Shown here: piece after piece, positions 1-42,981 of the stretch | Position numbering within the stretch: position 1 is the first letter of the stretch | How the letters are laid out: every line of letters begins with the position of its first letter | Assembly: GCA_017516485.1 (NCBI GenBank) | Contig: JAFXCH010000041.1 | Coordinates: forward strand, 1-42,981 | Direction: 5' to 3' | DNA length: 42,981 bases | DNA from: Clostridia bacterium | Lineage (GTDB): Bacteria > Bacillota > Clostridia > Oscillospirales > Acutalibacteraceae | Made by a program: the position numbers and the translations under genes | The notes under the pieces: model-generated | Databases searched by the model: none | The model's input: only the letters and a program-made list of their open reading frames with translations | What the model was told of the DNA's origin: nothing

Positions 1-2
1 CT

Positions 3-311
3 TCTGCTTCAAGTGCTGTTGCAGGCGATGCTGTAACAATCACTGCAGATCAGATTGACGGTAAGATTTTTTATTGCTGGAACATCACAGGCGCAACCCC
101 CGAAGATTATTTTGATTCCGAAACAACATTCACAATGGGTGTTTTCAATGTTACTGCAGAAGCGGTTTACAAAGATTGTGAATGCAATTGCCATAAAGGC
201 GGAATTGAAGGATTCTTCTTTAAATTCGTCCTCTTCTTCCAGAAGATTTTTGGTATGAATACGGTTTGTGGCTGCCAAATGAACCACAATGTTTTCGGCG
301 ATCTCTGGTAA
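3..311 (+). CDS. C-terminal end of a secreted protein with Cys-rich hydrophobic tail (5' truncated)
   Basis: The reading frame is open from the first bases of the window and ends at TAA 309-311, so only the last 102 residues are present. The first part is Ser/Ala/Val/Thr rich and reads like the end of an extracellular Ig-like or beta-sandwich domain. The last 45 residues form a distinctive tail: CECNCHKGGIEG, then a Phe-rich hydrophobic stretch (FFFKFVLFFQKIFG), then a second Cys pair (CGC) before the stop. From memory, tails of this general form end many secreted proteins of gut Clostridia, but I cannot name the family or its function. A hairpin terminator follows 21 bases downstream. The body of the protein is outside the window, so no function is assigned. 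Confidence 0.75.
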   Translation, partial: SASSAVAGDAVTITADQIDGKIFYCWNITGATPEDYFDSETTFTMGVFNVTAEAVYKDCECNCHKGGIEGFFFKFVLFFQKIFGMNTVCGCQMNHNVFGDLW

Positions 312-332
312 GATTTAAAATCTCATAACTCA

Positions 333-360
333 AACGGCGGAGCAATCCGCCGTTCTTATT
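333..360 (+). terminator. Intrinsic terminator after the truncated first gene
   Basis: A perfect 9-bp stem (AACGGCGGA at 333-341 with TCCGCCGTT at 346-354) has a GCAA loop and a T-rich 3' flank (CTTATTT). It lies 21 bases after the stop codon at 311. Confidence 0.8.
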
Positions 361-430
361 TACATTATAAGTCGTGTATATGTGTTTCGTTGCTCGGTTC
401 AAATTTTGACAAAAACAAGCTGTAAATACA

Positions 431-460
431 AAGCCCCAAGGACGAAAGTTCTTGGGGCTT
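431..460. repeat. Perfect inverted repeat in intergenic region
   Basis: AAGCCCCAAG (431-440) is exactly complementary to CTTGGGGCTT (451-460), and G-T/A-T pairs can extend the stem inward. It lacks a good T-run on either side, so it is a weaker terminator candidate than the hairpin at 333-360. A related half (ATTGGGGCTTTGG) recurs at about 499-511. The rest of 312-667 contains only these hairpins and the promoter module. Confidence 0.5.
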
Positions 461-570
461 ATTACCTGTTACCTCTTCAATCTTACCTCAAAAAGTCATT
501 GGGGCTTTGGAAAGTAAGAAGTAATAAGTAATAGTGAAGAAGTGTTTTTACAAGGCTAACGCCTTGATTG

Positions 571-634
571 CCGCCCTTCGGGCAAACGGATTGGTTTTCA
601 ACGGATTGTAATTCTATATAAAGTGTGATATTAT
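571..634 (+). repeat. Intergenic promoter-bearing repeat, copy A
   Basis: This copy carries CCTTCGGGCAAACGGATTG followed by a T-rich stretch and the promoter TTGTAA-N17-TATTAT. It resembles copies at 1131-1192 and 3004-3064. Copies A and C share CCTTCGGGCAAACGGATTG exactly (576-594 and 3006-3024). Each copy sits directly upstream of a small gene. Confidence 0.6.
606..634 (+). promoter_or_regulatory. Sigma-A promoter of the DUF4375-like gene
   Basis: TTGTAA (606-611), a 17-bp spacer and TATTAT (629-634), with TGA just before the -10 (extended -10). It lies 34 bases before the start codon at 668. Confidence 0.65.
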
Positions 635-667
635 TTCAGTAAGTTCATTAAGAGGAGATTTTAAATT

Positions 668-1072
668 ATGAGCCTATTTGATTTGTTCAAGAAAAAGCAA
701 GTTGAATTAACTGAAGAACAGCTTAAATGGAATAAGATGTGGGATTTATGGACGGAAGGAGAAGTTGAGTCACCTTATGCAGAATTAATGACTTATCAAG
801 GTGAAATTAATAATGGTGGGCATAGTCAATATTTCTTTAATATTGAAAACAATGATGATTTAGATAAAGAAATGTCTGCATTGGAAAACATCTTATCTGA
901 TAAACTTATTGATAATTTACATAGAGCATATAAAGCACACTTGATTTTAGAAGAGAATGAAGATGACGAAAATGCTGAAGAAATAATAGAACAATGCGAT
1001 GATATGTTCTATGAAAACGAAGAAGAAATTAATAACAAATTACAAGAATATGCTTATAAAATCCAATTATAA
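668..1072 (+). CDS. DUF4375 (DMP19-like) small acidic protein
   Basis: This 134-residue cytosolic protein has no signal peptide or membrane segment. The core INNGGHSQYFFN (about residues 48-59) followed by an acidic helical region matches what I know of the DUF4375/DMP19-like family, whose molecular role is not established. Some members occur among immunity-like genes. The C-terminal third is very Glu/Asp rich and predicted helical. AGGAG lies upstream of the ATG (AAGAGGAGATTTTAAATT-ATG), and a promoter with an extended -10 is at 606-634. It appears monocistronic, because the next gene has its own copy of the promoter module. The family call rests on a remembered motif. Confidence 0.7.
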   Translation: MSLFDLFKKKQVELTEEQLKWNKMWDLWTEGEVESPYAELMTYQGEINNGGHSQYFFNIENNDDLDKEMSALENILSDKLIDNLHRAYKAHLILEENEDDENAEEIIEQCDDMFYENEEEINNKLQEYAYKIQL

Positions 1073-1130
1073 TTTTTGCCAAAATCAAGTTGTAAAAACA
1101 AAACGAGGTTGCCAATGGCACAGCTAAGTT

Positions 1131-1192
1131 GACCTTCGGGTAAAGGGCTTGACTTTCAATTGATTGTAATTTTATATGTGTTGTGATATAAT
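1131..1192 (+). repeat. Intergenic promoter-bearing repeat, copy B
   Basis: This diverged copy of the module contains ACCTTCGGG, then TTTCAATTGATTGTAAT and TGTGATATAAT. It is more diverged upstream than copies A and C, but its promoter geometry is identical. Confidence 0.5.
1164..1192 (+). promoter_or_regulatory. Sigma-A promoter of the HEAT-like gene
   Basis: TTGTAA (1164-1169), a 17-bp spacer and a consensus TATAAT (1187-1192) preceded by TGTGA (extended -10). The start codon at 1229 is 37 bases downstream. Confidence 0.7.
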
Positions 1193-1228
1193 CATTCCGA
1201 CAAAAATGATTTATGAGGTGCGTTTTGT

Positions 1229-1681
1229 ATGAACAGAATAGTTTTTGATAACGAACTTGACTGTTTATTGGTAAGGGCAGAAGCTTTGATTCCTGAAGAA
1301 AACTTACCAGATTTGCCGTTTATGGATTCGGCACCTGATGTTCACGATTGGTATAAGTATGAACTTGAATTATGGGATGTTGGTGAAAACATAAGGCAAT
1401 TCCTTTCGGAAAACAAGAATAAACTCAATAATAATCAGATTGAGAGAATTATAAAAATTTGCCTTGACAAGAGGGCTAAACGAGGCAGACAAAGTTTTGT
1501 TATGCTGTTAGGAAAAAAGATGTATTGTGAGTATGCTGAGCAGATAGTTTCACTTTTGAACGACGGGGATGTTGACGGACAGGTTATTGATACTTTATAT
1601 AAAATGGGTGCAAAAGAGTACGTTGATTTAATTGAGCCTTTTCTTATACATAATCGTACCTGGATAAGAAACGTAGCTTAA
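1229..1681 (+). CDS. HEAT-repeat-like helical protein, probably ended early by a stop codon
   Basis: The protein has 150 residues, is all-helical and cytosolic. The second half (from KNKLNNNQIERIIKICLDKR onward) reads as paired helices of HEAT/armadillo type, with an ending typical of such proteins (HNRTWIRNVA). GAGGTG lies before the ATG. The TAA at 1679-1681 is followed in the same frame by RYIQKYK and a second TAA at 1703-1705. That matches how such repeats usually continue (IRN-A-x-KYI-K), so the natural C-terminus may be about eight residues longer, with a Lys AAA changed to TAA. No enzymatic motif is seen. HEAT-like proteins of this size often occur in immunity-type gene arrays, but that role is only inference. 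Confidence 0.65.
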   Translation: MNRIVFDNELDCLLVRAEALIPEENLPDLPFMDSAPDVHDWYKYELELWDVGENIRQFLSENKNKLNNNQIERIIKICLDKRAKRGRQSFVMLLGKKMYCEYAEQIVSLLNDGDVDGQVIDTLYKMGAKEYVDLIEPFLIHNRTWIRNVA

Positions 1682-1750
1682 AGATATATTCAAAAGTATA
1701 AGTAAGATAATTATTCGTTGCACTCTAAAATGAGGCGTAATTACATAATA

Positions 1751-1786
1751 AAGGAGTACGGACAGTTTTGTTCGTACTCCTTTTAT
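1751..1786. terminator. Bidirectional terminator between convergent genes
   Basis: AAGGAGTACG (1751-1760) pairs with CGTACTCCTT (1773-1782). Four more inner pairs (GACA/TGTT, one wobble) close a GTTT loop. T-runs lie on both strands. It separates the plus-strand HEAT-like gene from the minus-strand azlCD pair. Confidence 0.8.
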
Positions 1787-1845
1787 CACTGTATAGTGCA
1801 TTATGCTTGTTACCGAATGGGGCAGACTTAATATCTTTATCTTGT

Positions 1846-2145
1846 TCAGATTATCAAATCGGTGATAAGTCCTGAAGCGGCGGCTGCCAAAGCGACAATC
1901 AGCAGCGGCTTTTCAAAGAAAGCTACGACAACTGCAACAACTGTACCGACAACTGCACTTTTAAGATTTCCTGTTGAATAAAAAATCGCAGGAACTGTCA
2001 TTGCCGCAAGCACGGCATAAGGCAAATAATAAAGGATGCTTTTGATAAACCGGGACTTGATTTGTTTTTGGAATGCTGTAAAAGGTATCATCCTGATGAG
2101 GTATGTTACACCGGCCATTACGGCAATATAAATTATTATGCTCAT
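1846..2145 (-). CDS. azlD: Branched-chain amino acid transport protein AzlD
   Basis: This 99-residue membrane protein has about four hydrophobic segments and the AzlD hallmark YLIRMIPF near residue 17. It is the usual length for the family. AzlD is the small partner of AzlC; together they form an exporter implicated in export of branched-chain amino acids. The start codon overlaps the azlC stop by four bases (ATGA), so the two are translationally coupled. A GAAGAAG sequence inside azlC serves as ribosome binding site. The pair converges on the terminator at 1751-1786. Confidence 0.9.
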   Translation of the reverse strand: MSIIIYIAVMAGVTYLIRMIPFTAFQKQIKSRFIKSILYYLPYAVLAAMTVPAIFYSTGNLKSAVVGTVVAVVVAFFEKPLLIVALAAAASGLITDLII

Positions 2146-2843
2146 AATTCTTCTTCCTCCTCTTTAACGGGGAACAAAGCTGCGCAGATTACAGCGGCAA
2201 TGACTGCGCTTATAATTACCGAAAATCCGCTGCTGATAAAGGGGAAAAAGTATTTTAACACTACGCTCACTGCTGCAGAAATGATTACGGCAACAAGAAC
2301 GGCTTTGCTCTTTTTTGCGGCAGGAATGAATATGGCAATAAACATACCGTAAAGAAGAATTCCCATATTGTTTGCTATTATTTCGGGCAGAAGCTGATTG
2401 GCAAGTGCGCCTGCAACCGTACCCGAAGTCCAGCCGATGAAAGGTATTGCTATCAGCCCCGCCATATATGATGCGGTAATCTTGCCTTTCTGTGAAATTG
2501 CTACGGCATAAATCTCATCAGTAATACCGAAGGCCAACAAAAGCCTTTTTGGCGTGGTAAAGCTGCTGTCGAGCTTCTGTGTCAAAGAAAAGCCCATTAA
2601 AGAGTATCTTAAGTTTATAACAAGCTGTGTCAGAATCATTTCCGCCAGCGTACCTGATGCGGCTATTATTTCAACTCCTGCTGCCTGACCGGCAGAGGTC
2701 AGATTTGTTGCGGAGATAAGCCAAGCAAAGAAAGCAGAGATTTTGGAACTCATAGCTAAAATGCCAAAGCCGAAAGAAACCGAAAAATAGCCTAACCCAA
2801 TAGGTATACCGTCTGAAAATCCTTTTTTAAAATCCTTTTGCAT
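2142..2843 (-). CDS. azlC: Branched-chain amino acid permease AzlC family
   Basis: The protein has 233 residues, normal for the family, with multiple membrane segments. Family features include the N-terminal GFSDGIPIGLGYFSVSFGFG, the NLTSAGQAAG stretch and LVINLRYSLMGFSL. AzlC is the large subunit of the AzlCD system at the cytoplasmic membrane. It is the first gene of a two-gene minus-strand operon with azlD. AAAGG precedes the ATG at 2843, and a promoter lies at 2875-2903. The C-terminus ends in a short acidic run (KEEEEEL) encoded across the junction with azlD. No leucine- or Lrp-type regulator is adjacent. Confidence 0.9.
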   Translation of the reverse strand: MQKDFKKGFSDGIPIGLGYFSVSFGFGILAMSSKISAFFAWLISATNLTSAGQAAGVEIIAASGTLAEMILTQLVINLRYSLMGFSLTQKLDSSFTTPKRLLLAFGITDEIYAVAISQKGKITASYMAGLIAIPFIGWTSGTVAGALANQLLPEIIANNMGILLYGMFIAIFIPAAKKSKAVLVAVIISAAVSVVLKYFFPFISSGFSVIISAVIAAVICAALFPVKEEEEEL

Positions 2844-2874
2844 ACTGTTGACCTTTCTTTAGTCGCTGCCCAAC

Positions 2875-2903
2875 AGTATAACATATACCTATTTTCAAAA
2901 CAA
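2875..2903 (-). promoter_or_regulatory. Promoter of azlCD
   Basis: On the minus strand: TTGTTT (2903-2898), a 17-bp spacer and TATACT (2880-2875), with TGT before the -10 (extended -10). It lies about 32 bases upstream of the azlC start. Confidence 0.6.
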
Positions 2904-3003
2904 TAACGAAGCTAACGATTTGAGCGCCGATTTTATCTTTATATATGTTGAAATTATCATAACAAGGAAGAATTTTGTTGAAGGTTCTTCGGCATTGGTT
3001 GTC

Positions 3004-3064
3004 ATCCTTCGGGCAAACGGATTGCTTTTGCCCGATTGTAATCTTAAATAAGGTGTGATATAAT
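3004..3064 (+). repeat. Intergenic promoter-bearing repeat, copy C
   Basis: CCTTCGGGCAAACGGATTG (3006-3024) is identical to copy A. It is followed by CTTTTGCCCGATTGTAAT and GTGTGATATAAT. It feeds the small membrane protein gene at 3105. Confidence 0.6.
3036..3064 (+). promoter_or_regulatory. Sigma-A promoter of small membrane protein gene
   Basis: TTGTAA (3036-3041), a 17-bp spacer and TATAAT (3059-3064) with TGTGA before the -10. Confidence 0.7.
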
Positions 3065-3104
3065 TGTCTTGAAAAACCTGAACGTGACAAAGGAGATTTA
3101 TTCT

Positions 3105-3446
3105 ATGAAGCGTTATATTAAAGAAATTATCGTTTCGTTATTACAGCTTTTTATGTTTTACGTTTTTCCGTTGTTTGCGGGGCCGACCGATGCAATGGGA
3201 ATGGTGGTTACGATTATATTAGCAACCCTGTTCTTATCTTTTATTATCGGCGTGCTGTCAAACAATGCGCTGAAATATTTGTACCCGATTGTCACGGCTG
3301 TTGTGTTTATACCCTCGGTGTTTATTTACTACAATGAATCAGCGTTAATACATTCGGTCTGGTATCTTGCGGTATCCGGTGTCGGTTTGTTAGTTGGGTC
3401 GGGTGTAAACGCAATCATTTCCTGTCTTAAGCAAAGAAAGAAGTAA
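3105..3446 (+). CDS. Small four-helix membrane protein, unknown function
   Basis: The protein has 113 residues and about four predicted membrane helices (roughly residues 7-25, 30-52, 56-74 and 86-106). It has a basic N-terminus (MKRYIKE) and a basic C-terminal tail (KQRKK), suggesting both ends lie in the cytoplasm. I chose the ATG at 3105 because AAGGAG lies 8-13 bases upstream. An in-frame start at 3069 would fall only five bases after the -10 element, too close to make a usable leader. No family is recognised. It is monocistronic, with its own promoter (3036-3064) and terminator (3514-3540). Confidence 0.7.
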   Translation: MKRYIKEIIVSLLQLFMFYVFPLFAGPTDAMGMVVTIILATLFLSFIIGVLSNNALKYLYPIVTAVVFIPSVFIYYNESALIHSVWYLAVSGVGLLVGSGVNAIISCLKQRKK

Positions 3447-3513
3447 TTATAGTCCGATTGTTCACAGCGGAAGCGATGTAAAGTAAATAAAGTGTTTTGT
3501 TGTTAAAAATTTT

Positions 3514-3540
3514 CCCGTTTGCAAGAACGGGATTTTTTTA
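3514..3540 (+). terminator. Intrinsic terminator
   Basis: CCCGTT (3514-3519) and AACGGG (3526-3531) form the stem, followed by ATTTTTTTA. It terminates the small membrane protein gene 68 bases after its stop. Confidence 0.8.
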
Positions 3541-3612
3541 TCCGGCATATCGGGCTGATTTCAGACGAAACCTGTGTTTGTTAGCTTAATGTGATATAAC
3601 CGTTTAAGCAAA

Positions 3613-3756
3613 ATGAAAATTGTGGTATTTATCAGCGTGTTGTGCAGCAAAAAAATGAAGGCTGTTAAGTACGGCAAAGATAATAATGTTATCGTTTTGC
3701 TTCACGCAGGCGGTTTGTTGCTTGGCGTACAGGTACTTGTTGAAATACTTTCGTAA
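3613..3756 (+). CDS. Possible 47-residue ORF or gene remnant
   Basis: ATG at 3613 opens a frame ending at TAA 3754-3756. It encodes MKIVVFISVLCSKK, a polar middle and a hydrophobic end (LLHAGGLLLGVQVLVEILS). No good ribosome binding site is seen, and the frame overlaps the start of the next promoter. It may be a decayed fragment of a membrane protein. The rest of 3541-3871 holds only the promoter at 3757-3785. Confidence 0.25.
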   Translation: MKIVVFISVLCSKKMKAVKYGKDNNVIVLLHAGGLLLGVQVLVEILS

Positions 3757-3785
3757 TTGTAATTTCGGTTTATATGTGTTATAAT
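3757..3785 (+). promoter_or_regulatory. Promoter of the GH28-like gene
   Basis: TTGTAA (3757-3762), a 17-bp spacer (TTTCGGTTTATATGTGT) and TATAAT (3780-3785). It has the same geometry as the promoters at 606, 1164 and 3036 but lacks their upstream module. Confidence 0.65.
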
Positions 3786-3871
3786 CAATATCAAAAATGG
3801 CACTTGTTTAAATTATATCAGGTATGCCGTGTTTAGTAATTTATTATTGAGTTTTTTAAGGAGATAAGCAA

Positions 3872-5503
3872 ATGCAAGCTGTTATTAAGTTTTTCTTTAC
3901 GTTACTTACAACCGTTTCAATTTTTTGTTCAAATCTGCTCTTTCCTGCAACGGTTTATCCCGAAAGTGAGAATTTTGATTTTTCGTATCTTGAATATCCC
4001 GACGAAGCGATAATAACGCTTGAGGAGGCCGGTCTTACCGAGCAAGAGCTTGTGGGCAGGGCCTCGGCTTTACTGCCCGAATACGTGCAGTCCGGCGGAT
4101 ATGACGACATAAACGGTATAACAATATCGCCGTATTATACCGCCAAGGTCAGCGGAGAGGAAATCCCTGTTTATGCTTCCGTGGTCTTTATACGTGTTGA
4201 CGATACGGGCACGCTGCACTCTTTCTCCGAAATTTATGTTGATTCAAGCGAGGAGTTTTCATTCAATATTGAGATAACAGGTGCCGATGTTGCGATTAAA
4301 AATGCAATAGTGTTACCCGAAACGCACGGTGTAAAGGCACAGTGCAAGGATAATACGGTAACGGCATCAATCAATAAAACAGGTATCTACACCTTCCTTT
4401 TTAACGATGCAAACCAATATTACGGCTATACGCTTATGGTGCGCGAAAAGGTTGATGAAGATAAAGAAATTGAGGAATATATCGAGAAATACGGTGAGGA
4501 TAACGTATGGGTTATTGACAAAGGCGTGTATCAATACGATTATGTTAACCTTGTTGCTCACAACAATCTTGTAATTTATCTTCGTGAGGGTGCTTATGTA
4601 ATTGCAAACCACCTTTTCGATATTGACTGCGCCGAGGACGAAAACAAATACTTTGAGCCTAATGCGTGGGAGAATAATTCTATTGGGCTTACAAGGTATC
4701 CTTTTATCAATTTCTATAACTGCAACAACATAACCCTTGCGGGCAGAGGCGTAATAGATATGACACGACTTGACAGACGTGAACGCAGGGGTGTGGTTTT
4801 TACCAACTGTAATAACGTAACCGTAAGCGATGTTAAAATTATCAATTCGCCCGAATGGTCATTTATCTCCTACTGCTGTACCGATGTCAGCATTGACAAC
4901 GTAGATATTATCGGCAACCGAGGAAACTGTGACGGCTTTGCTGTGTGCAACAGTCACAACGTAACCGTTGATAATTGCTTTGCAAGGGTTGCGGATGATA
5001 CCTTTGAGGTTAAGGCTCTCGGCGGCACGATGGACAGTAAAAATATCACCTTTACAAACTGTATTGCTTGGGGCGGATATGCAAGATGCTTCGGTATTAC
5101 GGGTGAGGTAAACAAAAAAATTTCCGACGTGGTTTTCCGTGACTGCGCCGTAATTTACCGTGACGGTATATGGAATAACGACAGAATCGGCTCGCTTGTT
5201 GTTGTTGCGGAGCAGACTGAGGGCAGTATTGACGGAGTTACTTTTGAAAACATTGAAATTTTCCGTGATGAGGGCAGACCTATTCTTGTAAATATTTATG
5301 ACGAAGAAGCGGAGAATTTTGAAATTAAAAACGTCGTGTTCAAAAACATTTCTTACACTTCGTATATGAAACCGAAAATTGCAGGTACGGACAGCGACAC
5401 GAACACCGTTCAGGTGAAGCTTGAGAATATTACCGCTAACGGCAGTAAGGCACAGCTCCCGAAAACGAGATTTATAATCGGCAAATACTGTGACGTTACT
5501 TAA
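3872..5503 (+). CDS. GH28-like right-handed beta-helix enzyme (polygalacturonase family), exported
   Basis: This 543-residue protein has a hydrophobic N-terminal segment (about residues 5-27) with only one Lys before it. Residues about 60-195 look like a beta-sandwich domain. From about 200 onward there are many short N-rich beta-helix coils (NLVIYLREGAYV, NNITLAGRGVIDM, NNVTVSDVKIINSPEW). GH28-type acidic residues are apparent: NCDG (Asp354) and ADDTF (Asp375-Asp376). The classical GHG and RIK motifs of GH28 are not evident, so the substrate and even the exact family are uncertain. In the family the reaction would be hydrolysis of galacturonic acid-containing pectin. AAGGAG lies 9 bases before the ATG. 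Its neighbours are housekeeping, and the other glycan enzymes start at 7.2 kb. Confidence 0.65.
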   Translation: MQAVIKFFFTLLTTVSIFCSNLLFPATVYPESENFDFSYLEYPDEAIITLEEAGLTEQELVGRASALLPEYVQSGGYDDINGITISPYYTAKVSGEEIPVYASVVFIRVDDTGTLHSFSEIYVDSSEEFSFNIEITGADVAIKNAIVLPETHGVKAQCKDNTVTASINKTGIYTFLFNDANQYYGYTLMVREKVDEDKEIEEYIEKYGEDNVWVIDKGVYQYDYVNLVAHNNLVIYLREGAYVIANHLFDIDCAEDENKYFEPNAWENNSIGLTRYPFINFYNCNNITLAGRGVIDMTRLDRRERRGVVFTNCNNVTVSDVKIINSPEWSFISYCCTDVSIDNVDIIGNRGNCDGFAVCNSHNVTVDNCFARVADDTFEVKALGGTMDSKNITFTNCIAWGGYARCFGITGEVNKKISDVVFRDCAVIYRDGIWNNDRIGSLVVVAEQTEGSIDGVTFENIEIFRDEGRPILVNIYDEEAENFEIKNVVFKNISYTSYMKPKIAGTDSDTNTVQVKLENITANGSKAQLPKTRFIIGKYCDVT

Positions 5504-5551
5504 CGAACGGTCTTTAAAAGCAAGCATTACAATGTAAGGACAAACGTAAAT

Positions 5552-6373
5552 ATGAAGAACTCAATTACGGAAATTACGGATTTTCTTGCTCCTGAGCTGG
5601 ACGTATATGCACGCCTGAGTGAGGTTCAGCTTTTAAACAGAGAATTTCCCGAAAAGGGGCTGTTTATAGCGGAAAGCCCGAAGGTTATAGAGCGTGCTCT
5701 TGATGCGGGTTACGAGCCCGTATCCTGCCTTATGGAGAAAAGGCATATTGAGGGCGAGGGCAAGCCAATACTTGACCGGATAAGCGGAGTAGCTGTTTTT
5801 TGTGCTGAATTTGACGTTCTTACGCTTCTTACGGGCTTCAAGCTTACGAGAGGTATGCTTTGTGCAATGAAGCGCAAGCCTCTGCCCGGTGTAGAGGAAA
5901 TCTGTAAAAACAAAAAAAGAATAGTTATTCTTGACAGAGTTATGAACCCCACGAACGTCGGTGCCGTAATCCGTTCGGCAGCGGCGCTGGGAATGGAAGC
6001 CGTAATCCTCACTCCTGGCTGCTCTGACCCCTTGTACAGACGTGCCGCAAGAGTCAGTATGGGCACCGTTTTCCAGATTGAATGGACGTTTTCGACCGAC
6101 AGCTTTCTTGACGAAATAAAGGCTCTCGGCTTTAAAACGGTAGCTATGGCGCTCAAGGATAATTCGCTTTCAATTAATGACCCCGTACTTGCGGCTGAAG
6201 AAAAGCTTGCCGTCGTTATGGGTACGGAGGGGGACGGACTCTCCATCCAAACTATATCAGAATGTGATTTTACCGTAAAAATACCTATGTTTCACGGCGT
6301 AGATTCGCTGAACGTTGCCGCTGCCTCTGCGGTAGCGTTCTATCAGCTCGGCAACAGGTATAACGGCAACTGA
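5552..6373 (+). CDS. TrmH/SpoU-family RNA 2'-O-methyltransferase
   Basis: The protein has 273 residues. The N-terminal part (1-110) is an L30e-like substrate-binding domain (SEVQLLNREFPEKGLFIAE). The C-terminal SPOUT knot domain carries all three TrmH motifs: NPTNVGAVIRSAAALG near residue 130, VMGTEGDGL near 222, and IPMFHGVDSLNVAAASAV near 245. Such enzymes methylate ribose in rRNA or tRNA using S-adenosylmethionine; the target cannot be told from sequence. TAAGGA precedes the ATG by about ten bases. No promoter was seen in the 48 bases after the GH28-like gene, so read-through from it is possible. It ends at a terminator shared with the convergent gene. Confidence 0.9.
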   Translation: MKNSITEITDFLAPELDVYARLSEVQLLNREFPEKGLFIAESPKVIERALDAGYEPVSCLMEKRHIEGEGKPILDRISGVAVFCAEFDVLTLLTGFKLTRGMLCAMKRKPLPGVEEICKNKKRIVILDRVMNPTNVGAVIRSAAALGMEAVILTPGCSDPLYRRAARVSMGTVFQIEWTFSTDSFLDEIKALGFKTVAMALKDNSLSINDPVLAAEEKLAVVMGTEGDGLSIQTISECDFTVKIPMFHGVDSLNVAAASAVAFYQLGNRYNGN

Positions 6374-6414
6374 TGTTTTTGCTTCAAAGCGGCTGATTAA
6401 TACTCAAAAATAAG

Positions 6415-6450
6415 GCAGGCGGCATCGTGTCTGATGCTGCCTGCTTCGTT
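6415..6450. terminator. Terminator between convergent genes
   Basis: GCAGGCGGCATC (6415-6426) pairs with GATGCTGCCTGC (6433-6444) with one G-T wobble, followed by TTCGTTT. It lies between the methyltransferase gene and the minus-strand hot-dog protein gene. Confidence 0.7.
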
Positions 6451-6881
6451 TATATCTGTCTGCATTTTACGATTGCTTCGGTGACGTTTGTCAGTACGAG
6501 TTCTCCGTTCTGGTTGTAAACGTCTATTGAAATTTCCGCAAGCCCGTTTTTAGGGCTTCGTTTTATGAGATTGGTGATTTTTGCCTTACCCGTGAGAACA
6601 TCACCTGCGAATACGGGCTTCAGCCACTCGATTTTGGTGGATTTTCCGGCAAGAAGCTCTTCACCGAAAAAATCTACCTCAAGGTATTTTGCCCACACGG
6701 ACATAAATGACATTACACCGGGCGCAATCAGCTTACCGAAGGGCGTGGCTTTGGCGTATTCCTCGTCGGTGTGCAGCGGTATGCTGTCGTAGTTAAATGC
6801 AAAATCTATCATTTTTTCTTTTTCGATAAGGGCAGGGGAGATATCCGTGCTCATATTCAGCTTTAAATCGTCAAAATACAT
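6450..6881 (-). CDS. MaoC-like hot-dog fold dehydratase/thioesterase-family protein
   Basis: The protein has 143 residues from the ATG at 6881. That start has AGGAG seven bases upstream (6893-6889), whereas an earlier in-frame start at 6902 has none. The hydratase motif is visible as FNYDSIPLHTDEEYA followed by KLIAPGVMS, the Asp/His pair used by R-specific enoyl-CoA hydratases. The second half has the expected strand pattern (IEWLKPVFAGDVL, LVLTNVTEAIVK). Likely substrates are acyl-CoA thioesters, but nothing in the neighbourhood fixes the pathway. It appears to be a single-gene unit. The 308 bases between it and the next gene hold a promoter (7125-7153) and AT-rich sequence only. Confidence 0.8.
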   Translation of the reverse strand: MYFDDLKLNMSTDISPALIEKEKMIDFAFNYDSIPLHTDEEYAKATPFGKLIAPGVMSFMSVWAKYLEVDFFGEELLAGKSTKIEWLKPVFAGDVLTGKAKITNLIKRSPKNGLAEISIDVYNQNGELVLTNVTEAIVKCRQI

Positions 6882-7124
6882 TTGCTTTCTCCTGTCAATC
6901 AACCTGAACTTTAGTAAACTGCCCTGCAGCTTTCAGTTCTTTTGCCGGCTTTTTTATGTGCTGTGAACCAAACTCATCAGCAATTATACTTTATTATTTT
7001 TCCGTTTGCAAGGCTTATTCCGCTATTATAATATAATACCGAAGCAGGCTCGTAATATGCATTGATTTTTAGGAGAAGCGGTTTAGCATTTGTACATAGC
7101 GATGCACAATATTTTCTCAAACGC

Positions 7125-7153
7125 TTGAAATCAAAAATTACTGATGATAAAAT
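7125..7153 (+). promoter_or_regulatory. Promoter of the first glycan operon
   Basis: TTGAAA (7125-7130), a 17-bp spacer and TAAAAT (7148-7153) with TGA before the -10. A second possible -10 (TATAAT, 7027-7032 or 7032-7037) lies upstream, after TTTGCA at 7005-7010. Confidence 0.55.
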
Positions 7154-7189
7154 AAATTATAATATTTTAGAATTAAACGGGTGATAAAT

Positions 7190-9202
7190 ATGTATAAGAA
7201 AAAGCTTATATCACTTATACTGTCTTTAGCTTTATGCTTTTCTTGCTTGGGCGTTTGCGCAAATGCTGATAACGGCGGCGAAAAGTCCGTTCCTGCTTTT
7301 GTGTCGGCGTTTGAAAAAGCAACGGGAAGTATTATAAGCGTTTTTGCAAGGTTCCGGAACAATCTTTTTGGTATTGATGAAACTGCTACTCCAAAAGCTG
7401 TGGTGAATACTCCGTCTTGGGAAGAGTTTGAGGGAGAAGAAATTATAAACCCCGATATTACCGTGAATGCTGAAACGTGGGTTATGAATGAGCTTTGCTT
7501 TGAAAGCGAAAAATCGTATTCCGACCCGTTCAGCGAAATTGATATTGAGCTTCATCTTTATTCAAACGGCAGACTTTATAAAATACCCGGCTTCTGGGAC
7601 GGCGGCAATGTTTGGAAAATTCGCTTTGTCTGTCCGTATGACGGTGTATGGTATTTCAGGACCGTGTGCACCGATGAAGAAAACACCGCAATGCACGGTA
7701 AAACGGGCAAGGTTATCTGCACCGAATACAGCGGTGAATATGATATTTACAAACACGGATTTGTAACAACAAGTGCAGGCGAAAAGTATTTCACCTATGC
7801 TGACGGTACGCCGTTTTTCTATCTTGGCGATACTCATTGGAGTCTCGGCGGTGAAACAGCCGATATGGTAAAAACAATCTGCGAAAAACGTGTGTCACAG
7901 GGCTTTACCGTAATTCAGAGTGAGCCGATTGACGAAAAGTTTGATTTTGCAGACGGTATAGCCGAAAACGATTTGGAAGGCTTACACAGCTTTGATGAAA
8001 AGTTTGACATTATAGCCGAAAACGGACTTACCCACGCAAACGCACAGTTTTTCTTTCCGTATTCTATGGAGTTGCTGATAAATAACTTCGGCGGCGTGAA
8101 AGATAACGGCGAAATGTCCGACGGTGTAAAGGCCTACCTTGAGAAAATATCCCGCTATTGGGTGGCGAGATATTCTGCTTATCCTGTAATGTGGACTCTC
8201 GGTCAGGAAATAGACAACGATTTTTATTGGAACGATACGACACATCCGATGTGGAACTATGAAAACAATCCTTATCGGCTCGTTGCTGAATATATAGCAA
8301 AATACGATGCCTATGACCATCCGCTTTCGGCTCATCAGGAATATTCGGGTGCAACAGCCGCTTACGGTAACGGCAATGGAGCAACCGATAATTGCAAGGT
8401 ATATAACAAGGAAGCCTTGCCGTCAGCCTTCCGTGATGTTGAACAGCATAATTTCTATGCTGCACAGTGGAATCCGTCCAAAACGGAGCAGTCGGACTAC
8501 TGCGTTGAAAAGGATTTCTGGTACAATTCTCAGGGTAAGCCGGCAATCAATTACGAGGGTCAGTACTGCTATTTGTGGACTAAAAATTTCGGTTCGAGAA
8601 TGCAGGGCTGGACAGCTTATCTCAACGGAATGTACGGCTACGGCTGGGGCGGTCACGACACGTGGAGCTATCTGAACGTATATGACGAAGAAAAAGACAG
8701 CTCCGACGGCGTTGACACAATAACGAGCGAAGAAAAAATCAACGCTACTTGGGAGGATGCCCTCGAATATGAAAGCTCGTACCAGGTCGGATATATGCGT
8801 GAATTTTTTGAACAAACGCAGTGGTATAATCTTATTCCGAGATTTGATAACAGAGCATATTTTGTTCCGGCAAGCAAAGTTTATTATGTATATGCAAGCA
8901 ACGAAGATAACACCGAAATAGTGGTTTACTTCTATTCGTTTACCGATAATGCCGTTGCACAGAATGCCAATACAAAAAAATACGGCGGAATCAAAACGGG
9001 CACAGTCGGAAATCTTGTTCCCAACGGAAGCTATACATACCAATGGTTTGACCCGATGACGGGTGCATACTCCGAAGAACAGGAATTTACCGCAACGAGG
9101 CTCGGCACATATTATATCGGCGAAAAGCCGCAGGCAACCGATATGGTTTTGCTCATACGTACCAACGGTGACGCAAAATATACACTTGTTTTTTCGGAGT
9201 GA
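7190..9202 (+). CDS. Exported DUF5060/DUF4038 glycoside hydrolase (GH140-like)
   Basis: The protein has 670 residues from the ATG at 7190, with GGGTGA just upstream. The signal peptide is canonical (MYKKKLISLILSLALCFS, cleavage likely after NADN or VCANA). A linker follows that contains an amphipathic stretch (ATGSIISVFARFRNNLFG). A DUF5060 immunoglobulin-like domain lies at about 85-165 (SYSDPFSEIDIELHLYSNG, VPG-like IPGFWDGGNVWKIRF). A DUF4038 (alpha/beta)8 barrel starts at YFTYADGTPFFYLGDTHW (about 200), with likely catalytic acids in the barrel (for example MWTLGQEIDND). The C-terminal domain ends with WFDPMTGAYSEEQEFTA. GH140 members include the apiosidase of rhamnogalacturonan-II; that substrate is an inference. 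It is first in a five-gene operon. Confidence 0.75.
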   Translation: MYKKKLISLILSLALCFSCLGVCANADNGGEKSVPAFVSAFEKATGSIISVFARFRNNLFGIDETATPKAVVNTPSWEEFEGEEIINPDITVNAETWVMNELCFESEKSYSDPFSEIDIELHLYSNGRLYKIPGFWDGGNVWKIRFVCPYDGVWYFRTVCTDEENTAMHGKTGKVICTEYSGEYDIYKHGFVTTSAGEKYFTYADGTPFFYLGDTHWSLGGETADMVKTICEKRVSQGFTVIQSEPIDEKFDFADGIAENDLEGLHSFDEKFDIIAENGLTHANAQFFFPYSMELLINNFGGVKDNGEMSDGVKAYLEKISRYWVARYSAYPVMWTLGQEIDNDFYWNDTTHPMWNYENNPYRLVAEYIAKYDAYDHPLSAHQEYSGATAAYGNGNGATDNCKVYNKEALPSAFRDVEQHNFYAAQWNPSKTEQSDYCVEKDFWYNSQGKPAINYEGQYCYLWTKNFGSRMQGWTAYLNGMYGYGWGGHDTWSYLNVYDEEKDSSDGVDTITSEEKINATWEDALEYESSYQVGYMREFFEQTQWYNLIPRFDNRAYFVPASKVYYVYASNEDNTEIVVYFYSFTDNAVAQNANTKKYGGIKTGTVGNLVPNGSYTYQWFDPMTGAYSEEQEFTATRLGTYYIGEKPQATDMVLLIRTNGDAKYTLVFSE

Positions 9203-9206
9203 TATT

Positions 9207-11831
9207 ATGAAGGATTTCAGCAAAATTAAATTCAAATGGACCTTCCGTGATTATCAGCAGGCTGTGCTTGATAATTCGCAGAAGCATCTGAAGGATAAAA
9301 AAATACATATCGTTGCCGCACCGGGCAGTGGTAAGACAATTCTCGGTCTTGAGCTTGTCCGCAGGCAGAATTCTCCTGCGCTTGTTATGTCGCCGTCGGT
9401 TACAATTCGCCAACAATGGGGCGAAAGATTTGTTGAAGCATACCTGCCCGAAACCGAAAACCCCGACGAATATATTTCGTATTCACTCACAAATCCGAAG
9501 CTCATAACATCAATCACATATCAGGCACTTCACGCTGCTTTCACAAAATCCGTTATGGAAGCCGAAGCAGATGAAGATGAGCTTGAAACGGAAGAAACGC
9601 AGGATTTCAGTAATTTCGACATTTTTGCCGAAATCAAAAAAGCAGGTATTAAAACAATCTGCCTTGATGAAGCGCACCACCTCAAAAGCGAATGGCAGAA
9701 GGCTCTCGAAAAGTTTGTTGAAATGCTCGGCAAGGATGTAACAATTATCGCTCTTACAGCAACTCCGCCTTATGACAGCGCGCCTGCCGAATGGAACAGA
9801 TACCAGACCCTCTGCGGCGATATTGATGAAGAAATTTTTGTTCCGCAGCTTGTTATGCAGAAAACACTCTGCCCTCATCAGGACTATATATATTTTAGCT
9901 ATCCCACCGCAGAAGAATCACAGATTCTCGCAAATTACAAAGAAAAAGCATCGGCTGTTACCGATGAAATAATCAGAAGCGGTCTGCTTTCAAAGGCTTT
10001 GCAGGCCTCAAATGCTGCCAATAACGAAGAGCTTCTTTACGATAACCTTGCAGGCTTCAAATCGCTTGTCTGTGTTGCGAAAAAAGGCGGCGCAAACATT
10101 TCAAGAAGCCTTGAGGAAAAGGTTTTTGAGGGCAGAAAGCCGCTTGCTTATTCAATTGTTGAAGCTGAAAAAGCATTTCAGTTTATCGTTGATAAGCCTG
10201 ATATATTCACCGAAGAAATAAGCGAAGAATTAAAAGCAATTCTTTCAAAAGAAGCTCTTATCGAAAAAAGGAAAGTCCGCCTTGCATCAAGCGATAAAAT
10301 CAATAAGATGCTCGTTTCCTCAACGGGTAAGCTTCAGAGTATTAACAGGATTGTCGAGAGTGAATATCAGAATCTCGGCGACTCTCTGCGTATGCTCATT
10401 CTCACCGACTATATCAAAAAAGATATGCTTAAATTAGTCGGTACAGATGAAGAAATCCACGCTCTCGGCACCGTGCCCGTATTTGAATCAATCCGAAGAA
10501 CTAACCCCGATGCAAAGGTTGCCGTGCTTTCGGGTACGCTCGTAATTCTGCCCGACTGTGCGGTTGAAGCTGCGCAGGAAATCGCATATAACGAGGGTGT
10601 TCCCTGCAGAATAAAGAAAATCGAAAACACAAATCATACCGAGATTATTTTCACCGGTTCAAACAAAAACAAGGTAAGTATAATCACCAAGGCTTTCCAG
10701 ACGGGTGTTATCAACGTTCTTATCGGCACAAAATCTCTGCTCGGCGAAGGCTGGGATTCGCCGAATATCAATTCTCTTATCCTCGCAAGTTTTGTCGGCA
10801 GCTTTATGCTTTCAAATCAGATGCGAGGCAGAGCAATAAGAATTGATAAAAAGAACCCCGAAAAGGTATCTAACATCTGGCATCTTGTGACGGTTGAGCC
10901 CGACTCAAAGGATGAAATCATCAGCGATGATTTTGAAACGATGAAGCGCCGTTTTGCGTGCTTCCAGGCGCCTGCATATAACAGCGATGTTATCGAAAGC
11001 GGAACGGACAGAATTGATATTCTCAAAGCACCCTATGATGCAAACGGACTTGAAAATATTAATAATCAGATGTTGTCACTTGCCGCCGCAAGAAACGTTA
11101 TGTCAGGCAGATGGAACGCCGCCGTAAAGGGCAAAGCAAGACCCGAAATTGCCGATGTCAGCGAAATTCCTGCTGAAGTACAGCCTGCCAAGGCAGTTCA
11201 TAAGAACAAGATTTATGCAATTGTTCTTGCTGTCGTGATTGTGCTTGCAATTATAATTATTGCAACGTCGGGATTTTTCGGCGGTCTGCTCGGATTTATC
11301 ATTGCGGCAGTTGCGGCTGTTTTCCTTGTTAAGTGTGCAAGTGTTGTTACGAAGAATTCCTCGCCCGAAAAAACGGTTTCAAACATTTCGGGGGCAGTTC
11401 TCCGCACGCTTAAAGAAATAGGTGAAATTGAGAGCAGGGGAGCAACTGTTTGTGTTAAAAAGTCCGAAAAACACAATACTATAAATTGCTCACTTGAAAA
11501 AGCAACGGTACGTGAAAAGAATGTTTTTGCAAAGGCAATATCCGAGCTTCTTTCTCCGATTGATGACCCGAGATACGTTCTCATCGGCACAAAGGGTATT
11601 TCAAAGCTTGAAACAACAAACTACGTCCAGAGCTATGCCTGCCCGTCAATAATCGGCGTCAACAAAGAAACAGCGGCAATTCTTGCAAAGAATCTTAAAT
11701 CCGCAGGCGGCAAGTTCGACCTTGTTTTCACAAGAAACGAGCAGGGCAGAAAAGAGCTTTTCAAATGCCGCAAATATTCCTATATCAATGCAAACAGTAA
11801 GGTTGTAAAGAACAAGAAAATTGTTAAATAA
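9207..11831 (+). CDS. Superfamily 2 DEAD/DEAH-type helicase with two C-terminal membrane segments
   Basis: The protein has 874 residues from the ATG at 9207; GGAG at 9196-9199 lies in the end of the previous gene, four bases apart, so coupling is likely. Helicase motifs are intact: Walker A APGSGKT (38-44), motif Ia-like VMSPSVTIRQQW, DEAH (154-157), motif III TAT (184-186), motif V near GEGWDSPNINSL and motif VI QMRGRAIRID (about 537-546). A large insertion separates the two RecA-like lobes. After about residue 665 come two hydrophobic helices (IYAIVLAVVIVLAIIIIA, then GGLLGFIIAAVAAVFLV) and a soluble C-terminal domain of about 150 residues that I do not recognise. The fold resembles type III restriction/XPB-like DNA helicases. 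A nucleic-acid motor with apparent membrane anchoring inside a glycoside hydrolase operon is unusual. Confidence 0.85.
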   Translation: MKDFSKIKFKWTFRDYQQAVLDNSQKHLKDKKIHIVAAPGSGKTILGLELVRRQNSPALVMSPSVTIRQQWGERFVEAYLPETENPDEYISYSLTNPKLITSITYQALHAAFTKSVMEAEADEDELETEETQDFSNFDIFAEIKKAGIKTICLDEAHHLKSEWQKALEKFVEMLGKDVTIIALTATPPYDSAPAEWNRYQTLCGDIDEEIFVPQLVMQKTLCPHQDYIYFSYPTAEESQILANYKEKASAVTDEIIRSGLLSKALQASNAANNEELLYDNLAGFKSLVCVAKKGGANISRSLEEKVFEGRKPLAYSIVEAEKAFQFIVDKPDIFTEEISEELKAILSKEALIEKRKVRLASSDKINKMLVSSTGKLQSINRIVESEYQNLGDSLRMLILTDYIKKDMLKLVGTDEEIHALGTVPVFESIRRTNPDAKVAVLSGTLVILPDCAVEAAQEIAYNEGVPCRIKKIENTNHTEIIFTGSNKNKVSIITKAFQTGVINVLIGTKSLLGEGWDSPNINSLILASFVGSFMLSNQMRGRAIRIDKKNPEKVSNIWHLVTVEPDSKDEIISDDFETMKRRFACFQAPAYNSDVIESGTDRIDILKAPYDANGLENINNQMLSLAAARNVMSGRWNAAVKGKARPEIADVSEIPAEVQPAKAVHKNKIYAIVLAVVIVLAIIIIATSGFFGGLLGFIIAAVAAVFLVKCASVVTKNSSPEKTVSNISGAVLRTLKEIGEIESRGATVCVKKSEKHNTINCSLEKATVREKNVFAKAISELLSPIDDPRYVLIGTKGISKLETTNYVQSYACPSIIGVNKETAAILAKNLKSAGGKFDLVFTRNEQGRKELFKCRKYSYINANSKVVKNKKIVK

Positions 11832-11878
11832 TTTCACTCTTGCTGAACTGTTTATTTATTGTTTAAGGAGAAATTTAT

Positions 11879-13738
11879 ATGCTTCTGAAACTGGTTTCTT
11901 TTATAGCTTCAATATTGTTGCTGTTTACCTCGTCTGCAACAACGCCCGTCAAATCCGCTGTGCTTGCGGAATCTCTTGGTTACTTAAGCGAAAACAGAAC
12001 GGCAGACGAGATTAACGGTGCAAACGGAACAAGATTCTATATTCAGCGCCCCAAGGCTGATAAACTTAAAAAAATCAACGCTGCTGATTTCGGTCTTTCG
12101 GAAAGCAACGAGGATAATTTCGAGGCATTTCAGACTGCTCTTTATTACTGTTCTCAGCATCCTCAGACGAAGCTTGTTATCGACAAGGGTACATATTATT
12201 TCAGAAGCACGAACGGTATTGATGCTAACAACTGCACGGATTTACTGATTGAAGGAAACGATGCAACCTTTGTTTTCTCCTCAACTGGATATAAGTTTTT
12301 TATCAGAAACAGCGACTGTCTTGAAATCCGCAACCTCAATTTCGATTGGAATTGGGCTGAAAGTCCGCTGGCTTCTGTTGTTACCGTTCAGAACAGTAAC
12401 GCCGATACCCATACGCTTGACCTTGTTTTTAAGGATGCTGAATATTGTAACGAAAGCAACAGACTTACGGCAATTACACAATGCGACCCCGAAGCATATA
12501 CTTTCGGTGCAAAGCAATCTTCAAAAGAGGTTTATCTTTATCAGGACGAAGCAAATATAAAATCTGTTCAGAAAATTTCGGACAACACTTTACGTGTTAC
12601 TCATAACGGCTGTATGGACAGCTTTGAGAACGGTGAAACATATATTCTCAGGCACTTTGTCTATGACGGAACTATTTTCAGCATAAGGGATTACAGCAAG
12701 AATATAACCTTTGATAACGTCAGTATCTACGGCAGTGCCGGAATGGCATATATCTGCGAGGGCAACAGCTCGCATTTTCAGATTATCAACAGCTTTATCG
12801 GTGTTAACCCCGAATACAAAGATAAGAGAAGTGTTTCGTTGACCGCCGATGCGATTCATATTGTAAACACCAACGGCTGCTTTAATATTTCCGGCTGTGA
12901 TATAAGCGGTATGGGTGACGATGCAATTAATGTTCACGACGGTCTCGGCTATGTTTCGGCAGTAAACGGCAACACACTTACTTTGATTGCTTCGGCAATG
13001 AGGCTTGAAGCAGGGGATATCCTTGGATTCAAAAATGATAAGTTTGAGAATACGGACGTTACGGCAAAAATTGTTTCGGTCAAAGCTCTTGAAGGGATAA
13101 CAAAAGAGGTTGTTGTAGAAGTCTTGCCCGAAATCGTAACGGAAGGCTGGACTGCATATAACAAGGAATGTAACAGCGCCAACTATGTTATCAGCAACAA
13201 TTATTTCCACGAAAACAGGGCAAGAGGCTTACTTTTGCAGTCCTCAAACGGACTTTGTGAGAACAACCGGTTCTATAAAACAATGGGACAGGCTATAAAG
13301 GTTGTTATGGATATTGAACCTACTCTCTGGCAGGAGGGCACGGGCGTTGATAATCTCATCATCCGCAACAATACCTTTGAAAAGTGCAACTACAGCGACT
13401 GGGGCTCGGTAATTGAAATCGGCACTAACATAGCAGGCAAATCTGCAAAAACAGCCGTTTTTACAAATATAGAAATCAGTTCAAACAGCTTTAAGGATAT
13501 GCCGTCAAGGCTTATGAAAGTGAACAATGTAAACGGACTTGTTTTCAGTTCAAACACCGTGGATACAGGCGAATATTTCGCTGAATATAATCTGCAGGGT
13601 AAAATATATATGTTCAAATACTGTTCCGACATTACTTACTCGGATAATAATTTTATCAGCAGCGGTGTTTTGAGTGAGAAAGAAATAATTCAAAGCGACA
13701 GTATTACGGTATGGGCACAGGTAAACTCACAGTTATAA
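11879..13738 (+). CDS. GH110-like beta-helix glycosidase, exported
   Basis: The protein has 619 residues with AAGGAG before the ATG. The N-terminal hydrophobic segment (about 1-18) has one Lys. Residues 60-130 show the start of a beta-helix protein (INAADFGLSESNEDNFEAFQ, LVIDKGTYYF). Around 319-360 the stretch LTADAIHIVNTNGCFNISGC followed by GMGDDAINVHDG closely resembles the catalytic region of GH110 alpha-galactosidases, with paired Asp. A second set of coils (YVISNNYFHENRARGLLLQS, NLIIRNNTFEKCNYSDWGS) follows. GH110 removes terminal alpha-1,3-galactose from blood-group-like or algal glycans. The GH110 call is from motif memory; a pectate-lyase-like fold is certain. The gene is 47 bases after the helicase gene in the same operon. 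Confidence 0.65.
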   Translation: MLLKLVSFIASILLLFTSSATTPVKSAVLAESLGYLSENRTADEINGANGTRFYIQRPKADKLKKINAADFGLSESNEDNFEAFQTALYYCSQHPQTKLVIDKGTYYFRSTNGIDANNCTDLLIEGNDATFVFSSTGYKFFIRNSDCLEIRNLNFDWNWAESPLASVVTVQNSNADTHTLDLVFKDAEYCNESNRLTAITQCDPEAYTFGAKQSSKEVYLYQDEANIKSVQKISDNTLRVTHNGCMDSFENGETYILRHFVYDGTIFSIRDYSKNITFDNVSIYGSAGMAYICEGNSSHFQIINSFIGVNPEYKDKRSVSLTADAIHIVNTNGCFNISGCDISGMGDDAINVHDGLGYVSAVNGNTLTLIASAMRLEAGDILGFKNDKFENTDVTAKIVSVKALEGITKEVVVEVLPEIVTEGWTAYNKECNSANYVISNNYFHENRARGLLLQSSNGLCENNRFYKTMGQAIKVVMDIEPTLWQEGTGVDNLIIRNNTFEKCNYSDWGSVIEIGTNIAGKSAKTAVFTNIEISSNSFKDMPSRLMKVNNVNGLVFSSNTVDTGEYFAEYNLQGKIYMFKYCSDITYSDNNFISSGVLSEKEIIQSDSITVWAQVNSQL

Positions 13739-13812
13739 CAGCTTTTTACCTAAATAAAGAATGAAACGTATACTTAAGCCAATTAAGATTAGTAAACATC
13801 AGGGAGATTCTT

Positions 13813-16146
13813 ATGAATGTTATACAGACAATAGTTTCTTATCTTGTGATTGCGGCGGCTTTTATTACATCAATATTCTCGTGGGGTGATTCTCAGATGG
13901 TTAAGTTTACAAATGATTATGAAATTCCCGAAAGTATTCCCGAATACAGCGTTATTTCTACCGAGGAAAAAGCTGATTGGAAGGCCAAATGGATTTGGGA
14001 CAGGGAAAACCTGACGGAGAAAAACGTCTGGATGTGCTTTAGCAAGAGGGTAATTCTTGATAAAATTCCCGAAGAACTTATTGCCGATATCTCAGCCGAC
14101 TCAAAATACTGGCTTTACATAAACGGCGAAACCGTTGTCTTTGAAGGCAACGTGAAACGCGGACCAGATAAAAACAGCGGTTATTACGACAGCATAGATA
14201 TTGCGCCCTTTCTCAAAGAGGGCGAAAACGTAATATGTGCGCTCGTGTGGTATTGGGATGATGAAACAAGCTATTCCTATTGCAGTAGCGGTCAGGGAGG
14301 CTTCATTTTTGAAGCCGTAGGCGAGGGCGTTACAATAATTTCCGACAATAGCTGGAAGGTAAAAAGGAACACCGCTTACGTTGACAGCCCACTTTATCCG
14401 CCCAATTACAGGCTGCCTGAATACAGCATTTATTATGATGCACGGAAAGATATGGGCGACTGGATAAACGCTGCTTATGACTGTTCTTCGTGGGAAAATG
14501 CAACCGAATACGCTGTCGGCGGTGAGGGTGCTTACGGCAAGCTTTATCCGAGAGGATTACCTTTCCTCAAGGATTACGGCCTAAAGGATTATGAGAATTC
14601 AGGCGAATATGAGAATTATACCGTAACCAAGCATTTAGGTGAAAAAATCACGGTTGATATTCCTTATAACGCACAGCTTACTCCCTATCTTAAAATAATT
14701 GCACCTGCAGGTAAAAAAATCAGAATAACAACGGAAAACACTTTGAGCGGCGCCGTTTCGACTACCTACATAACCAAAGAGGGTGAGCAGGAGTTTGAAG
14801 CATTGGGCTGGTTTAACGGTGAGCATATTACCTATAAAATTCCCAAAGGCGTTACAGTTGTTTCGCTGATGTACCGTGAAACGGGCTATAACAGTTCCTT
14901 CAGCGGTAATTTCAAGTGCGATGATGAATTCCTTAATTCGTTGTGGCAGAAATCTCTGCGTACGCTTTACGTTACTATGCGTGATAATTTTATGGACTGT
15001 CCCGACAGAGAAAGAGCGCAATGGTGGGGTGATGTCACAAGCGAAATGATAATGACTATGTATTCGCTTGACAGCAATGCTTACCTGTTGTATCAGAAGG
15101 GCGTAAATGCAATGCTTTCCCACGTTGACGAATCGGATGTACTGCAGACCGTTGTGCCTATAAGCGGTGATTATTTTGAACTTCCCGTTCAGCAGCTTGC
15201 AGGTATAGTAGGTTTTCTGACCTACTATCAGTATACGGGTGATAGGGCTTTTGTCGAAAAGGTTTACGATGCTTCTCTGAACTATCTCAAGCTTTGGGAA
15301 ATCGGTGAAAACAATCTTGTCGTTCATCGCGGCGGCTCGTGGGATTGGCCCGATTGGGGCGATAAGGCGGATATGACCGCTATTGAAAACGCTTGGGTTT
15401 ACTATGCTCTTTCCGCTGTGCAGGAAATGGCAGAGCTTTTGGGAAAAGACGATGATATTATTTTCATAACCGAACGAAAAGCTGCTGTTTCAAAGGGCTA
15501 CAAGGCTCTGTGGACAGAAGATGGCTTTAAAAGCGAAGATGTGAAAGAACCCGATGACAGAGCAAATGCACTTGCTGTTTTGTCGGGCCTTGCGGATAGT
15601 GGACAGTACGGTGTAATTACAAACGTTCTCACGACCACCAAAAATTCAAGCCCGTATATGGAGTATTACGTTCTGGAAGCGCTTTGCAGAATGGGTGAGT
15701 ACGAGCACGCACGAGACAGGATAAAGGAAAGATACGAGGGAATGATGTGTGAAGATTACTCTACTCTCTGGGAATTCTGGGAGTCGTGGCGGGGTACCAA
15801 AAATCACGCCTGGAGCGGCGGCCCTCTCGTTATTATGAGTAAGCATTTTGCCGGTGTATCTCCGCTTGAAGCGGGCTATGAAAAGGTGAAAATCGACCCT
15901 CAGTATTCTCTGTCAGACAGTATGAGCTGTACCGTTCCGAGCGTAAAGGGCTTGATAAATCTCAGCTACGAAAAGCAGGACGGAACTTATGTTGTCAATC
16001 TCACCGTGCCTCAGGGTATGAAGATTCTGTTATATGTACCTGCCGAAGCTCAGGTGAATATCAATTCGCAGCTTTATTACCAAAACGGTGAGTATGTAAA
16101 TGTAGATAATTCCGATAATGCAGTAATTATTGAAAAGGTAAACTGA
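13813..16146 (+). CDS. GH78-like alpha-L-rhamnosidase, exported
   Basis: The protein has 777 residues with GGGAG six bases before the ATG. The N-terminal hydrophobic stretch (residues 3-24) has no basic residue. A beta-sandwich domain (KWIWDRENLTEKNVWMCFSK, then YINGETVVFEGNVKRGP) lies at about 55-260. The (alpha/alpha)6 barrel carries the GH78-type motif DCPDRERAQWWGD (about residues 395-407), which contains the expected general-acid Glu, and GSWDWPDWGD (about 507-516). WEFWESWRG and NHAWSGGP follow near 655-670, then a small C-terminal beta-sandwich. The predicted reaction is release of terminal L-rhamnose from rhamnogalacturonan, glycosides or exopolysaccharide. The family assignment is strong; the exact linkage is not known. 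Confidence 0.85.
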   Translation: MNVIQTIVSYLVIAAAFITSIFSWGDSQMVKFTNDYEIPESIPEYSVISTEEKADWKAKWIWDRENLTEKNVWMCFSKRVILDKIPEELIADISADSKYWLYINGETVVFEGNVKRGPDKNSGYYDSIDIAPFLKEGENVICALVWYWDDETSYSYCSSGQGGFIFEAVGEGVTIISDNSWKVKRNTAYVDSPLYPPNYRLPEYSIYYDARKDMGDWINAAYDCSSWENATEYAVGGEGAYGKLYPRGLPFLKDYGLKDYENSGEYENYTVTKHLGEKITVDIPYNAQLTPYLKIIAPAGKKIRITTENTLSGAVSTTYITKEGEQEFEALGWFNGEHITYKIPKGVTVVSLMYRETGYNSSFSGNFKCDDEFLNSLWQKSLRTLYVTMRDNFMDCPDRERAQWWGDVTSEMIMTMYSLDSNAYLLYQKGVNAMLSHVDESDVLQTVVPISGDYFELPVQQLAGIVGFLTYYQYTGDRAFVEKVYDASLNYLKLWEIGENNLVVHRGGSWDWPDWGDKADMTAIENAWVYYALSAVQEMAELLGKDDDIIFITERKAAVSKGYKALWTEDGFKSEDVKEPDDRANALAVLSGLADSGQYGVITNVLTTTKNSSPYMEYYVLEALCRMGEYEHARDRIKERYEGMMCEDYSTLWEFWESWRGTKNHAWSGGPLVIMSKHFAGVSPLEAGYEKVKIDPQYSLSDSMSCTVPSVKGLINLSYEKQDGTYVVNLTVPQGMKILLYVPAEAQVNINSQLYYQNGEYVNVDNSDNAVIIEKVN

Positions 16147-16196
16147 TAGCCGTAATATTTCACATCTCAATTTTTAAAATAAACAAGGTGGTTTTG

Positions 16197-17273
16197 TTGG
16201 ATAAAAATTGCAGAATACCGACTATTAATACAGGTGCGTGGGGTAATTGCCACATTCAGGGAATAGCGGCCGATATGAAGAAAGGATACATTTATTATTC
16301 TTTCACAACAAAGTTGATTAAGGCGACGCTTGACGGCAGAATAGTAGGCACTCTTGACGGACTTGCTGGTCATCTCGGCTGCATTGCTTTCAACGAGCAG
16401 GACGGTTGTGTTTACGGCTCGCTTGAATACAAAAACGATATAATAGGCAGAGATATTCTGAAAGCTATCGGGTCAAAACGTAACTTTGACGATGCGTTTT
16501 ACGTTGCAAAATTTGACGTTGATAAAATCACAAAACACGGTATGAATGCCGATGACAGCGATATAATGACTGCTGTGTATTTACCTGAAGTTGTCAGCGA
16601 TTACAAGTGGGAAGGCTGTGATGATGACGGAAACAGAATCAGTCACAAGTATAGCTGCAGCGGTATTGACGGCTTGACTTTTGCTCCGCTTCCCGGCGAA
16701 AAGCCGGAAGACGGAATGTACTTGTACGTTGCATACGGAATTTACAACGACGTAAAACGAAACGATAACGACTATCAGGTTATTCTCTGCTATGATATGG
16801 CTCAGTGGAATGCTCACTCTCTGCCGCTTTCGCAGAATAATATGCACAAATCGGGCTTTGACAAACCGCTTCACAAGTTTTTTGTTTGTACGGGAAACAC
16901 TGAATGGGGCGTTCAGAATCTTGAATACGACAGACATACGAACTATATGTTTATGGCTGTTTATGAGGGATTCAAAAAAGATTACCCGAATTACACGCTG
17001 TTCTGCGTTGATATGTCAGTTCCGTCGCAGATTAATGAGCTGAACGGAACAAATGAAACTGCAGAAATTCTCACACTTTCAGAGAAAGGATTATATGAAC
17101 CCGAAACGGGAATACACGGCTGGTATTTTCCGCTTGGCAGTACGGGTCTGTTTTCCATCGGCAACGGAGAGTGGCTTATCTGCAGAAATTTCAGAACTGA
17201 TGAAGGTCAATGCGGAGAAATTGACCATTACGAATGGAACGAAATAACTCCGTTTGTGAGATATGAATGCTAA
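16197..17273 (+). CDS. Conserved unknown protein, possible beta-propeller
   Basis: The protein has 358 residues from the TTG at 16197, chosen because AAGGTGG (16185-16191) lies five bases upstream; the neighbouring GTG at 16188 falls inside that site. There is no signal peptide. Repeating short segments such as KKGYIYYSFTTKLIKATLDG, GCIAFNEQDGCVYGSLEYK, GVQNLEYDRHTNYMFMAVYE and FPLGSTGLFSIGNGEWLICR suggest a propeller of four-stranded blades. I do not recognise a catalytic motif. It is the last gene of the operon that starts at 7190 and ends at the terminator at 17314-17347. Without a leader it would act in the cytoplasm, unlike most of its neighbours, possibly on an imported sugar or lactone; that is speculation. 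Confidence 0.7.
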   Translation: MDKNCRIPTINTGAWGNCHIQGIAADMKKGYIYYSFTTKLIKATLDGRIVGTLDGLAGHLGCIAFNEQDGCVYGSLEYKNDIIGRDILKAIGSKRNFDDAFYVAKFDVDKITKHGMNADDSDIMTAVYLPEVVSDYKWEGCDDDGNRISHKYSCSGIDGLTFAPLPGEKPEDGMYLYVAYGIYNDVKRNDNDYQVILCYDMAQWNAHSLPLSQNNMHKSGFDKPLHKFFVCTGNTEWGVQNLEYDRHTNYMFMAVYEGFKKDYPNYTLFCVDMSVPSQINELNGTNETAEILTLSEKGLYEPETGIHGWYFPLGSTGLFSIGNGEWLICRNFRTDEGQCGEIDHYEWNEITPFVRYEC

Positions 17274-17313
17274 ATAAATTTCATAAAACTGTGACAAATT
17301 ATCCGATATAAGA

Positions 17314-17347
17314 AAACAGAGCTCTAAAGGTTTTCAGGGCTCTGTTT
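17314..17347. terminator. Bidirectional terminator
   Basis: AAACAGAGC (17314-17322) pairs with GCTCTGTTT (17339-17347), flanked by A-rich and T-rich sequence. It separates the convergent genes ending at 17273 and 17378. Confidence 0.75.
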
Positions 17348-17377
17348 ATTCTGTTATATCTTGATATTAATAGTTTC

Positions 17378-18487
17378 TTACTTTGCAACGGGTAAAACTT
17401 CTTTATTCAATATTTTACCGTTGCTGTCCGTAAATATAATCTCAATACTGTCGTTGTTAAAAACGTAACCGCAGCCTGCAAAATATGTCGGGCTGCTTTT
17501 CTTTACGTTGCTGCCTATTACCACGGGGCAAAAACTTCCGTTGGTGTTCCAAGCAGTGTTTTCGGGATAATAAACGTTAAGCTCATGTGCGTGACCGCAA
17601 ATCATAACATCGGGCTTTACGTTTTCGCGTAAAAGCCTTGTCCATTCGGAAAAAATGTCCTGTTCAATATCAAAGGGGGACTGATATCTGTGGCAAAAAG
17701 CGTTGTGCGAGATTACAAGCTTATGTCTGACATTTTCTGCATCGTATTCGTTTTCCTTGTTTGCGATAATACTTTTAAGGAACTCTGTCTGTCGCTCTCT
17801 GAAGCTGTGGCAGGCAACGGTGAAGCCGTACTCGGCGTGGTCGTCTGGCTTATCCTCGCCGCAATCGAGCAGTATTCCCCAAATGCTGCCAAGGCGGAAG
17901 CTGTAATAAGTATTGCATAGATGTGTGGGGGTATAATCGGCAAATTTCTCGGCATAGTTGCCCCTTAAATCGTGGTTGCCCCTTGAGAAAACGGACGGTT
18001 TTTCACCCTTCATCAGATAAGAACATATTTCATATATATTCATAAATTTTGACGGGTCGCTGCTGTCCTCAATAACGTCACCGTTCAAGATAAGAAAATC
18101 TGCATCACCGAATGTTTCGGCAGCCTTTATCGGCTCGGCTACAAGGTTGTGAGCATCGGAAATGTGATAGGCTCTTGCGTTGCTTTCGGGAACAGGAAAG
18201 AATTTATAAGTCTTTTCAATAATTTCTTCGGTTTCGGTAAAGTAGGCTTTTCTTTCAACAATGGGACGTATGCAGACTGTATATTCTTTGGCTTCGTCAA
18301 GCAGCTTTGCAGGCACTTCGACTCTGTGAATTTCGTTGCTTGAGCGCATAATGCCGTTTGATTCATCATAAAAGCATTTGCCGCCGACCTTTACAAAGAA
18401 AAGGCAGCTTTTTTCGCAGGGCATCATTATCTGATAGTATTTATCGACTGAAAAAACCGCAGGATTCAGCCTGAAGTATTCACTCAT
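17378..18487 (-). CDS. Cytosolic calcineurin-like metallophosphoesterase
   Basis: The protein has 369 residues from the ATG at 18487, with AGGAG eight bases upstream; an alternative GTG at 18496 overlaps that site. An N-terminal domain of about 100 residues (beta-sandwich type, IHRVEVPAKLLDEAKEYTVC) precedes the phosphoesterase fold. All metal-ligand motifs are present: HISDAHN, LILNGDVIED, RGNHDLRG, LVISHNAFCH and ICGHAHELN. There is no signal peptide. The general reaction is hydrolysis of a phosphomonoester or phosphodiester with two bound metals. It is a single gene on the minus strand, divergent from the exported phosphoesterase gene at 18668. The substrate is unknown. Confidence 0.85.
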   Translation of the reverse strand: MSEYFRLNPAVFSVDKYYQIMMPCEKSCLFFVKVGGKCFYDESNGIMRSSNEIHRVEVPAKLLDEAKEYTVCIRPIVERKAYFTETEEIIEKTYKFFPVPESNARAYHISDAHNLVAEPIKAAETFGDADFLILNGDVIEDSSDPSKFMNIYEICSYLMKGEKPSVFSRGNHDLRGNYAEKFADYTPTHLCNTYYSFRLGSIWGILLDCGEDKPDDHAEYGFTVACHSFRERQTEFLKSIIANKENEYDAENVRHKLVISHNAFCHRYQSPFDIEQDIFSEWTRLLRENVKPDVMICGHAHELNVYYPENTAWNTNGSFCPVVIGSNVKKSSPTYFAGCGYVFNNDSIEIIFTDSNGKILNKEVLPVAK

Positions 18488-18608
18488 AAAAAGCACTCCT
18501 TTGTCTGTGAAATTTATAATTCAATAATATCATTGTTTGGTCTTTGTTACAATTATAATTGTAAATTTTTGCCTATCGGCTTACCGCAAAAGGCTAAAGT
18601 GTTTTTTG

Positions 18609-18637
18609 TTGCAATTTGAAACTAATTATAATATAAT
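18609..18637 (+). promoter_or_regulatory. Promoter of the second glycan operon
   Basis: TTGCAA (18609-18614), a 17-bp spacer and TATAAT (18632-18637), about 30 bases before the GTG start at 18668. Confidence 0.7.
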
Positions 18638-18667
18638 AAAGGCATATTCAGATAAGGAGAATAGATT

Positions 18668-19972
18668 GTGAATACAGTATCATCTTTTTTAAGCATAATT
18701 CTCAGCATATTTACTTATTTTGCTTCAATGGTTACGCCGTCTTTTACGGCACCTGTTCCTGAAATTCCGCAGGATGATTTCGTTCCTGTTATGCGCTTTG
18801 TTGCAACGAGCGATACCCATATTCAAAAACTCGGAGACAAGGGCTGCGAAAGAACTTCTGCTATGATAAAAACTGCCTATGCTGTCAGCGAGGCGGATGA
18901 GGATTATAAAAACCTTGATGCAGTCGTGTTCTCGGGCGATATAACCGATAACGGCTTTATAGGCTCATTTATGGCGTTTGCTGCAATAACCGATACTGAA
19001 ATACGTGAGGGTACGCAGCGCCTTGCGGTTGTTTCCAAGGCACACGACAGCTATACCTTTTTCAATAACAGCCTTAAGCTGTTTACGGGTATAACGGGGC
19101 AGGAAACAGATTTTCACAGGGTAATCGGCGGCTTCCATTTTATCGGCGTTTCCCGTTCGGATACGCTTAAGCATTATACGGATGAACAGGTTGAATGGCT
19201 TGACGAAAATATTGCCGCCGCAGTTGAGGCCGACCCCGAAAAGCCCGTTTTCGTATTCCAGCACGAGCACGTGCAGGATACAGTTTACGGCAGCAGCAAG
19301 ACCGACGGCTGGGGGCTTGACGTTTTTACACAGGTGCTTTCAAAATATCCTCAGGTTGTACATATTTCCGGTCACTCTCATTTCCCGGCAAACGACCCGA
19401 GGGCTGTATGGCAGGGAACCTTCACGGCGATTAACGACGGCGGCCTTGCCTATTTTGAGCTTGCCGTTGACGGTAAAAACGGTCAGTTCCCCGAGGAAAA
19501 GGACAGAATGAGTCAGGCACTTATAATTGAGGTCGATGCAGATAACAGAGTTCTTGTCAAGGTGCTTGACGTTGACGAGGGTAAGATTATGTGTGAATTC
19601 CTCATTGACAATATTGCCGAGAAGAATAAGGAAAAGTATTCCTTTGAGTCGAGAGGAGAAAAGGCAGATGCACCCGTATTCCCTGACGGTGCATCGCTCG
19701 CCTATGAGAAGAAGGGACTAAAGCATTATATTACCGTGCCGCAGGCTGATGTCAGCGAGGATAACGAGGTTTTCGTTTACAGAATTTCCGTAATAAATAA
19801 AAACGGTAAAACGGTACACGAGGATTGGGCGTTTTCACAGTATTTTTTCTCCGATATGCCCGAAAGCATAACCTTTGACGGCTTTACCCTTTGGGGTAAG
19901 GGCTGTACGGTAAAGGTCTGTGCCGAAGACGTTTGGGGCAACACAAGCGATTATCTTGAGTTTGAAATTTAA
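18668..19972 (+). CDS. Exported metallophosphoesterase with a variant GNH motif
   Basis: The protein has 434 residues and starts at GTG 18668 with AAGGAG upstream. A hydrophobic N-terminal helix (residues 5-22) has no basic residue, followed by a Pro-rich linker, so the enzyme probably acts outside the membrane. Metal-site motifs are ATSDTH (Asp49, His51), FSGDITD (Asp91), FQHEH and SGHSHFPAND. The usual GNH[DE] motif is replaced by SKAHD (123-127), so the metal-bridging Asn is Ala125. The C-terminal 110 residues form a beta-rich accessory domain. It is the first gene of an operon with the dockerin protein and the lyase. Loss of Asn may mean altered metal use or another substrate class. Confidence 0.8.
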   Translation: MNTVSSFLSIILSIFTYFASMVTPSFTAPVPEIPQDDFVPVMRFVATSDTHIQKLGDKGCERTSAMIKTAYAVSEADEDYKNLDAVVFSGDITDNGFIGSFMAFAAITDTEIREGTQRLAVVSKAHDSYTFFNNSLKLFTGITGQETDFHRVIGGFHFIGVSRSDTLKHYTDEQVEWLDENIAAAVEADPEKPVFVFQHEHVQDTVYGSSKTDGWGLDVFTQVLSKYPQVVHISGHSHFPANDPRAVWQGTFTAINDGGLAYFELAVDGKNGQFPEEKDRMSQALIIEVDADNRVLVKVLDVDEGKIMCEFLIDNIAEKNKEKYSFESRGEKADAPVFPDGASLAYEKKGLKHYITVPQADVSEDNEVFVYRISVINKNGKTVHEDWAFSQYFFSDMPESITFDGFTLWGKGCTVKVCAEDVWGNTSDYLEFEI

Positions 19973-20010
19973 CATTATTATTGTTCTTAACTGAAAATCG
20001 GGGTGCTTAT

Positions 20011-23000
20011 ATGAAAAGAAACTTTTACCGTTTAATATCTGTTTTTGTTATTGCAGCCGTCCTATGTGTCAATTTGTTCAGCCCCGTCAGCTATGCCGCA
20101 TCGGGTGTTTTTGAAATTGCCTTTGACAATATGTTTGTCTTTGAGCATTGGGCAAACAACACAAGGTCGGGTATAGTCAGCGCAGGGCTGAGCGGAGGTA
20201 CCATTACCAAGGATATACTTTCCGGCAGCTTTACAATGACCAACAGTTCAACCTCTGAAATATATACCGGCCATTCTATGGACCCAAATCCTGCCGGCAA
20301 CACTACCTTTTATTCAATGAAGGTTGAGCCGAATACCGATTACGTTTTTTCTTATAACGTAACAGGTTCGGTGACGAGCTTTGAAAGCTTTGTTTTCGTG
20401 TTTGACGATACGGGTGCTTTTTCCACGCTTTATCAGCATTCCGCAATGAATTACGGTGTCGTTACGTGGACCTTTACAACGCCCTCAAATGCTGATAATA
20501 TTCAGATTCGATTTGACGTCAATGTACCGGGTGAAAGTGCAACGGTTAAAGATATACGAATTTGCAAGAGCGAAGTATATGCCTATGCTTCTTCAATTCA
20601 GACCCGTAACGCCTACAATTATTCAGCTTCGGGGGTTTACGGCACCTTACCTACGCTTCAGCGGGATAATCTTGTTTTTGCCGGTTGGTTTACGGGTGAA
20701 AACGGAACGGGCGAAAGAATTGCATCTGATACAGCACTTAAGGCAGGCAGTATGAGCGTTTACTCAAAATGGGAGCCTGTTACAAGCTCAATAAGCATTA
20801 TATCGGTGCCTGGAAAACAAAACTACTGTGTGGGTGATAAGCTCAAGACAACAGGCTTGGCGGTAGCTGTATCTTATCCTGACGGCTCAACGCAAATACT
20901 TGAATCGGGCTTTGTCTGTACGCCTATGGTTTTAACTAAGGCAGGCACACAGACTGTAACTGTAAGCTACGGAGGCAATACCGCAGAGTTTACCGTAAAC
21001 GTTAAGGAATATGCGGATAAAACGGTTATTGTCAACAATAAAGAGTATGCTCTTCAGGTTCGCAACAACGTATATACTTTCAACTGTACTGCTGAAAGCT
21101 TCAACCGCTTTGAGCTGACATATTATTCAGATGCCTACGTCAAAGGCACAATTGTTATGGGCTCGGTGAGTGAGGGTTTCTTCCTTGAGCCTTCTATGAA
21201 CGGCAGCTTTGCCGCATTTATTGACGGCTTTCTTGGCGGCACAACACAGACTGCAATCACAAGCATCAGCTTTGAGCCCCTTGACAAGGACGAAATGGAG
21301 TTCTCTCTTTTGTCAGTAAAAACAATTAAATCGGATGTGCCTGGCAATATGCTTTACCTTACGGGTACGGATTATAAAATAGGTGTCAATCTCAACTGGG
21401 GCGGTGCGCTGACCTATCTTGAGGATTTGAGCAACGGTGTTATGTCTTCGGTACGAAAATACAGTTCTTCGGCTACGACTGAAGTCGACTTTTCGTCCAA
21501 GGTCAGTACTTCTGCGTTATATAACACAAGTAAAAACGTAAATTTAATAAACTGTCATGACACGGGCAGACTTGTTCAGCAGTCCTATTACGGTACGGGC
21601 TCTGCACCGTATGAGCCCGGAATTTATCAGGATGTCAACTGGCCGTACAACCCCGTGCAAGGCGGTAACCTTTACAACGAAGCGAGTAAAATTGTCGATT
21701 ACAAGATTACTCAGAATGAGATTTACATAAAATGTAGACCTCTGGACTGGGCAAAGCAGGCTGAATACATCACCCCTTCATATATGGAGGCTTGGTATAC
21801 GCTGGAAAACGGAAGAATGAAGGCAACCTGCAGATTTGTTGACTATTCGGGATATCCGTCCACAACGACTACACAGGAATTTCCTGCGTTTTACTGCGTT
21901 GAGCCTCTGAACAATTTTATATATTATTCAGGCGGAACTGCCTGGTCAGCCAATAACAGCAAAAACACGGTAACAGACCTTGAATTCTGGGCTAACGCCA
22001 CCGACCAGAATTTCCATTGTAATGAAAACTGGGCTGCTTTTATCGGCGCAGATGCCGACAGCTTCGGTATCGGCATTTATGCACCGGGTCAGACTGAGTT
22101 CTACGTAGGCGTTTACGAGCGCGGAACATCAAAAACTGTTGACCCTGCAACTGAAAACGCAACTTCTTATATCGGTGTTGTTGATACGATTAATTTTAAA
22201 AGCTACAACCCGACGTCATACGTATATTACCTTACGACGGGTAATATAGACGATATCCGCAACAATTTCAGGCTGCTCGGTCAGAGTGAAACGGATGACT
22301 GCGACGTTGGTTATACAAACGGCTTCTGTAATATGTGTTCACGCTATGAAGAGCCTGTTCTTTCAACCGATAAATATGATTTGAACGGTGATAACGCTTT
22401 TGATAGCGTTTATGAAATCGGCAATGCAGGTCAATTGTATTGGTTTGCTTCGTCTGTAAATTCGGGTAACACAAATATCAACGCAATATTGACTGCTGAT
22501 ATTACCGTTAATAAAAACGTTCTGATTAACGGTACGCTCAGCTCTAACGTTTCTTCTTTCAGAGCGTGGACACCGATAGGCAACGCTTCGAACAAATATA
22601 ACGGCATTTTCAGCGGTAACGGCAAAACCGTGAGCGGTCTGTATTATAATAGTACAAGCACCGATTATGCTGGTTTGTTCGGATATATCGGCTCTGACGC
22701 AAGGGTAAGCATGGTTGGCGTTGAGGAGTCGTATTTTGCCGCTTCCTCTTATATCGGAGGCATTGCAGGCAGGTGCGACGGTCAGGTTAATGTAAGTTAT
22801 TCAAGCGCAAGTATAAACGGTTCATCTTATGTCGGTGGCTTGTTCGGTCTGCTTGACGGTTCGGCAAGTGACTGCTATTTTTCGGGTACCGTTTCTTCCG
22901 GCAGTTCAGTCGGTGCTCTTTGCGGCTCGATAAGCTCCGGCGGCAGCGTTGACAACTGTTATTATGATAATACAAAATGTAGCGGAAATGCATACGGCAG

Positions 23001-24090
23001 TAATTCAGGTACCGTTCAGTCGGCTTCAGGGTTGGCTACCTTTGCTGACGGTGAGGCTGCGTATTTACTTAACCATGGCATTACTGACGGTACGCAGGTT
23101 TTCTATCAGACATTAGGTATTGATTCCTTGCCCAAGTATGACGGTGAAACGGTTTATTGCGGCTATGAATCCTGTACTTCAGAGCAGGTAAGCTATTCCA
23201 ACACCGCACTACTTGAAAAGGCAGGTCATTCGGGCGGAAAAGCAACCTGTTCAGCACCTGCAGTGTGCGATATTTGCGGTGAAAGCTACGGCGATAAGGA
23301 ACCGCAAAACCACGTCGGCGGCACGCAGATACGTGATGCCGTTGAAGCAACCGAAACAAATGACGGTTATACGGGTGATATCTACTGCCTTGGCTGTGAT
23401 AAAAAGCTCGCAGACGGTGAAATAATCCCAGCAACGGGTATTCAGGACCCGAGCCGTTATGTTTTTGCAGATAACGGTGCCTTGCTCAACCATACTTCAC
23501 GTTATATTTACGGACTGACAGCTGGTGTTGATTCGCTTGACGGATACGTGTATTTTTCGGATGAAGCGTGCAGTATCAATTATGAACTCACCCCAAACGG
23601 ATTCGGTACAGGTGTTAAAGCGGTTATGCTTTATGATGGTAACGCTTTTGCTGAATATACCGTTATAATCTTCGGCGATGTCAACGGCGACGGATGGTAC
23701 GACGGAAACGATGCGTTTGTTCTCAGCCTCATAATTAACGGTATGCTCGGTAAGGCTGACGTTGGCGAGGCTGTGTGGCTTGCGGCAGACTGTAACCACG
23801 ACGGTGAAATTAACGAAGCAGATTACGAACTGCTAATCAGCGCAGGACTGCTTCTCGAAGATGTAGACCAGAATAAGTCTGTTGAAGAACTGATGTTGAA
23901 TGCCGGCTATATTGAATATGCTTCTGTTATCAACCAGTCTGCAGATATTAACATTACACCTGATATAAATACCGATGAAAATATTAGCGATAATCAAATC
24001 GTCACGATTGATTTTGAAGTTATCTTTACTGCGTTAATTACTTTTATTAAGCAGGTTGTATCATTGGTTTTATCCGTTTTCATTGATTGA
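20011..24090 (+). CDS. Large multidomain secreted dockerin protein with GLUG and Ig-like domains
   Basis: The protein has 1359 residues from the ATG at 20011 (GGGGTG five bases upstream). Domains in order: canonical signal peptide (MKRNFYRLISVFVIAAVLC, cleavage near SYAA); a carbohydrate-binding-like beta-sandwich (about 30-200); an InlB-type repeat (about 205-255, FAGWFTGENGTGERIAS to VYSKWEP); a bacterial Ig-like domain (about 260-335); a roughly 320-residue core of unknown type (about 450-765, GVNLNWGGALTYLEDLSNG); GLUG repeats (about 780-1005, YAGLFGYIG, YIGGIAGR, YVGGLFGL); two CxxC pairs (CDICG, CLGC, about 1085-1145); a dockerin-like pair of calcium loops (about 1220-1285, GDVNGDGWYDGNDA and DCNHDGEINEADY); and a hydrophobic C-terminal tail. 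It is probably a glycan-binding or glycan-processing scaffold component. No catalytic family is assigned to the core. Confidence 0.8.
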   Translation: MKRNFYRLISVFVIAAVLCVNLFSPVSYAASGVFEIAFDNMFVFEHWANNTRSGIVSAGLSGGTITKDILSGSFTMTNSSTSEIYTGHSMDPNPAGNTTFYSMKVEPNTDYVFSYNVTGSVTSFESFVFVFDDTGAFSTLYQHSAMNYGVVTWTFTTPSNADNIQIRFDVNVPGESATVKDIRICKSEVYAYASSIQTRNAYNYSASGVYGTLPTLQRDNLVFAGWFTGENGTGERIASDTALKAGSMSVYSKWEPVTSSISIISVPGKQNYCVGDKLKTTGLAVAVSYPDGSTQILESGFVCTPMVLTKAGTQTVTVSYGGNTAEFTVNVKEYADKTVIVNNKEYALQVRNNVYTFNCTAESFNRFELTYYSDAYVKGTIVMGSVSEGFFLEPSMNGSFAAFIDGFLGGTTQTAITSISFEPLDKDEMEFSLLSVKTIKSDVPGNMLYLTGTDYKIGVNLNWGGALTYLEDLSNGVMSSVRKYSSSATTEVDFSSKVSTSALYNTSKNVNLINCHDTGRLVQQSYYGTGSAPYEPGIYQDVNWPYNPVQGGNLYNEASKIVDYKITQNEIYIKCRPLDWAKQAEYITPSYMEAWYTLENGRMKATCRFVDYSGYPSTTTTQEFPAFYCVEPLNNFIYYSGGTAWSANNSKNTVTDLEFWANATDQNFHCNENWAAFIGADADSFGIGIYAPGQTEFYVGVYERGTSKTVDPATENATSYIGVVDTINFKSYNPTSYVYYLTTGNIDDIRNNFRLLGQSETDDCDVGYTNGFCNMCSRYEEPVLSTDKYDLNGDNAFDSVYEIGNAGQLYWFASSVNSGNTNINAILTADITVNKNVLINGTLSSNVSSFRAWTPIGNASNKYNGIFSGNGKTVSGLYYNSTSTDYAGLFGYIGSDARVSMVGVEESYFAASSYIGGIAGRCDGQVNVSYSSASINGSSYVGGLFGLLDGSASDCYFSGTVSSGSSVGALCGSISSGGSVDNCYYDNTKCSGNAYGSNSGTVQSASGLATFADGEAAYLLNHGITDGTQVFYQTLGIDSLPKYDGETVYCGYESCTSEQVSYSNTALLEKAGHSGGKATCSAPAVCDICGESYGDKEPQNHVGGTQIRDAVEATETNDGYTGDIYCLGCDKKLADGEIIPATGIQDPSRYVFADNGALLNHTSRYIYGLTAGVDSLDGYVYFSDEACSINYELTPNGFGTGVKAVMLYDGNAFAEYTVIIFGDVNGDGWYDGNDAFVLSLIINGMLGKADVGEAVWLAADCNHDGEINEADYELLISAGLLLEDVDQNKSVEELMLNAGYIEYASVINQSADINITPDINTDENISDNQIVTIDFEVIFTALITFIKQVVSLVLSVFID

Positions 24091-24105
24091 GAGGATGTAT
24101 GATTT

Positions 24106-26064
24106 ATGATGTCCGCATTAGTGTCCGTTGTTCTTGCAATCGTTCTTGGTCTTACAAATATAGTTCCGTACCTTTCCGTTATTCCCGATATGGTCAAGGT
24201 AGGCGTTGATTATATTTCGCTTGACCGATACCGTGACGCAATAGGGAAAGAGGAACTGATTGCTGAAATCAAAAAATCCGATGATAACCTGTCCCATCCT
24301 TTTGTCCTGGCTGACGGTGATGCGTTTGACCTTGTACGTAAAGAGAATAACGAAGAAAACAAAAATGAGTATGCGAAAGCTCTGTATGATTATATAATTG
24401 CCAATGCTGACGGTTTGCTTGACACGGACATTTATCCCGTTATGCCGTATGTTCTTGACGAGGAGGACAGTATTCTTCCGATTTCAAGAGAAGTAATAAA
24501 CAGAATGGTTGTTCTGGGCTATGCGTGGCAACTGACTGACGAAGAAAAATATGCCGTGCGTGCGTGGGCTGACCTTGAAAACGTATGCTCTTATGATGAT
24601 TGGTGCACCTCACATTTTCTTGCAGCGGCTGAAATGGCGCTTGCCGTTTCCATTGGCTACGATTGGTTTTATGATTACCTTAATGAAGCGCAAAAGAAGC
24701 TACTTGAAAAAACAACGTGGGAGTATGCGATTATTCCTGCGCTCGAAAGCAACCATTGGTTTACGTGGTCAAAAAACAACTGGAACAGCATATGCTACAG
24801 CGGCATAGGCATAGCGTGTATGACTTTTGCCGATTACGATGCGGAAAAATCCGCAGAGTTTCTTGCTAAGTGCTATAAAAATATGCCCATAGCTTTTGAA
24901 AACTTTACGCCTGACGGAGTTTATGCGGAGGGTCCCGGCTACTGTCAGTCCGGTATGAATTCGATAGTTTATTTTATTGCTTCTTCTCGTAATTTCTTCG
25001 GTACGGATTTCGGTATGTCCGAAATTGACGGCTTCAGGCAGCTTGGCTCATTTCCGGTTTATATCACTACACCTGCCGGAATGTTCAACTTCGGCGACAA
25101 CAAGGCCGAAAAGTGCTATACTCCCGTACTGCATTGGTACGCAAAAGAGTATGCTTCGCCGCTGCTCTGCGTTTATCAGATGAGCAATATGCCCGGTAAT
25201 TTTGCTGTTAATTCTTCAGAAAGCACAGAGCGCAACGGCAGCGGCCGTGATTACGCTCTATCAAGCCTGTGGTTTAACAGCGAGTATGCGAACGCTGATT
25301 TCAGTAACGAGCCCTTGAGTATGTATCTTAAATCTGACGTTGGTCAGTCGCTCGTGCTTATGCGAAGCGCATATCTTGATGAGAATGCTACCTTTGCAGG
25401 AATAAAGGGCGGATATAATTTTATAAATCACGGTGACCTTGATATCGGCACCTTTGTATTTGACAGTATGGGTGAGCGCTGGGCAGAGGAGTTGGGACCG
25501 GGCAGCTATGATGCGCCAGGTTATTTTATGAATTTGCCTGCCGGAGGCCGCTGGAAGAATTACTGCAAGCGTGCCGAAGGGCAGAATACGCTCGTTATTA
25601 ATCCCGGCGCAACGCTTGATGACCAATACGTGCTTGCCGAGTGTGGTTTCACCTCCTTTGAAGAAAACGCCAACGGAGGATACGCCTTGCTCGATATGAC
25701 AGACGCTTACCGTATGAACGGCTGTATCAAGGCAGAAAGGGGCTTTGAGCTTTATAATAACAGAACATCGCTTAAAATTACGGATAACATAAAATGCCTT
25801 GTAAAAAGCGATATTTACTGGTTTATGCATACTAAGGCTAAAATTGAAATTTCCGAAGACAGAAAGACGGCAATGCTTACATTAAACGGTAAACAGCTTA
25901 AAGCGTCCTTACAGGCGGACGGTGTATTTTCTGTTATGCCTGCAAAGTCACTTAAGGGCGAGTATGAATACGATTCGGATTATTCTGATATCACTAAACT
26001 TACAGTACATCTTGAAAATGTTAAAACGGCAGAAATTGTCGTTGCTTTAGAGCCTGTTATTTAA
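24106..26064 (+). CDS. Heparinase II/III-family polysaccharide lyase-like protein, exported
   Basis: The protein has 652 residues. GAGAGG overlaps the stop of the preceding gene, so coupling is likely; start codons at 24106 and 24109 are both usable. A hydrophobic N-terminal stretch (residues 4-24) has no basic residue. The N-terminal (alpha/alpha) toroid shows NNWNSICYSGIGIACM (about 222-237) and DGVYAEGPGYCQSG (about 270-283). The C-terminal beta-sheet domain has NHGDLDIGTFVFDSMGERWA (about 440-460) and LGPGSYDAPGYF, matching the heparinase II/III fold. Members eliminate uronic acid-containing polysaccharides such as heparin, alginate or exopolysaccharide. The neighbours (rhamnosidase, GH28-like) make a plant or microbial uronate polymer plausible. 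It ends at the terminator 26075-26116. Confidence 0.8.
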   Translation: MMSALVSVVLAIVLGLTNIVPYLSVIPDMVKVGVDYISLDRYRDAIGKEELIAEIKKSDDNLSHPFVLADGDAFDLVRKENNEENKNEYAKALYDYIIANADGLLDTDIYPVMPYVLDEEDSILPISREVINRMVVLGYAWQLTDEEKYAVRAWADLENVCSYDDWCTSHFLAAAEMALAVSIGYDWFYDYLNEAQKKLLEKTTWEYAIIPALESNHWFTWSKNNWNSICYSGIGIACMTFADYDAEKSAEFLAKCYKNMPIAFENFTPDGVYAEGPGYCQSGMNSIVYFIASSRNFFGTDFGMSEIDGFRQLGSFPVYITTPAGMFNFGDNKAEKCYTPVLHWYAKEYASPLLCVYQMSNMPGNFAVNSSESTERNGSGRDYALSSLWFNSEYANADFSNEPLSMYLKSDVGQSLVLMRSAYLDENATFAGIKGGYNFINHGDLDIGTFVFDSMGERWAEELGPGSYDAPGYFMNLPAGGRWKNYCKRAEGQNTLVINPGATLDDQYVLAECGFTSFEENANGGYALLDMTDAYRMNGCIKAERGFELYNNRTSLKITDNIKCLVKSDIYWFMHTKAKIEISEDRKTAMLTLNGKQLKASLQADGVFSVMPAKSLKGEYEYDSDYSDITKLTVHLENVKTAEIVVALEPVI

Positions 26065-26074
26065 CAGTAATATC

Positions 26075-26116
26075 AAAAATTCCGTATGGATAAAACTGTC
26101 CATACGGAATTTTTTT
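26075..26116. terminator. Bidirectional terminator between convergent operons
   Basis: ATTCCGTATGGA (26079-26090) and TCCATACGGAAT (26099-26110) form a perfect stem extended by A/T pairs, with A-run and T-run flanks. It serves the lyase operon and the minus-strand esterase/GH3 operon; the esterase stop codon lies inside the distal arm. Confidence 0.9.
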
Positions 26117-27158
26117 AATATTCTGATAAAAAATCAAAGGCTTTTCTGCCACTTACCGAATGCTTGCCGTCGAAAACATCAATAACTATATTGTCCTGTG
26201 CACCTAAAAGAGCATAAATTCTTTTTATGCTTTCGTGTGCCTGTCGGCTTGCGTTTATCGGAAAAAGCTTATCTCTTGTACCGGATTCTATGAGCAGCTT
26301 TCTCGGTGCAAGCGTGCAGGCAAAATCATAAATCTCACCCGTGCGTATAATATCCGGAATATAGTTGTCGGGACAGTGCCAGAGGGAGAGTATGCTGTCC
26401 CTGAAGGTGTTGATATAGCCGCTTATAACCGTCTTTTTAAAGGCCTGGTCTGTAACCGAAGCGAAAAGCGCAGTCAGGCCTCCTCCGGAAATACCCATAC
26501 AGGAAATTTTATCAGCATCTGTGTTTTCGTTTTCTTGAAGAAGCCTTGCACAAACCACAGCCTGATATACTCTCATCGTCGCTACCGTAAGCCCGTAAGG
26601 CAGCAGATGGTGAGAAAGCTCGTCGCAGGAGCTTATGTAAAAAGGCTTTATAAGGTCCTTTTTTAGCCTTGCCTCACCGAAGCCGATAAGCTCGGGCGCA
26701 ATTACGACACAGCCTCGTTTAACAAGCTCAACGGCAAAGCTCTTCTGATAATCGTCAAGATACGGTATGAGCTTTTTGCCGCCTTTTTTGTTGATGCCGA
26801 GAATTTGTCTTACGCCGTAGCCGTGGCCGCAGAGTGCAACCACACCCGGTGCGTCGGCTTTTACGTTAACGGGAGTAAGCATATAGTAAGCCATATTAAG
26901 TCCCGTGCATATTTCGACGGAATACTTCTGCAACGTATAGTCTTTATATATCAACGGCTTCCCGACAGGTATAGGTTTAAGCTCCGTAACTCTGTCGGGG
27001 ATTTTATCAATACAGAAAATGCTTTTTGCCTGAGCTCTGATGCTTTCGCAGACCGCTGAAACATCCTCTTTGGTATTTACATTTTCAAAAGGGTTTGTAT
27101 AAGTGTTTTCGTAAAGCGTTTTCATAAATCCGTCAGGGGAGTACGGACTCGATTTCAT
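26115..27158 (-). CDS. Alpha/beta-hydrolase, acetyl-xylan-esterase/dienelactone-hydrolase type
   Basis: The protein has 347 residues from the ATG at 27158, chosen because AGAGG lies eight bases upstream; an in-frame GTG at 27167 overlaps that site. There is no signal peptide. The nucleophile elbow is MGISGGGLTAL (Ser near residue 220), the acid is in ESGTRDKLFP, and the His is in DGKHSVSG near the end. The oxyanion region LCGHGYGV is near residue 110. It is probably a carbohydrate or small-ester esterase acting in the cytoplasm. It is the second gene of an operon with the GH3 enzyme, with 12 bases between them, which suggests it removes acyl groups from imported oligosaccharides. The substrate is inferred, not shown. 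Confidence 0.75.
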   Translation of the reverse strand: MKSSPYSPDGFMKTLYENTYTNPFENVNTKEDVSAVCESIRAQAKSIFCIDKIPDRVTELKPIPVGKPLIYKDYTLQKYSVEICTGLNMAYYMLTPVNVKADAPGVVALCGHGYGVRQILGINKKGGKKLIPYLDDYQKSFAVELVKRGCVVIAPELIGFGEARLKKDLIKPFYISSCDELSHHLLPYGLTVATMRVYQAVVCARLLQENENTDADKISCMGISGGGLTALFASVTDQAFKKTVISGYINTFRDSILSLWHCPDNYIPDIIRTGEIYDFACTLAPRKLLIESGTRDKLFPINASRQAHESIKRIYALLGAQDNIVIDVFDGKHSVSGRKAFDFLSEY

Positions 27159-27170
27159 ATCGTACACCTC

Positions 27171-29240
27171 TTAAAACTGTATTTTACCGGCTTCCTTAAC
27201 GTTTCTGCTGCTGTTGCCTATAAGTATTGTGTAGCTGCCGTCAAGCTCAAAGGATTTGGTTTCGGGGTTGAAGAACTTAATATCTTCAAGGTCAATTTCA
27301 ATTACGGCGGTTTCTGCTGAATTTGCTTTTACGCCGATTCGCTTATAGCCCTTGAGAAGCTTAACGGGACGGTAAACGGCATTGTTATCGCTTGAAAGGT
27401 AAACCTGAACAACTTCTTCGCCGTAAACCTTACCGACATTCTTAACGTCAGCCTTGACCGTAACCGCAGTATCATTTTTAACTATATCGCTGCACTCAAT
27501 TTCAAAATCGGTGTAGGAAAGACCGAAGCCGAACGGGTATTCGGGCTGAATATTTTTCTTGTCAAGCAGAGTGTAGCCGTGGTAATAGCCGTAATCAATT
27601 TCTCTTTCCTTGTCGCCGAGGTGCAGGAACGGGGGATAGTCCTCTTCCTTTTTGGCAATTGTAAAGGGCAGCTTACCGCCGGGGTTTACATCACCGCTTA
27701 AAATATCCGCAAGTGCGTTACCGCCCTCAAGACCGCTGTAGAACGAGAATACAATTGCATCTGCAATGTTATGCCATTCGTTAATTACGTAAGCGCTGCC
27801 ACCCATAATATTGACTATAAGCTTTTTACCCTGCTTTGCAAGTGCCTTTATGAGTGCAACGTCTTCGGGCGGAATTCTCAGGTCAGCACGGTCACCGCCG
27901 GAGCCCTTGGGCTTTTTCTTTATGTTACCGAGGTTTACAAGGAATTCACCCTCCTGCAGCCAGTCACTTCCGACGCAGGCAATGATATATTCGCAGTTCT
28001 TGGTTGCTTCAAGTGCTTTTTCGGACTTGCAGCCGTTGTAAACCGAAACGTTTTCTTCTCCGAAGCGTTTTTTCAGTCCCTCGTATGCTGTTACGCAATA
28101 CGGGCTGTAAACGTTGCTGCTGCCGTGGTCGCCGACGTTTACCTTGTCAGCGTATCTGCCTACAACGGCAATTTTCTTACCCTTAGGTATGGGCAGAGTG
28201 CTGTTGGTGTTTTTGAGCAGTACGGTGCCTTTTCCGGCTACCTTGCGTGCAAGGGCGGTGTGTTCATCTGAAAGGATTACCGATTTCGGCTGCTCTTTAT
28301 GCTTAGGGAGCGTGGTGATAAGAGCCGTAAGAATACGGCATACAGCAGTATCTATATCCTCGTCACTAATCGTTCCTTTTTTATATGCCGAGTATAAGAA
28401 TGCATATTTAAACAGATAGGGCATTTCAACGTCCATACCTGCTTTAAGGCTTCTCGGACCGTCGTAAATTCCGTAGAAAAAGTCGGAAAGGGTGAAGCCT
28501 TCAAATTTCCACATATCCCTAAGTATATCAACAAGAAGCTCCTTGCTTTCACAGCAATACGTTCCGTTTACCTTGTTGTAAGCGCCCATAACGGACATTG
28601 CACCGGCATCAACGCATTTTTTGAAGTGGGGAAGATAAACCTCGTGAAGCGTTCTTTCGTCAGCTTTTGCGTCAACAGAAAAGCGTAAATCCTCAATGCT
28701 GTTCAGCGCATAGTGCTTGGGGCAGGCGATAATGCCGTTGTCCTGCATTGCCTTGGTCAACGCTTCGCCCATTTTGCCGAGAAGATAGGGATCTTCACCG
28801 TAGGTTTCCTGAGCACGTCCCCACATAGGGTTGCGCAGAAGATTAATACAAACACCCGCAAAAAGGTTTGCACCCAAAGCACTTGCTTCTTTTGCGAAAA
28901 CCTCACCAACGGCGTATTCAAGCTCGTGGTCAAATGCGGCACCGCGTAGCATTGAAACGGGGAAGCAGGTGCATTTGCCCATAACTATACCTCTCGGTCC
29001 GTCTGTAAACAGCACGGGAGGAATGCCAAGCCTTTTACAGCCGCCGGCAGGGTAGGCCTCACCGTTGTAGTATCTGCCCTTGGTAAGTGTGTTCTTTATT
29101 GTTACACCCATAGCGTGGCCCTGAAGCATACGGATTTTTTCTTTTACCGTCATTTCACCCGTAAGTTCTTTTGCGAGCTCCTTTGCCCTTGCAGTTGAAG
29201 GCTCTGCCTTATAAAGCTCAAGTGCCGTGCGGAAATTCAT
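27171..29240 (-). CDS. GH3 beta-glucosidase-like enzyme
   Basis: The protein has 689 residues without a signal peptide, so it is probably cytosolic. The N-terminal TIM barrel has the substrate-binding KHYALN motif (about 186-191) and MSVMGAYNKVNG. The catalytic nucleophile is Asp253 in TLSDFFYG. The (alpha/beta)6 sandwich follows (GKGTVLLKNTNSTLPIPKGK), and a C-terminal fibronectin-III-like domain (VKNVGKVYGEEVVQVYLS) ends the protein. Length and domain order are typical of GH3 beta-glucosidases and beta-xylosidases. Start ATG 29240 follows GAGGG. It is the first gene of a minus-strand operon with the esterase, driven by the promoter at 29299-29326. The exact sugar specificity is unknown. Confidence 0.9.
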   Translation of the reverse strand: MNFRTALELYKAEPSTARAKELAKELTGEMTVKEKIRMLQGHAMGVTIKNTLTKGRYYNGEAYPAGGCKRLGIPPVLFTDGPRGIVMGKCTCFPVSMLRGAAFDHELEYAVGEVFAKEASALGANLFAGVCINLLRNPMWGRAQETYGEDPYLLGKMGEALTKAMQDNGIIACPKHYALNSIEDLRFSVDAKADERTLHEVYLPHFKKCVDAGAMSVMGAYNKVNGTYCCESKELLVDILRDMWKFEGFTLSDFFYGIYDGPRSLKAGMDVEMPYLFKYAFLYSAYKKGTISDEDIDTAVCRILTALITTLPKHKEQPKSVILSDEHTALARKVAGKGTVLLKNTNSTLPIPKGKKIAVVGRYADKVNVGDHGSSNVYSPYCVTAYEGLKKRFGEENVSVYNGCKSEKALEATKNCEYIIACVGSDWLQEGEFLVNLGNIKKKPKGSGGDRADLRIPPEDVALIKALAKQGKKLIVNIMGGSAYVINEWHNIADAIVFSFYSGLEGGNALADILSGDVNPGGKLPFTIAKKEEDYPPFLHLGDKEREIDYGYYHGYTLLDKKNIQPEYPFGFGLSYTDFEIECSDIVKNDTAVTVKADVKNVGKVYGEEVVQVYLSSDNNAVYRPVKLLKGYKRIGVKANSAETAVIEIDLEDIKFFNPETKSFELDGSYTILIGNSSRNVKEAGKIQF

Positions 29241-29298
29241 ATTAATCCCTCAATTCTGATACAGTTTAGCAGTTTGTTTGTAACATACATTATCTTTT

Positions 29299-29326
29299 AT
29301 TATATCAGTACAGAAAAAATGTTCAA
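29299..29326 (-). promoter_or_regulatory. Promoter of the GH3-esterase operon
   Basis: On the minus strand: TTGAAC (29326-29321), a 16-bp spacer and TATAAT (29304-29299) with TGA before the -10. It lies about 58 bases upstream of the GH3 start. Confidence 0.6.
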
Positions 29327-29437
29327 CAATAAAATGTAAATTTTTCTTTCGTTTGACTCCTATATTATAAAAAATTGAGTGTTTGAAAACAGTTGATGAT
29401 TACTTATCAGGATAATTGAAAATATTTCACAAAACTA

Positions 29438-29466
29438 TTGACAAGTGTCGAAATTAGTGAAATAAT
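29438..29466 (+). promoter_or_regulatory. Promoter of small gene at 29494
   Basis: Consensus TTGACA (29438-29443), a 17-bp spacer and AATAAT (29461-29466). ATTTCAC at about 29424-29430 and GTGAAAT at about 29457-29463 form a widely spaced inverted repeat around it that could be an operator. Confidence 0.6.
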
Positions 29467-29493
29467 ATCACTATAATTCTGAGAGGTGAAAAT

Positions 29494-29676
29494 ATGCTGT
29501 TTAAAGGTGTTTTGCTTGACAAGAAACCCGAATATGTTGCCAGATTGGAAAACGGTGTGCTGGTAGCAGGCTTTGACGACGGCACCGCTATTGATTCAAG
29601 CGGCGGCAATTATCGGCTTGTTGCTGAGTATGACGACGATGAAAATATGATTTCTCAGTGCTGGCAGCCGGTATAG
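29494..29676 (+). CDS. Small protein of unknown function (60 residues)
   Basis: GAGAGG precedes the ATG by eight bases, and a strong promoter lies at 29438-29466, so the gene is likely real. The sequence starts MLFKGVLLDKKPEYVARLEN and ends with an acidic stretch (YDDDENMISQCWQPV). It reads as a small all-beta cytosolic protein. I recognise no family. It sits between the GH3 operon promoter and the broken two-component system. Confidence 0.6.
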   Translation: MLFKGVLLDKKPEYVARLENGVLVAGFDDGTAIDSSGGNYRLVAEYDDDENMISQCWQPV

Positions 29677-29834
29677 AAGCAGGGCTTACTTATTGATTGT
29701 GCCGTTATTTTGCTGTTTATCACGTAAATTGTAAGTGCTTAAATTGATTTTGATTGCTGATTTCACGAATGCTTCACAAGTTTATCACAATTTTTGTTTA
29801 TCATTTTACTATCAAAGGTTGGAGAATGATATTT

Positions 29835-30512
29835 ATGCTTAACGATAAACTGTGTATTTTACTTGTTGATGATGAGGAGAAAATTGTGCGTGCGCTCGGG
29901 GATTATTATTCCGCACGCAAATACGAAGTGCTTAAGGCGTATGACGGTGAGGAAGCTATTGATGTATATTATAAAAAACATAAACAGCATTGACCTGATT
30001 ATTCTGGACGTAATGATGCCAAAGCTCAACGGGTTTGACGTGCTTAAAAAGCTCAGGGATGATGAACAGCTTGTGCCGATTATTATGCTTACTGCCAAGA
30101 GCGAGGAATACGACCAGATTAAGGGTCTGACCTTCGGCGCTGACGACTATATTTCAAAGCCCATTTCTCCTACGCTTCTTCTGGCAAGAACCGAGGCTGT
30201 TCTGCGCAGAACCGGAAAGGGCAGTACGACGGATATTGTTTCGGAAAACATAGTTTTAAGCAGAACAAACCATACGGTTACCGATTGCGGCGAAACCATT
30301 AACCTTACAAAAAAGAGTTTGATTTACTGTGCTATCTTATTCTGAACAGTAAAATTACTCTTTCCAGTGACAGGCTGCTTGACTGTGTATGGGGCTATGA
30401 TTATGAAGGCGACACGAGAACGGTTGATACTCATATAAAGCAGCTTCGCTCAAAGCTGAAATCGGGCGAGCGAATCAAAACCGTTTACAAGGTCGGCTAC
30501 AAATTTGAATAA
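29835..30512 (+). pseudogene. OmpR/PhoB-type response regulator with two frameshifts
   Basis: The receiver domain starts MLNDKLCILLVDDEEKIVRA (ATG 29835, GGAG 11 bases upstream) and continues to DVYY. The frame then shifts at a run of six A (29973-29978) and resumes as NSIDLIILDVMMPKLNGFDV, including the phospho-acceptor Asp and the Lys of SKPISP. The DNA-binding winged-helix domain starts in the same frame, but a second shift at another run of six A (30309-30314) breaks it. In the next frame it continues through ITLSSDRLLDCVWGYDYEGD to YKVGYKFE and TAA 30510-30512. All parts of a normal 225-residue regulator are present, so the breaks are recent mutations or homopolymer sequencing errors. 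It would pair with the adjacent kinase. Confidence 0.8.
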
Positions 30513-30526
30513 GAGTGTGCAACGGT

Positions 30527-31877
30527 ATGAAAACATCAATCAGAGCAAAAATTATGATTTTTTCGGCGGCGTTACTGTGCGTTGCCGTTATTCTGCAGCT
30601 GCTTTTCGGTATCTTCCTTTCCAAAACTTATTTTGTACACGAGCGCGAAAAACAGATGCTTGAGCTGTTCAGAACACTTCAGTCAAATTATACGGATGAT
30701 ACTTTGGAATTGAGCGGTCTTACCCAGCGCAGCGAAAATATACACAATTGAAGCTCCGCCTATTGATTTGTCGGATTTTTCAGAAAATCCTGCGGTGACT
30801 CATTTCGGCTCGGAAAACGACAGCCTTATTTTGCAGGGCAAAATAACGTCGGAAGACGAAGTGCGCTATGTTTTGCTGTCGTCGTCAATTGAGTCAATCG
30901 ACAGCAGCATTGCAATGTTCACAAAAGTGAATTTTTATATTTCTGCCGTTATTCTGGTTGCGGGTCTTGTATGTGCATACTTTGTTGCAAAAAGCATCAA
31001 CAAGCCGATAAAGAATATTGAAACCGTTTCTGAAAAAATATCAAGGCTTGACTTTGAACAGCGTGCTGACGAAAGCGTAAACACGCCCGAATTGAGTAGC
31101 CTTGCAAAAAGTGTCAATATAATGTCGGACAGGCTTTCGTCAACGATTGATGAACTGAAAACCGCAAATGAGCAGCTTTGCGCGGATATTGATGCTCGTA
31201 AGCGCATTGAAAAAATGCAGCGTGAATTTATCGGTAACGTTTCGCACGAAATGAAAACTCCGCTTTGTCTTTTGCAGATGTATGGTGAAAACCTGAAAAA
31301 TAACGTTGAGGGTATTGATAAGGACTATTACTGCCAGACGATAATCGATGAAACCGAACGGCTTAACGATATGGTTAAAACGATGCTCGAAATTTCATCA
31401 ATAGAAAACGAGCTTTATCAGGTGAAAACAGAACGGCTGAATTTTTCCGAGCTTTGCCGATATACGGTAAATAAGATGGATATTGCTCTTAACGGTGCTG
31501 ATTGCCGCTATGAAATCGAAGAAGACATTTACATTAACGGTGATGAAAAATATCTTGAGCAGGCAATTAAGAATTAGCTTTCAAATGCCGCAACGCACAC
31601 ATCTGACGGCGGTAAAATTATAATAAAGCTTTACAAACGGGACGGTAACGCTGTTTTCTCCGTATTTAACGAGGGGAACAATATCGACCCGCAGAAGCTG
31701 CCGCTGATATGGGACAGATTTTACCGCACCGATGAAGCCAGGGTACGCACTCAGACTATTCACGCAGGTCTCGTCTTATCTATTGTAAAGGCGGTTGTTG
31801 AAAAGCTGGGCGGAACGTGCCTTGCCGAAAACAGGGAAAACGGCGTTGAGTTCAGCTTCGCAATTCCGCTTGCTTAA
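30527..31877 (+). pseudogene. Sensor histidine kinase with frameshift, nonsense codon and damaged ATP-lid motif
   Basis: The sequence starts MKTSIRAKIMIFSAALLC (membrane helix 1). A frameshift near 30740-30750 (after SGLTQRSENIH) moves to the frame reading IEAPPIDLSDFSENP. A second membrane helix (VNFYISAVILVAGLVCAYFV), a HAMP domain and the H-box (FIGNVSHEMKTPLCLLQMYG) follow. At 31575-31577 a TAG interrupts the N-box (AIKN-stop-LSNAATH, where Tyr would be expected). The ATP-binding domain then continues to TAA 31875-31877, but its G2 box reads GLVLSI instead of GLGLSI. The combination of indel, nonsense and loss of a catalytic Gly points to real decay rather than only sequencing error. Confidence 0.8.
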
Positions 31878-31887
31878 AAAATTTTTT

Positions 31888-31930
31888 CAAAGTGATGTTT
31901 TTCTCACAGAAACATCACTTTGCTTTTTTA
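31888..31930 (+). terminator. Strong intrinsic terminator after the kinase remnant
   Basis: CAAAGTGATGTTT (31888-31900) and AAACATCACTTTG (31910-31922) form a perfect 13-bp stem followed by CTTTTTTA. It isolates the two-component remnant from the efflux operon. Confidence 0.9.
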
Positions 31931-31967
31931 TAATCGGTAACATCAAAACAAAACGGAGTGATGAAAA

Positions 31968-34393
31968 ATGAGCAAAAAGGCTCAGGCAAACAACGTTTCC
32001 GATGAGCTTTCCGCCTTGCTCGGCGAAATCGGCAGCGAAAAGAAAAAAGTTAAATTGAGCAAAGCCAAGAAAATAATCATAGCTGTTGTTGCACTTGTGC
32101 TTGTTGCGGCGATAGCTGTGGGTATCGTGTTCGGCGTGCGCTCAAAGCAGGCATCGTCAAACACACCGGTTTACCGTGAGTACAAGGTCAGCAGGGGTAA
32201 TATTATCGTCGGTCTGACCGAAAGCTCGGTTATTACGCTTAACAAAGAGAATATTACTTTCTCCGTCGGTGCTGAAATCCTTGAGCTTTACGTTAAATTG
32301 GGCTCTCAGGTAAAAGAGGGTGACCCGCTTGCAAAGCTGAGTGTTGAGGATATCGAGGACTCAATAAACGAGTATGAGGAAGAAATCTCATCGGCCTATG
32401 CGGATTTGCAGAGCGCAAAGATTTCAAGGGACAGCGAGCTTCTCAAGGCTCAGCAAACGCTTGAGTCAAGCCTTCTTAACGGTGAGCTTTCGGAGTCCGA
32501 CTATTCCGTAAGCATTGCCCAGGCAGAGCTTGACCTTGAATCGGCACAGAAGTCTCTGGAGTCGGCACAGGAAAAGTATGACGATACACTTGCAAAAAGC
32601 AAGACTTTCAGTGCAGACCTTGCTCAGCTCAACTATTATGAAAACAGGGTTGACAGCCTGCAGGACAGCGTTAATTACTATTCCGAAAAGAAGAGCGAGT
32701 ACAACGAAGTCAGCTCCGACCTCAATCAGGTGCAGAGCGAAATAAGAGGTATTGTTGATGCTTCAAATATGGAGCAGGCCGAGGCTATGCTTGCAGAGCT
32801 TAAGGAAAGCTACGACAGCCTTGCAGAACAGTATAACAATGACCAGAATTCAATAACAAAGTACAGCGACCTGCTTAAGGCACAGGAAAAATACGAAGCT
32901 CTTGAAGCATCAATGGATGAGCTTGAGGAGCTGTTTGAAGAACAGGAAAGCCTTGAGAAAAAGCTGGAAAATTACGATGCGGACGAAATTTCCGATGACC
33001 TTTCGGATGCGGAAGAGGACCTCAGCAAAGCGAAAGAAAATTACAACGATTTCAAGCAGGAGTTCAGCGAGACCTACGGCAATATAGAGGATAAGGACGC
33101 AATGAACGATTCGCTTGAAGAAGCGGAAACCTCGCTTGAAAAAGCAAAGCTGAGCCTTGAAAAGCAGCAGTCCAACTATAAGACCACCCTGCTTAACGCA
33201 CAGCAGAAGAAGGAAACAACCGATTCAACCGCTTCCACGGCGCAGAAGGAGTATAACCTTAAAAAGACCGAGCTTAACCAGAAGGTAAAGACTGCACAGG
33301 AGCAGTACGACACGCTTGTTGAGGAGCTTGCCGAAATCAAGGAAGCAGTCGGCAACGACGGCGTTATTACCGCACCGTGTGACGGTATTGTTTCTTCACT
33401 CAACGTTGAGGTTGGTGACGAAATTTCCGCAGGCAGCTCGGGCGATGCAATGGGCTTCAGCTCATCAAGCGCCGCAACGCTTATGACTATAACCGATATG
33501 AGTGAGGTTAACGTCAGCGTTTCGATTTCCGAGGACGACATTCTTGACATCTACCTTGACCAGGAGGCTGTAGTTGCGTTAGCAGCCTTCCCCGATGAAA
33601 GCTTTACGGCAGTAGTTGACAGCATTTCCGTTGAGGGTGCTACTATCGGTGCGGCAAGCGTATCTTATACCGTAAACGTTAAATTCTCAAATGAAGAAGG
33701 CTTCGTGCTTTATGACGGTATGAGCGCAGACGTTACTCTCGTTCAGGGCTCTGCTATGAATTGTCTGTACGTCAGCAAGCAGGCCGTTACAACCAAGGAC
33801 GGCGTTTCCACAGTGCTCGTAAAGGGTGCAGACGGCAACGGCGTTGAAACTCAGGTCACCATAGGCTTCACAGACGGACAGTATATAGAAGTTCTTTCAG
33901 GTCTTAACGAGGGTGATACGGTGCTTTCGCAGAGTGCAATCGGCGGCAGCAGCGAGTCTTCGGGCGGTATGGCTTCGTTCGGCTCGGGTGAAATGCCCGA
34001 TATGGGTGATTTCGATTTGAGCAATATGCCCGATATGGAAAACTTCACTATGCCCGAAGGCGGTATGGAGGGCTTCACTATGGCCGAAGGAATGACTCCT
34101 CCGGAAGGCTCGATGGAAAAAAGCCCGAGGGTGACTTCAACTTCCCCGGCTTCGGCGGCGGAGAAATGCCCGACTTCGGTGATATGGAAGGCTTCCCCGG
34201 TATGGGCAGTATGCCGCAGTTTGATATGGGAGATATCGAGCTTGAATATACGGGCAAGACAGAAAAATATACAATTCCCGTCGGCGTAAAGGTCGGCAAC
34301 GGCGATTATACCTCGCTTTCAAAGGGTATGGTTATAATGCTTCAGCTTGACGAGAGCAACGCTGTTTCCTCAGTGATGATTATCAGTCAGTAA
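31968..34393 (+). pseudogene. HlyD/MacA-type efflux adaptor with long coiled coil, C-terminal frameshift
   Basis: The ATG at 31968 follows CGGAG. The order is a cytosolic N-terminus, a membrane helix (about 36-57, KIIIAVVALVLVAAIAVGIV), the first half of a lipoyl-like domain (SRGNIIVGLTESSVITLN), a coiled coil of about 300 residues (about 130-455), the second half (GVITAPCDGIVSSLNVEVGD), a beta-barrel domain, and a Met/Gly/Asp/Pro-rich tail (GEMPDMGDFDLSNMPDMENF). At a run of six A (34117-34122) the frame shifts; the intact tail continues in another frame (GDMEGFPGMGSMPQFDMGDI, ending MVIMLQLDESNAVSSVMIIS) to TAA 34391-34393. Left uncorrected, the frame ends at 34289. The shift removes only the last roughly 90 residues, so a homopolymer error or phase-variable run is possible. 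It pairs with the ABC ATPase downstream. Confidence 0.8.
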
Positions 34394-34409
34394 AAGAAGG
34401 TGTATATAA

Positions 34410-35099
34410 ATGGCAGATTTTGAAAACTGCCCTGTACTTGATATTGAAAACGTATCTAAAAACTTTGTTATGAGTGACACGGTTGTTCACGCTCTGAAGA
34501 ATGTATCATTAAAGGTTGAGCAGGGAGAATACGTCGGTATTCTCGGACCGTCCGGCAGCGGTAAAAGTACGCTGATGAACATAATCGGCTGTATGGATAA
34601 CTATGATTCGGGCGAATACAGGCTTATGTCAATTCCTACGGATAAGCTCAACGATAACCAGCTTACTATGGTGCGTAACAGGTTGATAGGCTTTATTTTT
34701 CAGAAATATCATCTTGTCAGCACCTATACGGTTTTGCAGAACGTTATGATGCCTCTGCTTGCAAGAGGCTACAGCTACAAGGATGCTGAAAAGAAGGCAA
34801 AGGAAAAGCTGGCAATGCTTGAAATGAGTGACCGTATTTACCACAAGCCCAACGAGCTTTCCGGCGGTCAGCAGCAAAGGGCGGCAATTGCCAGAGCGCT
34901 TATCGGTGACCCGAAGCTGCTCCTTGCCGACGAGCCCACGGGTGCACTTGACACAAAAACGGGCGAAGAGGTGCTCAAGCTTTTCAGAACGCTCAACGAT
35001 ATGGGGCATACAATTGTTATGATTACCCACGACCTGAACGTTGCAAGCCATGCACAAAGAATTGTAAGGATTGTTGACGGCGAAATCGCCGAGCAATAA
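34410..35099 (+). CDS. MacB/LolD-type ABC transporter ATPase
   Basis: The protein has 229 residues, the normal length. It has Walker A LGPSGSGKST (about 44-53), Q-loop FIFQKYHLV, signature LSGGQQQR, Walker B LLLADEPTGALD and the switch His in MITHDLNV. The LADEPTGALD form and the Q-loop are typical of MacB/FtsE/LolD-like ATPases that work with an FtsX-fold permease and an HlyD adaptor in drug or peptide efflux. It lies 16 bases after the adaptor gene in the same operon. The permease that normally follows is absent; the next 300 bases hold only a short ORF and an opposite-strand riboswitch. The system is therefore incomplete here unless a permease is encoded elsewhere. Confidence 0.9.
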   Translation: MADFENCPVLDIENVSKNFVMSDTVVHALKNVSLKVEQGEYVGILGPSGSGKSTLMNIIGCMDNYDSGEYRLMSIPTDKLNDNQLTMVRNRLIGFIFQKYHLVSTYTVLQNVMMPLLARGYSYKDAEKKAKEKLAMLEMSDRIYHKPNELSGGQQQRAAIARALIGDPKLLLADEPTGALDTKTGEEVLKLFRTLNDMGHTIVMITHDLNVASHAQRIVRIVDGEIAEQ

Positions 35100-35102
35100 G
35101 CG

Positions 35103-35131
35103 TCTGCCGTATTCGGCAATCATACGGCAGA
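35103..35131 (+). repeat. Inverted repeat after the ABC ATPase gene
   Basis: TCTGCCGTAT (35103-35112) pairs with ATACGGCAGA (35122-35131) around a nine-base loop. No T-run follows, so it is more likely an mRNA-stabilising or processing hairpin than a terminator. Confidence 0.5.
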
Positions 35132-35159
35132 TGAAAACAAGAGAAAGGAGTAAAGGATT

Positions 35160-35402
35160 ATGGAGTATTTGGAAACAATCTTTAATTACATCGTGGAATT
35201 GATTGGTGATTTTGATTTCACGGAAATCATCAGCAATTTTGTTGATGCGGTTGAGCTTATCATTTTTTCAAAAAAAGCTTCCATTTTTTATATTCCTCCT
35301 GTAAATAAAAAAGTCGGATTACAAGGCGTAATCCGACAAAAGTACAAATTTATACCGCTGAAAACGGTACTGAAAACTTTGTCCTTTTGCCTGAGAGATT
35401 AG
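35160..35402 (+). CDS. Short ORF with amphipathic helices, 3' part probably not original
   Basis: AAGGAG (35145-35150) lies nine bases before the ATG. The first 35 residues are a convincing hydrophobic/amphipathic sequence (MEYLETIFNYIVELIGDFDF, then TEIISNFVDAVELIIF). After about residue 37 the frame runs through the terminator and aptamer of the opposite-strand riboswitch (KKASIFYIPPVNKK onward), so that part is not a designed protein. I read this as the start of a gene whose remainder was lost at a junction near 35262-35275. The start resembles the N-terminal helices of the exported enzymes in this window, not an FtsX permease. The true product is unknown. Confidence 0.4.
   Translation: MEYLETIFNYIVELIGDFDFTEIISNFVDAVELIIFSKKASIFYIPPVNKKVGLQGVIRQKYKFIPLKTVLKTLSFCLRD
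35186..35284 (-). pseudogene. Truncated start of the gene once controlled by the glycine riboswitch
   Basis: On the minus strand, AGGAGG (35300-35295) is followed ten bases later by ATG 35284 and MEAFFEKMIS, then an apparently random sequence that ends after 32 codons at 35186. Position and ribosome binding site are as expected for the first gene downstream of a glycine riboswitch, commonly a sodium-coupled amino acid symporter or gcv gene. Only about the first eight to ten codons look like a natural start. It overlaps the plus-strand ORF at 35160 head to head, so both appear truncated at the same point. Confidence 0.4.
35303..35337 (-). terminator. Intrinsic terminator of the glycine riboswitch expression platform
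   Basis: Stem GTCGGATTAC (35313-35322) with GTAATCCGAC (35328-35337), loop AAGGC. On the minus strand it is followed by TTTTTTATT. It lies between the riboswitch aptamers and the ribosome binding site at 35300-35295. Confidence 0.8.
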
Positions 35403-35540
35403 CTTTATGCCTTGCCCCTTCGGCACCCAATTTAATGGGATTCTCCAAAGTTATGTCCGTTTGCAGTCCCTTTCCCTTGCGGGAAGCCTGAGAGCGTTAC
35501 TCCTTCGGCAGCGTATGCTTCTTCTGCAAACCTCAACCAT
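35376..35540 (-). promoter_or_regulatory. Tandem glycine riboswitch
   Basis: On the minus strand two aptamers are visible. The 5' one has GCTGCCGAAGGAGTAACGC then CTCTCAGGC (about 35532-35480). The 3' one has GGAGAATCC, then GTGCCGAAGGGGCAAGG and AATCTCTCAGGCAAAAGGAC (about 35447-35379). These are hallmark glycine-aptamer sequences (CCGAAGG...CTCTCAGGCAAAAGGAC). In Firmicutes it usually switches on glycine cleavage or amino acid efflux/uptake genes when glycine is high. Here the expression platform, terminator and ribosome binding site are intact, but the downstream frame is only 32 codons, so the switch appears orphaned. Confidence 0.9.
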
Positions 35541-35560
35541 AGAATTATTCTGCTTGACGT

Positions 35561-35589
35561 ACTGTAGCGCTTTGTTTGCAAAAACGCAA
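35561..35589 (-). promoter_or_regulatory. Promoter of the glycine riboswitch transcript
   Basis: On the minus strand: TTGCGT (35589-35584), a 17-bp spacer and TACAGT (35566-35561), about 25 bases before the first aptamer. Confidence 0.5.
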
Positions 35590-35618
35590 GTGCTTTTTTT
35601 CAAATTGACAGTAAAAGA

Positions 35619-36131
35619 TTATTTCCCCTGTGCAATATATCCGTGTTCCTCTAATGCGCTTTGAATTTTGTCTAAAATCTCCTCGGAATCCGCACGCACG
35701 GTATGGTAGTGATAACCGCCCGTAATGTTCATAAGCTCGGTGGATTTACCGCTTCTGACACCTTCAATAAACTTCTTTATATGAAGGCTTGAAAAGACGT
35801 TAAGCGAAGCCGTCATTTTGCCGTAAACCTTGTGCCGGACGAATACGTCAACTACCGTACCGCCGAGGTTGACGATAGTGTTTAATTCATCCTCGGTTTG
35901 TGCCGTAGTGTGGTACACCTTAAAAACACGCTCTTTTAAGGGCGATTTTTGAATGATGTATCCGTTATGAGTTGCAAGAATGCCGTATCCCGAGCCCTTA
36001 AGTACGCTTATGTCCTGAACGATAATCTGTCTTGACACACCGAATTCTTCGGACAGCTTACCTCCCGAAATTGCTTCATCGGACGATAAAAGAAGGTTGA
36101 CAATTGCCTTTCTTCTGTCAGCGGCTTTCAT
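35619..36131 (-). CDS. niaR: NiaR-type NAD biosynthesis repressor (HTH plus 3H domain)
   Basis: The protein has 170 residues. The N-terminal winged helix-turn-helix (about 1-60) includes GGKLSEEFGVSRQIIVQDISVL. The C-terminal 3H domain (about 70-170) has conserved His residues in RHKVYG, SLHIKKF and GGYHYHTV, the ligand/metal-binding histidines of nicotinic-acid-responsive NiaR. It represses NAD synthesis or niacin uptake genes when niacin is available. It is the last gene of the nadA-nadB-nadC-niaR operon, 12 bases after nadC, with GGGGTGA before the ATG. It therefore probably regulates its own operon through the inverted repeat at 39218-39243. Confidence 0.9.
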   Translation of the reverse strand: MKAADRRKAIVNLLLSSDEAISGGKLSEEFGVSRQIIVQDISVLKGSGYGILATHNGYIIQKSPLKERVFKVYHTTAQTEDELNTIVNLGGTVVDVFVRHKVYGKMTASLNVFSSLHIKKFIEGVRSGKSTELMNITGGYHYHTVRADSEEILDKIQSALEEHGYIAQGK

Positions 36132-36143
36132 TAATTCACCCCT

Positions 36144-36995
36144 TTATACAGTGTGTAAGTTCTTAAGCGAGAGGTCTAAAATGGGAGATGAATGTGTAAG
36201 AGCTCCGCTCGAAATATAGTCTACACCAATATCGGTAAGCTTTGCAATGTTTTCTTTCGTAACGTTTCCGCTGCACTCGGTTTCAGCCTTGCCTGCGCAC
36301 AGCTCAACAGCCTTTTTCATATCTTCAACGCTCATATTGTCCAGCATAATAATATCTGCACCTGCATCAAGTGCTTCTTTGAGCATTTCAAGGCTTTCAA
36401 CTTCAATTTCGATTTTGCGGACAAAGGGAGCGTATTCCTTTGCCATTGCAACCGCCTGCTTTACACCGCCTGCAGCACCGATGTGATTATCCTTGAGGAG
36501 AATACCGTCGCTGAGATTGAAGCGGTGGTTGTAGCCTCCGCCGACCTTAACCGCGTACTTTTCAAAAATTCGCATACCGGGTGTTGTTTTACGGGTGTCA
36601 AGAAGCTTGGTGGCTGTACCCTCAAGCATATCGGCAACTGTGCGAGTATACGTTGCAATGCCGCTCATACGCTGTAAAAAGTTCAGCGCAGTTCTTTCAC
36701 CGGAAAGAAGCACTCGTATATCGCCTCTGACAAGGCCTATTTTTTGCCCGTTTTTAACCGCATCGCCGTCCTGAACAAAAAATATAACTTCTGTTTTATC
36801 GTCAAGAAGCTCAAACACTCTTTTGAAAACCTCAAGACCCGCAATTATGCCGTCTTCCTTACATATAAGGTCAACCTCGCCGAGCTGATAGCAGCGCATA
36901 ACGGAGTTTGTGGAAATATCCTCACTCGTTATATCCTCTTTGAGCGCATACATAATAAGGTCGTCTGCGTTTAATTTCATACTGATATTATTCAT
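36144..36995 (-). CDS. nadC: Nicotinate-nucleotide pyrophosphorylase (carboxylating)
   Basis: The protein has 283 residues from the ATG at 36995, chosen because AGGAG lies ten bases upstream (37010-37006) within the end of nadB; the two genes overlap by eight bases. Quinolinate phosphoribosyltransferase signatures are present: ALKEDITSEDIS at the N-terminus, LSGERTALNFLQRMSGIATYT, LLDTRKTTPGMRIFEKYAV, GGYNHRFNLSDGILLKDNHI, and IEIEVESLEM followed by ADIIMLDNMS. It converts quinolinate and PRPP to nicotinate mononucleotide. Length and motifs are normal. Confidence 0.95.
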   Translation of the reverse strand: MNNISMKLNADDLIMYALKEDITSEDISTNSVMRCYQLGEVDLICKEDGIIAGLEVFKRVFELLDDKTEVIFFVQDGDAVKNGQKIGLVRGDIRVLLSGERTALNFLQRMSGIATYTRTVADMLEGTATKLLDTRKTTPGMRIFEKYAVKVGGGYNHRFNLSDGILLKDNHIGAAGGVKQAVAMAKEYAPFVRKIEIEVESLEMLKEALDAGADIIMLDNMSVEDMKKAVELCAGKAETECSGNVTKENIAKLTDIGVDYISSGALTHSSPILDLSLKNLHTV

Positions 36996-38262
36996 GGCTG
37001 TTTTTCTCCTTTTCAATAGCCGTTAAAACCGCTTCCTTGTATTTTTCTGCGTACCCGTCATACTGACGTGCATCTATAGTTATTTCGTTTTCATTTTCAA
37101 GCTCCGTGTAATCAGCCGAAATGTGGTTAGCTGCTCTTTTGGCAAAGACCAGACTTTCAAGCAATGAATTGCTTGCCAATCTGTTGCGCCCGTGAACACC
37201 GTTATAGGCAGTTTCGCCGACAGCGTATAAATGCTCCATTGAAGTTTTGCTGTATCGGTCAACCTCAATACCGCCCATAAAATAGTGCTGCGACGGCACG
37301 ACAGGAATCGGCTCCTTGGTTACGTCATAGCCTTCGTCAAGACAATGGCTGTAAATGTTCGGGAAGTGTGTTTTTATTTCCTCTTCGGGGATAGGAGCCA
37401 TAGAAAGCCAAACGTGCTCGGTGCCTTCTTTTTTCATTTCATCAAAAATGGCTTTGGCAACAACGTCACGCGGCAGAAGCTCGTTGACAAATCTTTCACC
37501 CTTGGAGTTGAGCAGTATTGCGCCTTCGCCACGTACCGACTCGGAAATCAGAAACTCACGTCCGTGCTTTTTTGTATAAAGAGTTGTGGGATGAATCTGT
37601 ATGTAATCAATGTGCTGCAGTTTGATACCGTATTTGAGCGCAAGAGCAAGGGCGTCACCCGTCAGATGACGGTAGTTTGTGGAGTGCTTGAACAAGCCGC
37701 CGATACCGCCTGTTGCAAGCACGGTATAATCTGCCGTTACGCAGGAGTATTCACCGTTTTTATCGTGGCCGATAATACCACGGCAGATATTATCCCTGCA
37801 AATCAAATCGACCATTGTGAAATTCTCAATGAGCGTTATGTTGGGTTTGCTTCTTGCGGTTTCAAGCAGGGTGGAGGTTATTTCTTTGCCCGTTTCGTCC
37901 TCGTGAAAAAGGATTCTCGGCTTGGAATGAGCACCCTCACGCGTGTAAGTAAAAGCTTCGCCGTCCTTTTCAAAGCGAACTCCGAAGGAAACGAGGTCAC
38001 CGATTATTTCACGTGATGAGCGTATCATAATTTCAACGGAATCTGTGTTGTTCTCGTAGTGACCCGCCTTCATCGTGTCCTCGAAAAAGGATTTGTAATC
38101 ATCTTCGTCACGAAGAACACAAATGCCGCCCTGAGCAAGGAAGGAATCACTTTTGGGGGCTTCGTTTTTGGTTACAACCGTTATTTTTTTATCTTCAGGA
38201 AGGTTGAGTGCGCAGTAAAGACCTGCAACACCGCAGCCTACAATAATAATATCTGTATTCAT
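36988..38262 (-). CDS. nadB: L-aspartate oxidase
   Basis: The protein has 424 residues from the ATG at 38262, one base after the nadA stop, so translation is probably coupled. The FAD-binding start is DIIIVGCGVAGLYCALNLP. Other family features are SDSFLAQGGICVLRDEDD, HSKPRILFHEDETG, VLATGGIGGLFKHSTN, LQHIDYIQIHPTTLY, ISESVRGEGAILLN, HYFMGGIEVD and GVHGRNRLASNSLLE. It oxidises L-aspartate to iminoaspartate for NadA. It is shorter than the roughly 540-residue E. coli enzyme and lacks most of the C-terminal helical domain; short forms are, as far as I recall, usual in Clostridia. Confidence 0.95.
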   Translation of the reverse strand: MNTDIIIVGCGVAGLYCALNLPEDKKITVVTKNEAPKSDSFLAQGGICVLRDEDDYKSFFEDTMKAGHYENNTDSVEIMIRSSREIIGDLVSFGVRFEKDGEAFTYTREGAHSKPRILFHEDETGKEITSTLLETARSKPNITLIENFTMVDLICRDNICRGIIGHDKNGEYSCVTADYTVLATGGIGGLFKHSTNYRHLTGDALALALKYGIKLQHIDYIQIHPTTLYTKKHGREFLISESVRGEGAILLNSKGERFVNELLPRDVVAKAIFDEMKKEGTEHVWLSMAPIPEEEIKTHFPNIYSHCLDEGYDVTKEPIPVVPSQHYFMGGIEVDRYSKTSMEHLYAVGETAYNGVHGRNRLASNSLLESLVFAKRAANHISADYTELENENEITIDARQYDGYAEKYKEAVLTAIEKEKNSHE

Positions 38263-38263
38263 T

Positions 38264-39163
38264 TCACTTCGCAAGCTCCAACATTTTTTCAAGAGGTAAA
38301 AGGGCACCCGTGCGGATGGATTCATCAACACTTACTTCGTTATTCTCTGCCTGAATAACCGATAATATGGCTTCAAGCGTGTTTAGCTTCATATCGGCAC
38401 AGCAGGGATGAGGCTCGGGATAATAGAAGCGTTTGTTCGGGTTATCCGTTATCAGCTTATAATTTACACCGTCTTCGGTACAGATTATAAATTCATCCGA
38501 CTCACTCTTGGCGGCGTAAGCTATTATATCAGCCGTGCTTCCGATGTAATCCGACAAACCGAGAATGTCGGCTTCGCATTCGGGGTGTGACAGAATTTTT
38601 GCAGCGGGGTGCTTGGCTTTTTCGTTTTTTAGCTGCTCGGCGGTAATCTTTGCGTGAATGGGGCAGCAGCCGTCGTTCAGTATTATATTTTTCTCGGGAA
38701 CTTGTTCGGCAACGAAGCGGCCGAGGTTTTTGTCGGGAATGAAGAAAATATTTTTGTTCGGAAGTGCCTTTACGATTTTTACCGCATTTGATGAAGTAAC
38801 GCAAACATCGCTTTTGCTTTTAAGCTTTGCGGTTGAATTAATATAGCACACAACGGCAAGGTCATCGTACTGCTTTCGCATTTTATCAATCGTTTCCTCT
38901 GATGCCATATGTGCCATAGGACAGTCTGCGGTTATTTCGGGCATAAGCACCTTTTTATCGGGGTTGAGCAGCTTTGCACTTTCTCCCATAAAGTATACGC
39001 CGCAGAAAACAATAATGTCAGCCGTGCTCTGCTTGGCAATTTTGGCGAGATAGAAGGAATCTCCCACATAATCAGCCGCTTCCTGTACCTCGGCAGGTGC
39101 ATAGTAATGAGCGAGAATGACAGCGTTCTTCTCTTTCTTTAATCGTTCAATCTGACTTTTCAT
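38264..39163 (-). CDS. nadA: Quinolinate synthase A
   Basis: The protein has 299 residues. The N-terminus is QIERLKKEKNAVILAHYYAP, followed by VQEAADYVGDS. The three iron-sulfur cluster cysteines are expected in IIVFCGVYFMGE, SHPECEAD and EPHPCCADM. ITADCPMAHMA and YINSTAKLKSKSDVCVTSSN are further family motifs. It condenses iminoaspartate with dihydroxyacetone phosphate to quinolinate and needs a 4Fe-4S cluster. It is the first gene of the nad operon; GAGG precedes the ATG at 39163, and the promoter with operator lies 40-80 bases upstream. Confidence 0.95.
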   Translation of the reverse strand: MKSQIERLKKEKNAVILAHYYAPAEVQEAADYVGDSFYLAKIAKQSTADIIVFCGVYFMGESAKLLNPDKKVLMPEITADCPMAHMASEETIDKMRKQYDDLAVVCYINSTAKLKSKSDVCVTSSNAVKIVKALPNKNIFFIPDKNLGRFVAEQVPEKNIILNDGCCPIHAKITAEQLKNEKAKHPAAKILSHPECEADILGLSDYIGSTADIIAYAAKSESDEFIICTEDGVNYKLITDNPNKRFYYPEPHPCCADMKLNTLEAILSVIQAENNEVSVDESIRTGALLPLEKMLELAK

Positions 39164-39202
39164 CCGTCTTTTCCTCTTTGTAAAAACAAATTGTCTTTAA
39201 AA

Positions 39203-39231
39203 ATATTAACACCAACATTTACATCTGTCAA
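39203..39231 (-). promoter_or_regulatory. Promoter of the nadABC-niaR operon
   Basis: On the minus strand: TTGACA (39231-39226), a 17-bp spacer and TAATAT (39208-39203), about 40 bases before the nadA start. Confidence 0.75.
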
Positions 39232-39243
39232 CTTATCTGTAAA
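39218..39243. promoter_or_regulatory. Candidate NiaR operator
   Basis: The inverted repeat TTTACA (39218-39223) and TGTAAA (39238-39243), 14 bases apart, covers the -35 element of the nad promoter. Bound repressor would block RNA polymerase. The assignment to NiaR rests on niaR being in the operon; I did not match it to a known NiaR consensus. Confidence 0.5.
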
Positions 39244-39453
39244 CATAATGCTGTAGATTATTGCTAAATATAAATAAATAATTTTGTCAATAATAAACAA
39301 TCCTACCTAAAATAAGACTGGTAGGGGAGTGTTAACAACAAAATTTTAAAAATTCGGACGCCGACGTGTTTACATCAGCTTCCGTTAATAATCATATTTT
39401 AAGTAAAGAATTGTGTGTTTACTTATTAAATTCGTTATGAATACTCAATATGT

Positions 39454-39475
39454 AAGAATAAGGACCTAATAAGGA
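39454..39475 (+). repeat. Direct repeat, left copy
   Basis: AAGAATAAGGACCTAATAAGGA differs by one base from the copy at 39673-39694. The two flank a 200-base stretch that contains the tRNA fragment. Internally each has two tandem AATAAGGA units. Confidence 0.6.
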
Positions 39476-39500
39476 GCATTTGCGTTTTTGAACATAAGAA

Positions 39501-39534
39501 AAAACCGCTGAAACCTTGAAGTTTCAACGGTTTT
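39501..39534 (-). terminator. Terminator of the remnant tRNA gene
   Basis: On the minus strand, AAACCGTTGAAAC pairs with GTTTCAGCGGTTT (one mismatch) and is followed by TTTCTT. It follows directly after the tRNA 3' fragment, as expected for a tRNA gene terminator. Confidence 0.6.
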
Positions 39535-39537
39535 GAG

Positions 39538-39560
39538 TGGTCGGAGTGACGGGACTTGAA
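39538..39560 (-). tRNA. 3' fragment of a tRNA-Pro gene (integration-site remnant)
   Basis: The minus strand reads TTCAAGTCCCGT then CACTCCGACCA: T-loop, 3' side of the T-stem, 3' acceptor strand, discriminator A and encoded CCA. The acceptor strand CACTCCG implies a partner CGGAGTG, the 5' end of Firmicute tRNA-Pro. The 5' two-thirds of the gene is absent upstream, where unrelated sequence begins. This is the pattern left at the distal end of an element integrated into a tRNA 3' end, with the element extending to higher coordinates. It is not a functional tRNA. Confidence 0.7.
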
Positions 39561-39672
39561 AGCTGAAGAAGCCTTCGCGTATCGTTGCGCATAACGTTGT
39601 AAAGCGCTATGTTTCAACGATTATAAAATTCAAATTTGTTGTTCCATTTCACATTTTTGCATATCTTTTCAT

Positions 39673-39694
39673 AAGAATAAGGACCAAATAAGGA
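39673..39694 (+). repeat. Direct repeat, right copy
   Basis: AAGAATAAGGACCAAATAAGGA is the second copy of the repeat at 39454-39475 and is followed by a third AAGGACC-like unit. The rest of 39695-39830 is AT-rich with no gene seen. Confidence 0.6.
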
Positions 39695-39830
39695 CCAAAA
39701 TAGCAACCCATTGATAAGTTTTATCATAATAGTTTATTGTTTACAAGCCTAAAATAAGCAATTCATTTATACGAATTAATGAATAAACTCAGTAGACAAA
39801 TTATGTTTGCAGAGTCGATCAATTATAGTA

Positions 39831-40103
39831 TTAATTATATTCTTCGCAAAATGCATCTAATGCAAAACCTGCACCATGTCTAAAGCCTGTTTTGTAGCTG
39901 TCAAAGTCAATGTCTCCTGAGATGATTCCCCAAAGATCAGCATACTCCAAAAACAGCTTTTTCTCGCCGCCTGTGAGTTTCGTCCTGAGTTCGGTTTCTA
40001 TCTCACAAAGTCTGCTGAAGTCTTTTTGAAAGTCTGAATTTTGCTTGATATTGCGCATTTGCGGTTCGATGTTGCCGTAATAAAAATCTTCAATGAATGA
40101 CAT
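39831..40103 (-). CDS. DUF6809-family small protein
   Basis: The protein has 90 residues starting MSFIEDFYYGNIEPQMRNIK, the typical opening of this small family found in Clostridia, often on mobile elements. It is a predicted helical cytosolic protein (IETELRTKLTGGEKKLFLEY, then GFRHGAGFALDAFCEE). GGTGAT lies four bases before the ATG at 40103. An alternative ATG at 40115 overlaps the stop of the preceding gene (TAATG), so the two are coupled in either case. The function is unknown. Confidence 0.7.
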   Translation of the reverse strand: MSFIEDFYYGNIEPQMRNIKQNSDFQKDFSRLCEIETELRTKLTGGEKKLFLEYADLWGIISGDIDFDSYKTGFRHGAGFALDAFCEEYN

Positions 40104-40114
40104 ATGTATCACCA

Positions 40115-40627
40115 TTAAAGCACAGTGTCAACCGGCGTGATTTCTGTTTCACCGGGCATGCGATAGCCTATCGGTTTACCTAAAACCTTAAACGCATCCT
40201 TGGGCAGAAAAACATCCTCATACATTTCGTTGAACACAAGGCGAACTATATTTCCCGGACGAGGGTGCAAATATGCAATGGTAACTTCACCGGCAAATTC
40301 GATAAGAGCGAAACCGACACGAGGATGTTTATCGAGGTTCACTTTGACAATAGAGCCCATAGGAATGTGAGAGTATGCTCGATCACAAACAACAAACTCG
40401 TTTTCGCCTAACTGCTTTTTGATTTCGGATGGGTCAGCGAGATAGAAGATATTACCGCCTTCGACTATGAATTCTTCCATCGAACCGGGTTCAGTACACT
40501 CGAAAATCGCTTTAGCGAACGGATATGCAAGCGGATACCGTTTCGAGTGGTCAACTGCTTCAGGTGGCAGTTGATATTTTTCAAACAGTTCATCCTTGAT
40601 CTCTTGCCAAGTTTTTTCGTTTTTCAT
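40115..40627 (-). CDS. Unknown protein, 170 residues, mobile-element type
   Basis: AAGGATGA lies before the ATG at 40627. The N-terminus is polar and helical (TWQEIKDELFEKYQLPPEAV). The second half is beta-rich (FVVCDRAYSHIPMGSIVKVN, FALIEFAGEVTIAYLHPRPG). It ends with GYRMPGETEITPVDTVL. There is no signal peptide or membrane segment. The beta-rich part vaguely recalls an S24/LexA-like fold, but I see no catalytic Ser-Lys pair. It is in a two-gene operon with the DUF6809 gene. Confidence 0.65.
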   Translation of the reverse strand: MKNEKTWQEIKDELFEKYQLPPEAVDHSKRYPLAYPFAKAIFECTEPGSMEEFIVEGGNIFYLADPSEIKKQLGENEFVVCDRAYSHIPMGSIVKVNLDKHPRVGFALIEFAGEVTIAYLHPRPGNIVRLVFNEMYEDVFLPKDAFKVLGKPIGYRMPGETEITPVDTVL

Positions 40628-40651
40628 TAAATCATCCTTTCGGCATTATTC

Positions 40652-40668
40652 GGAATTGTTGTAATTCC
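40652..40668. promoter_or_regulatory. Small palindrome upstream of the unknown gene
   Basis: GGAATT (40652-40657) and AATTCC (40663-40668) with a five-base centre lie 25 bases before the start at 40627. This could be an operator or a weak leader hairpin. Confidence 0.3.
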
Positions 40669-40791
40669 TTTCATAAATATTTTACCGAATAGGAAATATA
40701 ACGTCACGTTCAAAAGCGCACGATCTTTAACGCGAATAACGAAATATGGCCGTCTATAGCGCACAAAACTATATTGTCAAAACAATTTTCT

Positions 40792-40838
40792 CTCCCCAAG
40801 TGGTAGATTTAAAGTATCACTTTCGGGAGGGATTTTTT
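40792..40838 (+). promoter_or_regulatory. Hairpin sequestering the ribosome binding site of the recombinase remnant
   Basis: CTCCC (40792-40796) plus AAGTG and GTA pair with TAT, CACTT and GGGAG (40825-40829), with a small internal mismatch. The 3' arm contains the ribosome binding site GGGAGG, followed by ATTTTTTAT. It could act as a translational switch or a terminator. Confidence 0.5.
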
Positions 40839-40922
40839 ATGGTTTACGGGTATATCCGTGTGGCGAGCAAAATCATAGTAAATTGCAGCAATCATATTGA
40901 AGAAAAAATTTGTATTTTATAA
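40839..40922 (+). pseudogene. Truncated N-terminus of a serine recombinase (resolvase/invertase)
   Basis: ATG 40839 encodes MVYGYIRVASK, the typical start of resolvase/invertase-family serine recombinases (YGYIRVS, where the catalytic Ser normally follows). Here the sequence diverges after residue 11 and ends at TAA 40920-40922 after 27 residues. The catalytic core and DNA-binding domain are absent. The ribosome binding site GGGAGG is nine bases upstream. It is a remnant of a mobile element, consistent with the tRNA scar and the DUF6809 gene nearby. Confidence 0.6.
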
Positions 40923-40931
40923 GACTTATAA

Positions 40932-40960
40932 TTGACTTGTGTTGTGAAAAATGGTAAATT
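40932..40960 (+). promoter_or_regulatory. Promoter of the structured leader and surface-protein gene
   Basis: TTGACT (40932-40937), a 17-bp spacer and TAAATT (40955-40960). The transcript would begin near 40966, at the base of the large leader hairpin. Confidence 0.6.
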
Positions 40961-40964
40961 AATC

Positions 40965-41112
40965 TTGCAACACAATTTATCATACTTCCATAGGTGTACG
41001 TTTTGGTAAAAACGTATGTTTTGTTGTCATCCTGTGGAAGGTGAATTGTGTTGCAACAATAGCCGAAGTAGCGTTTTTCGTGCGCAGCTTCGGCTGCGCA
41101 TTTTTTATTTTT
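40965..41112 (+). ncRNA. Structured leader RNA with terminator/antiterminator, unknown class
   Basis: The outer stem is TTGCAACACAATT (40965-40977) with AATTGTGTTGCAA (41044-41056), 13 perfect pairs. An inner stem CTTCCATAGG (40985-40994) pairs with CCTGTGGAAG (41031-41040) with one mismatch region. An apical hairpin is ACGTTTT...AAAACGT (about 40999-41014). Then AGCCGAAG (41061-41068) is the exact complement of CTTCGGCT (41088-41095), which lies inside the terminator stem TGCGCAGC/GCTGCGCA (41081-41088, 41093-41100) followed by TTTTTTATTTTT. The two helices exclude each other. This fits a transcriptional attenuator or riboswitch of a class I do not recognise; a free roughly 145-nt small RNA is also possible. 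Confidence 0.65.
41081..41112 (+). terminator. Intrinsic terminator directly before the surface-protein gene
   Basis: TGCGCAGC, loop TTCG, GCTGCGCA (41081-41100), then TTTTTTATTTTT. GGAGG (41113-41117) follows at once, and the ATG is at 41125, so the terminator must be avoided for the gene to be expressed. Confidence 0.9.
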
Positions 41113-41124
41113 GGAGGTATACAG

Positions 41125-42981
41125 ATGAAAAGGACCATACAGAAACTTATTTCGTTTCTACTTGCTGTAGTTACAATAATTGCTACAGCGCCTTTGTCAG
41201 GTTTAGTTAGATTAGATTTTCCGTCATTCAAATTTTGGGCTTCTGCTGAAGAAAATGAAGAACACAATGAAATTGATTATTCATATTTGACTCCTAATCA
41301 ATATATGACCAAAATACTGCTCAACTATAACTATTCTGGTGGAGCAAGTCCTGTAGATATGAACGATGATACAGTTCCCCAAGCTCAGTTAAAGTATTGG
41401 CTTGATACTTCTAAGGCGAGCACAGCTCGCTTATTAAGAAATGAGATAAACTCAAATTCGGGTTTCATCGATAGTGTTGTTGCTTGGGAAGTGTTAACTT
41501 TTGATCCATCAGATGAATATGAAAATATTCTTAATGAAGAAGATTACTATGTCACAATACTGTTGAGTATTCTTGATGTTCAATTAAACGACAGCGAGTT
41601 TTTGGATGCGTGGAATTGCTCTACCAACAAAACAATACTTTCTCTTTCTAAAAGCACAACAAAATTCATGAAAGAAACCCTTTCTATAGATGTTGAAGAT
41701 TTGCAAAATATAAATGTTGAAGATTTATCTGAGGATGAATTTAATTCTCTTATGTCTTCTGTAGGAAAAACTATCGAAGCGAAAAATCTTTACACACAAT
41801 TAGGCGAAAACGTTAAACTGATTAATGACATTTCAAAGACCTGCACATCTGTTTACGATATAATAAAAACTGTATCAACATATTCTCAAATTGCCGATTT
41901 AAATAGTGCTGTTGAATCCGTTCTTAAAACCATATATGACAATTGTCCTGATTCTACACCAATGAAAAACGCTGCAAAGAAAGTTTATAATATATGTAGT
42001 AAACAAATGACTCAGGCTATGTTTGCATATCTTGAAACACAGGATGCAATAATTAATACTGCGTTTAAGTATTGTGTTGGAAAAGTATGGGATTATGCAA
42101 TTGAAGGTGCATTAGGTTCTTTAGGAACAGGGTTTAAATTGGGTCAAGCAATAGGAACGGCAATTTCTAATTTTTGTTTTTCAACTGAAGCAATTATCGA
42201 GCAATATTATGTACTTGATGCAGTGGTAAAATTTGAAGATATTATGGTTGCTACTGTTAATTCTTTAGCAGAAAGTTACAAAGAGGATGAAAGCTCGGAA
42301 AATGCTGATAACTTTATGAAATCAGTCGAATTACTGTTTTCTGTTTATGATTTGGGATGTGATTATACATTAGCCTTTGCCACAACAGCAAGAAGCAATG
42401 GTCTTTATAACACAATTAAATCATGGTTTGGAAAGAGTGAAACACTTGAGTCATATAAAGAAGCAACTTCATCAATAAAGACAACGATGGGTCTTATAAA
42501 AAATACGCTGACAAACCTTGAAGGATACCGTTGGTATTACGAATATGATGCACCGTCAGGTTATGTGGCATATTTTGAACCGCCTATTTTAACACCTGCA
42601 TATTCTAAAACAGAGGAAATAGTAAATATAGAACCGATAATTATGCCTGAAATTGAATCTGGTGCCATTTTGACCTATAAACAAAAGCAAGATAAAACTA
42701 TTGTTATTACTGGATGCAATTCTTCGGCTGTTGGACAAATTAATATACCGAAAGAAATTGGTGGATTCCCAGTAATAGAAATTTCATCATTTTCTTTCAA
42801 AAATTGTACGGGTATTACATATATTTCAACAGATAGTGCATTAAAAACAATCGAAAGTTCTGCATTCTATAATTGTAAAAATCTTTCAGAGATAAATTTG
42901 AATAGCGGGCTTGAAGCAATTTATGAGCGAGCTTTTTATGGAACAGCAATAGAAGAAGTAACTATACCAAACACAGTCACA
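41125..42981 (+). CDS. Exported BspA-like leucine-rich-repeat surface protein (3' truncated by window end)
   Basis: The frame is open for 619 codons to the end of the window. GGAGG lies seven bases before the ATG. The signal peptide is canonical (MKRTIQKLISFLLAVVTIIA, cleavage near WASA). Residues about 50-480 form a long, mostly helical Asn/Ser/Lys/Glu-rich region with no recognised domain. From about residue 530 leucine-rich repeats of the BspA type begin (GGFPVIEISSFSFKNCTGIT, LKTIESSAFYNCKNLSEINL, GLEAIYERAFYGTAIEEVTI). Such proteins sit on or are released from the cell surface and bind host or microbial partners. Codon use is AT-richer than in the glycan genes, which fits acquisition with the element. 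The anchor region lies outside the window. Confidence 0.85.
   Translation, partial: MKRTIQKLISFLLAVVTIIATAPLSGLVRLDFPSFKFWASAEENEEHNEIDYSYLTPNQYMTKILLNYNYSGGASPVDMNDDTVPQAQLKYWLDTSKASTARLLRNEINSNSGFIDSVVAWEVLTFDPSDEYENILNEEDYYVTILLSILDVQLNDSEFLDAWNCSTNKTILSLSKSTTKFMKETLSIDVEDLQNINVEDLSEDEFNSLMSSVGKTIEAKNLYTQLGENVKLINDISKTCTSVYDIIKTVSTYSQIADLNSAVESVLKTIYDNCPDSTPMKNAAKKVYNICSKQMTQAMFAYLETQDAIINTAFKYCVGKVWDYAIEGALGSLGTGFKLGQAIGTAISNFCFSTEAIIEQYYVLDAVVKFEDIMVATVNSLAESYKEDESSENADNFMKSVELLFSVYDLGCDYTLAFATTARSNGLYNTIKSWFGKSETLESYKEATSSIKTTMGLIKNTLTNLEGYRWYYEYDAPSGYVAYFEPPILTPAYSKTEEIVNIEPIIMPEIESGAILTYKQKQDKTIVITGCNSSAVGQINIPKEIGGFPVIEISSFSFKNCTGITYISTDSALKTIESSAFYNCKNLSEINLNSGLEAIYERAFYGTAIEEVTIPNTVT

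Follow-up and report, generated by a model that had tools for sequence, protein, structure and literature searches.

The last gene of the window, i.e., of the whole stretch of 42,981 nucleotides analysed here, begins at an ATG at 41125 and is preceded by what looks like a transcribed leader. This raises the question of whether the leader is a regulatory RNA and, if so, of what kind. The leader (window positions 40965-41106) proved to be a member of a conserved family of structured RNAs, and the competing helices, which are evident from the sequence beside the gene around three strands named X, Y and Z, suggest that the family is a riboswitch-like transcription attenuator. We assign this reading a probability of about 0.5.

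The leader RNA and its surroundings in the window

The original prediction had described a promoter, a 13-bp outer stem enclosing inner stems, and a terminator whose T-run abuts the ribosome binding site; all of these elements lie on the plus strand. The outer stem, P1, was found to be exact (40965-40977 with 41044-41056), extending to 16 bp in the predicted fold, and the fold of the leader also includes the inner stems P2 (40985-40994 with 41031-41040) and P3 (5′ strand W, 40995-41004, with 41009-41018). The intrinsic terminator (41080-41106), which is present in the family, consists of a stem (41080-41088 with 41093-41101) and a T-run at 41101-41106, and the T-run is separated by 6 nt from a GGAGG ribosome binding site read from the sequence (41113-41117). 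The putative promoter (40932-40960) comprises a -35 TTGACT (40932-40937), a TG (40952-40953) and a -10 TAAATT (40955-40960). The boxes are present as predicted, but taken alone they do not exceed chance: a consensus scan comparing found with expected site counts gave 9 promoter sites against 8.0 expected in 40000-42000, and 2 terminator-like sites against 1.6 expected.

The leader as a whole (40962-41112) folds with -62.7 kcal/mol versus -32.7 (sd 3.66) for 200 dinucleotide shuffles, none of which was as stable (z -8.2). Judged by sequence comparison, the layout is not due to chance, since the promoter register, P1, P2, P3, the switch strand and the terminator are conserved in relatives.

The switch strand, Y (41061-41078), contains an eight-base segment, 41061-41068 (AGCCGAAG), which is the exact complement of 41088-41095 (CTTCGGCT), as had been stated; this pair is the antiterminator arm of the window copy. 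Z with the bases that follow it (41080-41095) forms the 5′ arm of the terminator and also the 3′ side of the antiterminator. Y has a second conserved partner, missed by the original prediction: X (41008-41023), the 3′ strand of P3, can also pair with Y as an anti-antiterminator, forming a pseudoknot across P1. The proposed antiterminator/terminator arrangement was borne out, mutually exclusive helices lying upstream of the gene and being kept in relatives.

The gene itself (41125-42981) runs off the window and encodes a secreted-looking product with a BspA-type LRR region matching PF13306, LRR_5 (E 5.8e-16). Control of a surface LRR protein, as it had been proposed, would fit this gene but is too narrow for the family, LRR_5 being found in 15 of the 74 adjacent proteins described below.

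On the opposite strand, the leader is adjoined by a DUF6809 ORF and a 170-aa ORF without Pfam match (39831-40627). Further away on the minus strand (35619-39163) there are genes that we take to be nadA-nadB-nadC-like, followed by a 3H/HTH regulator. A glycine riboswitch (RF00504, 67.3 bits) was found at 35369-35458, also on the minus strand; the minus-strand ORFs of at least 80 aa directly downstream of it (ORFs from 34000 on) all overlap a plus-strand ABC transporter gene, and this riboswitch may be an orphan.

Distribution of the family and the genes next to it

A blastn search with 201 bases (cut-off E 0.01) gave matches in 36 of 117 genomes, own included, which mostly covered the 3′ part. 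Several of the weakest matches are false: six loci (L021, L031, L032, L034, L035 and L036) were judged by eye to be non-members; L032 resembles an FMN riboswitch. The remaining loci possess the same layout as the window leader, and 23 sequences were aligned as a seed for a covariance model, R1. At E 0.01, the model matched only L021 (21.8 bits, at a contig end) of the rejected loci, and it found L030 and L033, which are divergent members outside the seed.

Members were detected by R1 in 57 of 147 related genomes and in 80 of 291 genomes of the class, both counts including that of the window. Among 299 genomes sampled across the phylum as a specificity control, only the one holding the window matched (0 of the 298 others). 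The copy numbers in these surveys are lower bounds, since the filters were stricter and at most 19, 9 and 9 candidates, respectively, were scored per genome. Deeper scoring of seven genomes yielded 29, 28, 24, 14, 12, 1 and 0 copies. The genome of the window has two members, with 105.7 and 79.8 bits, and a third candidate (E 0.48) that was left uncounted. The second member (L068 1185-1402, G000:C36) has a very strong X:Y pairing (-20.2 kcal/mol), and a lipoprotein-like ORF begins 147 nt past it, behind a further promoter-like stretch. In L068 and the divergent L030 (1364-1590) and L033 (213-421), all of them divergent, P3 is a short stem whose loop contains AAAAA, as if this were offered to the UUUUU in Y.

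A pattern of 28 nt taken from the 3′ end of the element occurs in at least 119 stretches in named genome contigs. Among the 80 matches listed, the titles read Oscillospiraceae, Ruminococcaceae, Ruminococcus, Eubacterium, Clostridia, Clostridiales, Eubacteriales or Bacillota, and herbivore-gut sample names are common. The same 80 matches hold 83 pattern sites, 81 with at least 10 of the 13 P1 pairs and 80 with at least 10 of the 14 X:Y pairs. Two unannotated human-faecal contigs bear one element each (145.1 and 123.8 bits), at L219 1451-1610 and L220 1472-1633. Both records are titled 'Bacteriophage sp.' and flagged UNVERIFIED, and the contigs may be bacterial.

The conserved module includes the promoter. 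A -35 and an extended -10 lie at fixed positions upstream of 111 elements, with the TTG of the -35 at 99, 91 and 80%, the TG at 93%, and the T, A and last T of the -10 at 94-96% of these upstream regions. For 85 of the 112 elements, the end of the best -10 match lies 3 nt upstream of the model start. This fixed register suggests that the RNA would begin at or next to P1. Five tandem pairs exist among the 112 elements, four with gaps of 41-62 nt containing promoter-like sequence and one with a gap of 147 nt, and further pairs about 45-60 nt apart were seen in the deep-scored genomes. To our knowledge, a promoter in fixed register, together with promoters within tandem pairs, is unusual among riboswitches.

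In 69 of 112 cases a start codon is found at a distance of 10-40 nt beyond the element, versus 2 of 112 on the promoter side. In the other 43 none was found at this distance, so that not every copy is plainly the leader of the next gene; some of these 43 are followed by a tandem partner or are close to where the contig stops. Adjacent proteins that start within 60 nt and have at least 50 aa (74 distinct ones, cut at 480 aa) match, besides LRR_5, AMP-binding (4), CHAP (3), ricin-type lectin (3), dockerin (2) and HTH_3 (2) in Pfam, with single matches to peptidase M23, S8 and ABC transporter. NCBIfam gave adhesin-like LRR and acyl-CoA-ligase labels, mostly without a cut-off. PADLOC showed no recurrent defence family among the 25 of 50 families listed for these proteins, one HTH model having 2 members and the others 1 each.

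A secretion-like N-terminus, recognised by an ad hoc hydrophobicity rule, is present in 45 of the 74 adjacent proteins versus 53 of 291 background ORFs (Fisher p 2.7e-12), the background having been selected differently (at least 100 aa rather than 50, ATG with Shine-Dalgarno-like sequence, both strands of L100-L179) and possibly containing spurious ORFs. Acyl-CoA-ligase-like (AMP-binding) genes with similar N-termini stand directly behind the RNA in four genomes (L164, L175, L087 and L097). The four adjacent AMP-binding proteins share 27-52% identity, which indicates that the link between the RNA and this gene type is not a recent duplication. These genes hint at a metabolic branch of the regulon. 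On the whole, the adjacent genes are very mixed and therefore give no pointer to a ligand.

Covariation and the proposed switch

Covariation was judged by shuffles and slid pairings. The alignment used, A2, has 91 rows and was fitted to P1, P3 and the terminator, which are in R1, and not to X:Y or Y:Z. The model also matches its own hairpin weakly on the opposite strand, and the A2 rows that are such shadows, or cut or weak matches, were omitted from the 112-element set (6 rows) and from the 84-row hand counts (7 rows); the cell counts for P1, X:Y and Y:Z keep all 91.

The original prediction had named compensatory changes in the outer stem and in the antiterminator helix as its support. In P1, 12 of the 13 pairs have both bases replaced in one or more of the sequences, and RNAalifold on the 23-sequence seed found P1 and the terminator, with double changes in 13 of 22 pairs. 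P2 varies in sequence yet remains self-complementary in each copy: its own partner gives -23.2 kcal/mol and a swapped one -10.2 (sd 0.32; 109 elements). The other strands were compared likewise in 109 of the 112 elements, as three could not be parsed. Own versus permuted partners gave -12.1 versus -9.0 kcal/mol for W:X (P3), -15.4 versus -12.0 for X:Y and -15.0 versus -13.8 for Y:Z, with an sd of 0.20-0.24 kcal/mol. The permutation tests throughout take no account of relatedness.

X, the 3′ strand of P3, is like AAAAAYRCAYRCTC, and Y is like GGAGYTATGYRTTTTT; because Y follows P1 and precedes the terminator, its pairing with X makes a pseudoknot across P1. Of the X:Y cells in the 91 rows, 95.2% are paired, and double-change cells number 79 against 17.2 (sd 3.2) when shuffled and at most 14 when slid. 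Four of the 14 pairs are invariant. The pairings in single sequences include GCTC/GAGC, ACTC/GAGT, GCCC/GGGC, CCTC/GAGG and GCTTC/GAAGC. The antiterminator helix proved to be conserved, 94.3% of Y:Z cells pairing against at most 53.2% when slid, but its covariation is only modest: there are 16 double-change cells against 8.1 when shuffled, a slide of -1 gives slightly more (17), and 3 pairs have a double change against a shuffled mean of 2.3. A conserved and covarying structured domain, by which a riboswitch is recognised, is seen in P1, in the own-versus-swapped comparison of P2 and in X:Y.

If the family works as an attenuator, formation of P3 would leave Y to the antiterminator and turn the gene ON, and formation of X:Y would allow the terminator to form and turn it OFF. 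The mean energies are -12.4 for P3 plus -13.3 for the antiterminator versus -15.0 for X:Y plus -15.8 kcal/mol for the terminator, the cost of the pseudoknot being excluded. As these means favour X:Y with the terminator, termination is perhaps the default and the signal would raise read-through. In the window copy, X:Y is the weakest of 109 (-7.1 kcal/mol), P3 has -8.4 kcal/mol, and the antiterminator, with -15.0 kcal/mol, is the 31st strongest of 109. On these calculated energies, the window copy departs from the family and may be biased to ON.

Alternative explanations and relation to known systems

The same attenuator could be set by an RNA-binding protein rather than by a small molecule. 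PyrR, TRAP and LicT are proteins of this kind, and the structural evidence for attenuation holds equally for control by a protein. The extended pairing, in which invariant unpaired bases are few, is what a protein might recognise, and the regulon is mixed; on the other side, no candidate protein was found. We regard this explanation as doubtful, though of real weight. Control by LoaP is disfavoured, as the curated cut-off of NF033641 was reached in none of 10 carrier genomes; sub-threshold matches, in 9 of 10 carriers and 13 of 14 controls, are probably ordinary NusG.

It is unlikely that the attenuator is fixed or physically set, by temperature, transcription speed or constant partial read-through, with no specific ligand. 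On average the helices of the two arrangements differ by only a few kcal/mol, which would permit a simple thermal or kinetic balance, but the unpaired bases of the P3 loop and its surroundings (GGTAAAAA, consensus) appear to be strongly conserved, beyond the needs of pairing. Slightly less probable still is that the element is mainly a free-standing gene for a trans-acting small RNA, its position before genes being secondary. Each copy has its own fixed-register promoter and its own terminator, tandem copies have a promoter between them, and the 43 elements without a near start codon would suit such a gene; however, the start codons cluster beside the terminator, and a conserved competing pairing of the terminator arm would be purposeless there.

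That the family is a palindromic mobile element (MITE) with a promoter and a terminator is disfavoured and very improbable. The hairpin is nearly palindromic, with many copies per genome and some in tandem, but diverged copies retain pairing through compensatory change, the window copy is unique in its own genome by blastn (best other match E 0.109, 22 bases), and viral contigs gave no exact pattern match and plasmids no match. Target-site duplications were inspected by eye for the window copy only. Leader-peptide (ribosome-mediated) attenuation, also disfavoured, would explain the terminator/antiterminator layout and is the least credible, as only 12 of the 112 elements have a short ORF preceded by a Shine-Dalgarno-like sequence, the positions differing among these 12, and as the RNA seems to begin at P1, so that a binding site upstream would not fit.

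For the riboswitch-like attenuator, precedents exist. In the pyr (PyrR), TRAP and T-box attenuators, an anti-antiterminator, an antiterminator and a terminator are competing helices, and the family has such a three-way competition; it differs in having no Rfam match, in the pseudoknot with a hairpin strand as anti-antiterminator, and in its mixed regulon. The crcB/fluoride and pfl/ZTP riboswitches possess pseudoknots and ligands. According to PMC2864571, both act by terminating transcription, and the terminator overlaps with their conserved part; to that extent the family is similar, being a cis-acting leader with a pseudoknot and a conserved domain that competes with an intrinsic terminator. 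Unlike them, it has its promoter within the conserved module and a pseudoknot made of the P3 3′ strand and the antiterminator strand, and it has no Rfam match to either. The c-di-GMP riboswitches of Clostridia, as described in PMC6200980, exert multi-copy leader-RNA control of surface and secreted proteins, and the family too is multi-copy and precedes such genes. A c-di-GMP riboswitch is nevertheless disfavoured: there is no gathering-score match, and GGDEF was not found in the 29-copy genome, a 14-copy genome and that of the window, all of them incomplete assemblies. The GGDEF domain was found in 7 of 10 carrier genomes.

The original prediction had not matched the leader to any of the riboswitch and attenuator types that it listed, and this was upheld by a covariance-model search against Rfam 15 (4227 models), in which the window leader had no match at gathering score. 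The same search of 20 and then 19 loci, the latter including some elements fetched twice, gave no match at gathering score on any element. A lax search gave 9 matches for the window leader (best E 0.028, all far under gathering) and 2 for L071 (best E 0.82). No description of the family was recognised in the open-access articles searched. PMC8040213 reports 3161 unnamed candidate structured RNAs of human microbiomes, some Clostridial and some with terminators. The setting is shared, as the family also occurs in human faecal contigs; some overlap with these candidates may exist. Attenuation by competing helices is in itself a familiar logic; set against Rfam 15 and the articles searched, we regard the family as a new class within a known kind.

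A fuller reading, which we hold tentatively and at somewhat less than even odds, is that this is a new and abundant riboswitch class of Clostridia, seen mostly in gut genomes. In it, one common signal, probably not c-di-GMP, would coordinate accessory genes, largely for secreted proteins and as many as about 29 in a cell, through a promoter-sensor-terminator cassette that travels as a complete unit, with an anti-antiterminator pseudoknot made from a strand of the sensor hairpin. The family is a conserved regulatory RNA without Rfam match, present in many copies in some genomes. Its carriers are mainly uncultured Clostridia, often from the guts of herbivores, and it offers a switch with named strands that is open to test and, owing to the fixed promoter, a predictable RNA 5′ end. 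The candidate regulon comprises surface LRR proteins, cell-wall hydrolases, lectins and acyl-CoA-ligase-like enzymes. If the RNA binds a small molecule, its signal probably governs the deployment of surface and secreted proteins in these bacteria.
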